From Allostella vacuolata (lineage in GTDB: Bacteria; Pseudomonadota; Alphaproteobacteria; ATCC43930; Allostellaceae): 64,000 nucleotides of DNA. Positions 1 to 64,000 of the stretch are shown here, one piece after another (positions within the stretch are counted from its first letter, which is position 1; each line of letters starts with the position of its first letter). The translations under genes and the position numbers were made by a program. The notes below the pieces were generated by a model that was given only the letters and a program-made list of their open reading frames with translations, was not told the DNA's origin and made no database searches. The stretch lies in assembly GCA_006739055.1 (NCBI GenBank), contig AP019702.1:3683388-3747387 (forward strand). Direction: 5' to 3'.

Positions 1-698
1 GCTTCCCGGGCGCCGCCGCTGTTGCGCGTCTCGATCATCGTATACATGACCTCGTGCAGCCGGACGGTGCCCTTCAGCCCGCCGGCCGCGTGCGAGCGCC
101 GCAGCCACACCGACACCATGTTGAGGACGAAGTTGGCGAGCGTCGCCACCAGTTCGTTCTTGGACGCGCGGTAGATGGCGCGGTGGAAGTCGAGGTCGGC
201 CTCGAGCGCGGCATCGAAATCGGGCGGGTCGACCGCCAGCACGGCGCGCAGCCGCTCGATGCAGGCGCGCATCTCGGCCAGGTCCTCGGGCGTGCGGCGC
301 TGGGCGGCGAGCTCGGCGCAGCTGCGCTCGAAGATGGTCCTGACCTCCATCAGCTTCTGCGGCGTCGTGTCCCGCAGATGGACCTCGAACAGCAGCAGCT
401 GGGCCAGCGACGACTGGGCGCTGCCCGTCGCGACGAAGGTGCCGTGGCCGTGGCGCACCTCCAGCACGCCGGCCGCGGCCAGCACCTTGACCGCCTCGCG
501 GACCGGGGTGCGGCTGACGCCGAGCGCGCGGGCCAGGTCGATCTCGGTCGGAAGCTGGCTGCCGGCCTTCAGGGAACCGTCGGCGATCCGGTCCTTGATA
601 TGGTCGAGCACCACCTCGACCCGGGTCAGCGGTTTCGGTCCGGGCCCATTCGCCGCACGCGCCGGGATGGGGGTTCGGGGGCTGGGGATCGCTTCCAC
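1..698 (-). CDS. GntR/FadR-family (FCD) transcriptional regulator, 3' end outside window
   Basis: The reverse strand encodes an N-terminal winged helix (about residues 25-95, with SRTPVREAVKVL as recognition region and RHGHGTFV as the wing) followed by the start of an all-helical FCD ligand-binding domain containing the metal-ligand-like pattern DLDFHRAIYRAS. The frame runs off the left edge after 232 codons, so roughly the last 10-20 residues are missing. I chose the GTG at 696-698 because an AGAGGA ribosome site lies just upstream; an ATG at 703 is in another frame that stops quickly. It is divergent from the SDR/RuBisCO-like/TRAP operon and is its probable local regulator, responding to an organic or sugar acid. 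Role inferred from position; family assignment is firm. Confidence 0.9.
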   Translation of the reverse strand, partial: MEAIPSPRTPIPARAANGPGPKPLTRVEVVLDHIKDRIADGSLKAGSQLPTEIDLARALGVSRTPVREAVKVLAAAGVLEVRHGHGTFVATGSAQSSLAQLLLFEVHLRDTTPQKLMEVRTIFERSCAELAAQRRTPEDLAEMRACIERLRAVLAVDPPDFDAALEADLDFHRAIYRASKNELVATLANFVLNMVSVWLRRSHAAGGLKGTVRLHEVMYTMIETRNSGGARE

Positions 699-839
699 GG
701 CATCCTCTCGTACAGGCCCGCGCCGGCAGGGCACGCGCACCGCTCCGTCGATGTCTATTTGACAGATAGCCGCAGATCAAGACATCATACCTTTAACGAT
801 CGGTCCTCCCGAAGGGGCCGACGGATGGGAAGGAGCGCC
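699..839 (+). promoter_or_regulatory. Divergent promoter region with candidate operator
   Basis: This 141-bp region separates the GntR gene from the catabolic operon. A TTGACA box lies at 759-764. About 20 bp downstream is ATCATACCT (784-792), and the same nine bases recur at 1613-1621, just before the RuBisCO-like gene. The shared word may be a half-site for the adjacent FadR-type regulator. No clear -10 hexamer at ideal spacing was found, so promoter placement is tentative. Confidence 0.35.
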
Positions 840-1601
840 ATGGCCGACCAGGAGTCGGAGTTCGCCGGCCGCGTCGCGCTGGTCACCGGCGGCGCGCGCG
901 GCATCGGCCGCGCCTGCTGCCTGCGCCTCGCCCGGGGCGGGGCACGGATCGCGCTGAACTATGCCGGCAACCATGCTGCGGCGGCCGAGACCCGGGCGAT
1001 GGTCGAGGCGGCGGGCGGCGTCTGCGAGACCTTCCAGGCCGATGTCGGCGACGAGGCGGCCTTCGCCGACGCGGTCGCCCGGATCGGCGACCGGCTCGGG
1101 CCGGTCGACCTGCTGGTGGCCAATGCCGGCACCACGGCGCTGCGCGACCATGCCGACCTGACGCTGGCCCAGTGGCGCGAGACCATGCGCGTCAACCTCG
1201 ACGGCACCTTCATCAGCATCGCCCAGGTGAAGGACGGGATGCTGGCGCGCGGCTTCGGGCGCATCGTCTGCATCAGCTCGGTGGCGGCGCTGCGCCCCAA
1301 GGCCCGGCAGATCGACTATGCCGCGGCCAAGGGCGGGGTCATCGCCATGATGCGCTGCTACGCCGAGGCGCTGGGGCCGGCGGTGCGGGTCAACGTGGTC
1401 GCCCCCGGCCCGACCGAGACCGACATGCTGGGCGCGCTCGACGCGGCCCCCCTGGCGGCCCGGGTCGCCGCCATGCCGATGCGGCGGCTGGGCACGCCGG
1501 CCGACATCGCCGAGGCGGTCGCCTTCCTGCTGTCGGAGCGCGCCGCCTACGTCACCGGCCAGACGATGGTCCTGGCCGGCGGCGAGGTGATGACGCCCTG
1601 A
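840..1601 (+). CDS. SDR-family NAD(P)-dependent oxidoreductase
   Basis: A 253-residue classical short-chain dehydrogenase/reductase. The nucleotide-binding motif TGGARGIG is at residues 16-23, NAG at 95-97, and the catalytic S147, Y160 and K164 are all present. The length is standard for a classical SDR. The ATG at 840 follows GGAAGGAG. It probably oxidises or reduces a hydroxyl or keto group of the compound imported by the TRAP system further down the operon; the substrate cannot be read from sequence. It is the first gene after the divergent regulator, 38 bp before the RuBisCO-like gene. Confidence 0.9.
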   Translation: MADQESEFAGRVALVTGGARGIGRACCLRLARGGARIALNYAGNHAAAAETRAMVEAAGGVCETFQADVGDEAAFADAVARIGDRLGPVDLLVANAGTTALRDHADLTLAQWRETMRVNLDGTFISIAQVKDGMLARGFGRIVCISSVAALRPKARQIDYAAAKGGVIAMMRCYAEALGPAVRVNVVAPGPTETDMLGALDAAPLAARVAAMPMRRLGTPADIAEAVAFLLSERAAYVTGQTMVLAGGEVMTP

Positions 1602-1639
1602 TACCGCGAAAGATCATACCTCATACCGATGGCGACCGA

Positions 1640-2899
1640 ATGTCGGACGAAATCCGCGCCCACTACCTGATCGAGACGCCGCTGCCGGTGGAGCAGGCGG
1701 CCGCCGCCATCGCCGGCGAGCAGTCGACCGGCACCTTCATGAAGCTGGCGTCGGAATCCGACGCCGTGACCGCCCGCGCCGGCGCCCGGGTCGCCCGGAT
1801 CGAGCGCATCGCGGAGGTTCCGACGCCCAGCCTGCCCGGCGCCCGCACCGGCTCGCGCGCCCGCTACACCCAGGCCCGGATCGAGATCGTCTGGCCCTAC
1901 GCCAATGTCGGCCCGGACCTGTCCACCCTGATGGCGACCGTCTGCGGCAACCTCAGCGAACTGAGCGAGCTGTCCGGCATCCGCCTGCTGGACGTCGAGC
2001 TGCCGCGGGCCTTCGTCGACGCCTTCCCCGGCCCGCGCTTCGGGGTCGAGGGCACCCGGGCGCGCTTCGGGCTCGCCGCCGTGCCGGCGATCGGCACCAT
2101 CGTCAAGCCGAGCATCGGCCTGCTGCCGGAGGAGACGGCACAGGTCGTGGCGGAGTTCGCCGAGGGCGGCATCGACTTCATCAAGGACGACGAGCTCAGC
2201 GCCAACCCGCTGTTCGCGCCGCTGGAAGCCCGCATCGCCGCGGTCATGGGCGCGATCGACCGCCATGCCGACCGCACCGGCAAGCGGCCCATGTTCGCCT
2301 TCAACATCTCGGGCGACCTCGACCAGATGCGCCGCGGCGCCGAGGCGATCGTCAAGGCCGGCGGCGACTGCGCCATGCTGAGCCTGAACTGGGTCGGCAC
2401 CCCGGCGGTGCTGGCGCTGCGGCGGGAGTTCCCGCTGTTCATCCATGGCCACCGCAACGGCTGGGGCCTGTTCTCGCGCGCGCCGATGCTGGGGCTGGAC
2501 TATCGCGTCTACCAGCTGGTCCACCGCCTGGCGGGCGTCGACCACATCCACGTCAACGGCCTGCGCAACAAATTCTCCGAGAGCGACGCCTCGGTCCTGG
2601 ATTCGGCCCGCGCCTGCCTGGCGCCGCTGTTTCCCGGCGACCGGCGGGTGATGCCGGTCTTCTCCAGCGCGCAGACCGTGCTGCAGGTGCACGACACCTA
2701 TGCCGCACTCGGCTCGGCCGACCTGATCTACGCCTGCGGCGGCGGCATCGTCGGCCATCCCGACGGCATCGCCGCCGGCACCCGGTCGCTGCGCGCGGCC
2801 TGGGAGGCGGCGGCGGCCGGCATCCCGCTCGCCCAGGCCGCGCGCGAGGACGCCGCCCTCAGGCGCGCGGTCGAGACCTTCACCCAGCATATCCGCTGA
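1640..2899 (+). CDS. RuBisCO-like protein (form IV-type), probable sugar-acid catabolic enzyme
   Basis: A 419-residue member of the RuBisCO large-subunit superfamily. The barrel Lys is kept in IVKPSIG (K156), and the metal/carbamate motif GGIDFIKDDE keeps K182, D184 and E185. FIHGHRNG matches the HGHR region of RuBisCO-like proteins. The second active-site Lys of TxKPKxG is Ser here, and loop 6 reads GLRNKFSES instead of the canonical Lys-containing loop, so it should not be a carboxylase. Known relatives are enolases or isomerases of methionine salvage and decarboxylases of oxo-isoapionate phosphate. No kinase or methylthio-sugar gene is nearby, so I do not assign either. It sits between two SDR genes upstream of paired small proteins and a TRAP transporter. 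Confidence 0.85.
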   Translation: MSDEIRAHYLIETPLPVEQAAAAIAGEQSTGTFMKLASESDAVTARAGARVARIERIAEVPTPSLPGARTGSRARYTQARIEIVWPYANVGPDLSTLMATVCGNLSELSELSGIRLLDVELPRAFVDAFPGPRFGVEGTRARFGLAAVPAIGTIVKPSIGLLPEETAQVVAEFAEGGIDFIKDDELSANPLFAPLEARIAAVMGAIDRHADRTGKRPMFAFNISGDLDQMRRGAEAIVKAGGDCAMLSLNWVGTPAVLALRREFPLFIHGHRNGWGLFSRAPMLGLDYRVYQLVHRLAGVDHIHVNGLRNKFSESDASVLDSARACLAPLFPGDRRVMPVFSSAQTVLQVHDTYAALGSADLIYACGGGIVGHPDGIAAGTRSLRAAWEAAAAGIPLAQAAREDAALRRAVETFTQHIR

Positions 2900-2918
2900 C
2901 CGGCGGCGAAACCGCCGG
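2900..2918 (+). repeat. Small hairpin after the RuBisCO-like gene
   Basis: Perfect 7-bp inverted repeat CCGGCGG / CCGCCGG with a CGAAA loop directly after the stop codon. There is no T-tract, so it is more likely an mRNA processing or stability element than a full terminator. Confidence 0.4.
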
Positions 2919-2946
2919 CAGCCCAGCAACCGGGACGGAAACGAAG

Positions 2947-3741
2947 ATGGCAAGGCGTCTGGAAGACAAGGTGGCACTGGTGTTCGGCGCGGGCTCGGTC
3001 GGCGAGGGCTGGGGCAACGGCAAGGCGTCGGCCGTGCTCTACGGCCGCGAGGGCGCGAAGGTCGCCTGCGTCGACATCAACCTGGATGCGGCCGAGCGCA
3101 CCCGCGCGATCATCGAGGGCGAGGGCGGCACGGCGATCGCGCTGCAGGCCGACGTGGTCAAGCTCGACCGCGTCCGCGAGGTGGTCGACACGGTGAAGGA
3201 GACGTTCGGGCGCATCGACGTGCTGCACAACAATGTCGGCATGAACATCGAGGGCGGCCCGGTCGAGACCACCGAGGAGCAGTGGGACCGCGTCATGGCG
3301 GTCAACCTGAAGAGCATGTTCTTCACCTGCAAGTGCGTCCTGCCGATCATGGAGGCGCAGGGCAACGGCGCGATCGTCAACATCTCTTCGCTCGCCTCGA
3401 TCCGCTGGATGCACTTCAACTACATCTCCTATTACGCATCGAAGGCGGCGGTGAACAACTTCACCCGGGCGATCGCCCTGCAATATGCCGAGAAGGGCAT
3501 CCGGGCGAACACGGTCCTGCCCGGCCTGATGGACACCCCGCACATCTACCAGGCGATGAAGGACCACTATTCGGACTTCACCGAGATGCAGCAGCAGCGC
3601 GCCGCGGTGACGCCGATGAAGCGCATGGGCGACGGCTGGGACATCGCCCATGCCGCGCTCTTCCTGGCATCCGACGAGGCCCGCTACATCACCGGCATCG
3701 ACCTCTGCGTCGATGGCGGCCTGCACTGCAAGACCCACTGA
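2947..3741 (+). CDS. SDR-family oxidoreductase with expanded glycine-rich loop
   Basis: A 264-residue short-chain dehydrogenase. The cofactor loop is the extended form GAGSVGEGWGNGKA (about residues 14-27), not the usual TGxxxGxG; this longer form occurs in a subset of SDRs. NNVG is at 95-98 and the catalytic S148, Y162 and K166 are present. It follows the RuBisCO-like gene by 47 bp and is one base from the next gene, so it belongs to the same transcript. With the first SDR it gives the operon two separate redox steps. Substrate unknown. Confidence 0.9.
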   Translation: MARRLEDKVALVFGAGSVGEGWGNGKASAVLYGREGAKVACVDINLDAAERTRAIIEGEGGTAIALQADVVKLDRVREVVDTVKETFGRIDVLHNNVGMNIEGGPVETTEEQWDRVMAVNLKSMFFTCKCVLPIMEAQGNGAIVNISSLASIRWMHFNYISYYASKAAVNNFTRAIALQYAEKGIRANTVLPGLMDTPHIYQAMKDHYSDFTEMQQQRAAVTPMKRMGDGWDIAHAALFLASDEARYITGIDLCVDGGLHCKTH

Positions 3742-3742
3742 G

Positions 3743-4174
3743 ATGAGCGGCAGCACGCCCGACTTCGTGATGGAGCGGCTGGTGGTGGAACGGCTGGCCG
3801 ACCGCCACGTCGTCGCGGTCGACACCATCGCCCACCTCAAGCCCGAGGATGCGGGCCAGGTGGTGATGACCGGGTCCCATGGCGGCATCAGCTCCGGCGA
3901 GTATGCCGGGCGGGTGCCGATCGCGGCCGTCTTCTTCAACGACGCCGGCATCGGCAAGGACGCGGCCGGCATCGCCGCCCTGCCCTATCTCGAGACGCTC
4001 GGCATCCTCGCCGGGACCGTCTCGCACGACAGCGCGCTGATCGGCAACGCCCAGGAGACCTGGCAGCACGGCGTCGTCTCAGCCGTGAACCCGCGGGCCC
4101 GGGCGGCCGGCTTCCGCGCGGGCGAGCCGGTCGCCTCCGCCGTCCGCCGCGTCTTCGGGGAGCCCCGGCCATGA
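3743..4174 (+). CDS. Small protein of unknown function, SHGG paralogue A
   Basis: A 143-residue soluble protein without signal peptide or membrane segment that I do not recognise. Conserved-looking blocks are TGSHGGISSG, FFNDAGIGKDAAG and VSHDSALIGNAQETW, rich in Ser, His, Asp and Lys and suggestive of an active site. The next gene encodes a clear paralogue with the same blocks in the same order and overlaps it by 4 bp (ATGA), implying translational coupling and perhaps a heteromeric enzyme. Placement between the RuBisCO-like/SDR genes and the TRAP importer suggests a step in degrading the imported compound. The ATG at 3743 is one base after the SDR stop. Confidence 0.8.
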   Translation: MSGSTPDFVMERLVVERLADRHVVAVDTIAHLKPEDAGQVVMTGSHGGISSGEYAGRVPIAAVFFNDAGIGKDAAGIAALPYLETLGILAGTVSHDSALIGNAQETWQHGVVSAVNPRARAAGFRAGEPVASAVRRVFGEPRP

Positions 4175-4566
4175 GGAACGAGACCGTCGCCGAAATCGCC
4201 GGCCGCCGTGTCGTCCTGATGGACTCGATCTCGCTGATCGCAGGCGGCGACGCCGGGGCCGTGATCGTCTGCGGGTCGCATGGCGGGCTCATCTCCGGCG
4301 CCTTCGCGGCCCTGCATCCGCCGCATCTGGTGCTGTTCAACGACGCAGGCGGCGGCAAGTGCTGCGCCGGCACCGCCGCCATCGCCATGCTGGACGCCAG
4401 AGGCATCGCCTGCGCCGCCATTTCCCACGACAGCGCGCGCATCGGCGATGCCGAGGATGCCTGGCGCCACGGCCGCCTGAGCGCGGTCGGCGAGGCGGCG
4501 GGCCGGCTCGGGCTGGCCGCCGGCCAGTCGGTGCGGGATGCAGTTGAAGTAGCCAGCCGCACATGA
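4171..4566 (+). CDS. Small protein of unknown function, SHGG paralogue B
   Basis: A 131-residue soluble protein homologous to the preceding gene product. The equivalent blocks are CGSHGGLISG, LFNDAGGGKCCAG and ISHDSARIGDAEDAW. The invariant residues of the pair are SHGG, FNDAG, GK and SHDSA..IG. Paralogue B has a CC dipeptide where A has DA, so the two copies are not interchangeable. Start and stop overlap (ATGA) with the upstream gene supports equimolar production. Family and function are unknown to me; a two-subunit enzyme made by gene duplication is the simplest reading. Confidence 0.8.
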   Translation: MRNETVAEIAGRRVVLMDSISLIAGGDAGAVIVCGSHGGLISGAFAALHPPHLVLFNDAGGGKCCAGTAAIAMLDARGIACAAISHDSARIGDAEDAWRHGRLSAVGEAAGRLGLAAGQSVRDAVEVASRT

Positions 4567-4621
4567 AACCGTGCGGCGCAACGGCCCGGAACGGGCCATC
4601 GACCATGGGAGGAACCAGACC

Positions 4622-5614
4622 ATGACCATCATGCAGACCAGGACCAGGGCGGCCATCGCCGCGCTGGCGCTCGGCCTCGGCCTGGGCGGCGCGGGTGCCG
4701 CCCAGGCGATCGATCTCGGCTTCGCCCTGCACACCTCGCCGCCCGGGCCGGAGTTCGAGGCGGTCAACAAGTTCGTCGAGCTGGTGAAGGAGCGCAGCAA
4801 GGGGCAGATCAACGTCAAGATCTTCCACTCGGCCGTGCTCGGCGGCGAGCGCGACAACCTGGAGCAGCTGACCGTCAACCAGGTGCAGATGACCCTGTTC
4901 GGCGACACCCTGCCGAACGTGGTGGCGCCCGAATATGCCGCCACCGTCGTGCCGTTCGTCTTCCCGGGGCCGGAGGAGGTGTTCGAGTTCTGGGCGGGCC
5001 CGGCCGGCACCGAGGGCAAGAAGGTCATCAAGTCGAAGGCCAAGCTCGACGTGGTGGCGTTCTTCCGCCGCGGCGACCGGCACCTGTCGGCCAAGAAGGC
5101 GATCCGCACCCCGGACGACCTGAAGGGGCTGAAGCTGCGCGTGCCGGAGATCCCGTCCTGGGTCCGCGTCTGGTCGGAGCTGGGTGCGCGGCCGACCCCG
5201 GTCGCCTGGCCGGAAGTGTTCAGCGGCCTGCAGATGGGCGTGGTCGAGGCACAGGAGAACCCCTGCTTCAACGTCAACCAGGCCAAGCTCTACGAGGTGC
5301 AGTCGCACATCATGTACACCGCCCACGTCCCCGCGGTGTGGCACTGGACGATCAGCTCGGTCTTCCTCGACAGCCTGAAGCCGGAGATCCGCGAGGCGGT
5401 GATCAGCTCCGCGGTCGATGCCGCCAAGCACGGCGACGCGGTGACCAAGACGCAGATCGACGCGGTCTGCGACGCGCTGGTGACCAAGAGCAAGATGACC
5501 GCGGTCAAGGTCGACCGCGCGCCCTTCATCGCCAAGGCGCGCCCCGCCATCGACGAGCTGTCCAAGAAGTGGGCGCCGATCGTGGTCGAGGCGGCGTCCA
5601 AGTACCTGAAGTAG
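4622..5614 (+). CDS. TRAP transporter substrate-binding protein (DctP type)
   Basis: A 330-residue periplasmic binding protein. The first 29 residues form a Sec signal peptide ending AAQA before IDLGFALHTS. The mature part has the DctP layout, including HSAVLGGERDNLEQL near the N-terminus and the conserved Arg of LKLRVPEIPSW, which normally contacts a substrate carboxylate. GGGAGGAA precedes the ATG. The membrane subunits follow after a stable hairpin. The ligand should be an organic acid, in keeping with TRAP systems, and is presumably the substrate of the upstream enzymes. Confidence 0.9.
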   Translation: MTIMQTRTRAAIAALALGLGLGGAGAAQAIDLGFALHTSPPGPEFEAVNKFVELVKERSKGQINVKIFHSAVLGGERDNLEQLTVNQVQMTLFGDTLPNVVAPEYAATVVPFVFPGPEEVFEFWAGPAGTEGKKVIKSKAKLDVVAFFRRGDRHLSAKKAIRTPDDLKGLKLRVPEIPSWVRVWSELGARPTPVAWPEVFSGLQMGVVEAQENPCFNVNQAKLYEVQSHIMYTAHVPAVWHWTISSVFLDSLKPEIREAVISSAVDAAKHGDAVTKTQIDAVCDALVTKSKMTAVKVDRAPFIAKARPAIDELSKKWAPIVVEAASKYLK

Positions 5615-5626
5615 CCCTGTCGGGCC

Positions 5627-5658
5627 GGCGGGGCGGCGTCTCCGGATGCCGCCCCGCC
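5627..5658 (+). repeat. Strong hairpin between dctP-type and dctQ-type genes
   Basis: Perfect 11-bp inverted repeat GGCGGGGCGGC / GCCGCCCCGCC around a 10-base loop, starting 13 bp after the DctP stop codon. There is no T-run. Its position suggests a 3' stabiliser or partial terminator that makes the binding protein more abundant than the membrane subunits. The second TRAP operon of this window has one in the same place (18467-18494). Confidence 0.6.
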
Positions 5659-5693
5659 TTCGCCTCGGGTGCGGCCGGAATCCAGGGGTCGAA

Positions 5694-6197
5694 ATGGAAT
5701 CGCTGCGCGGGATCCGACGGATCCTCTTCTACCTGTTCGAGGTCCTGGCGATCACGACGTTCCTCGTGATGCTGGCCTCGTCCATCCTCCAGGTCTTCTT
5801 CCGCTACGTCCTCGACATGCCGCTGCAATGGACCGAGGAGCTGGCGCGCCTGATGTGCGTGCTGACCACCTATTTCGGCAGCATCGTCGTGATCCTGGCG
5901 CGCGAGCATATCCGGGTCGACCTCGTCGACGGGCTGATGTCCGGCCGGCCGCGGCAGCTGCTCAACCTCTTCGTCGACCTGCTGATCGCCTGGTTCCTGG
6001 TCTCGGTCGCCTATGGCTGCTGGCTGCTCATGAACGCGACCTGGACGACCTATACCGCGACCATGGACTGGTTCCGCATGGGCTACATCTATGCCGCCGT
6101 CGGCGTGTCCATGGCGGTCATGACCTTCCTCGTCGTCCTCGACATGTATGACCGGGTCCTGGCGCTGGCCGCCGGCGGCAGGGAGGGCCGGGCATGA
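5694..6197 (+). CDS. TRAP transporter small permease (DctQ type)
   Basis: A 167-residue inner-membrane protein with four predicted hydrophobic segments, the usual DctQ topology. The motif QWTEELARLMCV at the first cytoplasmic loop is typical of the family (W-x-E-E). The ATG at 5694 gives normal length. Its stop overlaps the start of the large permease by 4 bp, implying coupled synthesis of the two membrane subunits. Confidence 0.9.
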   Translation: MESLRGIRRILFYLFEVLAITTFLVMLASSILQVFFRYVLDMPLQWTEELARLMCVLTTYFGSIVVILAREHIRVDLVDGLMSGRPRQLLNLFVDLLIAWFLVSVAYGCWLLMNATWTTYTATMDWFRMGYIYAAVGVSMAVMTFLVVLDMYDRVLALAAGGREGRA

Positions 6198-7483
6198 TCC
6201 TCTCGATCTTCCTGGGGGTGCTGGTCCTCCTCTTCGCCATCGGCATCCCGGCCGCCTTCTCGCTCGGCCTGACGTCGCTGATCGTCACCGTCTATGAGCG
6301 CGGGATCGACGGCATCCCCTACACGATCCTCGCCCAGCGCATGGTCTATGGCGTGAACAGCTTTCCGCTGCTGGCGATCCCGTTCTTCATCCTGGCCGGC
6401 AAGATCATGAACACCGGCGGCATCACCGACCGGATCTACGACTTCGCCCACCGCCTGACCGGCCATCTGCGCGGCGGCCTGGGGCAGGTCAACATCGCCG
6501 CCTCGATCATCTTCTCGGGCATGTCCGGGTCGGCGGTGGCCGACGCGGTCGGCGTCGGCCAGATCGAGATCCGGGCCATGCGCCAGGCCAACTACCCCGA
6601 CGACTTCTCGGTCGGCGTCACCGCGGCATCCGCCACCATCGGGCCGGTCATCCCGCCCAGCATACCGCTCATCATCTATGCGGTGGTCGCCAACGTGTCG
6701 GCGACGGCGCTGCTCATCGCCGGCATCCTGCCCGGCCTCCTGATGGGCGCGCTGCTGATGGCGCTCGTCGCCTACCAGGCCCGCCGCCGCAACCTGCCGG
6801 TGGAGAAGTGGCAGGGCCTGGCCGCCCTCTACCGCAGCTTCCTGCGGGCGCTGCCGCCGCTGATGACGCCCGCCATCATCATCGGCGGCATGATGACCGG
6901 CGTCTTCACCCCGACCGAGGCGGCGGCGGTCGCGGCCGTCTATGCCCTCGTCATCGCCATGCTGGTCTACCGCGAGATCAGCTTCGCCGGCCTGGTCCGG
7001 GTGCTGCGCGAGACGATGCGCGAGACAGCGATCATCATGATCATCGTCGCCGCGGCCGCCCTCTATGGCTGGCTCCTGGTGTTCACCCAGCTGCCGCAGC
7101 AGCTGGTCGGGCTGGTGGACGGGCTCGGCCTCGACCCGGTGATGCTGCTCCTGGCGATCAACATCTTCCTGCTCGTCATGGGCCTGTTCATGGAGACCAA
7201 CGCCGCGATCACCATCTTCACGCCGATGCTGCTGCCGCTGGCGGTGGCGGCCGGGGTAGACCCGGTGCATTTCGGCATCATCATGGTGCTGAACCTGATG
7301 ATCGGCCTGCTGACGCCGCCGGTCGGCATGGTCCTGTTCGCGGTCGCCAAGGTGGCGGACGTGCCGATCAACAGGGCGATCGTCGCGATCGCGCCCTACT
7401 ATGTGCCCTTGATCGTGTCGCTGCTGCTGGTGACGTACTTCCCGTCGATCACCATGGTGCTGCCCAACCTGCTGCTGAGATAG
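6194..7483 (+). CDS. TRAP transporter large permease (DctM type)
   Basis: A 429-residue protein with about 12 hydrophobic segments, the standard size for DctM. It shows the glycine/serine-rich hairpin SGMSGSAVADAVGVG and the IGPVIPPSIPLIIY stretch of the family. It is the last gene of the operon and is followed 26 bp later by a rho-independent terminator. With the DctP and DctQ genes it forms a complete Na+- or H+-driven tripartite uptake system. Confidence 0.93.
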   Translation: MILSIFLGVLVLLFAIGIPAAFSLGLTSLIVTVYERGIDGIPYTILAQRMVYGVNSFPLLAIPFFILAGKIMNTGGITDRIYDFAHRLTGHLRGGLGQVNIAASIIFSGMSGSAVADAVGVGQIEIRAMRQANYPDDFSVGVTAASATIGPVIPPSIPLIIYAVVANVSATALLIAGILPGLLMGALLMALVAYQARRRNLPVEKWQGLAALYRSFLRALPPLMTPAIIIGGMMTGVFTPTEAAAVAAVYALVIAMLVYREISFAGLVRVLRETMRETAIIMIIVAAAALYGWLLVFTQLPQQLVGLVDGLGLDPVMLLLAINIFLLVMGLFMETNAAITIFTPMLLPLAVAAGVDPVHFGIIMVLNLMIGLLTPPVGMVLFAVAKVADVPINRAIVAIAPYYVPLIVSLLLVTYFPSITMVLPNLLLR

Positions 7484-7509
7484 GGCGGGCCCGGGAAAGC
7501 GGGCATGAA

Positions 7510-7531
7510 AAAAGGGGCCGAAGCCCCTTTT
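7510..7531. terminator. Bidirectional rho-independent terminator
   Basis: Inverted repeat AAAAGGGGC-CGAA-GCCCCTTTT with A and T tracts on either side of the GC stem, so it can work on both strands. It lies between the TRAP operon (plus) and the convergent cold-shock gene (minus). Confidence 0.85.
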
Positions 7532-7579
7532 CCCAAGATCGCATCCGGGGCGGCGGTGCCGCCGCCCCGGCAGCGGTCG

Positions 7580-7789
7580 TCAGGCCGCCTTGAGCTGGCC
7601 GGCCGAGACCTTGCCGCTGCGGCTGTCCCGCTCCAGCTCGAAGTTCAGCTTCTGGCCTTCATGGATCGCACCGAGGGTCGAGCGCTCGACGGCCGAAACG
7701 TGCACGAACACGTCGGCGCCGCCGTCCTCCGGCTGAATGAATCCATAGCCCTTCTGGCCGTTAAACCACTTTACCGTTCCGATAGCCAT
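7580..7789 (-). CDS. cspA: Cold-shock domain protein (CspA family)
   Basis: A 69-residue single cold-shock domain. RNP1 (KGYGFIQ) and RNP2 (VFVHVS) are both intact, as is the N-terminal GTVKWFN strand. It binds single-stranded RNA/DNA and acts as an RNA chaperone. I use the ATG at 7789 with GGAAG upstream; an in-frame start further out would add 14 residues not normal for the family. It is monocistronic, ends at the shared terminator, and has a long gene-free upstream region where a structured leader could lie. Confidence 0.95.
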   Translation of the reverse strand: MAIGTVKWFNGQKGYGFIQPEDGGADVFVHVSAVERSTLGAIHEGQKLNFELERDSRSGKVSAGQLKAA

Positions 7790-8117
7790 TAGTCGTCTTC
7801 TTCCACAAGTCACGTATTCACGCCGCGCCAAGCGGCGGCGAGATCAAATTTTCGGGGAGGAACGAACGTGGGTCCTGGCCGGTTCATGACCGGCGCGGAT
7901 TGAGGACCGAACCACATCGATATTCGATGGCGCACCATTGCATGAATGGCCCCAAAGAGGAAGGATTTTCGCTTTCGGGCGACACACCCGGCAATTCTTG
8001 GCCCGGTGTCCGCGAAACTTAGCTGGACAGATCGGGGTATTTTCGTCTGAGTGCGCGGCGGACGGCCCTCGCGAACGCGACGGCCGCGATTCCCCCTGCA
8101 CCACGAGGCTGGAGCCG
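7790..8117. other. Gene-free divergent region between cspA and the DUF6481 gene
   Basis: These 328 bases are less GC-rich than their surroundings and hold no convincing gene. They should contain both divergent promoters and any long 5' leader of cspA. I see no tRNA, no strong hairpin with T-tract and no repeat. The only clear signals are the ribosome-binding sequences next to each start codon. Confidence 0.5.
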
Positions 8118-8528
8118 ATGAGAGACAAGGAGACGAGCTTGGCCGAGCGGCTGAGTTCGGCCACGAAGGCAAAGCAGGCATTGCTGGAACGCGCCCGGGC
8201 GAAGTCGCCCGCCAACGACCCGGGCTTCGCCGAGCGCCAGGCTGCCCGCGCCGCCGCCGAACTGGCCCGCGAAGCCCGCCTGGCCGAGAAGAAGGCCGAG
8301 CGTGCGGCCGAGGCACAGCGAGCGGCCGAGGCCAAGGCCGCGGAAGAAGCCGCCCGCATGATCGCCGAGAAAGTCGAGGCCGAAGCCCGCGCGCTGGCCG
8401 AGCAGGCCGACGCCGAGGCCCGGCGGCTGGCCGAGATCGAGGAAGCCGAACGCGCCGTGCAGCTGGAGGCCGAACAGAAGGCCAAGCGCGACGCCCGCTA
8501 CGCGGCCCGCAAGGCGCGCCAGCGGTAG
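8118..8528 (+). CDS. DUF6481-type coiled-coil protein
   Basis: A 136-residue highly charged protein, almost entirely Ala/Glu/Arg/Lys heptads from about residue 35 to the end, predicting one long helical coiled coil; the block FAERQAARAAAELAREARLA fits the DUF6481 family of alphaproteobacteria. There is no signal peptide or cysteine. Function is not known. The ATG at 8118 follows GGAG; longer in-frame starts upstream run through non-repetitive sequence and are unlikely. It lies next to cspA, but no joint function is established. Confidence 0.75.
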   Translation: MRDKETSLAERLSSATKAKQALLERARAKSPANDPGFAERQAARAAAELAREARLAEKKAERAAEAQRAAEAKAAEEAARMIAEKVEAEARALAEQADAEARRLAEIEEAERAVQLEAEQKAKRDARYAARKARQR

Positions 8529-8535
8529 GGACGGT

Positions 8536-9045
8536 TCAGGACGAGGCGGCGGGTGCTTTCTCCTCCGCCCCGTTCACCGCCTTGCGGGCGACGTGCTCCA
8601 GCCGGCCCAGGACCGTCAGCACCAGGATCGCCAGCACGACCGCGATTCCCGCCAGCGCGGCGTAGCCGGCACCGCAGGCGAGCCCGAGCGCGCCCGCGAG
8701 CCAGATGCCGGCGCCCGTCGTCATGCCCCGCACGGAGCCTCGTCCCCGGACGATGGCCCCCGCGCCGAGGAACGCCACGCCGGCGGTCACCGCCTCGATG
8801 ATGCGGATCGGGTCGGTCGACCCGTCGGGCTGGGTGGCGGCGGCGTCCAGGTGCAGCTCGGCGGCCAGGATGGTGAACGTGGCGGCCGCCAGCGCGATCA
8901 GCATGTGCGTGCGCAGGCCGGCCGACTTCTGCCGCCATTCGCGATCGAGGCCGATGCATCCGCCGAGCAGCAGCGCCGCGCCGAGGCGCACGGCGATGAC
9001 CTCCGGCGGCGTCGCCATGATCTCGAAGATGACGGGATCACGCAT
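8536..9045 (-). CDS. MgtC/SapB-family membrane protein
   Basis: A 169-residue protein with four to five hydrophobic helices. The family signature IGLDREW.QKSAGLRTHML is present (residues about 31-48), as is GVAFLGAGAIV.. in the middle. MgtC proteins support growth in low Mg2+ or affect the F-ATPase, but many homologues are uncharacterised. A second in-frame ATG at 9018 would remove nine residues and is equally plausible. Its start overlaps the end of a small upstream open frame. Confidence 0.85.
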   Translation of the reverse strand: MRDPVIFEIMATPPEVIAVRLGAALLLGGCIGLDREWRQKSAGLRTHMLIALAAATFTILAAELHLDAAATQPDGSTDPIRIIEAVTAGVAFLGAGAIVRGRGSVRGMTTGAGIWLAGALGLACGAGYAALAGIAVVLAILVLTVLGRLEHVARKAVNGAEEKAPAASS

Positions 9046-9220
9046 GGCCGATCGCGACCGCCGCCGCGGCCAGCAGGCTGACCAGCATCAGGCCCAGGAC
9101 GATGCCATGCCATGGCCGCGCGGCCAGGCGGCTGGCGGGATGGCGCATGGCGGACGAACCCATCCAGAGGGCCCCGTCCGCTCCGTCGGCGCTGCGAAAG
9201 CGCTGCTCGATGCTGTTCAT
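9038..9220 (-). CDS. Possible small single-pass membrane protein
   Basis: A 60-residue frame with one strong hydrophobic stretch near the C-terminus (GIVLGLMLVSLLAAAAVAIG) after a basic Arg-rich segment, as in small single-pass proteins. Its stop codon overlaps the start of the MgtC gene by 8 bp, which would allow translational coupling. No good ribosome-binding sequence is visible, and I recognise no family. It could be spurious. Confidence 0.35.
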   Translation of the reverse strand: MNSIEQRFRSADGADGALWMGSSAMRHPASRLAARPWHGIVLGLMLVSLLAAAAVAIGHA

Positions 9221-9421
9221 GCTGCGGCCAACGCCGGCCCCCGAACCCGGTTCCGCGGCGGCTTCGACGGCACGCCGAATTTCCATGGAACTAAGTTGGC
9301 GGGAGCCCCGTTGTCCTCGCAGTCGGCGGCGCGGCAGGCGTCGATCCGGGGCCCGATGAGGGTCGCCCCGTCCGGGCGTCAGCCCATGGCGGGGATGGAG
9401 CCGGCTTACCGGTCCGACGTG

Positions 9422-9450
9422 GGAAAGGCCGCCCCTGGGGCGGCCTTTCC
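9422..9450 (-). terminator. Strong inverted repeat, probable terminator of the small lipoprotein gene
   Basis: Nearly perfect 29-base palindrome, arms GGAAAGGCCGCCCC and GGGGCGGCCTTTCC around a single T (in practice a 5-base loop). It lies 27 bp downstream of the lipoprotein stop on the minus strand. It lacks a long T-tract, so termination is likely but not certain. Confidence 0.55.
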
Positions 9451-9477
9451 TGCGTCCGGGCCCGGCCGGCCGGCCGG

Positions 9478-9678
9478 CTAGCGTCCGCGACCGACATTGC
9501 CGCCGTCGCCCGAATAGTCTCCAGTGCAGCGGAAGCCGTCGAGGCTGTTGCCGGGGGTCGCCTGCAGGCACTCCGGGTCCGGAGCGGCGGTGCGCATGGC
9601 GACGCTGGGGCCGGGCACGCCGCTGCAGGCGGCGGCGAGCAGGGCCAGGCCAAGGAAGATGGCAAGACGGGACATCAT
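9478..9678 (-). CDS. Small putative lipoprotein
   Basis: A 66-residue protein with a short signal peptide and lipobox LLAAAC (Cys18), then a short soluble tail with two more cysteines (PECLQ and FRCTG) and a Gly/Asp-rich end. The start is one of two adjacent ATGs at 9678/9675 after GAGG. No family is recognised; probably a small lipid-anchored envelope protein. It is followed by a strong hairpin, supporting a separate transcription unit. Confidence 0.6.
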   Translation of the reverse strand: MMSRLAIFLGLALLAAACSGVPGPSVAMRTAAPDPECLQATPGNSLDGFRCTGDYSGDGGNVGRGR

Positions 9679-9851
9679 GGACCTCGTGGGTTTGCCCCCC
9701 ACGCATATCCATCTGGGGTGGACGGGCGTCCCGGAAAGGGCCGTCCCGATCACGTTCTGCGGATGCGTTTGACCGTCCGACGACAGCGATTGGCCTGACG
9801 GCGCCGGCGGCCCGGGGATAGTGTGCTGCGATCGAAGCAGAGGCCGATGCG

Positions 9852-11102
9852 ATGTCCACGAACACGCGCCAGATGGCGTTCATCAACACCGCCCACACCT
9901 TCACCCACTACAGCCTGCTGATCCTGGCGACGGCGGTGCTGGCGATCGTGCAGCAGGACACCGCCAGCTTCGGCGGCGACTACGGGCCGATCCTGGCGCT
10001 CGGCACCGGCATGTTCGTGCTCTACGGCCTGGGCTCGCTGCCGATGGGCTGGCTGGCCGAACGCCTCGGCCGCAAGCAGATGATGACCGCCTTCTTCATC
10101 GGCACCGGCGGCTGCATGATCGTGGCCGGCACCATGTCCTCGCCGGTCGGCCTGATGCTCTCGCTGGCACTGATGGGCGCCTTCTCGGCCATCTACCACC
10201 CGATCGGCACCGCCATGCTGGTGGAGGCGGCGGGGCCGCGGGTCGGCCGCGCCGTCGGCATCAACGGCGTGTTCGGCAATGTCGGCGTTGCTCTGGCGCC
10301 GGTGGTGACGGCGTTCCTGGCGGCCCAGCTCGGCTGGCACTGGGCCTTCATCATCCCGGGCGCCCTGTGCATGGCGGTCGGCCTGCTCTACCTGCGCGAG
10401 CCTGCCTTCGACGCCAGCCGCGGCAATGCCGGCGCCAGGCCGTTCCCGGAGATCCCGCGGGCCGTCGTGCGCCGCGCGGTGATCATCCTGATGGCGATCG
10501 CCGCCGTTTCCGGGCTGGTCTTCAACGCCTTCACCCTGCTCATCCCCAAGCTGATGGAGGAGCGCCTCGCCTCCTCGCCCGACCTGCTGCCGGTGGTGGG
10601 GCTGCTCGCCTTCCTCGCCACCCTGTGCGGCGGCCTGACCCAGTACACCGTCGGCCAGCTGATCGACCGCAACACCCTGAAGGCCGTCTTCCTGCCGCTC
10701 GGCGTGGTGCTGGTCCCGGCCCTGCTCGGCCTGTCCTTCGTCCAGGGCTGGCTGGTGCTGCCGCTGGCCGGCATCGTCGCCGCCTCGATCTTCGGCCAGG
10801 TCACGGTCAACGACACCATGACCGCGCGCTACATCGCGCCGGCCCTGCGCGCCAAGCTCTACTCGGTGCGCTTCACCATCGGCTTCATGGGGGCGGCGGG
10901 CGCCTCGCCGCTGGTCGGCTTCCTGCACGAGGCGACCGGCAACCTGGCGCTGGCGATGGTCGTGCTGGCCGGCTTCGGCAGCATCACGCTGGCCTGTGCC
11001 CTGCTCTTCCCGAACCGCAAGGAAGAACTGGCGCCGGAACTCTGGGCCCGCTCGCCCGAGGCGGTGGCGGCCGCGCGGCCTATGGCCGCACCGGCGGAGT
11101 AG
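9852..11102 (+). CDS. MFS transporter
   Basis: A 416-residue polytopic protein with about 12 hydrophobic segments. The loop 2-3 sequence GWLAERLGRKQMMT matches major facilitator motif A. Cytoplasmic membrane permease or exporter; nothing in the sequence identifies the substrate. It stands alone: the next gene begins 77 bp later with its own ribosome site. The start ATG at 9852 places the N-terminus just before the first helix, as expected. Confidence 0.85.
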   Translation: MSTNTRQMAFINTAHTFTHYSLLILATAVLAIVQQDTASFGGDYGPILALGTGMFVLYGLGSLPMGWLAERLGRKQMMTAFFIGTGGCMIVAGTMSSPVGLMLSLALMGAFSAIYHPIGTAMLVEAAGPRVGRAVGINGVFGNVGVALAPVVTAFLAAQLGWHWAFIIPGALCMAVGLLYLREPAFDASRGNAGARPFPEIPRAVVRRAVIILMAIAAVSGLVFNAFTLLIPKLMEERLASSPDLLPVVGLLAFLATLCGGLTQYTVGQLIDRNTLKAVFLPLGVVLVPALLGLSFVQGWLVLPLAGIVAASIFGQVTVNDTMTARYIAPALRAKLYSVRFTIGFMGAAGASPLVGFLHEATGNLALAMVVLAGFGSITLACALLFPNRKEELAPELWARSPEAVAAARPMAAPAE

Positions 11103-11179
11103 GTTCCCAGGAACGCTTCCCGCGCCGCCAGCCCGGCATCGGAGTATGATCCGGGCATGGCGGCTCGGGGAGTGCGGGG

Positions 11180-11887
11180 TTGAATTTCGACAGCGTCGTC
11201 CATGCCTGGTGGTTCGTCGGGCTGGACGTGGTGGGGACGGTCGCCTTCGCCTTGTCCGGGATCACCATCGCCCGGTCGGAAAGCTATTCCCTGTTCGGCG
11301 CCTTCGTGCTGGCGGCCCTGCCGGCGGTCGGCGGCGGCCTGGTGATGGATCTGATCGCCGGCCGCGCGCCGGTCGGCATCATCGACCAGCCGTCCTACAT
11401 GCTGTCGATCATCCTGGTGGTGGTCGCCGCCCGCCTGGTCCTGGCCTTCATCGACTACGCCCGCGGCCGCTTGCTGTTCTTCTTCGACCTCGCCTACCTC
11501 TACGTCCGGGCGCAGCAGACGATCACGACGCGGACCCTGCTGGTGCTGTTCGATTCGATCGGCCTGGCGAGCTTCACCGTCACCGGCGTCCTGACCGCGA
11601 TCCAGTTCGACTGCCGGCCCTACCTGGTCTGGGGGCCGGTCTTCGCCGTGCTCAACGCCGCGTTCGGCACCATCCTGCGCGACGTCTTCCGGGCCGATGC
11701 CCACAACCCGATCATGAAGGGCAGCTTTTACGCCGAGATCGCCGCGATCTGGGGCGTGCTGCTGACCGCGGCCCTGCTTCTGCTGCCGCCCTCGACCCAT
11801 CCCTGGATCGTGCTCGGCGCCCTGCTGGGCGCGTCGGCCCTGCGGATGGCGATCTACCGCCTGGGGATCCGGGCGCCGATGTTCTGA
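11180..11887 (+). CDS. TRIC-type cation channel family protein (formerly UPF0126)
   Basis: A 235-residue membrane protein with about seven hydrophobic helices arranged as two repeats. GTVAFALSGITIA in the first repeat and GLASFTVTGVLTAI in the second are the paired glycine-rich signatures of bacterial TRIC channels; LRDVFRAD is also typical. It starts with TTG at 11180, preceded by GGGGAG. Prokaryotic TRIC homologues conduct K+; the physiological role here is unknown. It ends 24 bp from the convergent peptidase gene. Confidence 0.88.
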   Translation: MNFDSVVHAWWFVGLDVVGTVAFALSGITIARSESYSLFGAFVLAALPAVGGGLVMDLIAGRAPVGIIDQPSYMLSIILVVVAARLVLAFIDYARGRLLFFFDLAYLYVRAQQTITTRTLLVLFDSIGLASFTVTGVLTAIQFDCRPYLVWGPVFAVLNAAFGTILRDVFRADAHNPIMKGSFYAEIAAIWGVLLTAALLLLPPSTHPWIVLGALLGASALRMAIYRLGIRAPMF

Positions 11888-11911
11888 TCACCCGGGCACC
11901 GGGCCCACCGC

Positions 11912-13249
11912 CTATTCGGCAGCCGGGGCCAAGCCCCGATGCAACTCCCAGCTTTCCCGGAACGCCTGGCTGGTGGCCTCGGGCGGGGCGACCGGCAGGT
12001 CGGCCGCCCAGCGCGCCTCGGCCGCCGCCGCCTCGGCCCAGCATTCGCCGACCAGGCGGGCCGCCTCCTCGCCCGGTGCCGGCCCGAGCCCGGCGACGCG
12101 CGCGGCGAAGCGGGTCTCCATCGCATCCCGCTCGCCGCCGATGGCGCGCAGCGCCGCGGCGTGGTCGCCCAGCACGGCCCGGCGATGCAGGCGCTCGTGG
12201 CGCCACCACAGGCTCGCATCGTCGGCGGCGCCGGTCGGCTGGGGGCCGTGCGGGGGCAGGCCCGACTGGAACAGCACCGGCTTGAAGATCGACAGGCACG
12301 GCGCCGAGGTGCCGGTCACCCAGTAGATGCCCGGCCTGTCCGGATGCAGTTCCGCCACCAGCGAGCCGACGCTCTGCCCGCGGCGCAGCCCGGCGCCGGC
12401 ATGCATGCAGATGGCCCGCGTCGTCGAGCGGTCGGGGTGCCAGTCGGCCGTGCCGTCGGCTTCTGCGCCGTGGTCGCGCAGGGTGGCCATCATGTCCGCC
12501 GCCGTCAGCCGCCCGTCCCTGCGCTTGAGCAGGGTGGTGGCGCGCGCGCAGCGCAGGCGACCGCGGCTCTGCGCGTCGCGCTCCAGGTCGATGTAGGATT
12601 CCGCGAAGTCGAGGTCGGCCGCGTCCCGGCACCAGCCCTGGGCCCGGGCATGCTCCACCAGGCCGCCGCCTGCCTGCGAGATGCGGCCGCGCCCGATCGA
12701 CAGCGCATTGGATATGGCGCGGACCGGCGGGCAGCGCTCGACCGCCCACATGCGGCCGACCGTCTCCAGCACGAAGGCGTCGGTCGCATCGGCGATGAGG
12801 AACGAGTTGTCGTAGAAATGCTCGTGGCGATGGCCGCAATTGCCGCCCTGTCCGTGCGCCTCCAGCAGCCCGGTGATGACCGCGACCGCCTCCGCCGCGG
12901 TGGCGGCCCGCTCCAGCCCCAGCCGGACCAGGTCCATGCCGATCAGGGCCGGCGTGCGGCCGGGCGGCAGGGTGGCGAACACCGCCTCATTGCCGATCAC
13001 CACCCCGTGCTCGTTGGCCCCCATCTCCGCGCCCCACAGCCAGTAGGGGCGGCTCAGCAGGACGGCGTGGGTGCGGGCCGCCTGGGGGATATCGATGTAG
13101 GTGCAGCGCAGCCCGGCCCCCTCGGCATGGCGCGCGGCCGGCACCAGGTCGAGGAACTGCGCCTCGTCCCGCTCGCGGTCGCTGTTCTTGGCGAAGAGCA
13201 CTACCCCACCGGCCGTAGCCGGCGGCAGGGCCACCATCGTGTCACACAT
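11912..13249 (-). CDS. C69-family (secernin-like) dipeptidase
   Basis: A 445-residue protein beginning MCDTMVALPP, with Cys2 in position to become the N-terminal nucleophile after Met removal, as in the Ntn-hydrolase fold of C69/secernin proteins. FAKNSDRERDEAQ and the central NALSIG segment also match the family. No signal peptide, so it is cytosolic. The ATG at 13249 is fixed by the need for Met-Cys; longer in-frame starts are rejected. It lies 67 bp downstream of the PEPC-like gene on the same strand and may be read from it or from its own promoter. Confidence 0.88.
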   Translation of the reverse strand: MCDTMVALPPATAGGVVLFAKNSDRERDEAQFLDLVPAARHAEGAGLRCTYIDIPQAARTHAVLLSRPYWLWGAEMGANEHGVVIGNEAVFATLPPGRTPALIGMDLVRLGLERAATAAEAVAVITGLLEAHGQGGNCGHRHEHFYDNSFLIADATDAFVLETVGRMWAVERCPPVRAISNALSIGRGRISQAGGGLVEHARAQGWCRDAADLDFAESYIDLERDAQSRGRLRCARATTLLKRRDGRLTAADMMATLRDHGAEADGTADWHPDRSTTRAICMHAGAGLRRGQSVGSLVAELHPDRPGIYWVTGTSAPCLSIFKPVLFQSGLPPHGPQPTGAADDASLWWRHERLHRRAVLGDHAAALRAIGGERDAMETRFAARVAGLGPAPGEEAARLVGECWAEAAAAEARWAADLPVAPPEATSQAFRESWELHRGLAPAAE

Positions 13250-13316
13250 CCAGCCACGCTCCCGCGAACACTCGATCCGGCCCCGAGCGTAGCGCAGATC
13301 CGCGCGCCTGCAAGCC

Positions 13317-16178
13317 TCAGCCGAAGGCGCCGACCTCATGGCTGACGGCGACCGCGATCTCGCGGACCAGCGCGAACTGGCGGGCCATCGGCTGGAAGAT
13401 CTCGGCGTGCTCGCGGGCATAGGCGCCGGCGACGCGCGGCGCGGCCGGCTCGGCATAGTCGCGCGCGCGGGCGGGGTCGGCGGCGTCGGGGAAGATCTCC
13501 GCCAGCAGGGCCAGCGCCTGGGGCACCTCCAGGCGCAGAATGGCCGCCACCAGCACCGGCCGGGTGACCCCGTGGCGGGGCGAGAACTCCGGTATCTCGG
13601 CCGCGAGCAGCCAGATGCGATGGATCAGCGCCAGGCGCAGCGCGTGCAGCAGGACCTCCCGCGTCGCCATCCGGGGCGCGTCCGGCCAGGCGCCGCGCAG
13701 GGCCAGATGGTCCGCCTGGACCCGGCGGAACATCGCCTGCACGTCCGCCCACAGGTCGAGCCCTTCGAGGGCACGCGCGACCGTCACCAGCGCCTCGCGC
13801 CGGCCGGGGCGGGTGGTGTGGTGGGCGCGGTCGAGCCAGGTTCCGGGGTCGAGCGTGGCGATCACCGCGCGCAGCACGTCCAGGTCGGAATGGGCCAGGG
13901 CGTGGGCGGCCAGGTCCATGGCCCGGCTGAAGCGGCGGCTGCGCCGGCGCAGGTCGCCGAAGGTCTCCGGCTGCCGGGCCGCGGCCTGGCCCAGCCCGTG
14001 CAGCGTGTTGGCGCACCAGCCGAGCTGCTGCAGGATCGCGTTGTTGGGGATGGCGCGCAGGTCGCGGGGGTGGCGGATGCGGGCGGCCGTGCCCATGCCG
14101 TCGGTCTGGCGGGCGGCCGGGCGCGAGCCGGTCGCGTCCAGCAGGGCCGGGCCGAAGGCGCCGAGCAGCGCCGCATAGCCCGCATCCTCGACCATCCCCT
14201 CCATCGCCGAGCGCACGGTCGCGAAGAAATCCGCGACGAAGTCCGGATCGGCATAGATCGGGTCCTCGATCGGTCCGGCCGCGGGGTGGAAGGCATGCTC
14301 GGCGATGCGGGCGACGACGGCCAGCGCCAGGTCGGGCGTGCCGAACAGCAGGTAGCCGTCGCCGCCCTGGAACGCGCTCTCCTCGCGCACCGGCAGCGAG
14401 GCGCGGTTGAGCGCCTGGCGGGAGGCCGTCGGCGACAGGTACTTCAGCCGGTCGGCCAGCGAGCCCGGATGGGCGCCGCGGCCGATGCTCTCGCCATGGG
14501 TGTCGAACAGGATCACCTCGACCCCGCGCACGCCGTGCCGGGCCAGGGTGTCGGCGATCTTGAGGCGCAGCCGCTCGATCAGGTTGGAGGCGGCGAGCTG
14601 GCCGACATAGCGGCCGGAATCGGAATAGCCGAACTGCAGCGCCAGCCGCCCGGTCGCCTCCAGATAGGCGCGATAGTGGCGGCTGCGCAACGCCTCGTCG
14701 AGCACGCGGGCGCCCTGCTCCAGCGCCTCGGCGGTCTCGAACAGGGGGCTGATCTCCACCTGCCGCTCAATGCCGAACAGGCGGGCGAGCCACAGCGCCG
14801 CCAGCAGCGTGTAGCCGCTCTCGGTCTCGGCGATCAGGAAGCGCACCGGGGTCGTGCCGTCGACATGCTTGACGATCTGGGCCACGGTCATCATCAGGCG
14901 CGCGGCCGAAGCCTGCTCGGCCATCAGCCCGCCGAAATCGACCGGCACCGGCTCCACCGCGTCGAGGGCGGCGTTGATCGCCGCCAGCAGCGCGCGGCGG
15001 TGGGCCGGGTCCTCGACGAAGTCGACGATACCCAGGCGCTGCCGCACGACGTTGTGGATCTGGGTCGCATTCAGCCGGACATGGGTGTGGGCCAGCGACA
15101 GCCCGTGCGCCACCAGCCCGGCCCGGGCGACCGCCAGCGTCATCCGCCCCGCCTCGTCGGCGCCCGAGATGGCGGTGACGAAGGCGGCCAGCAGCGGCTC
15201 CGGCGTGACCAGCGCCGCGTCGCGGCCGTCCACCAGCAGGCGGGCGAAGGCCGCCACCTGGTCCGGCTCCGGCGCCGTGGGACAGGCGGCGATCTGCGCC
15301 TGGACCCGGTCGATGGCGGTGGCGATCCGGCCCGCCAGTGTGCCGGCGGACGGGACCGGCAGCACCTGCGCCTGCAGCCGGGCGAGCTGCAGGCGCTTCA
15401 TGCGCAGGCGCAGGCGCAGCGTGTCCCACCAGCCGATGTCGGTGCGGCCGTCGGTGTCGTAGCCGACCCAGCTCGACAGGATCAGCGGGCGCGGCACCAG
15501 CCCGGTCCAGCGGTCGGGCCAGGAGCCGCGCGCGGCCGCCAGCAGCCGGGCGTTCAACCGGTCGAGCGCGTCGCGGCCGTTGGCGATCGCCTCGACGGCG
15601 CGGGCGAACTCGTGCTCCAGCGTCGGCGGGTCCGGGCGGTGGGATTCGAACCGGGCGGGCGGCGTGCCGCCGGCCGCCGTCGCCAGCGCGCGGGCCACCT
15701 CGGCCCGCACCGCGAAGGTCGGATGCCCGGTGAAGACGGCGGCGTAGCGCGGCCGCTCGACCGATTCGCGGAAGCGCGCCCAGGGTACCGGGCTGTCGGC
15801 CGGGTCGGGGCGCAGCACATGGCCGGCGACCCGGGCGAGTGCTGCCTCGTTCGCCGCCGTGTCCAGCCCGCCGACATAGTCGGCGATGCGCCGGGCGCGG
15901 TCCGCGAAGGCGACGTCGCGCAGGTGCCGGACCAGTGCCTCCAGCGTCGCCTGGTCGAGGCGCCCGGCATCGATCTCACGGGTGATGGCGAGCGCCACCG
16001 ACAGGACGGGCTTGCCGAAGGGATCCTGCGCGGCATGCCGGATGGTCGCGGCCGTCAGCTCCAGCAGGGCGGCGGCGCGGCCGGCCACGTCGGCGGTGCC
16101 GTCCTCGTTCCCGGCCCCCTGGTCGGCGGAGTTGTCCAACGCTTCCGTTCCTCCTGTCTCAGGCGAGGCAGGAAGCAT
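13317..16178 (-). CDS. Phosphoenolpyruvate carboxylase homologue with degenerate active site
   Basis: A 953-residue protein with the overall PEPC layout and length. GHPTF (151-155) replaces TAHPTE but keeps H152. WVGYDTDGR (237-245) replaces WxGGDRDGN. QFGYSDSGRY (516-524) replaces the canonical GYSDSxKD. The glycine loop is FDTHGESIGRGAHP instead of FHGRGGxxGRGGxP, losing the catalytic His and first Arg while keeping the second. LRAIP is followed by ILQQLGWCANTLHGLG, so the usual QNR Arg is absent, and the C-terminus lacks the RNTG-like end. I therefore expect little or no normal PEP carboxylation. It follows the ROK-type gene by 12 bp, so the two are co-transcribed. Confidence 0.8.
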   Translation of the reverse strand: MLPASPETGGTEALDNSADQGAGNEDGTADVAGRAAALLELTAATIRHAAQDPFGKPVLSVALAITREIDAGRLDQATLEALVRHLRDVAFADRARRIADYVGGLDTAANEAALARVAGHVLRPDPADSPVPWARFRESVERPRYAAVFTGHPTFAVRAEVARALATAAGGTPPARFESHRPDPPTLEHEFARAVEAIANGRDALDRLNARLLAAARGSWPDRWTGLVPRPLILSSWVGYDTDGRTDIGWWDTLRLRLRMKRLQLARLQAQVLPVPSAGTLAGRIATAIDRVQAQIAACPTAPEPDQVAAFARLLVDGRDAALVTPEPLLAAFVTAISGADEAGRMTLAVARAGLVAHGLSLAHTHVRLNATQIHNVVRQRLGIVDFVEDPAHRRALLAAINAALDAVEPVPVDFGGLMAEQASAARLMMTVAQIVKHVDGTTPVRFLIAETESGYTLLAALWLARLFGIERQVEISPLFETAEALEQGARVLDEALRSRHYRAYLEATGRLALQFGYSDSGRYVGQLAASNLIERLRLKIADTLARHGVRGVEVILFDTHGESIGRGAHPGSLADRLKYLSPTASRQALNRASLPVREESAFQGGDGYLLFGTPDLALAVVARIAEHAFHPAAGPIEDPIYADPDFVADFFATVRSAMEGMVEDAGYAALLGAFGPALLDATGSRPAARQTDGMGTAARIRHPRDLRAIPNNAILQQLGWCANTLHGLGQAAARQPETFGDLRRRSRRFSRAMDLAAHALAHSDLDVLRAVIATLDPGTWLDRAHHTTRPGRREALVTVARALEGLDLWADVQAMFRRVQADHLALRGAWPDAPRMATREVLLHALRLALIHRIWLLAAEIPEFSPRHGVTRPVLVAAILRLEVPQALALLAEIFPDAADPARARDYAEPAAPRVAGAYAREHAEIFQPMARQFALVREIAVAVSHEVGAFG

Positions 16179-16190
16179 GCCACGAGCCCG

Positions 16191-17255
16191 TCAGTCGGCC
16201 GCCCGGTTGGTGAAGTAGGCGTTGCCGAGCCCGGTGCCGATGGTCAGCACCCCCCAGCCCTCGACGTCCTGCATGAACGGCACCTGGCTCAGGCCCTGGA
16301 CGACGGCGTCGTTGTGCATCAGCACCATGGTGTCGTGCCCGTTGATCTCCGGGATCGCCTCGACCAGGCAGGCCGGCAGGTTGAAGCGGCTGCTCTCCCA
16401 GTTGCCGGGAAGGTTCTGGCCGCCCTTGGCGATCGAACCGTCCGCCTCGATCAGCCCGGGGCAGCCCACGCCGATGAACGGGGCCAGGGTGAGCTTCTCC
16501 TTCCTGGCCCGGCCGATCAGCCCCTCGACCATGCCGGCCAGGCGTCCGACCGCGTCGTCCCGGCCGGGCGCGGGTTCCTCGCCGCGGTGCGGCCACAGCT
16601 CGAACTTCCAGACCGCCGCCTCGGACAGGTCGGCCGCCTTCTTGCGGTGGAACAGCACGATGCCGGCGCGGATGTTGGAGCCGCCGATGTCGACCGCGAC
16701 GATCCCGTCATGGCCCGAGAAGATCCAGGACGGCGCCAGGTGCACGGCGCCGATCAGGCCGGCCTCGTCGGGATGGTGGCGGATCGGCACCAGCGTCACG
16801 TCGGCGCCGTCCCCCTTGAGCAGGACGGTCGCCCGGCCGATCGCCAGCTCGCCGATCCGGCTCTGGCGCATGCCGCCGCCGACGACGATGCGCTCGGCCG
16901 TCTTCCAGCCCTTGCGTCGACGGAAGCGGCGCACCACGCCGGCCAGCTCCTGGGCGAATTCCTCGACCGCGCCGTGGATCAGGCCCGCCACCTCCGGCTC
17001 GCCCTTGCTCAGGAGCTGGTCGAGCTTCTTGCGGCTGACATCCTGGGATTCCTCCTCCCCCAGCGGATCGTCGCCGACCTCGCGTAGCCGCTCCCGCCAT
17101 TCGTCGAGGATGGTGCGGAAGGCCTGCGAGTTGGCGCGGTCGCCGACGAACCCCTCTTCGTCGCGCAGTTCCACATTGTAGCTGTCGACCGTAACCGCCG
17201 GAAGGTTCGCCGTGCCGTGGCGAAGCTCCGGGTGCGCCTTCGTCTGGTCCGCCAT
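16191..17255 (-). CDS. ROK-family sugar kinase-like protein with permuted domain order
   Basis: A 354-residue protein. The phosphate-1 motif VDIGGSNIRAG occurs late (188-198), followed by GVGCPG (262-267), NLPGNWE, HNDA with the putative catalytic Asp (314-317) and TIGTGLGN (338-345), after which the protein ends. The segment that normally finishes a ROK kinase (IVVGGG, 123-128, and DEAGLIGAVHLA, 163-174) instead lies before the phosphate-1 motif. This reads as a circular permutation. The Cys-rich zinc motif of glucokinases is absent. The ATG at 17255 follows AGGAG. Substrate unknown; it is paired with the PEPC-like gene and divergent from a TRAP operon. Confidence 0.78.
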   Translation of the reverse strand: MADQTKAHPELRHGTANLPAVTVDSYNVELRDEEGFVGDRANSQAFRTILDEWRERLREVGDDPLGEEESQDVSRKKLDQLLSKGEPEVAGLIHGAVEEFAQELAGVVRRFRRRKGWKTAERIVVGGGMRQSRIGELAIGRATVLLKGDGADVTLVPIRHHPDEAGLIGAVHLAPSWIFSGHDGIVAVDIGGSNIRAGIVLFHRKKAADLSEAAVWKFELWPHRGEEPAPGRDDAVGRLAGMVEGLIGRARKEKLTLAPFIGVGCPGLIEADGSIAKGGQNLPGNWESSRFNLPACLVEAIPEINGHDTMVLMHNDAVVQGLSQVPFMQDVEGWGVLTIGTGLGNAYFTNRAAD

Positions 17256-17438
17256 GCGGCTCCTGGGTTGGGGAAAGACTTGCGCAGGGCCAACGCGTCG
17301 ACCCCCGCGGGGTTCCGGAATGGCGACCGGAATCTCGGGCGGACGGCGGACGCCGGTTGACCCGCCCCCGTTCCTTGGATCACATACCCGCCATGGGTGC
17401 GCGACAGATGCGCCCGGGGAAAATTGGGAGGGAACGGC
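17256..17438. promoter_or_regulatory. Divergent promoter region, ROK/PEPC-like unit versus TRAP operon 2
   Basis: 183 bp between two divergent operons. It contains a short GC palindrome CCCCGCGGGG near 17303-17312 and the ribosome site GGGAGGGAA for the plus-strand gene. No convincing -35/-10 pair or regulator site could be picked by eye. Confidence 0.35.
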
Positions 17439-18452
17439 ATGCTCGGAAGGAGGGCGGCGACCAAGGTCGCCGCGATCGCGGTCACGGTTGGCCTGGCGCT
17501 GACCGGTGCGGCAGAAGCGCAGCAGAAGTGGAAGGCGCAGAGCCTCTACGGCCCCAACACGATCGTCCACAAGGAGTTCGAGAAGTTCGCCGCGCGCGTC
17601 AAGGACGCGACCAAGGGCGCCCTGCAGATCGAGGCGCTGCCGGTCGCCACCATCGTCCCGCAGGCCGAGGCGCTCGACGCCATCAAGGCCGGCCTGCTCG
17701 ATGCCGCCGCCGGCACCATGGCCTACCAGGGCGGCAAGGAGGCGGCCGCGGCCTTCTGGGATCTCGCCGCCGGCTACGACAACCCGCTCCACCTGATCAT
17801 GTGGTACCGCCTGGGCGGCGGCCATGAGATCATGAACAAGGTCGCCGCCAAGTGGGACGCGGTGTTCCTCGGGCCGGTCATCCTCGGCCTGGAATCGATC
17901 CCCTCGAAGAAGCCGATCCGCTCGATCGAGGACTTCAAGGGCGTGAAGATGCGCTCGCCGGACGGTATCCCGGCCGAGATCTTCGCCAAGCTCGGCGCCT
18001 CGGTCTCGGTCATGCCGGGGACAGAGGTCTACACCGCGCTCGATACCGGCAAGATCGAGGCGACCGACTGGGGCACGCTCTCGGTCAATGACGAGGCCGG
18101 CTACAACCGCATCGCCCCCTACGCGATCTATCCCGGCATCCATTCGCTGAACGCCATGGACTTCGTCGTCCGCCGCAGCAAGTGGAACGCGCTCTCGGCC
18201 GAGAACAAGGCCGCCGTCACCGCCGCGGTCGACGAGTGGAGCCTCGCCACCTGGATGAGCCAGGAGCATGCCGACCGCCTCGCCGCCGCCAAGCGCAAGC
18301 CGGAGACCCTGGTGACCTGGGGCGAGAAGGAAAAGGCCGACCTGCGCAAGGTTGCGCAGACGGTGTGGGAGAGCTGGTCCAAGAAGAGCCCGCTCGCCAA
18401 GGAGATCTACGAGAGCCAGGTCAAGTTCCTGCAGTCGATCGGCAAGCTCTAG
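17439..18452 (+). CDS. TRAP transporter substrate-binding protein (DctP type), system 2
   Basis: A 337-residue periplasmic protein. The signal peptide covers about residues 1-26 (ends AAEA before QQKWKAQS). The mature protein begins with the usual solute-binding strand and has the VKMRSPDGIPAE segment, whose Arg is the expected carboxylate contact. I chose the ATG at 17439 since GGGAGGGAA is next to it and an upstream in-frame ATG would put a polar tail before the signal peptide. Followed by a hairpin and the fused membrane subunits. Confidence 0.9.
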   Translation: MLGRRAATKVAAIAVTVGLALTGAAEAQQKWKAQSLYGPNTIVHKEFEKFAARVKDATKGALQIEALPVATIVPQAEALDAIKAGLLDAAAGTMAYQGGKEAAAAFWDLAAGYDNPLHLIMWYRLGGGHEIMNKVAAKWDAVFLGPVILGLESIPSKKPIRSIEDFKGVKMRSPDGIPAEIFAKLGASVSVMPGTEVYTALDTGKIEATDWGTLSVNDEAGYNRIAPYAIYPGIHSLNAMDFVVRRSKWNALSAENKAAVTAAVDEWSLATWMSQEHADRLAAAKRKPETLVTWGEKEKADLRKVAQTVWESWSKKSPLAKEIYESQVKFLQSIGKL

Positions 18453-18466
18453 CGCCTGCCAAGCTC

Positions 18467-18494
18467 GGGCCGGGCGCCGACCAGCGCCCGGCCC
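18467..18494 (+). repeat. Strong hairpin between binding protein and membrane-subunit genes of TRAP system 2
   Basis: Perfect 11-bp inverted repeat GGGCCGGGCGC / GCGCCCGGCCC with loop CGACCA, followed by TTCTCT, beginning 15 bp after the DctP stop. It probably acts as an attenuating terminator or 3' stabiliser and is positioned like the hairpin of TRAP operon 1, although the sequences differ. Confidence 0.6.
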
Positions 18495-18549
18495 TTCTCT
18501 ACCGAGCGGCCGCTCCCGGCGGGCGGCCCCACGCAGGAAGCCCAGACCG

Positions 18550-20544
18550 ATGACGGATGCCGCTGCCGCCTCTTCGTCCGCCGCCCCCACTCCGCCCGTC
18601 CTGGCGCCGGACGTCACCCCGAAGAACGCCGTCGACCGGCTGGTCGTCCAGATATCGAAGGTCCTGAGCCTCACCTACGCGCTGTCGGTCTTCGTCACCA
18701 TCTACGACGTCGGCAGCGACCTGCTCTCCCAGCCGACCATCTGGGTCTACGACGTCGTCACCACGGCCATCGCCGTCGCCTTCCTGATCGGCGGCTCCTA
18801 TGCCATGCAGCGGCGCGAGCACATCCAGATCACCGCCGTCTACGACCAGTATTCGCCGCGCGCGAAGCTGATCTGCGACGCGATCGCCTATGCCGGCACC
18901 CTCATCTACTTCTTCGTCTTCGCCTGGCTGTCCTGGCGACTGGCGCACGACGCGGTGGTGGACTGGGAGGTCGGCGGCTCGGCCTGGGCACAGCCGACCC
19001 CGGTCATCGTCAAGGTGTCGATGCTGCTCGGCAGCGCCCTCATCATCCTCCAGATCTTCTCCAACCTGCGGGTCGTCCTGCGCACCCTGGGCGGCGTCCC
19101 GCCGGTCGTGCTGGCAAGCTTCGCCGTCGCCATCGCCTTCGCGGTCTACCTGGCCGCGATGCTGGCGAGCGACGGCCAGCTCGCCTGGTTCCGGCCGCTC
19201 GACTGGCTGGCCGGCGGGTCCTTCGAGCCCGGCATCAGCACCATCTCGCTGCTGATGCTGGCCTGCTTCGTGGTGCTGATCTTCGGCCTCGGCATGCCGA
19301 TCGGCTTCGCCACCGGCCTGGTCGCGGTCATCTTCTGCGTCGCCTTCCGCGACATCGACGCGCTCTCGATCATCACCTTCCGCACCTACGGCTTCGTCAA
19401 TTCCTACGTCCTGCTGTCGGTGCCGATGTTCCTGCTGATGGCGGCCATCCTCGACAAGTCGGGCGTCGCCCACGACCTCTACGACGCGCTCAAGATCTGG
19501 TCCGGCCGGCTGCCGGGCGGGGTCGGCGTCATGACCCTGATCGCCGCCTCGATCATGGCGGCGATGACCGGCATCATCGGCGGCGAGGTGATCCTGCTGG
19601 GGCTGGTGGCGCTGCCGCAGATGCTCCGGCTGGGGTATGATTCGAAACTCGCGATCGGCATCGTCTGCGCCGGCGGGTCGCTCGGCGTGATGATCCCGCC
19701 CAGCCTGGTGCTGGTGTTCTACGGCCTCACCACCTCGGTCTCGATCGGCGACCTGTTCCTCGCCTCGACCGTCCCGGGCCTGATGATGGCCGGGATCTAC
19801 ATCGCCTACGTGCTGATCCGCTGCGCCATCAACCCCAAGCTGGGGCCGCCCGCCCCGCCCGAGATCTACAGCATCCCGCTGTCGGCCAAGTTCGCCGCGC
19901 TGCGCAAGGTCATCCTGCCGCTCTTCATCATCTTCTCGGTGCTGGGCAGCATCTATTCCGGCCTGTCCTCGGTCAGCGAGGCGGCGGCACTCGGCGTCGC
20001 CGGGGTGATGGTCGCGGCCGCGCTGCGCGGCACGCTCGGCTGGGGGATGCTGCGGGATTCCATCTACACGACGATGTCGACCTGCGGCCTGCTGATCTGG
20101 CTGACGATCGGCGCCAACGCGATGGTCGGGGTCTACAACCTGCTGGGCGGCATCGCCTACCTCAAGGCGATCATGACCGGCCTGCCGCTCGACCCGATCG
20201 GCGTCATCCTGGTCATGATGGTGATCCTGCTGATCCTCGGCTGCTTCATGGACTGGTTCTCCATCATGCTGCTGACGATGCCGGTCTTCGCGCCGACGGT
20301 GCAGGCGCTGGGCTACGACCTGGTCTGGTTCGGGGTGCTGTTCAACATCGTCATGCAGGTCGGCTACCTGTCGCCGCCGTTCGGGCAGGCGGCCTTCTAC
20401 CTGAAATCGGTGACGCCGCCGGAGATCAGCCTCAACCACATCTTCGTGTCCCTGCTGCCGTTCATCGCCCTGCAGGTGGTGTCCCTCGCCATCGTCCTGT
20501 TCATACCCGACGTGGCGCTGTGGCTGCCGCGGATGCTGGGCTGA
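18550..20544 (+). CDS. TRAP transporter fused permease (DctQM)
   Basis: A 664-residue protein joining a DctQ-like part (about residues 1-190, with QRREHIQITAVYD in the first cytoplasmic loop) to a DctM-like part (about 240-664, with MGSAT-type loops such as MTGIIGGEVILLG and GVMIPPSLVLVFYG). A hydrophobic linker near 175-200 joins the two, as in other fused TRAP permeases. Acts with the upstream binding protein for organic-acid uptake. The stop codon overlaps the next start by one base (TGATG). Confidence 0.9.
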   Translation: MTDAAAASSSAAPTPPVLAPDVTPKNAVDRLVVQISKVLSLTYALSVFVTIYDVGSDLLSQPTIWVYDVVTTAIAVAFLIGGSYAMQRREHIQITAVYDQYSPRAKLICDAIAYAGTLIYFFVFAWLSWRLAHDAVVDWEVGGSAWAQPTPVIVKVSMLLGSALIILQIFSNLRVVLRTLGGVPPVVLASFAVAIAFAVYLAAMLASDGQLAWFRPLDWLAGGSFEPGISTISLLMLACFVVLIFGLGMPIGFATGLVAVIFCVAFRDIDALSIITFRTYGFVNSYVLLSVPMFLLMAAILDKSGVAHDLYDALKIWSGRLPGGVGVMTLIAASIMAAMTGIIGGEVILLGLVALPQMLRLGYDSKLAIGIVCAGGSLGVMIPPSLVLVFYGLTTSVSIGDLFLASTVPGLMMAGIYIAYVLIRCAINPKLGPPAPPEIYSIPLSAKFAALRKVILPLFIIFSVLGSIYSGLSSVSEAAALGVAGVMVAAALRGTLGWGMLRDSIYTTMSTCGLLIWLTIGANAMVGVYNLLGGIAYLKAIMTGLPLDPIGVILVMMVILLILGCFMDWFSIMLLTMPVFAPTVQALGYDLVWFGVLFNIVMQVGYLSPPFGQAAFYLKSVTPPEISLNHIFVSLLPFIALQVVSLAIVLFIPDVALWLPRMLG

Positions 20545-21617
20545 TGGCGACCCGGCACATTCCCCACGACCGGCTGCGCCGGGTCGTGGGCGACATCTTC
20601 CGGGCCGGCGGCTGCGAGGCGGCCGAGGCGCGGGACATCGCCGACCATCTGGTCGACGCCAACCTGGCCGGGCACGACTCGCACGGCGCCATCCGGGTGG
20701 CGAAGTATGTCGACTGGCAGCGCCAGGGCATGGTGCTGCCCAACCGCCCGCTGGAGACCCTGCGCGACGACGGCATGCTGCTGATGTTCGACGGCGGCTT
20801 CGGCTACGGCCAGTCGGTGGGCCGGGCGGCGATGCGGGCGGCGATCGAGCGGGTCGCCCGGACCGGGGTGGTGGTCATGGCCCTGCGCAACGTCGGCCAT
20901 CTCGGCCGGATCGGCGCCTGGGCGGAGATGGCGAGCGAGGCCGGGTTCCTGTCGCTGCATTTCGTCAACACCTCCGGCTTCGGCCGGCTGGTCGCCCCGC
21001 ACGGCGGCAGCGACCGGCGGCTGTCGGCCAACCCGATCGCCGCCGGCGTGCCGATGCCGGGCGCGCCGCCGATGATCCTCGACATGTCGACCTGCGTCAT
21101 CGCCGAGGGCAAGATCCAGGTCGCCCGCAACAAGGGCGCGGCGCTGCCGGAGGGGGCCGTCGTCGATGGGGCCGGCCAGCCGACCCGGGACGCGGAGGCA
21201 TTCTACGCCACCCCGCCCGGCGCCATCCTGCCGATCGCCGCCCACAAGGGGTCGGGCCTGTCGATCCTGTGCGAGGTGCTGGCGGGCGCGCTCACCGGCG
21301 GCGGGTCGACCCACCCGGACAATCCCAGCGCCGACCGGCTGGTCAACAACATGCTGACGATCCTGATCGATGCCGACAGCCTGTCCGGCCGCGCCGCCTT
21401 CGCGGCCGATGTCGAGCGGCTGAAGGACTGGGTCAAGGCCTCCCCGCCGCTGGCACCGGGCGGCGAGGTGCTGGTCCCGGGCGAGCCCGAGCGGCGGACC
21501 CGGCAGGCGCGCGAGGCGGACGGCATCCCCCTCGACCCGGCGACCCTCGAGCAGATCGCCGCCGCCGCCCGGATGGTCGGCCTAGACCCCGTCATCGTCG
21601 ATTCCCTCGCCCGCTGA
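20544..21617 (+). CDS. Ldh-family (malate/L-lactate/ureidoglycolate-type) dehydrogenase
   Basis: A 357-residue NAD(P)-dependent dehydrogenase of the type II malate/lactate family, distinct from Rossmann-fold LDHs. The HDSHGAIRV motif near residue 50 carries the catalytic His, and ILDMSTCVIAEGKI and NKGAALPEG are typical of the fold. It oxidises a 2-hydroxy acid or reduces a 2-oxo acid. It is translationally coupled to the TRAP permease, so it should act on the imported acid. The stop codon lies in the loop of a short hairpin that is repeated just downstream. Confidence 0.88.
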   Translation: MATRHIPHDRLRRVVGDIFRAGGCEAAEARDIADHLVDANLAGHDSHGAIRVAKYVDWQRQGMVLPNRPLETLRDDGMLLMFDGGFGYGQSVGRAAMRAAIERVARTGVVVMALRNVGHLGRIGAWAEMASEAGFLSLHFVNTSGFGRLVAPHGGSDRRLSANPIAAGVPMPGAPPMILDMSTCVIAEGKIQVARNKGAALPEGAVVDGAGQPTRDAEAFYATPPGAILPIAAHKGSGLSILCEVLAGALTGGGSTHPDNPSADRLVNNMLTILIDADSLSGRAAFAADVERLKDWVKASPPLAPGGEVLVPGEPERRTRQAREADGIPLDPATLEQIAAAARMVGLDPVIVDSLAR

Positions 21618-21651
21618 GCGGGCTATCGGAAGCCCCGCCCGCTGAGCGGGC
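21608..21651 (+). repeat. Tandem hairpin repeat overlapping a stop codon
   Basis: Two copies, 28 bp apart, of CGCCCGCTGAGCGGGC (21608-21623 and 21636-21651). Each forms a 6-bp stem GCCCGC/GCGGGC with TGA in the loop; in the first copy that TGA is the stop codon of the Ldh-type gene. Flanking bases are also similar, so this is a recent local duplication. Confidence 0.6.
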
Positions 21652-21670
21652 CATAGCGAAAGAGGCAGGC

Positions 21671-22447
21671 ATGCGCGAGAACCCGGTCCGCAGCAAGATC
21701 GAGCGGGGGGAGCCGGTCTTCGGCCACATGGCGTTCGAATTCTTCACCCCCGGCCTGTGCCAGATCCTGGCCAATGCGGGCGCGGACTTCGTGCTGTTCG
21801 ACACCGAGCACAGCGGCGTCGGCATCGAGACCATGAAGGCGCAGGCCGCCTTCGCCCGCGGCACCGGCATCGCCCCGATGGTCCGGGTGCCGGGCTGCCA
21901 CTACCACCTGATCGGGCCGATGCTGGATGCCGGCATGATGGGCCTGATGGTGCCGATGGTGGAGACGGCGGAGCAGGCGGCCAGCATCGCCCGCTGGTGC
22001 CGCTACCGGCCCGAGGGGGTGCGGGGCCTGGCCTTCGGCATGCCGCACGACGACTACGACCTGGGCGACCACCGGCCGAAGATGGCCGCGGCCAACGCGC
22101 GGACCGTGGTCATCGCCCTGATCGAGACGGCGGCCGGGCTGGAGAATGTCGACGCGATCATGGCCACCCCCGGCATCGACATCGGCTGGGTCGGCCATTT
22201 CGACCTGACCAACGCGCTCGGCATCGACGGCCAGTTCGACCATCCGCGCTACAAGGCGGCGATCCAATCCGTGGTCGCGGCCTGCCGGCGCCACGGCAAG
22301 ACCGCCGGCTTCCTGTGCGGCGACGTCGCGACCGGGCGGCAGTATCTCGAGGCCGGCTTCGGCGCGCTCGCCTACGGCGTCGACAGCGTCGTCTTCCAGC
22401 AGGCGATGAAGGCCGGCATCGACGGGCTGCGCGCGCCGCAGAGGTAG
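21671..22447 (+). CDS. HpcH/HpaI-family class II aldolase
   Basis: A 258-residue TIM-barrel aldolase of the 2-keto-3-deoxy acid type. The metal and pyruvate-binding segments FDTEHSGVG (about residues 39-47), ALIETAAGLENVD and the C-terminal GVDSVVFQ are present. Such enzymes split 2-keto-3-deoxy sugar acids or 4-hydroxy-2-oxo acids into pyruvate plus an aldehyde, Mg2+ or Mn2+ dependent. The ATG at 21671 follows GAGGC. It completes a short operon: import by TRAP, oxidation by the Ldh-type enzyme, then cleavage. Confidence 0.9.
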   Translation: MRENPVRSKIERGEPVFGHMAFEFFTPGLCQILANAGADFVLFDTEHSGVGIETMKAQAAFARGTGIAPMVRVPGCHYHLIGPMLDAGMMGLMVPMVETAEQAASIARWCRYRPEGVRGLAFGMPHDDYDLGDHRPKMAAANARTVVIALIETAAGLENVDAIMATPGIDIGWVGHFDLTNALGIDGQFDHPRYKAAIQSVVAACRRHGKTAGFLCGDVATGRQYLEAGFGALAYGVDSVVFQQAMKAGIDGLRAPQR

Positions 22448-22463
22448 CGTCGGGCGGGGGCGC

Positions 22464-24224
22464 CTACCCGGCCCGCTTCACGGCGCCCGCGATCCGTTCC
22501 GGGCGTTCCTTCCAGTGCGGCTTGGCGGCCGGGCGGGCCGGCGGCGGCGGGCCGCGGTCCTGGACCGCGCCTTCCGGCACCGGCTCGATCCGCACCTCGC
22601 CGCGGTCGACGCGGCGGATCGCCAGCAGGAAGTTCTCGGCCACCTGCTCGTCGACCTCGAACTTGGTCTCGCGGTCGAAGATGCGGATGGCGCCGATGTC
22701 CTGCTTGGTGATCATGCCCTGGCGGCAGATCATCGGCAGCAGCCAGCGCGGGTCGGCGTTCTTCTGGCGCCCGACATTGAGCCGGAACCAGACGCTGCGG
22801 CCGGCCAGGCGCGACCGCCCGGCGGCGGCCGGGCGGATGGCGGCGGGCGAGCCGGCCGCCACGGGTGCGCGGTCGCGCTGGCCGCGCTCCGGACCCGGGT
22901 CGGAGACCTCCTCGGGGGCCGGCAGCTGCGAGCGGTAGAGGCGCACCAGCGCGGCCGCGATATCCTCCGCCGACCGTTCGGCCAGCAGGGTCCGGGCCAT
23001 CGCCAGGTCGTCCTCGCCGGCCGGCTCCGTCAGCAGCGGGTTCTGCAGCATGCGCTGCTGGTCGAGCCGGCGGATGTCGTCGGCCGACGGCGGGCCGCCC
23101 CAGGATGCCTGCACCCGGGCGGCACTCAGCATCAGCTCGGCGCGGCGGCGGCGCATGGGCGGCACCAGCAGGACGCTGATCCCCTTGCGCCCGGCCCGGC
23201 CGGTGCGGCCGCTGCGATGCTGCAGCACCTCGGGATCGTGCGGCAGGTCGGCATGGATGACGAGGCCGAGGTTGGGCAGGTCGATGCCGCGGGCCGCGAC
23301 GTCGGTCGCCACGCACACCCGGGCCCGGCCGTCGCGCAGCGCCTGGAGGGCGTGGTTGCGCTCGTTCTGGCTGAGTTCGCCCGACAGGGCGACCGCCGCG
23401 AAGCCGCGCTCCAGCAGGATCGCCAGCAGGTGGCGCACCGCCTCGCGGGTGTTGCAGAAGACGATCGCCGACGGCGCCTCGATGAAGCGCAGGACGTTGA
23501 CCACCGCCAGCTCGACCGCCCGCGGGCCGACGCGCATGGCCCGGTACTCGATGTCGGCATGGCCGCGCTCGCCGCCGGTCACCGCGATGCGGTGGGCGTT
23601 GCGCTGGTAGCGCGAGGCGAGCGTGACGATGTCCTTGGGCAGGGTGGCCGAGAAGAGCAGCGTCCGCCGGCCCTCGGGCGTGGCGTCGAGGATGAACTCC
23701 AGGTCCTCGCGGAAACCGAGGTCGAGCATCTCGTCGGCCTCGTCGAGGACTGCCGCCTGAAGCCCGCCCAGCCGCAGCACGCCGCGCTCCAGATGGTCGC
23801 GCAGGCGGCCCGGGGTGCCGACGACGATGTGGGCGCCGGCATGCAGGCGGCGGCGCTCGGCGGCCGGGTCCATGCCGCCGACGCAGGACACGACCTGGGC
23901 GCCGGTGTGGGCATAGAGCCAGGTCAGCTCGCGCTGCACCTGCAGGGCCAGCTCGCGGGTCGGCGCAATGACGAGCGCCAGCGGATCGCCCGCGCGCGCC
24001 ATCTGCTGGGCGTCGCCCAGCAGCGTGGAGGCGAGCGCCAGCCCGTAGGCCACGGTCTTGCCCGACCCGGTCTGGGCCGAGACGAGCATGTCGCGATCGA
24101 TCGCGGCCGGCTCCAGGACGGCGGCCTGGACCGGGGTGGGCTCAAGGTACTCGCGCTCGGCGAGCGCACGCGCGAGCGGGGCGCTGGTCGGGGGAAATGC
24201 CACTGGGGAAGGTAGACCTTTCAT
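22464..24224 (-). CDS. DEAD-box ATP-dependent RNA helicase with DbpA/CsdA-type C-terminus
   Basis: A 586-residue helicase. Q motif PTPVQAAVL near 30, Walker A AQTGSGKT (50-57), DEAD (161-164), SAT, and HRSGRTGRAGR are intact. After the two RecA domains comes a low-complexity linker and a C-terminal RNA-binding-like domain (about 490-560) with NVGRQKNADPRWLLPMIC, similar to the RRM-like fold of DbpA/CsdA. It probably works in ribosome assembly or cold adaptation. I start at the ATG at 24224, with AGGCGGGA upstream; earlier in-frame starts give a Pro/Arg-rich extension that looks non-coding. Convergent with the aldolase gene. Confidence 0.9.
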   Translation of the reverse strand: MKGLPSPVAFPPTSAPLARALAEREYLEPTPVQAAVLEPAAIDRDMLVSAQTGSGKTVAYGLALASTLLGDAQQMARAGDPLALVIAPTRELALQVQRELTWLYAHTGAQVVSCVGGMDPAAERRRLHAGAHIVVGTPGRLRDHLERGVLRLGGLQAAVLDEADEMLDLGFREDLEFILDATPEGRRTLLFSATLPKDIVTLASRYQRNAHRIAVTGGERGHADIEYRAMRVGPRAVELAVVNVLRFIEAPSAIVFCNTREAVRHLLAILLERGFAAVALSGELSQNERNHALQALRDGRARVCVATDVAARGIDLPNLGLVIHADLPHDPEVLQHRSGRTGRAGRKGISVLLVPPMRRRRAELMLSAARVQASWGGPPSADDIRRLDQQRMLQNPLLTEPAGEDDLAMARTLLAERSAEDIAAALVRLYRSQLPAPEEVSDPGPERGQRDRAPVAAGSPAAIRPAAAGRSRLAGRSVWFRLNVGRQKNADPRWLLPMICRQGMITKQDIGAIRIFDRETKFEVDEQVAENFLLAIRRVDRGEVRIEPVPEGAVQDRGPPPPARPAAKPHWKERPERIAGAVKRAG

Positions 24225-24530
24225 GGTCCCGCCTCGAGGCGGGGGTGCGGACATGCGGGCCGGATGGCCCCGGTCAAACGACCATGTCTTGGGTGCAACG
24301 CGCCCCCTTGGGAAGCGCCCCATGCCGCTCGACCCGGGCCGATCGCGTTCGGTCCCGGGTGCGGCCAACCCCGCACCACTCGAATTGTCGTTCGATGCCA
24401 GGGGACATACCCGCCGCGGCGGGAGCGGTCAAACCCAATCGGCACCCGCGGCCGATGGCGGCAACGTGTCGCGGAATAGCCATGCGGCCGGAAAGCCGGT
24501 ATCGTCCGCCTCCCCGTGCGGCGTTTGCCC
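24225..24530. other. Gene-free leader/promoter region between helicase and methyltransferase
   Basis: With the repeat that follows, about 396 bases separate two divergent genes. Open frames here are short and have no recognisable protein features. The composition is less GC-biased than the genes, consistent with promoters and leaders for both neighbours. Nothing else identifiable. Confidence 0.4.
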
Positions 24531-24605
24531 CGGTTCAGCGGGACCCGGTTCAGCGGGACACGGTTCAGCGGGACACGGTTCAGCGGGACACGGTTCAGCG
24601 GGACA
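24531..24605 (+). repeat. Five-copy 15-bp tandem repeat in front of a methyltransferase gene
   Basis: Five head-to-tail copies of CGGTTCAGCGGGACA (the first has C instead of the final A). The array ends 15 bp before the methyltransferase ATG at 24621. A GTG at 24516 in the same frame would read the array as five FSGTR pentapeptides. A 15-bp unit keeps frame if copies are gained or lost. Confidence 0.9.
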
Positions 24606-24620
24606 CGGGCGAGGATCAGG

Positions 24621-25484
24621 ATGACGGCTACCGATCGCACCCAGTCTGCGCCGCCAGCCCTGCCGGAGCAGGTTGTCCGCTATGTCGACAGAAGCCAGCG
24701 CTCCGTCGACGGCTGGCTGTCGCCGCTGGACGCACGGCTGGTCGCCCTGGTGTCGGCCGCCCAGGCCGGATGGGGAATCACCGGCACCCTCGGCGAGATC
24801 GGCGTCCACCACGGTCGACTGCTGATCCTGATGGCGCTTGGCCTCCAGCCCGGCGAGCGGGCGTTCGCCGTCGACATCTTCGGCGAGCAGGAGCTCAACG
24901 TCGACCGGTCCGGCGAAGGCGACGAAGGCAAGTTCCGCGCGAACCTGGCGCGCTTCGGGATCCCCGCCGACCGGGTCGCCATCCTGCAGGCGAGCTCGCT
25001 GGAAATCCGCTGGCCGGACATCGAGCGGCAGGCGGGAGCCCGGTCGCGTCTCTTCAGCATCGATGGCGGCCATACCGCCCACATCACCGCCAACGACCTC
25101 GCCATTGCCGACGCCGGGCTGCTCGAGGATGGCGTCGCCGTGCTCGACGACTACTTCAACCCGGAATTTCCCGAGGTATCCCAGGGGATGTGCCAGCACC
25201 GCCTGGTGGACGGCGGGCGCCTGGTGCCCTTCGCCATCGGCGACAACAAGCTGCTCCTGACCCGGCCGGGCCAGGGCGAGCGCTACCGGGCGATGCTGGA
25301 GCGCTCGGTGCCGTCGCGCTTCCTGGTGCGCCCGACCGAGATGTTCGGCCAGCCGGTGATCGTGTTCCGCACCCCGCGGCGGCTGGTGCACCGGATCCGC
25401 CAGTCGGAACTGGCCCGGCGCCTGCGCGACCATCCGATCGGCCGCGCGCTGAAGCCCCTCATCCGACGGCTGGTCCGCGAATAG
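24621..25484 (+). CDS. Class I SAM-dependent methyltransferase-like protein
   Basis: A 287-residue cytosolic protein. GEIGVHHGRLL (about residues 56-66) fits the glycine-rich SAM motif of the methyltransferase-24 group. FAVDIFGEQELNVD and a later SIDGGHTAHIT / DDYFNPEFPEV pattern also match sugar- or natural-product-type members. The target is unknown. The ATG at 24621 is preceded by GAGGATCAGG; alternative GTG at 24516 would add the repeat-encoded tail. The stop TAG overlaps the GTG of the next gene by one base, so the two are coupled. Confidence 0.7.
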   Translation: MTATDRTQSAPPALPEQVVRYVDRSQRSVDGWLSPLDARLVALVSAAQAGWGITGTLGEIGVHHGRLLILMALGLQPGERAFAVDIFGEQELNVDRSGEGDEGKFRANLARFGIPADRVAILQASSLEIRWPDIERQAGARSRLFSIDGGHTAHITANDLAIADAGLLEDGVAVLDDYFNPEFPEVSQGMCQHRLVDGGRLVPFAIGDNKLLLTRPGQGERYRAMLERSVPSRFLVRPTEMFGQPVIVFRTPRRLVHRIRQSELARRLRDHPIGRALKPLIRRLVRE

Positions 25485-25813
25485 TGACCGGCGGGTCCGG
25501 CCCGGACTTCTCGGCACTGAGCGAGGCGGAGGCCTCCGCGCTGTGCCGCAGCTGCGGCGCCTGCTGCGCCTATTCCGCCGACTGGCCGCGCTTCTCGCTG
25601 GAGGACGACGCGGCACTCGCCCGCATCCCGGAGGCCCTGGTCAGCGCCTCGCGCGGGGGCATGCGCTGCGAGGGCGACCGCTGCGCGGCGCTCGCCGGCG
25701 AGGTCGGGGTCGCCGCCAGCTGTTCCATCTACGCCGACCGGCCGCTGGTCTGCCGCGACTGCCTGCCGGGCGACGACGCCTGCCTGACGGCGCGCCGGCG
25801 CCACGGGCTGTAA
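25484..25813 (+). CDS. YkgJ-family cysteine cluster protein
   Basis: A 109-residue protein with GTG start at 25484, overlapping the upstream stop. CRSCGACC at the N-terminus and the later Cys residues in MRCEGDRC, SCSIYADRPLVCRDC form the cysteine pattern of the YkgJ (zinc/iron-chelating) family. The RPLVCRDC segment is the most diagnostic. It probably binds a metal or cluster; its client is unknown. Confidence 0.8.
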   Translation: MTGGSGPDFSALSEAEASALCRSCGACCAYSADWPRFSLEDDAALARIPEALVSASRGGMRCEGDRCAALAGEVGVAASCSIYADRPLVCRDCLPGDDACLTARRRHGL

Positions 25814-25826
25814 GGGGCAGCCGGTC

Positions 25827-26591
25827 CTGTTCCCGCCGCGGCGCATCGTCTGCCTGACGGAAGAGACGGTCGAGACGCTCTACCTGCTGGGGGAGGAAGA
25901 CCGGATCGCCGGCATCTCCGGCTACGTCGTGCGCCCGCCGCGGGCCCGGCGCGAGAAGCCGCGGGTCAGCGCCTTCACCTCGGCGGACTTCCCCCGCATC
26001 CTGGCGCTCGAACCCGACCTCGTGCTCGCCTTCTCCGACCTCCAGGCCGACATCGCGGCCGAGCTGGTGCGGCGCGGCGTCGCCGTCCATGTCTTCAACC
26101 AGCGCAGCGTCGCCGGCATCCTCGACATGGTGCGGATGGTGGGCGCGATGGTCGGTGCGTGCGACCGCGCGGGCGCGCTGGCCGACCGGCTGGCGGCGGG
26201 CCTCGCCCCGTCGCCCGCTTCGGTCCGGCCGCGGGTCTATTTCGAGGAGTGGGACGAGCCGATGATCTCGGCCATCGGCTGGGTGTCGGAGCTGATCGCG
26301 ATCGCCGGCGGCATCGACGTCTTCGCCGACCGTGCCGCCGGCCGCTCGGCCCGGGATCGCCTCGTCACCGCGGACGAGGTGGCGGCGCGCGCGCCCGACA
26401 TCATCATCGGCTCCTGGTGCGGCAGGAAGTTCCAGCCGGCCCGGGTGGAGGCCCGGGCCGGCTTCGCCGACATCCCGGCCGTCCGCAACGGCCGGCTCCA
26501 CGAGATCAAGTCGGCGCTGATCCTCCAGCCCGGCCCCGCCGCGCTGACCGACGGGCTGGCCGCCCTGCGGTCGATCATCGGGGCCGGGTAG
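25827..26591 (+). CDS. BtuF-like cobalamin/siderophore-type binding protein, probable CTG start
   Basis: A 254-residue protein of the type III solute-binding fold, with coding signal beginning at RRIVCLTEETVETL well upstream of the first conventional start (GTG 25929). In this frame no ATG, GTG or TTG exists between the preceding stop and 25929. The CTG at 25827 is preceded at 9 bp by AAGGGG and gives the N-terminus LFPPRRIVCL expected for the family. There is no signal peptide, so it may be a cytosolic cobalamin-binding protein. PRVSAFTSADFPRILALEPD and IIIGSWCGRKF are characteristic segments. It ends 3 bp from the convergent aminotransferase. Confidence 0.75.
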   Translation: MFPPRRIVCLTEETVETLYLLGEEDRIAGISGYVVRPPRARREKPRVSAFTSADFPRILALEPDLVLAFSDLQADIAAELVRRGVAVHVFNQRSVAGILDMVRMVGAMVGACDRAGALADRLAAGLAPSPASVRPRVYFEEWDEPMISAIGWVSELIAIAGGIDVFADRAAGRSARDRLVTADEVAARAPDIIIGSWCGRKFQPARVEARAGFADIPAVRNGRLHEIKSALILQPGPAALTDGLAALRSIIGAG

Positions 26592-26594
26592 CCG

Positions 26595-27755
26595 CTACCC
26601 GACCAGGTCGAGCAGCCGGTCGATCTCCGCCTCGGTGTTGTAGTAGTGCGGCGAGGCGCGGACGACGGGCGGCAGGCCCCGCACTTCGGCATCGATGCGC
26701 GTGCTGGACGCCTTCGAGGCGCCGATGGTGATGCCGGCCTGGAGCGCATCCGCCACGATCGCGTCCGCGTCCCGCCCCTCGACCGTGAAGCTGACGATGG
26801 CGGACGGGGTGCGCCCGAGGTCGCGGACGACGACCCCGGGAATCGCCGACAGCCCCGCCCGCAGCCGCCCCGCCAGCAGGCGGCACCGCGCCTGGATGGC
26901 ATCGAGGCCTAGGTCGAGCGCGTAGTCGATCGCCTGGCCCATGCCGAGCTGGGCCGCGTAGTTGTTCTCCCAGTTCTCGAAGCGGCGGGCGTCGGGCCGC
27001 AGCGCGTACCGGTCGCGGCTGACCCAGGGTGCCGCGTGGTGGTCGATCATCGGCGGCTCCAGCCGCTCGATCAGGGCGCGCCGGACATAGAGGAACCCGG
27101 TGCCGCGGGGGCCGCGCAGGAACTTGCGCCCGGTCGCGGACAGCATGTCGCAGCCGACCGCCTCGACGTCGACCGGCATCTGGCCGACCGCCTGGCAGGC
27201 ATCGAGCAGATAGGGGATGCCGTGGGCGCGCGCGATGCGACCGACGGCGGCGGCCGGGTTGGTGAGGCCGCCATTGGTCGGGACCCAGGTGATGGCGATC
27301 AGCTTGACCCGCTCGTCGATCATGCGTTCGAGCGCGGCCGTGTCCATCTCGCCCGTCTCGTCGCTCGGCACCACCTCGATGACGGCGCCGGTCCGCCTTG
27401 CCACCTGCAGGTAGGCGACGTAGTTGGCGGCATACTCCGCCTCCGCCGTCAGGATGCGGTCGCCGGGCGCGAACTTCAGGGAATAGAAGGCCATCTGCCA
27501 GGCGACGGTGGCGTTCTCGGTGAGCGCGATCTCGTCACGGGCGGCGTTCAGCAGCCGGGCCACCGAATCATAGACCGCGGAGATCCGCCCCTGCTCCTGG
27601 GCGGCGGCGGCATAGCCGCCGATCTCCGCCTCCAGGTCGATATGCCGCTTCTGCGCCTCGACCACCGGGACCGGCATCAGGGCCGCGCCGGCATTGTGCA
27701 TGTAGACGCGCCGCGCCACCGCGGGCGTATCGGCCCGGACCTTCTCGATATCCAT
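26595..27755 (-). CDS. Class V aminotransferase-family PLP enzyme (cysteine desulfurase-like)
   Basis: A 386-residue fold-type I PLP enzyme. The Schiff-base Lys lies in SATGRKFLRGPRGTGF, and YLLDACQAVGQMPVDV contains the Asp and Gln that contact the PLP ring. ENATVAWQMAFYSL is the usual cofactor phosphate region. It lacks the flexible Cys loop typical of group I NifS/IscS proteins, so desulfurase activity is uncertain; lyase or epimerase roles occur in this group. I use the ATG at 27755. Confidence 0.85.
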   Translation of the reverse strand: MDIEKVRADTPAVARRVYMHNAGAALMPVPVVEAQKRHIDLEAEIGGYAAAAQEQGRISAVYDSVARLLNAARDEIALTENATVAWQMAFYSLKFAPGDRILTAEAEYAANYVAYLQVARRTGAVIEVVPSDETGEMDTAALERMIDERVKLIAITWVPTNGGLTNPAAAVGRIARAHGIPYLLDACQAVGQMPVDVEAVGCDMLSATGRKFLRGPRGTGFLYVRRALIERLEPPMIDHHAAPWVSRDRYALRPDARRFENWENNYAAQLGMGQAIDYALDLGLDAIQARCRLLAGRLRAGLSAIPGVVVRDLGRTPSAIVSFTVEGRDADAIVADALQAGITIGASKASSTRIDAEVRGLPPVVRASPHYYNTEAEIDRLLDLVG

Positions 27756-27975
27756 TGCTTCCACCGTCCCGAAACGAGGGGCGAAGGCCGCCACAACCGG
27801 CCGTCGAAGTCAATCGCTCGAAAGGCGCCGCCGCCCGGGGCCGAATTCCATCCGTCATCGATCCATCATCGAAGCGTCATCGGCACCCGGTACTGGATCG
27901 GCCGATCAACCGCCGACCCGGCCCCCGGCCCTCGAACCGGGCGCCGGACGGCCGCATTGCCGAGAAGACGCAACC

Positions 27976-29190
27976 TTGCCCCCTCCCTTGACGATCCTGC
28001 ACGCCACGGACCTGCATCTGCGCCGGCGCCTGCCGGGCAGCAGCGGCCACGCCGTCCGCCGCTCGCGCGAGATCCCGGTCCTGCTGGCCCGCCTCGGCCA
28101 GGCGATCGGCCGGCACCGGCCCGACCTCGTGGTCCTGACCGGCGACCTGGTCGACGTGCCGCATCCGTTCCTGCATGGCGAGGCGGACGCCCATCCCGAG
28201 ATGATGGCGGAGGCCGTCGACGACTACGCCCTGCTGCGCGGCTGGCTCGACGCCCTGCCCTGCCCGTGGCAGGTGGTGCCCGGCAACCATGACCGGCTCG
28301 ACGCGTTCGCCCGGGTGTTCGGCGCCGACCGGACGGTCGAGCGCCGGCTGGGCGGGTTCCGCATCGTCGGCTTCGAAGACTGGGAGGTCGAGGCCAACCA
28401 GGCCCAGCGGATCGGCATCGCCCGGGAGCGGTTCGAGCGCGTGCTGGGCGACGACGATCCGACGCCGCAGGTCCACCTGCAGCACTACCTGATCCGCCCG
28501 GCGGTCGACTACCGCTACCCGCTGATGTACCGCGAGGCGGCCGAGCTCGGCGCCGCGATCGAGGCGTCGGGCCGGGTCCGCGCGGTCCTGAGCGGGCACT
28601 GGCACAAGGGCGAGGCGCCGCTGACGGCGGGCGCCACCACCTATTCCGTCTGCCCGACCTTCTGCGAGTGGCCGCACCGCTACCGGGTCGTCACCCTGCA
28701 CCCCGACCGCACCGACGTAGATACCCTGGCGCTCGACGCGGACGACGGCCGGGAGCGGCGGGCGGCGGCCTTCATCGGCCTCGGCCGGCTGGTCGCGGGC
28801 GACGACCCGACCCGCCTCGCCGGCGATGCCGGGGCCCTGCTGCGGATCGCCACCGCCGAGGAGCGCCTGCCGGTGATCGTCGCCCCCTGGCAGCCCGACC
28901 GGCAGGGCTGGCGCGGCGTGCAGGCCATGGCCGACGCCGTCGCCCGGTCGGCCCGCGCCTTCGGGACGGAACTCGACGCCGCCTACTTCGTCGTCCCGGA
29001 CGGCCTCGACGACGCGGTCCGCGCGCGCCTGCCGGCCGAGGGCGCGCCCGGCCAGGCGGACCTCTTCCCCAAGGCCCATGCCGAGCTCGGCATCGACCTC
29101 GCCCGCTCGGTGCTGGCCGGCGGCGGCGACCGGCTCGCCGCGCTCGCCCGCGCCCACGGCATCCGCCCCCTTCCCCCCATCCAGGAATAG
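27976..29190 (+). CDS. Metallophosphoesterase fused to a degenerate HAD-like domain
   Basis: A 404-residue protein with TTG start. The N-terminal calcineurin-type phosphoesterase is complete: D12/H14 (TDLH), D57 (GDLVD), GNHD with N104-D106, H170, and GHWH with H208 and H210. From about 265 to 396 there is a second domain aligning to HAD phosphatases of the GmhB/HisB type (AELGIDLARS...GGGDRLAALARAHG), but the nucleophile motif DxDGT is replaced by GLGRL and the VTNQSG motif by VAPWQPD. The domain is probably non-catalytic, used for binding or oligomerisation. It precedes a glycerol-phosphate/sugar-type ABC importer by 11 bp and may cleave an imported phosphodiester. Confidence 0.85.
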   Translation: MPPPLTILHATDLHLRRRLPGSSGHAVRRSREIPVLLARLGQAIGRHRPDLVVLTGDLVDVPHPFLHGEADAHPEMMAEAVDDYALLRGWLDALPCPWQVVPGNHDRLDAFARVFGADRTVERRLGGFRIVGFEDWEVEANQAQRIGIARERFERVLGDDDPTPQVHLQHYLIRPAVDYRYPLMYREAAELGAAIEASGRVRAVLSGHWHKGEAPLTAGATTYSVCPTFCEWPHRYRVVTLHPDRTDVDTLALDADDGRERRAAAFIGLGRLVAGDDPTRLAGDAGALLRIATAEERLPVIVAPWQPDRQGWRGVQAMADAVARSARAFGTELDAAYFVVPDGLDDAVRARLPAEGAPGQADLFPKAHAELGIDLARSVLAGGGDRLAALARAHGIRPLPPIQE

Positions 29191-29201
29191 GATCTCGCAC
29201 C

Positions 29202-30455
29202 ATGCGCCGCTCCATCGCCGCGCTCGGCCTCGGCCTTGCCGCCATCCTGTCGCAACCCCTCTCCGCCCGGGCGGAGACCGTGCTCGACTTCCCGACCTAC
29301 CAGCTGGAGGAGAGCTTCGGCCCCTGGTGGCGGGCCCTGGTCGAGGCCTACGGCCAGGAGAATCCGGGGGTGCGCATCAAGCTCACCAACGCGCCGTCGA
29401 ACGACCACCACCGCATGCTGACGACCCGGTTCGCGGCCGGCAACCCGCCCGACATCGTCCACATGACCGCGCGCTTCGTCTGGGGCTATGCCGACGAGGG
29501 CGTGCTGGAGCCGCTCGACCGCTGGATGGACAAGACCGACATCAAGCGGTCCTGGGTCCCCTCGCAGGCGTCGCTCTCGGTCGCCGGCTCGACCTACGGC
29601 CTGGTCATGCTCAACTACGGCTGGGGGCTGGTCTACAACGAGCCGATGCTGCGCCAGGCGGGGGTCGCCGTGCCGACCACCGAGCCCGAGCTTTTCGAGG
29701 CCGCGCGCAAGCTGACCCGCGACCGCGACGCGGACGGCCGCACCGACCAGTTCGGCATGGCGCTCAACACCTCGTCCTCGTCCTGGGGGTTCATGACCTT
29801 CATGCACTTCCACAACGGCCGCGACCGCGACATCGTCGAGGGCCGCAAGCTCGACGACGTGGCCGAGATTACCCGGACGCTGGCGCGGATCCAGGAGTAT
29901 GTGAAGGCGGGCGTCACCCCGACGGGGCTCGACAACAACCCGATGCGCCAGCTCTTCTGGCAGGGCAACGCCGCCATGTACATCGACGGCAGCTGGGCCC
30001 CCGGCTACGCCAAGCGGGCCGCGGATTCCGTGCGCGACGGCTGGCGCATCGCGCCCCTGCCGTTCCCCAACCTGGCCGGCGGACCGAGCAACGCGCTCGC
30101 CATGCCCAAGGACATCTCGGCCGAGCGCAAGGAGCTGGTCTGGAAATTCATCCAGATGGCGGCCAGCCCCGAATGGCAGCGCCGCTATGCCCTCGTCACC
30201 GGCAACCCGCCCGGCCGCGTCGGCAGCGTTGATGCCGAGGCGCGCGCGAAGTGGCCCTTCCTGGCCCTGTTCGAGGCGAGCGCCAGCCGCCCGTCGCGCT
30301 CGCACCTGCCGATCGGCTTCGAGAACGAATACAACCGCTTCAGCAGCATCTTCACCGAGGGCATGACGGCGATGGTGGCCGGCCGCCTGACCCCGGATGC
30401 CGCCGCCCGGCAGATCGCGACCGGCCTGAAGCGCGAGATCAAGGGCCTGGAATAG
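29202..30455 (+). CDS. ABC importer substrate-binding protein, carbohydrate type (UgpB/MalE class)
   Basis: A 417-residue periplasmic protein. The signal peptide spans about residues 1-24 (ends ARA before ETVLDFPTY). Family segments include WWRALVEAYGQENPGV, TTRFAAGNPPDIVHM and the C-terminal MAASPEWQRRYA. It would deliver a sugar, polyol phosphate or phosphodiester to the two permeases that follow. Neighbouring metallophosphoesterase supports a phosphorylated ligand, by inference. Confidence 0.9.
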   Translation: MRRSIAALGLGLAAILSQPLSARAETVLDFPTYQLEESFGPWWRALVEAYGQENPGVRIKLTNAPSNDHHRMLTTRFAAGNPPDIVHMTARFVWGYADEGVLEPLDRWMDKTDIKRSWVPSQASLSVAGSTYGLVMLNYGWGLVYNEPMLRQAGVAVPTTEPELFEAARKLTRDRDADGRTDQFGMALNTSSSSWGFMTFMHFHNGRDRDIVEGRKLDDVAEITRTLARIQEYVKAGVTPTGLDNNPMRQLFWQGNAAMYIDGSWAPGYAKRAADSVRDGWRIAPLPFPNLAGGPSNALAMPKDISAERKELVWKFIQMAASPEWQRRYALVTGNPPGRVGSVDAEARAKWPFLALFEASASRPSRSHLPIGFENEYNRFSSIFTEGMTAMVAGRLTPDAAARQIATGLKREIKGLE

Positions 30456-30460
30456 CGCCG

Positions 30461-31402
30461 ATGGCAAGCCTGCCCGCCCGGTCGGAGGCGCTGCCGCGCC
30501 GCCGGCCGCGGCTCGGCCGGCAGGCGCGCACCCGCCTCCTGCTGACCGCCCTGATGCTGCCGGCGATCCTGTGCACGGCGGTGCTGGTCGCCTGGCCGAT
30601 CGCCAAGCTGGTCCAGATCAGCTTCTACGAGCTGCGCCTGGCCGAGCTGATGCGGCCGATCACCAAGCCCTGGACGCTCGCCAACTACACCGCTGCGACC
30701 GGCCATCCGGGGTTCGTGCCGAGCCTGGCGGCGACCGCGGTCTTCGTCTTCGCGGGCACCGCGGCGGCGCTGGCCATCGGGCTGGCGACCGCGCTCCTGC
30801 TCGACCTCAAGCTCGCCGGCTCGACCCTGTTCCAGGCGCTGGTGGTCAGCCCGTGGAGCGTGGCGCCGGCGATCGCCAGCCTGATCTGGATGTTCCTGCT
30901 CAACGACCAGTTCGGCCTCGTCAACTACCTGCTGCTGGCGGCCGGGCTGGTGTCGGCGCCGGTCCCGTTCCTGACCTCGCCCGACGTGGCGATCTGGGCC
31001 GTCACCTTCGCGACGGCCTGGAAGGCCTATCCCTTCTTCACCATCATGATGCTGGCCGCCCTGCAGTCGATCCCCCATTCGCAGTACGAGGCCGCGATGA
31101 TGGACGGCGCCGGCCGCATCCGGCGCTTCACCGCGATCACCCTGCCGGGCCTGCGCGGCTTCCTCCGGGTGACGGTCTTCCTCGGCCTGCTGTCGCAGTT
31201 CCGCAACGTCGAATCGGTGCTGGTGATGACCGGCGGCGGGCCGGCGCGATCGACCGAGACCCTGGCCGTGCGCGTCTATACCGAGACCTTCCAGTACCTG
31301 TCGCCCGGCCGCGGCGCGGCGCTGGGCGTGCTGACGCTGGTGGTCGCGGTCGCCACGACGCTGGCGTTCCTGTGGGCGACCCGCAAGCGGGCCGACATAT
31401 GA
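30461..31402 (+). CDS. ABC importer permease 1 (MalF/UgpA class)
   Basis: A 313-residue inner-membrane protein with six predicted helices. The EAA loop reads EAAMMDGAGRIRRFTAITLP, the contact site for the ATPase. MTGGGPARSTETLAVRVY is the usual C-terminal family segment. It starts 5 bp after the binding-protein stop and overlaps permease 2 by 4 bp. Confidence 0.92.
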   Translation: MASLPARSEALPRRRPRLGRQARTRLLLTALMLPAILCTAVLVAWPIAKLVQISFYELRLAELMRPITKPWTLANYTAATGHPGFVPSLAATAVFVFAGTAAALAIGLATALLLDLKLAGSTLFQALVVSPWSVAPAIASLIWMFLLNDQFGLVNYLLLAAGLVSAPVPFLTSPDVAIWAVTFATAWKAYPFFTIMMLAALQSIPHSQYEAAMMDGAGRIRRFTAITLPGLRGFLRVTVFLGLLSQFRNVESVLVMTGGGPARSTETLAVRVYTETFQYLSPGRGAALGVLTLVVAVATTLAFLWATRKRADI

Positions 31403-32226
31403 GGCGCCGCCTCGTCCCGGCGCTTCAGGCGGCCGCGCTCCTGCTGGCGGGACTCTTCGCCATCCTGCCGCTCTACTGGATGGCCGTCACCTCGTTCAGC
31501 CGCGCCAACGCGGTGCTGACCTGGCCGCCGCGGCTGCTGCCCGACCTCGACGGGCTGACCCTCGACGCCTATGTCGCCGTCCTGACCGGGACCAGCGCGC
31601 TGCGCTGGCTCGCCAACTCGACCGGCATCACCGTGGCCTCGATCCTGGTGGCGCTCGCCGTCTCGGTGCCGGCCGGCTATGCGCTGTCCCGCTCGCGCGG
31701 GCGCGAGGTGCAGATGCTGGGCGCGGTCCTGCTCATTTCCAAGATGCTGCCGGCGACGGTGCTGCTGACCCCGCTCTACGTCCTGGCGCGGGCGGCGGGC
31801 CTGCTCGACCAGCCGGCGGCCGTCGTGCTGGGCAACCTCAGCTTCGCCGTGCCGCTCGCCACCTGGATGATGAAGGAGCATTTCGACAAGGTCCCGGTCG
31901 ACCTGGAGGAGGCCGCCTGGATCGACGGCTGCTCGCGCCTGCGCGGCCTGTGGTCGGTGATGCTGCCGCAGGCTCGGTCGGCCATGGCCGCCGTCACCGC
32001 CTATGTCGGCGTGGTGTCGTGGAACGACTTCATCTTCGCCCGCACGCTGCTCACCGGCGGCGACAGCACCACGGTCACGGTGGGGGCCGCGATGATGATC
32101 GGCGAATACAACATCGACTGGCCGCGGGTGATGGCGCTGGCCCTGCTCGCGACCTTGCCGGTGCTGGGCATGTTCGCGCTGCTGCACCGCCAGCTGATGC
32201 GCGGCATGAGCAGCGGCATGCACTGA
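31399..32226 (+). CDS. ABC importer permease 2 (MalG/UgpE class)
   Basis: A 275-residue protein with six hydrophobic segments. The EAA loop is LEEAAWIDGCSRLRGLWSVM, and the N-terminus ILPLYWMAVTSFSR matches the MalG class. It is the last gene of the operon; there is no ATPase gene, so a shared MalK/UgpC-like ATPase encoded elsewhere must energise it. Convergent with a small cytochrome gene 16 bp on. Confidence 0.92.
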   Translation: MRRRLVPALQAAALLLAGLFAILPLYWMAVTSFSRANAVLTWPPRLLPDLDGLTLDAYVAVLTGTSALRWLANSTGITVASILVALAVSVPAGYALSRSRGREVQMLGAVLLISKMLPATVLLTPLYVLARAAGLLDQPAAVVLGNLSFAVPLATWMMKEHFDKVPVDLEEAAWIDGCSRLRGLWSVMLPQARSAMAAVTAYVGVVSWNDFIFARTLLTGGDSTTVTVGAAMMIGEYNIDWPRVMALALLATLPVLGMFALLHRQLMRGMSSGMH

Positions 32227-32242
32227 CCCGCCGAGGGCAGCC

Positions 32243-32545
32243 TCACGGCCGGGCCAGCGTACCGAGGAAATTCATCATCCGGCTGTGCTGCGCCGGGGTG
32301 ATTTCGACCATGTCGGCGATGATCCGGCCGTCGCAGAAGCGGAAGCCGATGACGGTCTCGCTGGTCCGTCCGGAGATGCCCGAGAAGGGCGGACCGACCT
32401 CCGTTTCGGAGACCTTGGTGTGGCAGGCGAAGCACTCGCGCATCGGCGGCCGGATGCCCGATCCGTCGCTGGCCGCACACGCCGGTGCTGCCGCCGCTGC
32501 GGCCATGCCGCACACCATCAGGGCAATGAGATCGCGACGGAACAT
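32243..32545 (-). CDS. Small secreted monoheme c-type cytochrome-like protein
   Basis: A 100-residue protein. A signal peptide occupies about residues 1-24. The heme motif CFACH (C38, C41, H42) is followed by a GPPFSGISGR segment typical of small class I cytochromes, and MMNFLGTL fits the last helix. The middle is short, and the usual sixth ligand Met in a T-x-M context is not obvious, so heme coordination may be unusual. GGAGGA precedes the ATG. Periplasmic electron carrier by inference. Confidence 0.8.
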   Translation of the reverse strand: MFRRDLIALMVCGMAAAAAAPACAASDGSGIRPPMRECFACHTKVSETEVGPPFSGISGRTSETVIGFRFCDGRIIADMVEITPAQHSRMMNFLGTLARP

Positions 32546-32672
32546 GGGCCGGTCCTCCGCTGGGACGGCGCCGCGCCGGCGCCTGCTTCCCACGGGCGCC
32601 ACCTTGCCCGTCCGGCGCCGTGCCCTCTTGTCCGATCCTGCGGCTTCCTGCCCGAAGCGCACCCGGCGGCGG

Positions 32673-35129
32673 TCAGGCGGGGCCGGGCAGTTCCCCCGCG
32701 GGTCGCGGCAGCAGCCGCTGCACCAGCTCGGCCGCCGGCATCGGCCGGGCGAAATGGAAGCCCTGCATCTCGTCGCAGCGCATCAGGCGCAGGAGCTTCG
32801 CCTGCTCCTCGGTCTCCACCCCCTCGGCGACTACCGTCAGGTTGAGGCCGTGGCCGAGCGCCACGATGGTCGAGATGATCATCATGCTCTCCGAGCTTTC
32901 GACCATCATGCGCACGAAGGAGCGGTCGATCTTCAGGGCGTGGATCGGCAGGCGGGCGAGATAGGCGAGCGACGAATGCCCGGTCCCGAAATCGTCCACG
33001 GCGATGCCGATGCCGAGCTGGCGCAGCCCATGCAGCTTGGCGATCGTCCCCGCGACGTCGGTCATGATCAGGCTTTCGGTGATCTCGATGTCGAGGCCGG
33101 GGTCGATGCCCGGACCGACCTCCTCTTCCAGAAGGGCGCGCACGTCGCCGACGAAGTCAGGCATCTGGAACTGGATCACGGACACGTTGACCGCCACCCG
33201 GGGCGCCTGGCGGCCGGCCGCCTGCCAGCCGCGGCGATCGGCCAGCCCCTGCCGCATGACCCAGAAGCCCACGTCCCGGATGAGCCCCATCTCTTCCAGC
33301 AGCGGGATGAACTCGTTCGGCGGGACATAGCCGTACTCGGCGTCCCGCCAGCGGACCAGGGCCTCGACCGAGCGGAAGCCGCCGCCGCGCGCATCCACCT
33401 TCGGCTGGTAGTGCACCTCGAACTCGCCGCGGTCGAGCGCCAGCTGCAGGCGCCCGGTCATCCGCAGCGTCTCGGCAACCCGGGCGTTGAGCGACGGCTC
33501 GTAGAACATGAACTTGCGACCGGTCGCCTTGGCATTGACCAGGGCCGCCTCGACGTTGCGCAGCAGGACGGGCACCTCGCCGCCGTCATGGGGGAAGACC
33601 GCGACCCCGACCGCGCCCGACACGTGCAGGGTGTGGTCCTCGAGCTGCAGCGGAACGCTGACCATGCTGGCGAAGCCGTGCTCGATCCGCCGGGCGATCG
33701 CCAGCGGGTCGCCCGGCGCGGGCAGGAAGGTCGCGAAGCGGTCCCCCTCGAACCGTGCCAGGTTCTCCGGGTTCTGCGCGATGGTCTGCAGGCGGTGGGC
33801 GAAGCGCTGCAGCAGCTGGTCGCCGGCCTTGCGCCCGAGCGTGTCGTTGATGGCGCGGAAGCGGCGGATGTCGATCAGCAGCACCGCCACCGACGTACCG
33901 GCGCGCGCCGCCGCGATCAGCGTCTGGCCCAGCCGGTCCTCGAACAACGCCCGGTTCGGCAGTCCGGTCAGCGGGTCGTGGTGGGCGAGGAAGGCCAGCC
34001 GCTCCCGGTTGTGGATGTGATCGAGGCCGAAGGCGATGTCGGCCACCACCTCGCCCAGCAGCTTGAGCATGCGGGGCGAGAAGAAGTCGACGCTGCGGCT
34101 GAACAGCAGGAACACCCCGACGACCGTGCCGCCGGACAGGAGAGGCAGGGCGGCGCCGGAGCGGTAGCCGAGGCGGATCGCCCCATGGCGCATGTCGCCG
34201 CCATGTGCGGGATCGGCCGCAAGGTCGTTCTCGAAGGTCAGTCGCGCCTCCAGCACCGCGCGGGTCGCCTTGTCCCACTCATCGGACGTGCCGGACCGGA
34301 TGCAATGGGGGCGATGCCAGCCGATCGCCTCGAGATCGCCGCCGGAGCCGGCAACCGGGGTCATCACGCCCGAACCCGCGTCATAGGTCGCGATCGCCGC
34401 CATCTCGAAGCCGCCCTGTTCCCGGGCGATGCGGCAGACGCCGGCCAGCAGCCCCTCCCGATCGGGCGCCTGGACCAGCAGCCGGTTGATCGAGCTCAGC
34501 AGCGCGTAGAGATGGCCGAGCCGCGCGATCTCCTGTTCCTGCCGCCGCCGTTCGACGAACTGGCCGATCTGGCTGGCAAGCGCCGAGAACATCTCCATCC
34601 GCTCGGCATCGGCCGGCTGTGCCGACCGCGCCAGGAAGGTCAGCATGCCGACGATCTCGCCGCCGGCGAACAGCGGCATGGCGATCGCCGCATGCAGGCC
34701 CGCCCGGCGCGCCTCGTCCGAGCGCAGGAAGGCCGGGCTCGACGCGCTGTCGTCGAACCATGTCGGCCGGCCGCTCTCCCAGGCACGGCCGTTCATGCCG
34801 ATGCCGCGGGCGAAGCTCAGGCGCTGGGCGCCCGCGGCGAACTCGGCGATGGCGGGGTCGGGCTCGTGCCAGATCGCCGCCGATCGCAACACCTGATGCT
34901 GTCGTTCGACCTCCCGCAGGATGCCGAAGGCGAATCCCAGGCGGGTACAGATCTCTTGCAGCAGCGCGGGCGCCGCCTCGTCGAGGCCGGGCTGGCCGGC
35001 CAGGATGGCCGCCACGGCGTACTGGATGTCGAGCCACTGCCGGACCCGCATGTGGCGGGCCCGCTCGTCCGCCAGGAGCGAGCGGAGTCGTTCGACCTCT
35101 CCCTGCAGGGCCTCGGGCCGCGCTGTCAT
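32673..35129 (-). CDS. GAF-GAF-GGDEF-EAL protein, probable cyclic-di-GMP phosphodiesterase
   Basis: An 818-residue cytosolic sensor. A short coiled coil (1-30) leads into two GAF domains (about 35-190 and 205-350), then GGDEF (about 365-525) and EAL (about 540-800). The GGDEF signature is EGDRF and so has lost the catalytic pattern, while the EAL part keeps EAL, the Asn of VAVNVSVIQF, EITES, DDFGTG, the Lys of ALKIDRSF and AEGVET. I expect c-di-GMP breakdown controlled by GAF ligands. The ATG at 35129 leaves out an Arg-rich stretch; an in-frame start at 35294 is possible. Confidence 0.88.
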   Translation of the reverse strand: MTARPEALQGEVERLRSLLADERARHMRVRQWLDIQYAVAAILAGQPGLDEAAPALLQEICTRLGFAFGILREVERQHQVLRSAAIWHEPDPAIAEFAAGAQRLSFARGIGMNGRAWESGRPTWFDDSASSPAFLRSDEARRAGLHAAIAMPLFAGGEIVGMLTFLARSAQPADAERMEMFSALASQIGQFVERRRQEQEIARLGHLYALLSSINRLLVQAPDREGLLAGVCRIAREQGGFEMAAIATYDAGSGVMTPVAGSGGDLEAIGWHRPHCIRSGTSDEWDKATRAVLEARLTFENDLAADPAHGGDMRHGAIRLGYRSGAALPLLSGGTVVGVFLLFSRSVDFFSPRMLKLLGEVVADIAFGLDHIHNRERLAFLAHHDPLTGLPNRALFEDRLGQTLIAAARAGTSVAVLLIDIRRFRAINDTLGRKAGDQLLQRFAHRLQTIAQNPENLARFEGDRFATFLPAPGDPLAIARRIEHGFASMVSVPLQLEDHTLHVSGAVGVAVFPHDGGEVPVLLRNVEAALVNAKATGRKFMFYEPSLNARVAETLRMTGRLQLALDRGEFEVHYQPKVDARGGGFRSVEALVRWRDAEYGYVPPNEFIPLLEEMGLIRDVGFWVMRQGLADRRGWQAAGRQAPRVAVNVSVIQFQMPDFVGDVRALLEEEVGPGIDPGLDIEITESLIMTDVAGTIAKLHGLRQLGIGIAVDDFGTGHSSLAYLARLPIHALKIDRSFVRMMVESSESMMIISTIVALGHGLNLTVVAEGVETEEQAKLLRLMRCDEMQGFHFARPMPAAELVQRLLPRPAGELPGPA

Positions 35130-35340
35130 TGGTTCATCCGGGCGATCCCCACCCACGCCCGCGGGAGCATCCTCCCTTGACGCCAAATCGAGGCTACCGG
35201 CGAAGCGGTCCGCCGACCGCTCGCCGCGACGGCCGCCATCGACCATTGCGCGGGCCTTGCAAGAATGTCGGCACACTCGGGTCGGTGCCGTCACCTCCGA
35301 ATATTCCCGAACCAGGACGCTTGTCGAGCGTCCCGATGCC

Positions 35341-36273
35341 TCACCCTCCGGGCGCGTACTTGCCGGTCAGCTGCGGGGTCTGCGTCGCGAAGCCCTGACT
35401 CTCGCGGTCCAGGCGGGTTTCCCGGCCCCAGGTCCGCTTCAGCTCGTCCCGGACATGGATGCGCAGGCGGCCCAGGCCCTCGGTCTCCAGCTCGACCACG
35501 TCGCCATCCTGGAAGGCGCTGAGGCCGCGATGGTTGGTGCCGGTCGCCACCACGTCGCCCGGCTCCAGCGTATGGATCGAGCTGACCCATTCGATGATGC
35601 GCGGGATCTTGTGGGCCATGTCGTCGGTGTTGAAGTCCTGCTTCACCACCCCGTTGACCGTCAGGCGGATCTGCAGCTTCTGCGGATCCGCGATCTCGTC
35701 GGCGGTCACCAGCCACGGCCCCATCGGCGCGAAGGTGTCGCGCGACTTCATCTGGAAGAACACGTTGCCAGGCGGCGGCAGCCCGCGCGCCGACCCGTCG
35801 ATGAAGTTGAGGTAGCCGAAGACGTGCGTCATCGCGTCCCCGGCGGCGACGTTGGTGGCCCGCTTGCCGATGACGATCGCCATCTCGGCCTCGCCCTCGA
35901 AGATGGTCGCGGGCACGTCGGGCAGCACCATGGTGTCGCCGTCCCCGATCACCGATCCGGGCGCCTTCTGGAAGGCGTTGATCGGGGCCGGCTCGGTGCG
36001 GGTGCCGTCCTCCATGTAGTTGACGGCCATGCAGTCGATGTTGCCGGGCTTGGGCAAGGGCGGACGCAGCCGCACGTCGGCGAGCGGGATGCCGCGCCCT
36101 GCGGCCGCGGCCGCCTCGAGCTTCCCGCGGTACGCCTCGAACCGTTCGATCAGCCCGTTGATCAGGTCGTGCGGGCCGACGTGCGGGATGTCCTGCACCA
36201 CGGCACCCACATCCACCACCGCGTCGCCGCGCACCACGCCCAGCCTGAAGTCGTCGAAGAAAGCCAGCTTCAT
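35341..36273 (-). CDS. Fumarylacetoacetate hydrolase (FAH) family protein
   Basis: A 310-residue member of the FAH fold. The metal-binding acidic pair appears in FEGEAEMAIVIGKR, and KSRDTFAPMGPWLV plus GTNHRG are family landmarks. Such enzymes hydrolyse or decarboxylate 2-oxo acids and acylpyruvates in aromatic or sugar degradation, with Mg2+ or Mn2+. It has no immediate operon partner and its substrate is not deducible. Confidence 0.88.
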   Translation of the reverse strand: MKLAFFDDFRLGVVRGDAVVDVGAVVQDIPHVGPHDLINGLIERFEAYRGKLEAAAAAGRGIPLADVRLRPPLPKPGNIDCMAVNYMEDGTRTEPAPINAFQKAPGSVIGDGDTMVLPDVPATIFEGEAEMAIVIGKRATNVAAGDAMTHVFGYLNFIDGSARGLPPPGNVFFQMKSRDTFAPMGPWLVTADEIADPQKLQIRLTVNGVVKQDFNTDDMAHKIPRIIEWVSSIHTLEPGDVVATGTNHRGLSAFQDGDVVELETEGLGRLRIHVRDELKRTWGRETRLDRESQGFATQTPQLTGKYAPGG

Positions 36274-36431
36274 CGTTCGTATCCCCCCGATCCCGCAGCC
36301 TAGCCCGGCGGCCGGCCGCAGATCGAGGGAATCCGTTCGCCGGGGCTACAGGAAGAGGAAATCCAGGGCCAGGAACTGCGTCGGCGGGACGCCGACGCTC
36401 GGTCCGTCCCGTCGCGCCTGTGGCCGGGCTC

Positions 36432-37826
<1,395 letters not shown>

Positions 37827-38141
37827 GGCCCCGATGATAGCCGAAACCGACGCGACGCGGCGCCCCGACGATTGCATGCTCGGATAGGAGCGTCGGCCAC
37901 CGGCCAAAGCGTCCCTCGACGGCGCTCGGGATGCGGAGATTTCCTTTATTCCACAAGCCCTTCCGCCAATGGAGAGGTCCCTCATCCCGAGCGTAGTCGA
38001 GGGACGCTTTGGCCGGCGGGCAGCGTCCAGATCCTATCCGGGACGTTTCCGGCATTCCACCGCGGAAGACAGAGAGATCCCCACCCCGAGCGCAGTCGAG
38101 GGGCGCTTTGGATGGCCGGGTCCGTGCGGCCTGCGTCCCCT
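37827..38141. repeat. Intergenic stretch with three copies of a roughly 32-bp dispersed repeat
   Basis: Three copies of CATCCCGAGCGTAGTCGAGG followed by GACGCTTTGGCC lie at 37902-37933 (inverted), 37983-38014 and 38083-38113 (direct, with a few changes). The first and second are head to head, so a long hairpin across the 49-bp spacer is possible. No gene is visible in these 315 bases. This resembles small non-coding repeats that sit between genes in many proteobacterial genomes. Confidence 0.75.
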
Positions 38142-39071
38142 CTACCCAGGCCGGCCGACGAAGCTCGCGAAGAAGTCCGCCCGCTCCAGCGCCGCCACCG
38201 GGCCGAGGTCGACCACCGTCTCCGGCGGCACCGGCTCGGGGATGGCGCCCAGGCGGTGCAGGACCTGCGAGGCGTTGCGCATGCCCTCGACGCTGGGAAA
38301 CATCATGCCGCCCATCAGGCGCGCGAACAGGATCCAGGTGTCGGCCAGCACGCCGCGGTCGGGCTCGCCCGTGTACCTGGCCAGCGTCTCGATGCCGAAG
38401 GCGGCGTCGGTGCGGAAGCGATAGACGGCGCGACAATAGGCGCGGACGTAGCGCAGCACCAGGTCGGGCCGCTGCGCGGCGAAGCGCCGGGTGGTGGCGG
38501 CACAGCTGTTCTGGAAGGCGACGTCGAGCCGGCCCAGGTCCTCGACCACCCGCCAGCCCCGCTTGGCGGCCTGGAACGGCTCCGGCGCGTGCATGATGGC
38601 GACATCGACCTTGGATTCGTCCAGCAGCCGGTCGAGCCGCGGCCCGTCCGTGCCGACCACGACGATCTCGGCGTCGCGGGCCGGGTCCCAGCCCCAGCGC
38701 TCGAAGGCCATGACGATCGAGCCCTCGTCGGCGTCGTTGCGCGCGACCACTCCCCAGCGCCGGCCGCGCAGCTCCTCGCGCGTCGACAGGCCCGGCCGGG
38801 CCGAGACCTGCTGCGCGCTGCGCCCGATCGCGGACGCGATGACCACGCCGTCGCCGCCATGCCGGCGGTTGGCCAGGATCAGCTCCGGCCCGACCGAGTT
38901 GGTGAATTCCACTTCGCCCGCGATGAGTGCGCGCATGGCGTTCGGATGGCCCAGGATGGGCACCAACTCCGGCTCCAGCCCCTCGGCCTGGAAGTAGCCG
39001 CCCGCCACGCCCGCGAACACCGGCGCGATGCCCGCACCCCAATGGGCGATGGCGATCCTGACCTTCTCCAT
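38142..39071 (-). CDS. NMT1/THI5-like (NitT/TauT/SsuA-type) substrate-binding protein
   Basis: A 309-residue type II solute-binding protein. VRIAIAHWGAGIAPVFAGVA at the N-terminus, GYFQAEGLEPELVP and the later SKVDVAIMHAPEPF region are characteristic. It has no signal peptide from this start, so it is either cytosolic or the start is misplaced; no upstream in-frame alternative looks like a signal sequence. It is the final gene of a long minus-strand operon that already has a carbohydrate-type binding protein. It may sense or bind a second ligand. Confidence 0.8.
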   Translation of the reverse strand: MEKVRIAIAHWGAGIAPVFAGVAGGYFQAEGLEPELVPILGHPNAMRALIAGEVEFTNSVGPELILANRRHGGDGVVIASAIGRSAQQVSARPGLSTREELRGRRWGVVARNDADEGSIVMAFERWGWDPARDAEIVVVGTDGPRLDRLLDESKVDVAIMHAPEPFQAAKRGWRVVEDLGRLDVAFQNSCAATTRRFAAQRPDLVLRYVRAYCRAVYRFRTDAAFGIETLARYTGEPDRGVLADTWILFARLMGGMMFPSVEGMRNASQVLHRLGAIPEPVPPETVVDLGPVAALERADFFASFVGRPG

Positions 39072-39097
39072 GTTCCCTACCGCCTGATGTTCCGGAG

Positions 39098-39964
39098 TTA
39101 CTTGAGGCCGCTCAGGCCGAAGCCGCGATTGACCCAGCGCTGCAGCACGGCGAACAGCAGGAACACCGGGATGGTCGCCAGGACGGCGATCGACATCTGC
39201 TCGGTCGGCGGGGTGCCGTAATCCTCGCCGAACGCCACCAGGCCCAGCGGGAAGGTGCGGTACTCGTTGACCGAGACGACGGTCAGCGGCCACAGGAACT
39301 GGTCCCAGCTGTCGCGGAAGGAGAAGACCGCCAGCACCGCCAGCGCCGGGCGGCATTGCGGCACGATGATCTTCCACAGGATGCGCAGCTCGCCCGCCCC
39401 GTCGATGCGCGCGGCCTCGATATAGTCGGCCGGGATCGACAGCATCGACTGGCGCATCAGGAAGATGCCGAACGCCTCGATCACCAGCGGCCCGGCGATC
39501 CCCTGGTAGCTGTTCAGCCAGCCGAACTTGTAGACGACGAGGAAGGTCGGGACGAGCGTCACCTCCAGCGGCAGCATCAGGGTGCAGAGGATCGCCAGCA
39601 GCACCCAGCGGTCGCCGGGAAAGCGGAACTTGGCCAGGCCGTAGCCGGCCAGCGTGCAGAAGACGACGTTGCCGACCATCACGATCACCGAGACGACCGT
39701 GCTGTTGAAGAAGAAGGTCGGGAAGGCCGCCCGCGACAGGGCGTTGGGATAGTTCTCCCAGTGCCACTCGGTCGGGATCCAGTCGGTGGTCAGCTGGAAC
39801 ATCTTCTCGCCGGCCTGGAACGACGTCGTGGTCATCCACAGGATCGGCAGCAGGAAGGCGACGGTCAGCGCCAGCAGCGCCGCCAGCCCGATCCAGCGAT
39901 AGAGCGGGCGCAGGCGCACGGACAGGCGCGGCGGCCGCAGGATGGGGGCGTCGGCCATGGTCAT
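39098..39964 (-). CDS. ABC importer permease (MalG class), catabolic operon
   Basis: A 288-residue protein with six hydrophobic segments and an EAA loop (IEAARIDGAGELRILWKII). The start at 39964 overlaps the previous stop by 4 bp (ATGA); a second Met at 39958 is also in frame. It pairs with the next permease and with the binding protein at 40922-42283. No ATPase gene in the operon. Confidence 0.92.
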   Translation of the reverse strand: MTMADAPILRPPRLSVRLRPLYRWIGLAALLALTVAFLLPILWMTTTSFQAGEKMFQLTTDWIPTEWHWENYPNALSRAAFPTFFFNSTVVSVIVMVGNVVFCTLAGYGLAKFRFPGDRWVLLAILCTLMLPLEVTLVPTFLVVYKFGWLNSYQGIAGPLVIEAFGIFLMRQSMLSIPADYIEAARIDGAGELRILWKIIVPQCRPALAVLAVFSFRDSWDQFLWPLTVVSVNEYRTFPLGLVAFGEDYGTPPTEQMSIAVLATIPVFLLFAVLQRWVNRGFGLSGLK

Positions 39965-40914
39965 CCGTGCACCCGCTCGCCGCGCATGAAGAGCCGCATC
40001 TGGCCCATGGTGAAGACCAGCATGATCGCGAACAGCACCACCGAGATGGCCGCCGCCTCGCCCATCTTCAGGTAGGAGAAGCCGGTCTCGTAGATCAGCA
40101 TCGACAGGACCCGGGTGGCATTGCCGGGGCCGCCGCCGGTCATGATGTAGGGCATCAGGAAGATGCGCGCCGACAGCAGGGCCGAGATGACGACCACGAA
40201 GAAGATCGTCGGCATCAGGAGCGGCAGGGTGACATGGACGAAGCGGTGGCGGGCGGTCGCGCCGTCGATCTCCGCCGCCTCGTAGTAGTCCCGCGGGATG
40301 GCCAGCAGCCCGGCCAGGAACACCACCATGAAGTATGGCGCGAAGCGCCAGGCGGTGACGGCGATGATGGCCGGCATGGCCGTGCGCGTGTCCGTCAGCC
40401 AGTCGACCCGGTCGATCCCGAACGGGGCCAGCAGCTGGGTCATCAGGCCGAAGGGGTGCAGCAGGAAGCGCCACACCAGGCAGACGGCGATGATCGGCAT
40501 CAGGTTGGTCAGGAACATCGCCATCATGCAGTAGCGCGCACCCGGCACGCGGGTGTTGATGGCCATCGCCAGCCCCAGGCTGACCAGCGTGATCAGCACG
40601 GTGGAGCCGGCGATGTAGACCAGGGTGTTGAACAGGCTCGCCCCGAACACCGGGTCGGCCATCAGCTTGCGGTAGTTGTCGAGGCCGACGAAGGCCGGCT
40701 CCGACACCATGTCGTAGGAGGTGAAGCTGAGCTCGATCGCCCAGATCATCGGCCCGAACTTGAAGACGATGAAGAAGAGGATCGCCGGCAGCACGAACGC
40801 GATGCCCCACAGCGTGATCCGCCGCTGGAAGTGCAGGCGCCAGAACCGCCGCGACGGACGCGCCGCGTAGGCCGCTGGCGCCGCCAGGGTGTTCTCGCCC
40901 GGTCTGCCGGCCAT
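39961..40914 (-). CDS. ABC importer permease (MalF class), catabolic operon
   Basis: A 317-residue membrane protein with six helices. The EAA loop reads YEAAEIDGATARHRFVHVTL and the C-terminal region IMTGGGPGNATRVLSMLIYE matches MalF/UgpA-type proteins. I use ATG 40914, although GTG 40917 just before it is also possible. Coupled to the MalG-class gene by a 4-bp overlap. Confidence 0.92.
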   Translation of the reverse strand: MAGRPGENTLAAPAAYAARPSRRFWRLHFQRRITLWGIAFVLPAILFFIVFKFGPMIWAIELSFTSYDMVSEPAFVGLDNYRKLMADPVFGASLFNTLVYIAGSTVLITLVSLGLAMAINTRVPGARYCMMAMFLTNLMPIIAVCLVWRFLLHPFGLMTQLLAPFGIDRVDWLTDTRTAMPAIIAVTAWRFAPYFMVVFLAGLLAIPRDYYEAAEIDGATARHRFVHVTLPLLMPTIFFVVVISALLSARIFLMPYIMTGGGPGNATRVLSMLIYETGFSYLKMGEAAAISVVLFAIMLVFTMGQMRLFMRGERVHG

Positions 40915-40921
40915 CACCCGC

Positions 40922-42283
40922 CTAGCCCCGCTTCGAGGCTTCGGTGGCGCGGTCGACCTCGGCCGCGATCTCGTCGAGCGTCGCCTTGATGTCGGCGCGG
41001 TTCAGCATGATGCGCTGGACGCCGCGATGCACCGCGTCGGCCAGCTCGTTGTAGACGACGGTACGCGGCAGGTAGACGCCCTGGTCCTTGGCCTTGATGA
41101 TCTCGTCGACATGCGGGAACTGCCGCACCTCCGGCGTGTCCGCCCAGCCGCTCTTGCGGGCAAGCGTGAAGGGGGCGGTGTCCTTCCAGCAGTCCGCCAG
41201 GTCGCTCATCATGAATTTGTAGAGATCGTGCAGGACCTCCTGCTTCTCCTTGGGCGCGCGGGCGTTGACCACCAGGTTGAAGCCGTAGGTGGTCGAGAAG
41301 CCACGGCCCGGCTCGACGCCCGGATACTGCACCGGGCGGTAGTAGCCCTCGCTCAGCATCTTCTGGTTCTGCGACGCGATCGCCGCCGGCGGGATCGGGT
41401 GGCAGAAGAACATCGAGGCCCGCTCGCGCAGCCAGTCCATCTGCGGCAAGGGCGCGGTCGCGATCGAGTCCGCCGGGTCCTCCGCCCCGTAGGTGCGGGC
41501 GATCGAGGCCCGCACGGTCATCGCCTTGACCCCGGCGGCGTTGTTGATCGTGCACTTGCCGCTGTCGTCGAACCAGGCGCCGCCGTGCTGGATCAGCATC
41601 GGGTTGAACTGGATCATCGTCCATTGCGCGGCATGCATGGCGAACTTGAAGCCCTGCCGCGTGAAGCGCTCGCCGCTCTTGACGGTCAGGCGCTTGGCCA
41701 CCTCGCCCAGCTGCTCCCAGGTCTGCGGCCAGTCGCGCTCGGCGTCGAGCCCGACCTCCTTGAACTGCTTGGTGTTCAGGTAGTTGGCGAAACCGTAGAA
41801 CCACAGCGGATAGCCGTAGACCTTGCCGTCCTTGGTGGCGCCGGCGACGAAGGCCTGGGTGAAGTCGTCGCTGAAGCTCTTGACCGACGAATAGCCGAGC
41901 CGCTGCACGTCGAGCGGCGCCAGCAGGTCCTTGGCGAGCCAGGTCGGCATGAACCAGTCCTGGCTGACGAAGCCGTCCGGCGCGGTGCCGGTGGCGAAGC
42001 CGACGCTCAGCTTCTTGCCCAGGTCGCCGAAGGGGAAGAACTGGAAGTCGACCTTGACCGCCGGATTCTGCTCCATGAACAGGCGGATGCGCTTGTGCAG
42101 CCACGGCCGCTGCTGCGGGTTCTCGAAGGTCCAGAAGCTGATGTTGACCGGCGCCCGGGCCTGGGCCCAGGCGCGCTGGCCGAAGCCGAGGGCGGCGGCG
42201 CCGGCGCCGGCCGCGCCCAGCCCGCGAAGGATGTCGCGCCGGGACGGGCCGGCACCAGGCGTGCTGTTCGTCTTGTTGACCAT
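40922..42283 (-). CDS. ABC importer substrate-binding protein (carbohydrate type) with Tat signal
   Basis: A 453-residue extracellular binding protein. SRRDILRGLGAAGAGAAALGF near the N-terminus is a twin-arginine signal; cleavage is expected after AWA (before QARAP). The mature part has ISFWTFENPQQRPW and a family-typical GKVYGYPLWFYGFANYLNTK. Folding before export suggests a cofactor, metal or tight fold. GGAGGG precedes the ATG. Likely ligand: a glycoside or related hydroxylated compound degraded by the upstream operon enzymes. Confidence 0.9.
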   Translation of the reverse strand: MVNKTNSTPGAGPSRRDILRGLGAAGAGAAALGFGQRAWAQARAPVNISFWTFENPQQRPWLHKRIRLFMEQNPAVKVDFQFFPFGDLGKKLSVGFATGTAPDGFVSQDWFMPTWLAKDLLAPLDVQRLGYSSVKSFSDDFTQAFVAGATKDGKVYGYPLWFYGFANYLNTKQFKEVGLDAERDWPQTWEQLGEVAKRLTVKSGERFTRQGFKFAMHAAQWTMIQFNPMLIQHGGAWFDDSGKCTINNAAGVKAMTVRASIARTYGAEDPADSIATAPLPQMDWLRERASMFFCHPIPPAAIASQNQKMLSEGYYRPVQYPGVEPGRGFSTTYGFNLVVNARAPKEKQEVLHDLYKFMMSDLADCWKDTAPFTLARKSGWADTPEVRQFPHVDEIIKAKDQGVYLPRTVVYNELADAVHRGVQRIMLNRADIKATLDEIAAEVDRATEASKRG

Positions 42284-42354
42284 TGTTCCCTCCACTTGCG
42301 ATCGATCTATCGTCGATCTGTATGATTGCCCCAGACGTCTTGCCGATGTTCCGT
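42284..42354 (-). promoter_or_regulatory. Spacer with direct repeats, possible internal promoter
   Basis: 71 bp between the dehydrogenase pair and the importer genes, the largest gap inside this operon. It contains two copies of TCGATCTRT 11 bp apart (near 42303-42321) and an AT-richer stretch than the surrounding genes. This could be an internal promoter or regulator site for the transport genes; evidence is only the repeat and the gap. Confidence 0.3.
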
Positions 42355-43254
42355 CTACCGGCCCCTGCTCCCTTCCCTGTTCAGCCCCGCCATCGTCTCC
42401 AGCACCAGGGCGACCGCGGCGGTGTCCTGGTTGCCGTAGCCCGACGCGACCGCCGCCTGGAACAAGGGCGCGCAGGCGGCGAACATCGGCGTCGGGCAAC
42501 CCAGCGTCGAGGCGAAGTCGGCGATCACCCTGAGGTCCTTGCGCCACAGGTCGAGCGGCATGGTCTCGACCGGCAGGTAGCGGTCGGCGATCAGCATGTT
42601 GCCCCGCACCTGCAGGGCGCGCGATCCGCCGGCGCCGTCCGCCACCACCTCGAACATCTGCGCCGGGTCGAGCCCGGCCTTGCGGGCGAGCGCGAACGCC
42701 TCGCCCGCCGCCACCGTGTGGATCGCCACCAGCAGGTTGGCGACGTACTTCATCCGCGAGCCGTTGCCGAACACGCCCAGGTAGTGGGGGGCCCGGGAGA
42801 AGCCGTGGAAGACGGTCAGGCAGCGCTCCCAGGCGTCCCGCGGGCCGCTGCCATAGACCAGCACGTCGCGCGTCTTCGCCTGGCTGCCGGACCCGGACAG
42901 CGGGCAGTCGAGCATGGCGATGCCGATGGCGGCCAGGTCCCGCTGCGCCCGCTCCTTGTCGTCCAGCGCCAGCGTGCTGGTCTCGGCCAGGATCCGGTCG
43001 CCCGGCGGCAACGCCGCCAGGTCGGCGATCACCGCGTCCAGCGCGGCCGCCGACGGCAGGCAGGTCAGGATGACCTCCGCTTCCGTCGCCGCCTCGGCGG
43101 CCGAGGCGGCGAGCTGCCCGCCCATCTCCTCGAAGGCCGCCCGCGCGGCCGGCTCCGGGTCGTACCCATGCACCGAGAAGCCGTCGGCGATGAGATTGCG
43201 GCTCATGGCGGAGCCCATGATGCCGAGGCCGATCATGGCGACCGGCGTGCACAT
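42355..43254 (-). CDS. NAD(P)-binding beta-hydroxyacid dehydrogenase family protein, copy 1
   Basis: A 299-residue enzyme of the 3-hydroxyisobutyrate/tartronate-semialdehyde reductase family. The Rossmann motif GLGIMGSAMSRNL is at about residues 9-21, the substrate motif appears as DCPLSGSGSQA, and the catalytic Lys is in GNGSRMKYVANLL. The substrate motif differs from the usual DAPVSGG, so the substrate may be atypical. Five bp separate it from a second copy upstream. Confidence 0.9.
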   Translation of the reverse strand: MCTPVAMIGLGIMGSAMSRNLIADGFSVHGYDPEPAARAAFEEMGGQLAASAAEAATEAEVILTCLPSAAALDAVIADLAALPPGDRILAETSTLALDDKERAQRDLAAIGIAMLDCPLSGSGSQAKTRDVLVYGSGPRDAWERCLTVFHGFSRAPHYLGVFGNGSRMKYVANLLVAIHTVAAGEAFALARKAGLDPAQMFEVVADGAGGSRALQVRGNMLIADRYLPVETMPLDLWRKDLRVIADFASTLGCPTPMFAACAPLFQAAVASGYGNQDTAAVALVLETMAGLNREGSRGR

Positions 43255-43259
43255 CGCCG

Positions 43260-44144
43260 CTACTCCTTGCGCCCGGCCCAGTAGGCCGGCAGCTCGGTGC
43301 AGTCGCGCCCGCCCCAGCCGTCGCGGCTGGCCTGGTCGTAGACCGCCAGCGTACGCTCGGCGATCGGCAGCTCGAAGCCGCGGCCGTGCGCCTCGGCGAC
43401 CATGGTGCGCAGGTCCTTGCGGATCGAATCGCAGTCGAAGGTGGCCGAGCCGGATTCCGCCGTCGCCAGCGCCTTGGCAACCGCGCCGCCGCGCGCCTTC
43501 AGGACGTTGGGCCCGCCGGAGGTGTCGGCGAACAGCTCGACCAGCCAGCCGCGGTCGACGTCCAGGTGGCTGCACAGCGCATAGGCCTCGCCGAACGCCT
43601 GCCAGAAGACCGCGAGCGGCAGGTTGATCGCCAGTTTCATGCTGGCGCCCGCGCCGACCGGCCCGACATGGTCGACCCGCCGGCAGAGCTGCTCCAGGAC
43701 CGGCCGCGCCCGGGCGACATCCGCCGCCGCGCCGCCGGCCAGGCCCAGCAGCTTGCCCTGCAGCGCCGGGCCGACGGTGCCGCCGACCGGGCATTCGACC
43801 AGCGTGGCGCCGGCCGCGGCGACGCGGGCGGCGAGCGCGGTCTCGACCTCCGGCCGCACCGTGCTCATCTCGATGAAGAGCTTGCCGGCGACGTCCCCGG
43901 CCAGCAGGCCGTCCGCGCCGCCATAGACCGCATCGATCGCCTCGGCGTCGGTGACGATGGTGATGACCGCGTCCGCCGCCCCGGCCAGCGCCCGCGGGCT
44001 CCCGGCGACCGTCGCACCGGCCTCGGCCAGCGGCTGCGTGCGCAGGGCGGTGCGGTTCCACACCGTCACCTCGTGGCCGACATCGATCAGCCGGCGGGCG
44101 ATCGCCGCCCCCATCCGGCCCAGGCCGGCTACTCCGATCTTCAT
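43260..44144 (-). CDS. NAD(P)-binding beta-hydroxyacid dehydrogenase family protein, copy 2
   Basis: A 294-residue paralogue of the following gene, with low identity. GLGRMGAAIARRL is the nucleotide motif, ECPVGGTVGPA the substrate loop and GAGASMKLAINL the catalytic-Lys segment. Two divergent copies side by side suggest two different oxidation steps in the same pathway rather than redundancy. Confidence 0.9.
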   Translation of the reverse strand: MKIGVAGLGRMGAAIARRLIDVGHEVTVWNRTALRTQPLAEAGATVAGSPRALAGAADAVITIVTDAEAIDAVYGGADGLLAGDVAGKLFIEMSTVRPEVETALAARVAAAGATLVECPVGGTVGPALQGKLLGLAGGAAADVARARPVLEQLCRRVDHVGPVGAGASMKLAINLPLAVFWQAFGEAYALCSHLDVDRGWLVELFADTSGGPNVLKARGGAVAKALATAESGSATFDCDSIRKDLRTMVAEAHGRGFELPIAERTLAVYDQASRDGWGGRDCTELPAYWAGRKE

Positions 44145-44180
44145 TCCGTCCCCTCCCCCAACTCTCGTTCTTCCCGCTTC

Positions 44181-45068
44181 TCAGAGCCGGTACAGGCGCT
44201 GGGCGGTGTCGTGCAGTATGGCCGACCGGTCGGCGGCCGGCAGGTGTGCCAGGCAGGCCCGAACGGTCGCGAGCAGGGTCGCATAGTCCGTCCACAGCTT
44301 CTCTATGGGAAAGTTGCTGCCGAACAGGCAGCGCTCGGGGCCGAACAGGTCGACGGTCGCCGCGATCACCGGCTGCCAGCGTTCCACGGAGCAGGCGCGA
44401 TCGAAGGTGCCGAGGCCGGACAGCTTGGCGGCGACGTTGGGGCACGCCGCCAGTCCGGCCATGCCGGCCCGCCAGGCGGCCCAGCCTTCCGGCGTGCGGT
44501 CCTCCAGCATGCCGGCATGGGTCAGCACGAAGGTGACGCCCGGAAAGGCGCGGACCAGGGCCGCGGCGTCCGCCATCTGGCTGGTGAAGACCTGCAGCTC
44601 GAACATCAGCCCGCGGCGCTCGACCTCTGCCAGGCCGCGCCGCCAGGCCGGGTCGTTCATCAGGTCGGGCCTGGCGGCGAAGCGGTACTGCGGGTTGGCG
44701 TGCCAGTGCAGCTGCTGGCGCACCGCGCGCAGGTTGGCCGCCGCCATCTGCCGGTCGATGACGTCGCCGACGTCGGGCGTGGCCAGGTCGGCAAAGCCGG
44801 TGACGGCATGGGGAAAGCCGTGGCGGTCGGCCTCGGCCTGGACCCAGGCCGCCTCGCCCACCTCGCCGCCGGGTGCGACGTTGACCTGCACGAAGACCGA
44901 CTTCACCACCCCGCACGGCACCGCGTCGGCCATGTACTCCGCGATCGGGTAGTCGCGGCAGATCGGCCCATAGGCGCCGAAGATGCGCGACACCGGCGGG
45001 CCCTGGAGCCAGGGCGTCGCCGCCAGGCGCCAGACATGGTGGTGGGCGTCGATGACGGGCTCGGTCAT
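44181..45068 (-). CDS. Amidohydrolase-superfamily protein (lactonase/2-pyrone-dicarboxylate lactonase-like)
   Basis: A 295-residue TIM-barrel hydrolase. The N-terminal IDAHHHVWRL metal motif, LHWHANPQYR in the middle, VLTHAGM and the terminal LFGSNFPIEKL match the amidohydrolase-2 group that includes lactonases acting on sugar or pyrone lactones. Start overlaps the monooxygenase stop by 4 bp (ATGA). It may open a lactone produced by the upstream flavin enzyme or by sugar oxidation. Confidence 0.88.
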   Translation of the reverse strand: MTEPVIDAHHHVWRLAATPWLQGPPVSRIFGAYGPICRDYPIAEYMADAVPCGVVKSVFVQVNVAPGGEVGEAAWVQAEADRHGFPHAVTGFADLATPDVGDVIDRQMAAANLRAVRQQLHWHANPQYRFAARPDLMNDPAWRRGLAEVERRGLMFELQVFTSQMADAAALVRAFPGVTFVLTHAGMLEDRTPEGWAAWRAGMAGLAACPNVAAKLSGLGTFDRACSVERWQPVIAATVDLFGPERCLFGSNFPIEKLWTDYATLLATVRACLAHLPAADRSAILHDTAQRLYRL

Positions 45069-46303
45069 GCCGGCACCAGCAGGTCCGGCGAGTGCGACGG
45101 CGGGCGGGCGCTGACGCGCAGGATGAACTCGGTGGTCAGGCCGAGCGCCGGGTCGCTCTGTGGTGAATCGTGGCCGCGCTCGATGAAGGCGCCGAGCCGC
45201 CGGCCGAGCGCGACGGCCGCCTTGCCCTCCGGCAGACGCTCGGCCTCGAAGCGGGCGAGCGCGTCCGCGACCGATCCGCCCCGGGCCAGGCTGCGGGCCA
45301 GCGCCTCGGCATCCTCGCCCGCCTTCAGCACGCCGATGCCGGCATGGGGCCGGGCGACGAAGGCGGCGTCGCCGATCAGCGCCACCCCGTCGAAGGCGAT
45401 CCGCTCGGACTCCACGTCGTAGATCGGCTGCAGCATCGGGTGCTGGGCCAGGGCGACCGCCTCGGCCAGGGGCTTCGGCAGGTCGCGGGCCGCATCGCGG
45501 CGCAGGCCCTCGACCAGGTCGGGCCGGATCAGGGGCGGCGGGATCGAGTAGTCGTGGACATGGCCCGACGCATCGGTCAGCAGATCCGCCAGCCGCTCCG
45601 CCGGGACGTGGCGATACCACAGGAAATTGTAGCGCCGGGCGCCGGGGGCCACGGAATCGTCGGCGCCCGCCACCGGATAGCCGATGAACTGCCCGCCGGG
45701 CGGGAAGCAGAAGCAGTATTGCCCGAAGCCGCCGGCGCGGAAGGCCGCGGGCAACGCCGTCTCCGGCACCAGGCCCCGCCAGGCGACATAGCCGGCATAG
45801 CGCGGCACCACGGTCGGCGCCAGCAGCTGCCGGACGCGGGAGCGAAAGCCGTCGGCGCCGACGATCAGGTCGGCCGCGATCTCCAGCCCGTCGGCGAACC
45901 GGGCGACCGGACGGTCGCCGTCGCGGCCGATCGCCACCAGCTCCTGGCCGCCATGGTAGCGCTCGGCCGGAAAGGCCGCCTTCAGCGGGTTGTAGACGTA
46001 GCTCCAGGAGGTCAGGTACTGCGGGAACTCGAACCGGCCCAGTTCGGCGCCGTGCCGGTCGACCGCGATGCGGCCGTCGACCTGGATGCCGAGCGGCCCG
46101 GCCTCGCGGACCCCGGCCGCCGCCATGATCGGTTCCATCTCGACATGCCGGGCGATCCCGGCGCCGCGCGAGGCGAGGTCGTCCGGCACGCGCTCGGCAA
46201 TGGCGACGTCCCAGCCGGCGCGATGCAGCATGTTGCCGGCGAACAGCCCGGCCACCGACCCGCCGACGATGACGGCCGTCCGCGGTGCCTGCGGCGTGCC
46301 CAT
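45065..46303 (-). CDS. FAD-dependent monooxygenase (aromatic hydroxylase class)
   Basis: A 412-residue flavoprotein. The dinucleotide motif VIVGGSVAGLFAGNM is at the N-terminus, ADLIVGADGFRSRVR is the DG motif and FDGVALIGDAAFVARPHAG the GD motif, together defining the para-hydroxybenzoate hydroxylase group. It is closest in pattern to dihydroxypyridine-type and related hydroxylases that keep GGSxAG; the substrate is not certain. GGGAGGGGAAGG precedes the ATG at 46303. First gene after the LysR gene; it sets the pathway as oxidative attack on a ring or heterocycle. Confidence 0.88.
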   Translation of the reverse strand: MGTPQAPRTAVIVGGSVAGLFAGNMLHRAGWDVAIAERVPDDLASRGAGIARHVEMEPIMAAAGVREAGPLGIQVDGRIAVDRHGAELGRFEFPQYLTSWSYVYNPLKAAFPAERYHGGQELVAIGRDGDRPVARFADGLEIAADLIVGADGFRSRVRQLLAPTVVPRYAGYVAWRGLVPETALPAAFRAGGFGQYCFCFPPGGQFIGYPVAGADDSVAPGARRYNFLWYRHVPAERLADLLTDASGHVHDYSIPPPLIRPDLVEGLRRDAARDLPKPLAEAVALAQHPMLQPIYDVESERIAFDGVALIGDAAFVARPHAGIGVLKAGEDAEALARSLARGGSVADALARFEAERLPEGKAAVALGRRLGAFIERGHDSPQSDPALGLTTEFILRVSARPPSHSPDLLVPA

Positions 46304-46393
46304 GCCTTCCCCTCCCCCTCGACGCGCTTCTTTGTTGACCGGGAGTGTGCGGATGCCCGGCCATCGTCGCAAATGCCGATGGCGTATACGGGA

Positions 46394-46410
46394 TATAGGA
46401 ATTCCCTATA
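46394..46410 (-). promoter_or_regulatory. Palindromic candidate operator before the monooxygenase operon
   Basis: Perfect 6-bp inverted repeat TATAGG-AATTC-CCTATA, about 90 bp upstream of the monooxygenase start and overlapping the LysR stop codon. The AT-rich symmetry in a 70% GC genome and its position suggest a binding site for the LysR-type regulator. Confidence 0.45.
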
Positions 46411-47314
46411 GGCCGTAGCGGCCCGGCACGGCCAGCAGCTCGGCATGGATCATCTGCACGATGCGCTGGGCCGGCAGCGACAGCGGCAGGTCGGGCGGGT
46501 GCATGACATAGATGTCGGACGACAGGGCCGGCGCGGCGATCGGGTTCATGATGAAGCGGCCCGACGTCAGGTCGTTGATGACGGCCGTGCTGGGCAGCAT
46601 GGTCGACCAGTCGGACTCGCCCACGAACTCCATGGTGGCGCCCAGCCCGTCGACCTCGATGACCCGGGCCGGGCGGATGGTGCCGGCCTTGATCTGGCGG
46701 TCGAGGATGCGGCGCAGGGAATGGTGGGCGGACGGCAGGACGAGCTTCAGGTCGGCGATCTCGTCGAGCCGGCACGGGACCCAGGCCTGGCGCTGCTTGG
46801 CCGCCCCCGACACCAGCAGGACCCGGTCGCTGAAGAGCAGGCGCATGGTCAGGCTGGTCTGCGGCGCCGGCCGGTTGCAGACGGCAAGGTCGAGGTCGCC
46901 GGCGACGACGCGGTCGGCCAGGGTTCCGCTATACGCCTCGACGATGGCGATCTCGACCTTCGGATAGGCGCGGGTGTAGTCGTCCAGGATCCGGGCCAGC
47001 GGCCCGCGGCAGATGGTCGGCATCAGCCCGACGCGGATGGTCCCGGCGATGGTGCCGCCGAAATCCAGCATCTCCTGCCGGGCCGTCGCCAGGTCGCGCA
47101 GCAGCGCGTTGCACAGCTTGTAGAAGTGGCGCCCGGCGGCGGTCGCCTGCACCCCCTGTGCCGAGCGTTCGAACAGCCGGACCGCCATGTCGGCCTCGAG
47201 CTGGCGGATATGCACCGACAGCGCCGGCTGCGCCACGTTCTCGCGCTCCGCCGCCCGGCTGATGCTGCCCTCCTCATAGACCGCGACGAAGTAGCGGAGC
47301 TTGCGGAAATCCAT
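46406..47314 (-). CDS. LysR-family transcriptional regulator
   Basis: A 302-residue regulator. The N-terminal winged helix (residues 1-60) contains the recognition segment SISRAAERENVAQPALSVHI; the C-terminal periplasmic-binding-like effector domain follows from about 90. The ATG at 47314 sits directly before DFRKLRYFVAV, the normal LysR N-terminus. It lies upstream of the monooxygenase operon on the same strand, probably sensing the imported compound. Divergent from the lipoprotein cluster. Confidence 0.92.
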   Translation of the reverse strand: MDFRKLRYFVAVYEEGSISRAAERENVAQPALSVHIRQLEADMAVRLFERSAQGVQATAAGRHFYKLCNALLRDLATARQEMLDFGGTIAGTIRVGLMPTICRGPLARILDDYTRAYPKVEIAIVEAYSGTLADRVVAGDLDLAVCNRPAPQTSLTMRLLFSDRVLLVSGAAKQRQAWVPCRLDEIADLKLVLPSAHHSLRRILDRQIKAGTIRPARVIEVDGLGATMEFVGESDWSTMLPSTAVINDLTSGRFIMNPIAAPALSSDIYVMHPPDLPLSLPAQRIVQMIHAELLAVPGRYGL

Positions 47315-47503
47315 GCGGGTGCAACCCCTGGAGAATGCGGGAAGGACAGCCCGCACTATTCCACATTGCGGCAGTCGTCGCGGCAGCAATCCGGAGGCGC
47401 CCCGGAGTAACGAAGCATTCACGGAAAAATCACGCCCGCCGACCGATCATGACATTCAGCCATCCGCAAGGCGGCTGGCGAGCGCCGACGGAAGGGGCAC
47501 ACC

Positions 47504-48772
47504 ATGCTACCCGAACCGCTTCGTCTCCGCATTTTGCCCGCCCGATCGAGATTGCCTTCGATCGCCGCGGCCATCGGCACCCTGCTGCTTTCGAGCTGCG
47601 GCGGCGTCTCGACCCGTTTGCACGACCGTGCTGCGCATGACCTCGCGACACGGCTGCAGACCGATTTTGCCGCCTATCGCGACGAGCAGCCATCCTTGTA
47701 CGCCGCCATGACGTCGAATATCGGCGCGTTCGAGAAGGAGGAAGAGGCGCTGGTCGCCAGATTTGCCCGGACCTACGAGGTCGCGCTGCTGACCAAGGCG
47801 CCGACGTTCACGGGAGCGGATCTCCGGCAGCGCATGCACCGGACCCGGACCACGCTGACGGCGCTGCGCGAGACAGCCCTGGACGACGCCCGGAAGGATC
47901 TTGCCATGCGCGACGACCTGGTCGCGAAGGCCAAGGATGTCGAAGCGGTGGTCCAGGCGCTGAACGCCCGGATTGCAAAGGCCAGCGCGGACGCTGCGGC
48001 GTGGGACGCGATGATCGTCTCCATTCAGCAGGCGATCGCCAGGCTTCCCGATGCGGCATCCCGCCTCGGATCGGTCGCAGGCAGCCTGGGGTTCCTCGAC
48101 GAGGCGCTGGCGCGCCCGGAGGCCGGGCCGGCCAAGACCTCAGCCGACGACAACCTGGCGGTTGCCGGCCGGCTGAAGGAAGCAATTCGCACGAAGCTGG
48201 CGGACGCACCGGGCATTGCCGTCCGCATCCTGGTACTCGGCCGCGAACTGGCGGAGCTGGAACGGGAGCGTGCCGAGAAGCGGCTGATCGCCGTCGCCGC
48301 GCGGCAGCAGATCTTCCAGGACTTTGTCCTGGCGGACCGGACGGCGACCGAGATGCTGGCCCAGGCCGAGGCGCACTTGCGCAACTCGGGCCTGCGCGAC
48401 GGCCAGACGACCGCGGTGGCTGTGCTCAAGGAGAAGCGAGCCACCGGAACTCCGAAGCGGCTCGCCGATGACGCCGGCGCGCTGGTGGACCGGCAGAATG
48501 CCATTTCCCTGCTGCTGTTTGCGCCACGGATGGTGGTCGGTGCCGACTGGCTGGTGGTGCGCCAGTCCGGCCTGACCGGCCTGCGCCTCGCCCGCGCCCG
48601 GCACCAGGAGTCCATCGCCCAGTCCCAGGTCGGCGATCGCGCCTGGCAAGCCGTGATCGCAAGCGGCCTCGACGGGCTGGCGGCCTATCACCAGGGCGGC
48701 GTCACCGACGAGGATATCGCCAACCTGATCCGGCTCGCGCAGGGCATCGCCCTGTTCATCATCGCAGCCTAG
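47504..48772 (+). CDS. Large coiled-coil lipoprotein of unknown function
   Basis: A 422-residue protein with a signal peptide and lipobox LLSSC (Cys32), so it is predicted to be lipid-anchored. Most of the rest is helical and highly charged with heptad-like runs (about 60-270), suggesting a long coiled coil, and a more hydrophobic end (LAQGIALFIIAA). No family recognised. It is the first gene of a six-gene same-strand cluster with a second lipoprotein, a protease and an amidase, which points to an envelope-associated job. Confidence 0.8.
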   Translation: MLPEPLRLRILPARSRLPSIAAAIGTLLLSSCGGVSTRLHDRAAHDLATRLQTDFAAYRDEQPSLYAAMTSNIGAFEKEEEALVARFARTYEVALLTKAPTFTGADLRQRMHRTRTTLTALRETALDDARKDLAMRDDLVAKAKDVEAVVQALNARIAKASADAAAWDAMIVSIQQAIARLPDAASRLGSVAGSLGFLDEALARPEAGPAKTSADDNLAVAGRLKEAIRTKLADAPGIAVRILVLGRELAELERERAEKRLIAVAARQQIFQDFVLADRTATEMLAQAEAHLRNSGLRDGQTTAVAVLKEKRATGTPKRLADDAGALVDRQNAISLLLFAPRMVVGADWLVVRQSGLTGLRLARARHQESIAQSQVGDRAWQAVIASGLDGLAAYHQGGVTDEDIANLIRLAQGIALFIIAA

Positions 48773-48781
48773 GAGGCAGAC

Positions 48782-49414
48782 ATGCCCATCCTTCGCCGTT
48801 CGATCCGCCCGGCGCTGCCGCTCTGCATCGCGGTGTCGCTGTCCGGCCTGGCCGGGTGCGCCGGGGAGAATGCCCGCCTCGTCGCGCAACAGACCGTGAA
48901 GGCAACAATCGAGTACGAACAGCAGGTCGACCGCAAGATCGTGGCCGAGAAGGCGTTCTACGCCGAGCAGGTCGCCACCCTGTCCGACGCGCTGGCCGGG
49001 CCGCCCGCAGCGTCGGGCGAGGCCGGTGCCGCCGGGCTGTCGAAGCAAACCTGGCTCCACGGCCGCATCCGCGTCGCCGCGAACCAGGATGCGCGGGAGA
49101 CGGCCGGCCGGATTCTGGCATCCCATGACGGCGAGGTGCTGGCGCTGATGTCGAGCTACGTCGCCCGCGGCATGGAGGCGAACCGCGAGGCGCTTCAGGA
49201 GATCGCCCGGGAGCGCATGGCGCTCGCCCAACAGCTGGACGGCACCCTGAAGCCCCTGGAGAAGCAGAAAGCCCGGCTGAAGGCGCTGCGCGAGGGCCTC
49301 ACGACCCTGTCCGCCGAGCGGGACAGCGCAGCGCGCCTGGCCGAACTCCGGGCCGTCGCCGAGGTCGTCATCGAGGAGCTTCGGAAAGACAAGAGCGCAG
49401 CGAAATCCCCCTGA
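48782..49414 (+). CDS. Coiled-coil lipoprotein of unknown function
   Basis: A 210-residue protein with lipobox LAGC (Cys26) and an almost purely helical, charged body with coiled-coil character from about residue 110 to the end (ERDSAARLAELRAVAEVVIE near the C-terminus). It begins 9 bp after the previous lipoprotein gene. No homologue recognised. The two lipoproteins may form a complex at the membrane. Confidence 0.8.
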   Translation: MPILRRSIRPALPLCIAVSLSGLAGCAGENARLVAQQTVKATIEYEQQVDRKIVAEKAFYAEQVATLSDALAGPPAASGEAGAAGLSKQTWLHGRIRVAANQDARETAGRILASHDGEVLALMSSYVARGMEANREALQEIARERMALAQQLDGTLKPLEKQKARLKALREGLTTLSAERDSAARLAELRAVAEVVIEELRKDKSAAKSP

Positions 49415-49432
49415 CCCGTCTGGAGGAACGAC

Positions 49433-49813
49433 ATGAACAGCGACAACGCAGACCTGCCGGTGATGGCCATGCGGGCTGCTGCATTGGCCATGAAGAAGCA
49501 CGCGACGATCGCCAACTTTCCGGTCCGAAACAGTCCGGCCGCCCTTCGGACCGCGATGCGGTCGTTCTTCTTCGAGAACGACCTGGACGCGGCCCTCGAC
49601 GATTCGGCCGGCGCATTGCGGGCAATATCCGAGGCCCTGGCCGACGCGCATGCCGCGGCCACGGAGATCAAGGTTTCCAGCCCGACGCCCGATCAGGTGA
49701 AGGCGTTCGAAACCGCCCTGGAGAAGCTGCACGCCGATATCCAGGACGAGGAGCGGTTTCGCGTCGCCCTCAACATACTCCTCAGCATCGAGCGGGCGAT
49801 CCGGGCCAGCTAG
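49433..49813 (+). CDS. Small helical cytosolic protein of unknown function
   Basis: A 126-residue protein without signal peptide or cysteine, predicted mainly helical. Basic N-terminal region, then acidic heptad-like sequence (DLDAALDDSAGALRAISEA). It starts 18 bp after the second lipoprotein gene with GGAGGAA upstream. It could be a cytosolic partner of the cluster. Not recognised. Confidence 0.7.
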   Translation: MNSDNADLPVMAMRAAALAMKKHATIANFPVRNSPAALRTAMRSFFFENDLDAALDDSAGALRAISEALADAHAAATEIKVSSPTPDQVKAFETALEKLHADIQDEERFRVALNILLSIERAIRAS

Positions 49814-49863
49814 CCGTCGGTCAGCCGTCTCGAGGAACCCAGCCTCCCTAGCGGAGATCGCAC

Positions 49864-51345
49864 ATGACCCCGGCCGCGAATTTTCATGGGACCGCGCTCC
49901 TGCTGCTCGCCGTCACCCTGATATCGACAACGCCAGCGCGGGGGCAGATGGGGGGCATGCCGGACCGGCTGACCGTCCCGTTCCCGATGGACAGGCCGGG
50001 ATTCATGCCCCTCCCGCCGAATGCCCTCCAGGACCGGCAGACGCTGCGCCGAGCACAATCCGATCCCTACGCACCGCTTGGACAGCCCGGGGCCCAAGCG
50101 GACCCCCCGGAGCGGATTCAACTCCCGCCAGTTCACACCACCCCGATCATGACGGACGAGCAAAGAGAATTGCCCGCCCGATATCGGGGCCCCCTTCCGA
50201 TCCGACCGAGAACGGCGCCGGCGTCTCCGAGAAGCAACCCGCGAGGACTGGAGGTCCCCCCAAGCGGGGCAACCGGCGGCCTTGCAGGAGCCCCGTATAG
50301 CCCTTCCAATCTCGAGACGGAGAACGCGCTCGCCAATGTACGGGGCAGCAAGCTTCCCGAAGAGGTCAAGGTTTGGCTCAGCTCGGCTTCGCATCAGCAG
50401 TTCATCGAACGCTGCCAGCCGCCCGCGCTTCGACTGAGCGATTGGCGGCGGCGGCAAGCGGCGAGCACCCGAGAGGCCGATGTCCTTGACGGCGCGCTTC
50501 GCAATTCCAACGCTGCTGGCCTGCGCGTTGCTGCCGGAATCTTTCGCTCCTATGTCGAATCCTGCCTCACCCCGCTGGAGCAGGCGAGCAGCCAGCAGCT
50601 ACGGCGTCTCATCGAAAGTCGCGTCGGGCTCATCCGCGCCCAGGACGGGAGCCCTGTCTGTACCGCCACCCTCGTTGCGCCGGACATGCTGATCACCGCC
50701 CGGCATTGCGTGAGGGCGCCGCTCGACGAGCGGAGCATACGCGATCTCCGGCGCCTCACCTTCACGCGGATCGCCGAGCCCGACCGGCCCATTGCGTTGA
50801 CACCAGAGACGATCCGTACCGAGTACTATCGCAGGTTCGCGAACCTGGCGTTCGACCGCAGCGAACTCCACAGCGACCTGGTGGCGATCCGCCTGTCCCA
50901 GGCCATCCCGGCTGAGATCGCAGCAAGCTGGGAGCCGCTGACGATATCCGACCCGGAGTTGCATGACCCGGTCCATGCGGTCTCGTTCAATCTGTACAGC
51001 TATCGCGCAGCGCAGATCCTGGACGGCACGGCCGACTGGAGCCGGCACATGTACGTGGATTCCAGTGCGACCTGCATGGTCGGTGGCCGATACCGGCCGA
51101 ACCTCATCATCCACGCCTGCCAGACCGAAGGCGCATCCTCGGGCGCACCGCTGGTGACGCTGTCGCCTGCGACGGGGGCCGTCGTCCTGGCGGCCATTCA
51201 TACCGGCGGATTCTCACGCACCGTCCGTCATCCGGACATTTGGGAGCAGACCGGCATCGACACGATGATGGTTCCCAATCACGCAGTCGTGGTCTCCGGA
51301 CATGTCCGCGACCGACTGCAATCCTGGGCTGCGACGCAGCAATAG
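49864..51345 (+). CDS. Secreted trypsin-like serine protease (S1/V8 type)
   Basis: A 493-residue exported protein. A signal peptide (about 1-28, ending ARG before QMGG) is followed by a long Pro-rich region (30-140) and a helical part, then the protease domain from about 240. The catalytic triad is visible: H281 in LITARHC, D338 in HSDLVAIRL and S426 in EGASSGAPLV; C282 and several other cysteines could form disulfides. The Pro-rich pro-region suggests a zymogen or surface tether. Probably processes proteins in the envelope, possibly members of this cluster. Confidence 0.88.
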   Translation: MTPAANFHGTALLLLAVTLISTTPARGQMGGMPDRLTVPFPMDRPGFMPLPPNALQDRQTLRRAQSDPYAPLGQPGAQADPPERIQLPPVHTTPIMTDEQRELPARYRGPLPIRPRTAPASPRSNPRGLEVPPSGATGGLAGAPYSPSNLETENALANVRGSKLPEEVKVWLSSASHQQFIERCQPPALRLSDWRRRQAASTREADVLDGALRNSNAAGLRVAAGIFRSYVESCLTPLEQASSQQLRRLIESRVGLIRAQDGSPVCTATLVAPDMLITARHCVRAPLDERSIRDLRRLTFTRIAEPDRPIALTPETIRTEYYRRFANLAFDRSELHSDLVAIRLSQAIPAEIAASWEPLTISDPELHDPVHAVSFNLYSYRAAQILDGTADWSRHMYVDSSATCMVGGRYRPNLIIHACQTEGASSGAPLVTLSPATGAVVLAAIHTGGFSRTVRHPDIWEQTGIDTMMVPNHAVVVSGHVRDRLQSWAATQQ

Positions 51346-51391
51346 CGACCACCACCCTTGGTTTCGGCCCTTGCCGAAGGAGAGAGATCCG

Positions 51392-52426
51392 ATGATTGCC
51401 AGGACGCTTTTCGCTGCCGCGGCGGTGCTGGGCGCGTTCGCCCACCATACGCCCGGCCTCGCCCAGACGATGACCCAGCCGGTGACCCTGGACGGCGCGC
51501 GCGCATATCTCTTCCAATCCTGTCCGATCGCCAAGGCGCTCGCGCTGCCTGTTCCGCTGTCGCCCATGGACATTCTGGAAAACGACGGAACAGCCTTCAC
51601 CCCGGAAAGTGCGGTGGGATTGGCCTCTGTCGCAGGGGCCCTGGTGGAACCATTGATCAGTCTGGCCGGCGACATGGTCGCGGCCTGGCTCGACCAGCGC
51701 GCCAAGGAACAGGTGTCCACCACGGCGGCAGTCGCGACCGGCCTATTGGCGACGGGATCGGTCGGAAGCCGGTCCCTGCCGTGCCTCGTGCTCGTCCAAG
51801 GGAAATTCGGTGTTCTCGGCAATCGGCCGAAACCTGGGGATCTCCAGCTTGCCGCCGGGGAACGGCCACTGGGATGGGACTGGCCAGCGCCCTGGCTCGC
51901 GCTGTTCGGGCTGACGGAGAAGCCCAGGGTCTACCTGGAACTCAAGCTAGTGGCCTCGCCCGCCCACGACGCGGTGCGTCTGGCCCCGCTGTTCCTCGAC
52001 CTCCGGCGAACGGCCGCCGAACGCGGTCGCGGCAAGCCGGTCCATCTCGCACTGACGGCCAGCCTGAGCCTCCGTGGCACCGCGCTTGGCTCGGCGGTCG
52101 TTCCGTTGCCGTCGCCAGTCGCAGAGGCCACCCGCCTGACGCCGGCCCATCTCGCCGGCAGTTCGAGCGCCTGGATCGCCTTGCCCCGGCCGCTCCGGAA
52201 AGACACGGGCGCCATAGACCATGAGCACCTGATCAATGGACCGGTATCCATCCAGCTCGCGCTTGTGGAAAGCGTGCAGCCGCAGCCGGTCGACCAGCTT
52301 GTCGCAAGGATGTTCGGAGCGACCAGGCGGCCTCTCGCCGAGCATGCGGCCGCGGCGCTGCGACGCGGCATCGAGCCCGACGGCGGCGCAGGCGAGCGGG
52401 ACGCCGATCCCACCAAACCGAAATAG
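51392..52426 (+). CDS. Secreted protein of unknown function
   Basis: A 344-residue protein with a Sec signal peptide (about 1-24, ending GLA before QTMTQ). GGAGAGAG precedes the ATG at 51392, which avoids a polar upstream extension. The mature part is mixed alpha/beta in feel, with short hydrophobic segments (about 75-100) and Leu-rich stretches such as PLFLDLRRTAAERGRG. No motif recognised. Placed between protease and amidase genes; possible substrate, inhibitor or partner of the protease. Confidence 0.75.
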   Translation: MIARTLFAAAAVLGAFAHHTPGLAQTMTQPVTLDGARAYLFQSCPIAKALALPVPLSPMDILENDGTAFTPESAVGLASVAGALVEPLISLAGDMVAAWLDQRAKEQVSTTAAVATGLLATGSVGSRSLPCLVLVQGKFGVLGNRPKPGDLQLAAGERPLGWDWPAPWLALFGLTEKPRVYLELKLVASPAHDAVRLAPLFLDLRRTAAERGRGKPVHLALTASLSLRGTALGSAVVPLPSPVAEATRLTPAHLAGSSSAWIALPRPLRKDTGAIDHEHLINGPVSIQLALVESVQPQPVDQLVARMFGATRRPLAEHAAAALRRGIEPDGGAGERDADPTKPK

Positions 52427-52483
52427 CAGCCATCACGAGGACACCAGTCGATTTCGTCCACACGCTCAACAAGGAGAGACCCG

Positions 52484-52972
52484 ATGAAGAGCCCGACACA
52501 GATGCCTGCGGCCCCTGCCCCGGCACCATCCCAGTTCGATGACGAGATCCCGTCCTGGTTCGCCATCGCCCAGGCCGAGATCGGCGAGAAGGAGATCGAC
52601 GGGTCCGGATCCAATCCTCGGATCACGGAGTACTTCACCGCGACCACCCTCGGCGCCCAGCCCGACCATGTGCCATGGTGCGGCGCCTTCGTCAGTTTCT
52701 GCCTGCGCGAGGCGGGCATCCTCAACAAAGGGTCCGCCCGCGCCGCCGACTGGCTGCGATGGGGCCAGACGCTGACGTCTCCCCGCCCGGGATGCGTCGT
52801 CGTGCTCAAGCCCCAGGCGGCCGGCGCGTCGGGCCATGTCGGATTCTGGGTAAAGGAGGAAGGCGGCAAGATCTTCCTGCTGGCCGGCAACCAGTCCAAC
52901 CAGGTCAATGTCACCCGCTTCGACGCGCGTGAACTGGTCCGCGACGGATATCGCTGGCCGTCGCGGACCTGA
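52484..52972 (+). CDS. TIGR02594-type peptidoglycan amidase/NlpC-like protein
   Basis: A 162-residue protein. WFAIAQAEIGEKEIDGSGSN is the family opening; C66 in PWCGAFVSFCL and H118 in SGHVGFWV are the probable catalytic pair, with Asn/Gln in LLAGNQSNQVN. It matches the TIGR02594 group of small cysteine amidases, found in phages and as secreted cell-wall-active proteins. It has no signal peptide: either exported by another route or delivered like an effector. It closes the cluster and is convergent with the E2 gene. Confidence 0.85.
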   Translation: MKSPTQMPAAPAPAPSQFDDEIPSWFAIAQAEIGEKEIDGSGSNPRITEYFTATTLGAQPDHVPWCGAFVSFCLREAGILNKGSARAADWLRWGQTLTSPRPGCVVVLKPQAAGASGHVGFWVKEEGGKIFLLAGNQSNQVNVTRFDARELVRDGYRWPSRT

Positions 52973-52986
52973 GGCGACGGCGCCGC

Positions 52987-54249
52987 CTACACGAACATCA
53001 TCGCCGGCGCTTCCAGCAGCGCCTTGATGCGCTGGACGAAGAGGGCGGCGTCCCAGCCGTCGATCACCCGGTGGTCGAAGCTGGACGACAGGTTCATCAT
53101 CCGGCGCGGCACGAACTGGCTGCCGTCCCACACCGGGCGGACCTGGATCTTGTTGACGCCGACGATCGCCACCTCGGGATGGTTGATCACCGGGGTGGTG
53201 GCGATGCCGCCCATGGCGCCGAGCGAGGTGATGGTGATGGTCGAGCCGCCCAGCTCCTCGCGGCTGGCGGTGCCGGCCCGGGCGGCGTCGGCGAGGCGCG
53301 CGATCTCGGCCGCGCAGCCCCACAGGTCGCGCGCCTCGGCATGGCGGACGACGGGCACGACCAGGCCGGACGGGGTCTGCGCCGCGACCCCGACATGGAC
53401 GCCGCCGAAGCGGTGGATCACCCCCGCCTCGTCATCGTAGTGGGCGTTCATTGCCGGCTGCTCGGCCACCGCCTTGACCATCGCCCGCATCAGGAACGGC
53501 AGGATCGTCAGGCGCGGCCGGCCCTCCACCTTCTCCTTGTTGAGGGCGGCCCGCAAATCCTCGAGCGCGCCCACATCCACCTCCTCGACATAGGTGATGT
53601 GGGCGATGCGGCGCTTGGAGAGCGCCATGCGCTCGGCGATGCGCCGGCGCAGGCCGACCACCTTGACGTCCTCGACCGCCAGGTTCGGCCGCAGCCCCGA
53701 GGCGGCGGCCGGCTGGCTGCCGGCGGCGAAGAAGCTTTCCAGGTCGTCATGGGTGATGCGGCCGGCCGGGCCGCTGCCGCGCACCTGGCGCAGGTCGACC
53801 CCGGCATCGCGGGCGCGCTTGCGCACCGCCGGCGACGCGATCGGCCGCTCGCCCTCGCGCCGCGGCGCGCCGCCCAGCGCCGGAGCGGCGGCGGAAGATG
53901 CCGGGCGGGCGGCGGCCGCCACCGGCGGGGCCGCCTTCGCCGGCGACGCGGGCGGGGGCTCGGCCTCGGCCGGCGGAGGCGCAGCCGGGGCTGCCGCCTG
54001 CCCCTCGCCCGCCACCTCCAGCCGGACCAGCGGCGCGCCCACGGCGATCTTGTCGCCGACCTCGCCCGCCACCCACTCGATCCTTCCTGCGACCGGCGAC
54101 GGGATCTCGACCGCGGCCTTGTCGGTCATGACGCTGGCCAGCACCGTGTCCTCGGCCACCAGGTCGCCGACCTTGACGTTCCACTCGACCAGCTCGGCCT
54201 CGGCCACGCCTTCGCCGATGTCCGGCAGCTTGATGATGTGGGTCGCCAT
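52987..54249 (-). CDS. bkdB: 2-oxo acid dehydrogenase E2, dihydrolipoyl acyltransferase (branched-chain type)
   Basis: A 420-residue E2. One lipoyl domain (1-80, lipoylated K44 in MTDKAAVEI), an Ala/Pro-rich linker, an E3-binding domain (about 140-175, SPAVRKRARDAGVDL) and a catalytic domain ending in SSSFDHRVIDGWD, with H393 and D397. It transfers the acyl group from lipoyl to CoA. It begins 1 bp after the E1beta gene. One lipoyl domain and the E1alpha type point to branched-chain 2-oxo acids rather than pyruvate; not proven. Confidence 0.9.
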   Translation of the reverse strand: MATHIIKLPDIGEGVAEAELVEWNVKVGDLVAEDTVLASVMTDKAAVEIPSPVAGRIEWVAGEVGDKIAVGAPLVRLEVAGEGQAAAPAAPPPAEAEPPPASPAKAAPPVAAAARPASSAAAPALGGAPRREGERPIASPAVRKRARDAGVDLRQVRGSGPAGRITHDDLESFFAAGSQPAAASGLRPNLAVEDVKVVGLRRRIAERMALSKRRIAHITYVEEVDVGALEDLRAALNKEKVEGRPRLTILPFLMRAMVKAVAEQPAMNAHYDDEAGVIHRFGGVHVGVAAQTPSGLVVPVVRHAEARDLWGCAAEIARLADAARAGTASREELGGSTITITSLGAMGGIATTPVINHPEVAIVGVNKIQVRPVWDGSQFVPRRMMNLSSSFDHRVIDGWDAALFVQRIKALLEAPAMMFV

Positions 54250-54250
54250 C

Positions 54251-55264
54251 TCAGCCTGCCATCGCTTCGAGCAGCGCCTCGCCGACGCGCTTCGGCCCCG
54301 GGAAATAGTCCCATTCCTGGGCGTGGGGATAGGGCGTGTCCCAGCCGGCGACGCGGCCGATCGGTGCCTCCAGCGAATAGAAGCAGGCCTCCTGGACCAG
54401 CGCCACCAGCTCGGCCCCGAAGCCCGAGGTGAGCGTCGCCTCATGGACGACGATGCAGCGCCCGGTGCGCGCGACCGAGGCCTGGATCGTCTCCAGGTCG
54501 AGCGGCAGCAGGGTGCGCAGGTCGATCACCTCGGCATCGACCCCGGTCGCCTCCGCCGCCGCGATCGCGACATGGACCATGGTGCCGTAGGCAAGGACGG
54601 TCACGGCGGCACCCGGCCGGCGCACCACCGCCCGCCCCAGCGGGACGGTGAAGTGCCCCTCCGGCACCTCGCCCAGCGCATGCTTCGACCAGGGCGTGAC
54701 CGGGCGGTCGTGGTGGCCGTCGAAGGGGCCGTTGTAGAGCCGCTTGGGCTCCAGGAAGATGACCGGGTCGTCGTCCTCGATCGCCGCGATCAGGAGGCCC
54801 TTGGCGTCGTGCGGGTTGGACGGCACCACCGTCTTCAGCCCGGCGACATGGGTGAACAGGGCCTCCGGGCTCTGGCTGTGGGTCTGCCCGCCGAAGATGC
54901 CGCCGCCCGTTGGCATGCGGATGGTGAGCGGCGCGGTGAAGTCACCGTTGGAGCGGTAGCGCAGGCGGGCCGCCTCCGACACGATCTGGTCGTAGGCCGG
55001 ATAGACATAGTCCGCGAACTGGATCTCGACGCAGGGGCGCAGGCCGTAGGCGGCCATGCCGATCGCGGTGCCGACGATGCCGCTCTCGTTGATCGGCGTG
55101 TCGAAGCAGCGCGCGGCGCCGAACTTCTGCTGCAGGCCCTGGGTGCAGCGGAAGACGCCGCCGAAATAGCCGACATCCTCGCCGAACACGACGACGTTGG
55201 CGTCGCGGGTCATGGCGACCGTCATCGCGTCGCGGATCGCCTCGATCATGGTCATGCGCGCCAT
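54251..55264 (-). CDS. bkdA2: 2-oxo acid dehydrogenase E1 beta subunit
   Basis: A 337-residue TPP-enzyme subunit. MIEAIRDAMTVAMTRDANVV, FGEDVGYFGGVFR and TPINESGIVGTAIGMAAYGL are the standard E1beta blocks. It pairs with the upstream E1alpha at a 4-bp gap, and is followed by E2, giving a complete E1/E2 operon; the E3 gene is not in it. Confidence 0.92.
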   Translation of the reverse strand: MARMTMIEAIRDAMTVAMTRDANVVVFGEDVGYFGGVFRCTQGLQQKFGAARCFDTPINESGIVGTAIGMAAYGLRPCVEIQFADYVYPAYDQIVSEAARLRYRSNGDFTAPLTIRMPTGGGIFGGQTHSQSPEALFTHVAGLKTVVPSNPHDAKGLLIAAIEDDDPVIFLEPKRLYNGPFDGHHDRPVTPWSKHALGEVPEGHFTVPLGRAVVRRPGAAVTVLAYGTMVHVAIAAAEATGVDAEVIDLRTLLPLDLETIQASVARTGRCIVVHEATLTSGFGAELVALVQEACFYSLEAPIGRVAGWDTPYPHAQEWDYFPGPKRVGEALLEAMAG

Positions 55265-55268
55265 CGGC

Positions 55269-56600
<1,332 letters not shown>

Positions 56601-57107
56601 CTAGAGGGCTCTTCGGGTCGACCTGTCTTCGAGCGCATAGCCCCCGGCTTCTTCGCTGAGCCGGGAGAGGCGATCGAGCGCGGACATTCGCCGGGCGTCG
56701 CGCTGCGTCTTGAAGGCCAGGACGTCGGCGAGCCGCAGGCGCCGGTGGCGACCCACTTTCCGGGCCGGGATCTCGCCCGCGTCGACCAGCCGGACGAGGT
56801 ACTGGCGAGACAGATTCAGAAGGTCTGCCGCTTCCTGTGTCGACAGAACCGCGTCGTCCGGCATGATCGCCACCGGACGACCTTCGGCGACGAGTTCCGC
56901 CGCGCGATGGATGATCGCGGCCAGTGCGGCAGGAAGCTCGACCCTCTCGCCTTGCGCATCGATGACGGCGACCGGGTTGCGTTCCGCCGTCGGGGCCGAG
57001 GACAGCAGCAGCGCGATCCGCGCTGCCGCCGTCCGCTCGCGGGCCGGAATGGTCTTCGCGGGGTCGGCCGGGGCCTTGTTGGATGAGGGGCGGACATCGG
57101 CGATCAT
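56601..57107 (-). CDS. Excisionase-type helix-turn-helix antitoxin-like protein
   Basis: A 168-residue protein. The N-terminal half contains ELPAALAAIIHRAAELVAEG, as in the dimerising part of antitoxins that accompany PIN toxins; the C-terminal half has a MerR/excisionase-type HTH (LSTQEAADLLNLSRQYLVRL). In the usual arrangement the PIN toxin gene follows directly on the same strand; here the next gene downstream is E1alpha, so the antitoxin is orphaned. A PIN N-terminus does occur on the opposite strand, starting at 57155. Confidence 0.75.
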   Translation of the reverse strand: MIADVRPSSNKAPADPAKTIPARERTAAARIALLLSSAPTAERNPVAVIDAQGERVELPAALAAIIHRAAELVAEGRPVAIMPDDAVLSTQEAADLLNLSRQYLVRLVDAGEIPARKVGRHRRLRLADVLAFKTQRDARRMSALDRLSRLSEEAGGYALEDRSTRRAL

Positions 57108-57154
57108 GACGGCAATATGGTGCGCGAACGCTACAGACGCAACTGGCAGGCTGA

Positions 57155-57223
57155 ATGCTGATCGCCATCCTGGATGCCGATGTGCTCTTCCCGATGATGC
57201 TGCGCGATACGCTGTTGCGGCAG
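57155..57223 (+). pseudogene. Remnant of a PIN-domain toxin N-terminus
   Basis: The frame from ATG 57155 begins MLIAILDADVLFPMMLRDTL, which matches the N-terminal strand and acidic residue of VapC-like PIN toxins. Similarity stops after about 23 codons and no continuation is seen in the other frames, so the rest has been deleted. It is divergent from the orphan antitoxin by 47 bp. Confidence 0.6.
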
Positions 57224-57389
57224 CGTCAAACGAGGAGACCTCGCTGCCGAGGGTGCCTGATCCGGCGTGCCGCCCTTGATCGATTTCGCCGACCCGCGGC
57301 TGTGATGGCGCCACAGGGCCCTTTCGAGCCGACCCAATCGCTGGCTACATACCGCCTGGACGACGATGGAACCGAGAGGGAGCCGCCGG

Positions 57390-57755
57390 ATGGCGTGGAA
57401 ACGGATGGTGCTGGAGATCGGCATGGGCACCGATATCCGCGGCGGCGACAGCACCAAGGCGGCCGTCCGCGCCCTGCGCGACGCGCTGTGGCACAACTCG
57501 CTCGGCATCGCCGAGCTGGTCGGCCAGTCGTCGGACGCGATGCGGGTCGACGTCATGATCGGCGTGCCGCGGCCGGAGACGGTGGACCATGCCGCCGTGC
57601 TGGCCGTCCTGCCGCACGGCACCGGCACGGTCGAGGTGGTGGAAGGCGGCCTCGCCATCCCCAGGGACGGCAGCAGCGACATGACCCTGATTGCCCATGC
57701 GGCCGCGATCGTCCATCTCGACCTGCCCGAGGCGGAGACGTCCCATGGCCGCTAG
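57390..57755 (+). CDS. Lin0512-family protein, copy 1
   Basis: A 121-residue soluble protein. The N-terminal block VLEIGMGTDIRGGDSTKAAV and the central DVMIGVPRPETVD are the features of the Lin0512 family. No catalytic function is established for the family. The ATG at 57390 follows GAGAGGGAG; the C-terminal 11 bp overlap a second copy, so both are made from one mRNA. Confidence 0.85.
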   Translation: MAWKRMVLEIGMGTDIRGGDSTKAAVRALRDALWHNSLGIAELVGQSSDAMRVDVMIGVPRPETVDHAAVLAVLPHGTGTVEVVEGGLAIPRDGSSDMTLIAHAAAIVHLDLPEAETSHGR

Positions 57756-58083
57756 GCGCGTGATCCTGGAGATGGGGGCCGGCAACGATCTGCATGGCGG
57801 CGACTACACCAAGGCCGCCATCCGCGCGGTGCAGGATGCCCTCCACCACAGCTCGCTCACCTTCATCCGCACGCTCGGCATCGACAAGGCGAGCCTGATC
57901 GTCGAGGTGACGATCGGCGTGCAGAAGCCCGACCGGGTCGACCTCGACCGGGTCAAGGCGGCGCTGCCGGTCGGCCAGGTCACGGTCCGCGCGGTCAAGG
58001 GCGGCCTCGACGTGCCCGACGCCGAAGGCGGCGACTTCGCGGCGATCGCCAGCGCGGCGATCGAGGTGCGGGTGGAGCGGTAG
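57745..58083 (+). CDS. Lin0512-family protein, copy 2
   Basis: A 112-residue paralogue of the previous gene (VILEMGAGNDLHGGDYTKAA, VEVTIGVQKPDRVDLDRVKA). The start lies inside the end of copy 1. The pair probably assembles as a hetero-oligomer, by analogy with other overlapping duplicated genes; no biochemical data are known to me. Confidence 0.85.
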   Translation: MAARRVILEMGAGNDLHGGDYTKAAIRAVQDALHHSSLTFIRTLGIDKASLIVEVTIGVQKPDRVDLDRVKAALPVGQVTVRAVKGGLDVPDAEGGDFAAIASAAIEVRVER

Positions 58084-58100
58084 GAGACGGCCGGCCCCGA

Positions 58101-58508
58101 TCAGGCGGCGGCATCCTTCGCCGTCGTTCCCCTGGTCCGCTTTCCCTCGGCGTTCACCCCGAGGGCCCGGAAAGCCGCCGCGGGCTCGCGGGCCACGATC
58201 CGCAACAGGCTGATGCCGGCCGGACCCGGCACCGAGCGGCGCTGTTCCCAGTTCCGAAGCGTGCCCAGGGGCAGGCCGAGCGCGGCGGCAAGGGTCTCCT
58301 GCGCCATGCCGAGCTGCTTGCGGATCGCCTTCACGTCCGGCAGCGGCTCGCCCAGGTCCGTGACGTCCCGGACGAGATCGGGATCTTCCATGCATTGCCG
58401 ATCGATGTCCGCGTCGGTCATCGCGGCCAGCCGCTTCAGGTCGGTCCGGCCCTTGTGCGTCGCGGCCGCCTCAAGGGTAATGCCGGTTACCCGAACGTCT
58501 CGCGCCAT
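58101..58508 (-). CDS. XRE-type helix-turn-helix antitoxin with BrnA-like N-terminal region
   Basis: A 135-residue protein. The first half (KGRTDLKRLAAMTDADIDRQ) has the charged pattern found in BrnA and related antitoxins; the second half is a Cro/XRE helix-turn-helix (GMAQETLAAALGLPLGTLRN). The ATG at 58508 has GAGGAAGC upstream. Directly before it, in frame and on the same strand, is a BrnT toxin N-terminus without a start codon. It may be a remaining antitoxin controlling nothing now. Confidence 0.7.
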   Translation of the reverse strand: MARDVRVTGITLEAAATHKGRTDLKRLAAMTDADIDRQCMEDPDLVRDVTDLGEPLPDVKAIRKQLGMAQETLAAALGLPLGTLRNWEQRRSVPGPAGISLLRIVAREPAAAFRALGVNAEGKRTRGTTAKDAAA

Positions 58509-58580
58509 AGCTTCCTCGGCATCGGCAAAGTCGATCCCGTGCTTCTCCAATACCAAAGCGTGCTTTTCGGGATCCCAGCC
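58509..58580 (-). pseudogene. BrnT toxin N-terminal fragment, in frame with the antitoxin gene
   Basis: 24 codons reading GWDPEKHALVLEKHGIDFAD, typical of the BrnT N-terminus. In the reading frame there is a stop at 58620-58622 and no ATG, GTG or TTG before TTG 58556. The fragment runs straight into the antitoxin ATG, so most of brnT has been deleted. Confidence 0.6.
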
Positions 58581-58673
58581 GACTTTCCCAGGGAAATATA
58601 CGCACCATGCGCACAGCGATCAATGGCCCGGTACGCAACGCGCGCACTCGCACACCAAGGCTGGCGATACGCC

Positions 58674-58862
58674 TCAGCCCCGGCGGAAGCGGAGTGCCCA
58701 GGCGATGGCCAGGACCGGGACCAGCAGGCCGATCCAGGACAGGATGTCGTAGACGCCGTCGCCCAGCAGGGCGGCGACCAGCCCGACGATGCTGAGCAGG
58801 GCGATCGCCGCGGGGGCCGCGAAGATGCGCCGCAGCGACTGGGCGGCGGCCGGCCGGCTCAT
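58674..58862 (-). CDS. Small two-helix membrane protein in siderophore operon
   Basis: A 62-residue protein with two hydrophobic helices (ALLSIVGLVAALLGDGVYDI and ILSWIGLLVPVLAIAWAL) and a basic C-terminus. It overlaps the PepSY gene by 4 bp (ATGA), so it belongs to the iron-uptake operon. Small proteins of this type often follow PepSY proteins; function unknown. Confidence 0.75.
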   Translation of the reverse strand: MSRPAAAQSLRRIFAAPAAIALLSIVGLVAALLGDGVYDILSWIGLLVPVLAIAWALRFRRG

Positions 58863-60019
58863 CGGGACCGCTCCAGGCCGGCGGGCAGCGCGCCGCCGGC
58901 ATCGATCTCCTGCAGCCGGCTCGCGAGCGCGGTGCGGCGGCGGCCGAGCCACAGGTAGATGCCGCTGCCCAGGATGACGATCGCGACCAGGTCCAGGATC
59001 GCCCACAGGATCTTCAGCGGCAGCCCGCCATAGTCGCCGAAATGGAGCGGCTGGGAGAGCTTCAGCACCAGCATGTACCAGGGCATGGAGCGCATGGCGG
59101 TGAGCTCCCCCGTCACCGCGTCGACCAGCGCCGGGGTCAGCAGCCGCTCGGTCGCCGGCGTCGCCCCGCGCAGCCAGACGGCGTAGTGGTGGTTGCTGCT
59201 GAAGCGCACGCCGGGGAAGGCGACGAACTGCGGCCGGGTGCCGGGCGCGGCCGCCATCGCCGTCGCCACGGCCGCATCGACCGAGGCGAAGCGTTCCGGC
59301 ACCGGCTTGCCCTGGTAGGGGGCGATCATCTGCGCCAGCTGATCGAAGCGCCAATAGGCGACGAGCGGCGTCGACAGGGTGTTGATGACCCCGGTCAGGC
59401 CGACGACGCTGAGCCACAGCAATGTGACGATGCCCAGCATGTTGTGCAGGTCGAGCCATTGGAGGCGCCGGCTGCGCTCGGTGCGCACGGTGCCGAACGG
59501 CAGCCGCCGCATGAAGGGGACATAGACGACGACGCCCGAGACGATGGCGGCGAACATCAGGAAGCCCATGAAGCCGAGGAACAGCTCGCCCGGCAGCCCG
59601 GCGAACATGTCGACATGGAGGCGCAGGATGACGTGCATGAAGCCGCCATCGTCCAGCTTGCCGATGATGACCGCGGTGCGGCGGTCGATCGGGGTGATGT
59701 TCATCTGCCGGGCGGCGGCGTCGGCGCCGGGGCCGGTGGTCACATTGACGACCGGCTGGTGCTCGTCGAAGCTCATGTAGAGCGGCCGCTCGCCCGGATA
59801 GGCGGCGACCGCGGCCGCCACCGCGTCGTCCAGCGACTTCGGCGCCTGGCCGGCCGGCACCGGCGGCAGCACCCGCTCGCCCTCGAGCAGGTGGTCGATC
59901 TCGTCGTGGAAGATGAGCGGCAGGCCGGTCAGGCACAGCAGCAGCATGAAGACGGTACACACCAGGCTCGTCCATTTGTGGACGAGGTACCAGACCTTGA
60001 CCGACCGGCCGCTCATCAT
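58859..60019 (-). CDS. PepSY-associated membrane protein (siderophore reductase-like)
   Basis: A 386-residue inner-membrane protein with three to four helices and a periplasmic part. VHKWTSLVCTVFMLLLCLTG at the N-terminus and LHNMLGIVTLLWLSVVGLTG with conserved His residues match PepSY-TM proteins, some of which reduce ferric siderophores via heme-linked helices. Two adjacent ATGs at 60019/60016. Located right after the TonB receptor, it probably releases iron from the imported complex. Confidence 0.88.
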   Translation of the reverse strand: MMSGRSVKVWYLVHKWTSLVCTVFMLLLCLTGLPLIFHDEIDHLLEGERVLPPVPAGQAPKSLDDAVAAAVAAYPGERPLYMSFDEHQPVVNVTTGPGADAAARQMNITPIDRRTAVIIGKLDDGGFMHVILRLHVDMFAGLPGELFLGFMGFLMFAAIVSGVVVYVPFMRRLPFGTVRTERSRRLQWLDLHNMLGIVTLLWLSVVGLTGVINTLSTPLVAYWRFDQLAQMIAPYQGKPVPERFASVDAAVATAMAAAPGTRPQFVAFPGVRFSSNHHYAVWLRGATPATERLLTPALVDAVTGELTAMRSMPWYMLVLKLSQPLHFGDYGGLPLKILWAILDLVAIVILGSGIYLWLGRRRTALASRLQEIDAGGALPAGLERSR

Positions 60020-60033
60020 CGCCGCCGACGCCC

Positions 60034-62508
60034 TCAGAAGTCGACCGAGGCCGAGAACTTGGCCGTCAGCGGATAGCCCTGGGTCAGGTAGCCGCCGCTG
60101 GCCGAGGCCCAGTAGCCGTTGTTGGCGACGTTCTCGACGAACAGGCCGAAGACCACCGTGCGGTTGGCCAGTTCCGTCGTGTAGCGCGCGCCGACGTCGA
60201 AGCGGGTCCAGCTCGGGATCTTGAGCGTGTTGGCGGTGTTCAGGTACTGCGGCCCGGTGTGGACCATGCGGCCCGACACGGCGAGCTCGGGCAGGAACGG
60301 CAGCGTCCATTCCGCGCCGATGTTCACCTGGTACTCGGGCGCGCCGACCGCGTCGTTGCCGTTGTCGACGCCGCCGGGGGTGTCGGTCAGCTCCGCCTTC
60401 AACAGCGTCGCACCGCCCAGGATGCGCAGGCCCTGCACCGGCTCGCCGAACAGGGTCAGCTCGATGCCGCGGTTGCGCTGTTCGCCCGCGACGTCGAAGA
60501 CCCGGGTGACGGGATCGGTCAGGCCGGTCGGCTGCCTGGTCTGGAAGACGGCCAGGCTGCCGCCGATGGTGCCGAAATCGACCTTCGCGCCGATCTCGTA
60601 CTGGGTCGACTTGAAGGGCGCGAAGATCTGCCCGGCATTGACCGCGGCGGTGGGCGCGGTCGGCCCCTGGGCCAGCCCCTCGATCCGGTTGGCGTAGATC
60701 GAGACGGTGGACCACGGCTTGAACACCACGCCCACCACCGGCGTCACCGCCGACTGGTCGTAGTCGGCATTGCGTCCGACCCGGTTGTAGCCGCGGATAT
60801 GCAGGCGCTGCGCCCGGACGCCGACCGTCAGCGACAGCCGGTCGTCCAGGATCGACAGGCTGTCCGACAGGTACAGGCTCTCGACCAGGGAGTCGCTGAC
60901 GCGCGGCGGGCTGTCGAAATCGCCGGCGGCCAGGGTCGCCGGCGGCCGCGCCGGAGACACGAAATCGTAGAGCTGGAACGGCTGCTGGGCGCCGAACTCG
61001 TAGGCGTTGCGGTTGACCGTGCGCAGGACCGAGGTGCCGACGTTGAAGCGGTGGTTGACCGGGCCGGTCGCGATGTCGGCGGTCACGCCCAGCTGGCCGC
61101 TGACGGCGGTGTCCTCGCGCGGGACGTAGAGGCGGCCGATGCGGCCGTCGCCATTGGCGCTGGTGACGGTGGGCGAGGCGTATTCACCCTCCTCCTGCAT
61201 CTGGCGGGCGCCGATCGCGCCATAGACCGTGATGTTGCGGGCGATGTCGAATTCCGCGCGGATCTGGCCGAACGTGTCGGTCATCTCCGAATAGGCCCAG
61301 GACGGGCCGTAGTTGCTGCGTGCCGAGGGGGCGTCCGGCACCGCCGTGCCCTCCACGAACACCACCGGCCGGCCCTGGTCGACGCGCTGGCGCTGGGAGC
61401 CGAGGTCGAGCGACACCCGGGCCCGGTCGCCGCGATAGTCGAGCCCGATCGAGCCCAGATAGAGCGACCGCTCCTCGCCGTCGATCGCGGTCCTGCCTTC
61501 GCGAACGGCGGCGTTGGCGCGCACGCCGAACTCGCCGGCCGGGCCGAAGCGGCGCCCGACATCGACGGCAAGGCCGGGCCGGCCGTCATTGGCGAAGCTG
61601 GCGGTGACCCGCGTCAGCGGCGAATCCCCGGCCCGCTTGGGCACCAGGTTGACGCCGCCGCCGATGCCGGAGCCGCCGGGCGCCGCACCGTTCAGGAAGG
61701 CGTTGGCGCCCTTGATGACCTCGACCCGCTCGTACATCTCGGTCGCCACGATCTGGCGCGGCGCCAGCCCGTAGAGCCCGTTGACGGCGATGTCGTCGGC
61801 ATAGAGCGGGAAGCCGCGGATGATGAACTGCTCGGAGAAATTGCCGTAGCCGTAGCCGCGGCGCACGCCCGGGTCGTTCTCCAGCACGTCGCCGATCGTC
61901 TCCGCCTGCTGCCGGCGGATCGTCTCGGCGGTGTAGCTGGTGATGCTGAAGGGCGCATCCATCATGTCGACGTTGCCGAGCGCGCCGAGCCGCCCGCCGC
62001 GCGCGACCTGGCCGCCGGCATACGCTTCCGGCAGGGGCTGCAGGGCGCCCGAGGCGCGCACCATCCGCCCCTCGATCTGCACCGGGTCGAGCTGGACGGC
62101 CGCACCCGGCGCCGGAATGCGCTCGACCGTCACCGTGTCGGCGTTGAGGAAGCGGGCGGCAAGGCCGGTGCCGGCCAGCAGCCGCCCCAGCGCTTCCTGC
62201 GGCGGCAGCGTGCCGCTGACGCCCGGCGAGCGGACGCCGCGGGTGACCGCCCCTTGCGTCAGGACCTGGACCCGGGTGGCCGCCGAGAAGGCCGCCAGCG
62301 CCCCGTCGACCGACTGGGCCGGAATCGAGAAGGCGACCGGCCCGGCCTGGGCCAGCTGCGCCGGCGGGCCGGCGGCCAGCGCGGCCGGCGGGCCGAGCAG
62401 TGCCGCGCTCAGCAGCAGCCGGCCCAGCCAGCGATCCTGCCGCCGCCGGGCGGAGGGCCCAAGCCCGGACCGTTCCCCACCCATTCCATCGATCCCCGCC
62501 TTCGCCAT
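60034..62508 (-). CDS. TonB-dependent siderophore receptor with STN signalling domain
   Basis: An 824-residue outer-membrane receptor. A long Sec signal peptide (1-46, ending ALA) precedes a secretin/TonB N-terminal (STN) domain (about 52-110, PAQSVDGALAAFSAATRVQV), the plug (about 165-275, with APFSITSYTAETI and FIIRGF) and the beta-barrel ending in Phe. The STN domain marks it as a transducer for the FecR/FecI pair upstream. The ATG at 62508 follows GCAGG; the in-frame start at 62589 would extend the signal region awkwardly. Confidence 0.92.
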   Translation of the reverse strand: MAKAGIDGMGGERSGLGPSARRRQDRWLGRLLLSAALLGPPAALAAGPPAQLAQAGPVAFSIPAQSVDGALAAFSAATRVQVLTQGAVTRGVRSPGVSGTLPPQEALGRLLAGTGLAARFLNADTVTVERIPAPGAAVQLDPVQIEGRMVRASGALQPLPEAYAGGQVARGGRLGALGNVDMMDAPFSITSYTAETIRRQQAETIGDVLENDPGVRRGYGYGNFSEQFIIRGFPLYADDIAVNGLYGLAPRQIVATEMYERVEVIKGANAFLNGAAPGGSGIGGGVNLVPKRAGDSPLTRVTASFANDGRPGLAVDVGRRFGPAGEFGVRANAAVREGRTAIDGEERSLYLGSIGLDYRGDRARVSLDLGSQRQRVDQGRPVVFVEGTAVPDAPSARSNYGPSWAYSEMTDTFGQIRAEFDIARNITVYGAIGARQMQEEGEYASPTVTSANGDGRIGRLYVPREDTAVSGQLGVTADIATGPVNHRFNVGTSVLRTVNRNAYEFGAQQPFQLYDFVSPARPPATLAAGDFDSPPRVSDSLVESLYLSDSLSILDDRLSLTVGVRAQRLHIRGYNRVGRNADYDQSAVTPVVGVVFKPWSTVSIYANRIEGLAQGPTAPTAAVNAGQIFAPFKSTQYEIGAKVDFGTIGGSLAVFQTRQPTGLTDPVTRVFDVAGEQRNRGIELTLFGEPVQGLRILGGATLLKAELTDTPGGVDNGNDAVGAPEYQVNIGAEWTLPFLPELAVSGRMVHTGPQYLNTANTLKIPSWTRFDVGARYTTELANRTVVFGLFVENVANNGYWASASGGYLTQGYPLTAKFSASVDF

Positions 62509-62629
62509 CCTGCTGCCCCGCTGGAACTGGATGCAGCCTCCCCGGGCCTGGCCCGCGAGACTGCGTCTTACTCGCCTCTCGAACGACAAGACGACGGCGG
62601 GCGGGAAATCCCTGGGAAGATTCTTCGGC

Positions 62630-63664
62630 CTACAGCAGCAGGGTCAGGTACGGGGTCAGGTGCACGACCCGGACCCCGACTCCGCGCTCCAGCGCGTCGA
62701 GGACGGAAGCCGGCCGGTCCAGCGCGAAGACGCCCGACACGACATGGCCCGCCACCCGGTCGTCGAGCAGCACGATCCGGCCGGTCGAATAGCGGTTCAG
62801 CTCGCCGACGACCGACGACAGCGGCTGCTGGCTGAACACGAGCTGGCCGTGCCGCCAGGCGAAGGCGGCGGCCGGATCGGCCGCGGCGGGCGGCGACAGG
62901 CCGGCTCGCCCGGCCGCCACCCGCCAGCCCGGGCGCACCCGCACGGCGCGGTCCCAGGCCGGGCCGTCGCGATCGGCGGCGGCCACCTCGACCACCCCCT
63001 CGCCGACGGTGACGACGATCCGCCCGTCCTGCCGCCGCACGCCGAACTGGGTGCCGACGACGCGCACCGCGCCCACCTCCGTCTCGACCAGGAAGGGCCG
63101 GTCGGCATCGGGCCGGACATCGAACCAGGCTTCGCCGCGCAGCAGCCGCACCCGCCGCGCGCCCGGGCCGAGGCGGGTGGTGATCGCCGTATCGGTGTTG
63201 AGCTCGGCCGTGGAGCCGTCGGCCAGCGCCACCACCCGGTGGCCGCCGACCGCCGTCACATGGTCGGCCACCATGTTCTCAACGAGGGTCGGCCCGCGCG
63301 CCGCCCCCCAGCCCACGACCCCGACCAGCAACAGGGCGACAGCAGCGTTGCGCAGCCGCAGGCGGGGCCAGCGCCAGAATCGCGCGCCGTCGTCGGCCGC
63401 CGGCCCGCGATGGCCGGCCAGTTCCCGATGGACGGCGCGGGCCGGCTCCCGCAGTTCGTCGACGAGGGACTGCAGTTCGGCCCAGGCGCGCGCCTGCCCG
63501 GGGCCGCGGGCGAGCCAGGCCGCGAAGCCCGCCCGCTCGGCATCCGTCACGCCGTCGGCGCGCAGGCGATGAAACCAGGCGCTCGCCTCGGAAAAGAGCG
63601 CGTCGCCATTGTCCGCGGCGCCATTGAACGCGTCCGGCGGCGGTTCCTTGATCGTTTCGGCCAA
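62630..63664 (-). CDS. fecR: FecR-family anti-sigma regulator
   Basis: A 344-residue membrane protein. The N-terminal cytosolic part (1-105, with FHRLRADGVTDAERAGFAAW) resembles the DUF4880 sigma-binding region. One transmembrane helix (about 105-125, NAAVALLLVGVVGWG) is followed by the periplasmic FecR domain (DGSTAELNTDTAI, RGEAWFDV, VVGTQFGVR) and a C-terminal DUF4974-like part (QPLSSVVGELNRYSTGRIV). It would pass the signal from the receptor STN domain to the sigma factor. Confidence 0.92.
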   Translation of the reverse strand: MAETIKEPPPDAFNGAADNGDALFSEASAWFHRLRADGVTDAERAGFAAWLARGPGQARAWAELQSLVDELREPARAVHRELAGHRGPAADDGARFWRWPRLRLRNAAVALLLVGVVGWGAARGPTLVENMVADHVTAVGGHRVVALADGSTAELNTDTAITTRLGPGARRVRLLRGEAWFDVRPDADRPFLVETEVGAVRVVGTQFGVRRQDGRIVVTVGEGVVEVAAADRDGPAWDRAVRVRPGWRVAAGRAGLSPPAAADPAAAFAWRHGQLVFSQQPLSSVVGELNRYSTGRIVLLDDRVAGHVVSGVFALDRPASVLDALERGVGVRVVHLTPYLTLLL

Positions 63665-63785
63665 TGTCCGTCCCAGCGGGTCCGTCCCAGAGGACGCGGC
63701 AGGAAGCCCGTCCCGGTTGTCGCGTCACTCTACTGCAAGGACGAGCGAAGTCGCCCGATCCCTGGCCGCTGCTGTGGCCGTCGCC

Positions 63786-64000
63786 TCACGTCCCCGGCCC
63801 CTTCAGGTGCGCGCGGCAATGCTCCAGGGCTTGGCGGAGGTGGTATTCGACCGTGCGCGGCGAGATGCCGAGCGCGTCCGCGATCTCCCGGTAGCTGCGC
63901 CCCTCCACATGGTAGAGCAGAAAGATCCGCCGTGCCTTGGGGGACAGTGCCCGGATCGCGCCCGCCAGCCGCTCGAAGGTCTGGCGCCGGTCGGCGAGCG
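63786..64000 (-). CDS. ECF sigma factor (FecI-like), 5' end outside window
   Basis: The 71 C-terminal codons up to the TGA at 63786. SYREIADALGISPRTVEYHL is sigma region 4.2, which recognises the -35 box; the preceding RIFLLYHVEG fits region 4.1. The upstream part runs off the right edge. It is 121 bp upstream of fecR, so the two are in the expected FecI-FecR order controlling the receptor gene. Confidence 0.9.
   Translation of the reverse strand, partial: LADRRQTFERLAGAIRALSPKARRIFLLYHVEGRSYREIADALGISPRTVEYHLRQALEHCRAHLKGPGT

Follow-up and report, generated by a model that had tools for sequence, protein, structure and literature searches.

Which reaction is catalyzed by the RuBisCO-like protein (RLP) encoded in a transporter-linked operon of Allostella vacuolata, and does this operon represent an undescribed pathway? 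RLPs illustrate the reuse of RuBisCO chemistry; the number of characterized members is given as only a handful (PMC10176493). The original prediction, made for the 64-kb stretch of DNA analyzed here (the window), was an undescribed TRAP-based organic-acid pathway operating without a kinase.

Gene organization of the RLP operon

The predicted order of a short-chain dehydrogenase (SDR), the RLP, a second SDR, two small proteins and DctPQM was recovered, with gaps of -4 to 79 bases between neighbors (Table 1). DctP, DctQ and DctM were all identified by Pfam, as expected for a complete TRAP transporter and a TRAP-based organic-acid catabolic operon. The divergent regulator is a GntR-type protein with LldR (102.3 bits), GlcC (95.8 bits) and NanR (92.9 bits) as best NCBIfam models, all under cut-off.

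Three operons of the genus Bosea (L036, L037, L179) share with the window all ten genes (kinase, GntR, SDR1, RLP, SDR2, X1, X2, DctP, DctQ, DctM) in the same order and orientation as well as the upstream motif, and their RLPs are 83-86% identical to the window RLP. This conservation of ten genes in three genomes shows that the operon is no chance assembly. Unlike the window operon, the Bosea operons contain two extra genes, one tartronate-semialdehyde-reductase (TSR)-like (NCBIfam 333.4 bits, cut-off 340.75) and one encoding an HpaI-type aldolase (146.9 bits, cut-off 368.8).

Table 1. Features of the RLP locus; positions refer to the window unless stated otherwise.
Feature	Position	Strand	Basis or remark
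DUF1537 kinase	genome C1:3681996-3683306 (= L034:10608-11918)	-	wholly left of window
GntR/FadR-type regulator	1-713, gene continues past left edge	-	frame translation
Promoter/operator-like conserved block	759-799	+	TTGACA at 759; AAGACATCATACCTTTAACGA at 779-799
SDR1, short-chain dehydrogenase	840-1601	+	Pfam adh_short_C2, 183 bits
Second copy of core ATCATACCT, SDR1-RLP gap	1613-1621	+	
RLP, 419 aa	1640-2899	+	Pfam RuBisCO_large, 221.6 bits
SDR2, short-chain dehydrogenase	2947-3741	+	Pfam adh_short_C2, 211.2 bits
X1, first member of tandem pair, ~125-residue domain	3743-4174	+	family scan
X2, tandem relative of X1	4171-4566	+	4-base overlap with X1 end
DctP, TRAP solute-binding protein	4622-5614	+	Pfam DctP, 201 bits
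DctQ, TRAP small permease	5694-6197	+	Pfam DctQ, 88 bits
DctM, TRAP large permease	6194-7483	+	Pfam DctM, 426 bits; TIGR00786, 446.5 bits (cut-off 268.45)

A kinase gene adjoins the window

It had been argued that no kinase is present; however, a DUF1537 kinase gene adjoins the GntR gene just outside the window, and its apparent absence is a window-edge artefact. The gene starts 82 bases to the left of window base 1 (base 12000 of L034), its ATG overlaps the stop codon of the GntR gene by one base, and it is divergent from SDR1-RLP-SDR2-X1-X2-DctPQM. Matches to PF07005 (SBD_N, 146.5 bits, cut-off 25) and PF17042 (NBD_C, 80.5 bits, cut-off 28.3) identify the product as a four-carbon acid sugar kinase of the DUF1537 type. 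Its best NCBIfam model was OiaK (NF042436) with 257.4 bits against a cut-off of 700, which places it outside OiaK proper. Of 80 loci of the X family described below, 21 bear an RLP gene, and a DUF1537-type kinase was also found in 20 of these.

An RLP acting independently of any kinase on a non-phosphorylated acid, as first proposed, is now highly improbable: the kinase directly adjoins the operon and is kept in 4/4 window-type operons, and the RLP retains R272, H304, S342, G368 and G369, which we take to be equivalents of the phosphate-binding residues of RuBisCO. Consistent with such an enzyme, the plus-strand genes of the operon include no kinase, and none was annotated or detected within 7 kb of the RLP gene of Paraburkholderia sprentiae (L121; the gene table of this plasmid is incomplete).

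Family placement of the RLP

The RLP was the sole RuBisCO_large match in a genome-wide profile search. Its best NCBIfam model was OiaX (NF042437) with 431.8 bits, below the cut-off of 700 for membership, and it is 42-44% identical to OiaX-clade sequences. The relatives of the OiaX model are numerous and for the most part unassigned: in a sample of 397 genomes of the Bosea order, 67 contained a match at E ≤ 1e-90 and only 25 had one above the cut-off, with 757.8-791 bits. In a phylogenetic tree, the RLP and the Bosea proteins formed a clade (100/100) separate from the OiaX clade (100/100), which comprised 13 of these 25 members. Together with OiaX and further relatives the RLP grouped away from RuBisCO, i.e. 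in an OiaX-like superclade (94/95, just below the starred level); in another tree, without OiaX sequences, RLP and relatives were likewise apart from RuBisCO (98/99). OiaX is the one characterized group that the tree covers; the transcarboxylase/hydrolase of Xanthobacter and the hamamelose RLP of Ochrobactrum are not among its sequences. With respect to OiaX, then, the RLP lies outside a known group, as predicted, and because of its score below the OiaX cut-off and its own clade the substrate cannot be assigned from the family.

A carboxylating RuBisCO was rejected, based on Ser158 in place of K177 and a score under the RuBisCO cut-off. A role in methionine salvage or CO2 fixation can practically be discounted as well: scores were 140.9 and 170 bits for the MtnW enolase models (cut-offs 513.6 and 409) and 232.1 bits for RuBisCO III (cut-off 497.45), and no mtn or Calvin-cycle enzyme was found among the operon proteins. 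What speaks for it is the RuBisCO fold and a report of altered growth and 14C-bicarbonate uptake of Rhizobium RLP mutants (PMC8914248).

Active-site residues of the RLP

An alignment confirmed that K156, K182, D184 and E185 are kept and that the second lysine of the KPK motif is replaced by Ser158; nearly all of the relatives in the comparison have likewise lost the K177 equivalent. In contrast to the earlier claim that the canonical loop-6 lysine is lacking, K311 is present, and lysine is found here in each of the 3 window-type sequences and each of the 52 other RLPs, so that the K334 equivalent is kept in 55/55. K311 aligns with K334 in 2/5 RuBisCO sequences, the lysine being one column off in the other three owing to aligner placement. 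Thus, K156, K182, D184, E185, H271, R272 and K311 match K175, K201, D203, E204, H294, R295 and K334, presumably the catalytic residues of the RuBisCO superfamily (spinach numbering).

The equivalents of E60, N123, H327 and S379 are retained in the window-type proteins and in 39 other relatives; the 13 OiaX sequences carry D, G, Q and C/G at these positions. Because the RLP clade is apart from OiaX and has kept RuBisCO-type residues that OiaX changed, we favor C-C cleavage of a 3-oxo-acid phosphate as its putative reaction over decarboxylation; it is on this residue comparison that the choice between hydrolase and decarboxylase is made. OiaX-like decarboxylation, after which an HpaI-type aldolase would cut the ketose phosphate and a tartronate semialdehyde reductase would follow, appears somewhat unlikely. 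The NCBIfam OiaX model is named a decarboxylase, and the TSR-like and HpaI-type genes of the Bosea operons suggest that an aldol cleavage may come next in the pathway; however, the window operon contains neither gene, and its RLP keeps the four residues changed in OiaX.

SDRs and comparison with known pathways

SDR1 and SDR2 are 70-73% and 89-90% identical, respectively, to their counterparts in the three Bosea operons. SDR2 is furthermore 57-65% identical to proteins of L077, L058, L050 and L067; its relatives sit in loci with RLP/kinase or X. Among the 25 NCBIfam models listed for each SDR, no equivalog cut-off was reached, and SDR2 passes only the broad subfamily model NF005559 'glucose 1-dehydrogenase' (219.6 bits, cut-off 215); the assignment of a pathway step to the SDRs is therefore a guess. 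No Gfo/Idh dehydrogenase or lactonase was found among the Pfam and NCBIfam models matched by the ten operon proteins. A search of the genome for PGDH_C (PF16896), which we take to mark the D-apionate oxidoisomerase, gave no match; its own control set was empty, and the same search was positive in 4/5 relatives.

Kinase-RLP pathways were reportedly described for D-apiose (OiaK-OiaX branch, Carter et al. 2018) and D-hamamelose (Kim et al. 2018, cited in PMC10176493). In the former, a DUF1537 kinase and an RLP act on a phosphorylated 3-oxo sugar acid (PMC6302742, PMC11747546). The window operon shares both proteins but differs in its active-site residues, in SDRs replacing the PGDH_C oxidoreductase, and in the added TRAP importer and X1/X2. 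An Ochrobactrum RLP is located among hamamelose genes, in a branched-sugar route reported to yield 3-phosphoglycerate and glycolate (PMC8914248); the likeness to the window is one of description. Since the kinase matches OiaK best and the RLP matches OiaX best, yet both score far below the equivalog cut-offs, the operon is, on sequence grounds, a divergent relative of such sugar-acid pathways (D-apiose and, reportedly, D-hamamelose).

A divergent D-apionate or D-hamamelonate pathway, with the RLP as counterpart of OiaX, the Xanthobacter transcarboxylase/hydrolase or the hamamelose RLP acting on a known substrate, is unlikely. The low OiaX score and identity of the RLP, the lack of Gfo/Idh, lactonase and PGDH_C matches and a TRAP importer that points to an acid rather than a free sugar argue against it. 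On the other hand, besides the best models and the Ochrobactrum gene set, a known substrate class is favored by L116, the nearest row to the window clade in the tree that includes OiaX (weak support, 81/62), whose gene cluster resembles the D-apiose set (Gfo/Idh, PGDH_C, kinase, sugar ABC transporter); the SDRs could also serve as sugar or sugar-acid dehydrogenases.

Haloarchaeal clusters of Haloterrigena (L032), Natrinema (L031) and Natronosalvus (L028) resemble the window in that RLP, DUF1537 kinase, SDR and X occur in 3/3; TRAP genes are annotated in L031 and L032, with none shown for L028. They differ in that X is a single two-domain protein, the RLP belongs to another clade, and a PGDH_C protein is present in L032 (Pfam) and annotated in L031.

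The X1/X2 family

The two small proteins proved as novel as predicted: X1 had no NCBIfam match and, at E ≤ 5, a single Pfam match below its cut-off (E 0.011), and X2 had no NCBIfam or Pfam match at E ≤ 0.001. They are 44% identical and correspond to two-domain proteins elsewhere (L028-L033 and others), so the family occurs split or fused. By tblastn (E ≤ 1e-3), X1 matched 8 plasmid records and X2 matched 6, all 6 within the 8 of X1; each thus recognizes the relatives of the other, as members of one family do. Scores of 169.9 (X1) and 154.8 bits (X2) against the X profile are by construction, as the profile includes both. The AlphaFold model of X1 had a pLDDT of 93.6, and Foldseek gave no PDB match at E ≤ 0.001. 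With no model at threshold and a confident structure lacking a significant structural match, the family is a prize in its own right.

The X family is widespread, ranging from bacteria to haloarchaea. RLP genes were found near 21 of the 80 members examined; the other 59 loci showed none in the DNA covered. A cluster of BKACE-type (beta-keto acid cleavage, PF05853) genes was represented in 10 of the 80 loci, 6 of these with RLP; three cluster members were Pfam-checked, two of them from RLP loci. We tentatively propose that X1/X2 may constitute an undescribed family of enzymes whose fold could be new relative to solved structures. Such a family would act on sugar acids of the 3-oxo (beta-keto) type or on comparable organic acids; it would have been recruited repeatedly to the vicinity of RLPs, of enzymes for beta-keto acid cleavage and of ThDP enzymes, and would here partner a new RLP class with RuBisCO-like C-C cleavage without carboxylation.

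Proposed pathway

The locus, organized like D-apiose catabolism around a kinase and an RLP, is probably a catabolic unit for a branched or multiply hydroxylated sugar acid. DctPQM would import the acid, and one or both SDRs would oxidize it to a 3-oxo (beta-keto) acid in place of the PGDH_C-type enzyme of related clusters. The divergently transcribed kinase would then phosphorylate a terminal hydroxyl, and the RLP would cleave the 2-hydroxy-3-oxo-acid phosphate by means of a metal site of carbamylated Lys182, Asp184 and Glu185, together with Lys156 and the loop-6 Lys311. From the residue pattern, a C-C cleavage by hydrolysis or transcarboxylation seems more likely than an OiaX-type decarboxylation; its products would be 3-phosphoglycerate and a small hydroxy acid. 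X1/X2 may act as a two-domain helper or enzyme on the keto acid.

The adjoining kinase, OiaK as its closest model and the frequency of kinases in RLP-bearing X loci make it probable that the kinase-then-RLP chemistry is the known one, applied to a new substrate; with kinase and RLP far under the OiaK and OiaX cut-offs, the substrate may also belong to another class. Of the proposed undescribed pathway, the RLP outside OiaX and the unassigned substrate stand, and the kinase-free argument falls. The kind of pathway is already known, the operon is a variant, and its novel element is X1/X2. As this RLP class has a compact conserved unit with its own binding protein, the substrate is directly testable.

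Upstream motif and regulation

A promoter-like scan of positions 600-900 found one element (0.0 expected). The 21-base AAGACATCATACCTTTAACGA is identical in the window and the three Bosea operons; in the 64-kb window it had one match at ≤3 mismatches, with 0 in 100 shuffles. Its core ATCATACCT occurs twice in the window, both times within the RLP operon. The probable role of the GntR protein is to keep both transcripts repressed via the conserved copies of ATCATACCT, with release once the acid or an intermediate appears. TCATACC, the core of ATCATACCT, reappears upstream of the RLP gene in all three Bosea operons.

Operon and adjacent kinase gene

The operon comprises genes for SDR1, RLP, SDR2, X1, X2, DctP, DctQ and DctM, in this order, with distances of -4 to 79 bases between neighbours. 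Pfam and NCBIfam searches bore out the claimed gene set as regards the short-chain dehydrogenases (SDRs), the RuBisCO-like protein (RLP) and the TRAP parts. A genome search with RuBisCO_large gave one match in the whole genome.

The original prediction saw no kinase and argued from this for a novel type of RLP chemistry. A genome search with PF07005 revealed two DUF1537 kinase genes, one of which adjoins the left edge of the window, outside the stretch then available. Thus, the main argument fails, the claim of new chemistry is not upheld, and a kinase-free pathway is rejected. The adjacent gene has 436 codons plus stop; both kinase domains scored above the Pfam cut-offs, and the best NCBIfam model was OiaK, the kinase of the D-apiose pathway (257.4 bits; cut-off 700). 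Its ATG overlaps the stop codon of the GntR gene by one base, an arrangement from which GntR and kinase probably form one transcript unit directed away from SDR1. The second kinase gene reached 256.8 bits to SBD_N; upstream of it are genes that by eye resemble those of amino-acid ABC transporters.

Coordinates of features in the window and in the remaining genome
Feature	Position	Strand	Remark
Window	genome 3683388-3747387		single-contig genome of 5.83 Mb
Operon, SDR1 to DctM	window 840-7483	+	eight genes
DUF1537 kinase gene, complete	genome 3681996-3683306	-	starts at base 11918 of L034, the locus spanning the left edge; L034 base 12000 is window base 1
Cold-shock-protein-like gene (named by eye)	window 7580-7789	-	after the operon
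Two adjacent beta-hydroxyacid dehydrogenase-like genes	window 42385-44144	-	
Second DUF1537 kinase gene	C1:2838769-2839449	+	locus L035
Second X pair	C1:404229-405023	-	about 8230-9015 of locus L185; outside the window

Active site and phylogeny of the RLP

Equivalent residues are given with the numbering and roles of spinach RuBisCO. The RLP alignment confirmed that K156 (K175), K182 (K201), D184 and E185 are kept and that the second Lys of KPK is lost, S158 standing at the position of K177. The canonical loop-6 Lys had been described as lacking; its loss is ruled out by K311 (K334) in the same alignment. Also present are H271, R272, H304 (H327), S342 (S379), N104 (N123), E27 (E60), T32 (T65), G368 and G369, and substitutions were found at G380 (S343), G381 (A344) and W66 (F33). 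K177 is replaced in all 13 rows of OiaX, the RLP of the D-apiose pathway, and in 38 of 39 other relatives; hence, its loss is a family trait. All 39 others keep equivalents of E60, N123, H327 and S379, as does the window RLP, whereas OiaX rows carry D, G, Q and C or G, respectively. These residues are a sign that the window RLP may not simply decarboxylate its substrate.

The best NCBIfam model for the RLP was OiaX (3-oxo-isoapionate-4-phosphate decarboxylase), which it matched with 431.8 bits (cut-off 700). Twenty relatives, one of them from a window-type operon, also stayed under this cut-off (385-550 bits). In the order to which the Bosea genome belongs, 397 genomes were sampled; the OiaX model had a match at E≤1e-90 in 67 of them and one above the cut-off in 25 (757.8-791 bits). 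Judged by these scores, true OiaX forms a tight group in a wide family, most of which is unassigned. Several genomes, e.g., G388 (Stappia locus L063), encode more than one OiaX-like RLP (two or three different ones), which suggests several substrates per organism.

The superfamily tree originally proposed as a check placed the window clade and the OiaX clade apart. In the 60-row tree, the window RLP grouped with two proteins from Bosea (support 100/100), and 13 OiaX rows made up a clade of their own (100/100); the fork containing all 55 RLP rows had a support of 94/95. RLP pieces under 330 residues (L006, L038, L039) and L041, which has an over-long envelope, were left out of the first tree; the second, 60-row tree also omitted 14 of 19 RuBisCO rows and took 13 of the 25 over-cut-off OiaX members. 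Both were built without the Xanthobacter and Ochrobactrum RLPs. Identity of the window RLP was 42-44% to OiaX rows, 46-56% to the 39 other relatives and 29-30% to five RuBisCOs; among solved structures, 3nwr ("a rubisco-like protein") is the closest to it in sequence. MtnW or RuBisCO function is rejected on the NCBIfam scores.

The operon adds a new form to the sugar-acid pathways that work with a kinase plus an RLP; its substrate is unassigned. Only a handful of RLPs are described as characterised (PMC10176493, which credits an oxygenase role to Kim et al.). The RLP of A. radiobacter K84 is reported to decarboxylate 3-oxo-isoapionate-4-phosphate and that of X. autotrophicus to transcarboxylate/hydrolyse it (PMC6302742). 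Growth on D-apiose is described for a strain with apiose genes including oxidoisomerase, kinase and decarboxylase (PMC11747546), and in Ochrobactrum an RLP is listed among the hamamelose genes of a route to 3-phosphoglycerate and glycolate (PMC8914248). The operon might encode a divergent pathway for an already known substrate, D-apionate or D-hamamelonate. The row next to the window clade, Phyllobacterium L116 (weak support, 81/62), comes from a cluster of Gfo/Idh, PGDH_C-type, RLP, kinase and sugar ABC genes; this apiose-like set favours a known class of substrate over a new one. OiaX orthology is rejected on the score below cut-off and the separate clade, and we regard a known substrate as rather unlikely. 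A catabolic unit for an unassigned sugar acid, working on kinase-plus-RLP logic, is the reading we favour as probable.

Conservation of the operon and its putative regulatory DNA

The gene-neighbourhood comparison, likewise proposed originally, showed that three Bosea-genus genomes keep the operon; L036 and L037 were found via X and L179 via the RLP. Their order is kinase-GntR divergent from SDR1-RLP-SDR2-[TSR-like]-X1-X2-DctP-DctQ-DctM-[HpaI-type]. The bracketed genes, for a tartronate semialdehyde reductase (TSR)-like protein (333.4 bits; NCBIfam cut-off 340.75) and an HpaI-type protein (146.9 bits; NCBIfam cut-off 368.8), are missing from the window operon. The window RLP is 83-86% identical to those of the three operons. 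RLPs of at least 80% identity occurred in 3 of 67 Bosea-genus genomes (46 of 67 had some relative at E≤1e-90) but were absent from the 42 other genomes examined in the window's order, three of which belong to its genus; one of the 42 has a 53% relative. This distribution suggests horizontal transfer at some time. Base composition offered no hint of a recent transfer, the operon having 69.6% G+C and the 6.6-kb tiles 70.9 ± 1.3%.

TTGACA and a 21-base block, AAGACATCATACCTTTAACGA, upstream of SDR1 are unchanged in all four window-type operons. AAGACATCATACCTTTAACGA occurs once in the window and in none of 100 shuffles. The core ATCATACCT occurs exactly twice in the 64 kb, upstream of SDR1 and in the SDR1-RLP gap; furthermore, TCATACC precedes the RLP gene in all three Bosea-genus operons. 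We propose that the GntR protein would bind at these AAGACATCATACCTTTAACGA/ATCATACCT sites. Inverted repeats of at least 8 bases with arms within 30 bases were absent from the three divergent regions searched.

Related clusters and proposed pathway steps

Related clusters combine similar genes. Plasmids of Haloterrigena (L032) and Natrinema (L031) carry TRAP, aldolase, SDR, X, RLP, kinase and a PGDH_C-type protein; Natronosalvus (L028) has X, RLP, kinase and SDR, and Lichenicoccus (L072) consecutive RLP-kinase-PGDH_C-X. In L050, L058 and L067 an SDR2 relative, RLP, kinase, X and a gene of the beta-keto acid cleavage (BKACE) type lie together. The PGDH_C search was positive in four of five relatives and gave no match in the window genome, as in all its control genomes. 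Given this negative result, the SDRs of the window operon would probably make the 3-oxo acid. A search for glyoxylate carboligase gave 12 matches, none reaching the cut-off, and the TSR search reached 305 bits at best (cut-off 340.75). The two beta-hydroxyacid dehydrogenase-like genes of the window scored 148.5 and 124 bits with the TSR model (same cut-off); an amidohydrolase-like frame, named by eye, lies upstream of them.

The X family

The most original element of the operon is the X family. X1 and X2 share 44% identity; neither matched a Pfam or NCBIfam model at E≤0.001, and the sole Pfam match of X1 at E≤5 (E = 0.011) missed the cut-off. PDB sequence searches with both gave nothing under E = 0.1, and literature searches limited to open-licence papers gave no description of X or of this operon. 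AlphaFold models had a pLDDT of 93.6 and a pTM of 0.88 for X1, and 86.0 and 0.80 for a fused X; for neither did Foldseek give a PDB match at E≤0.001, the lowest values being 0.14 and 0.46, respectively. The alignment used for the structure has 76 rows from most, but not all, X loci. Among the invariant or near-invariant residues are S45, H46, G47, D67, G69, G71, K72, H95 and N116, a set that looks like a candidate active site.

GTDB representatives were scanned with one peptide pattern, yielding 349 stretches, of which 310 were confirmed and 80 loci kept. One X domain was found in 66 loci and two in 14 (one of these weak); in haloarchaeal and other genomes both domains are on one protein. RLP genes were present in 21 loci, kinase genes in 23 and both in 20, PGDH_C-type genes in 18 (15 with RLP) and TRAP relatives in 17, counts in which short contigs may account for absences. 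Clustering also revealed neighbours of BKACE type (10), ThDP-enzyme type (7), IlvD/EDD type (12) and TctC type (8), Pfam confirming one to three members each. Hence, X is a companion of organic-acid catabolism generally, beyond RLPs alone. Conversely, none of ten RLP plasmid regions (L116-L125) had an X domain within 7 kb; thus, an RLP does not always require X.

A ThDP enzyme gene adjoins the second X pair of the window genome, which lies in one open frame; TRAP-like genes and one of BKACE type are in the vicinity. The X genes of L075, L076, L091, L099, L101, L109 and L115 lie in loci with TctC-type binding proteins and a FAD/FMN fusion protein (the one member checked combines FAD_binding_3 and Oxidored_FMN), pointing to a pathway for aromatic or other acids without RLP.
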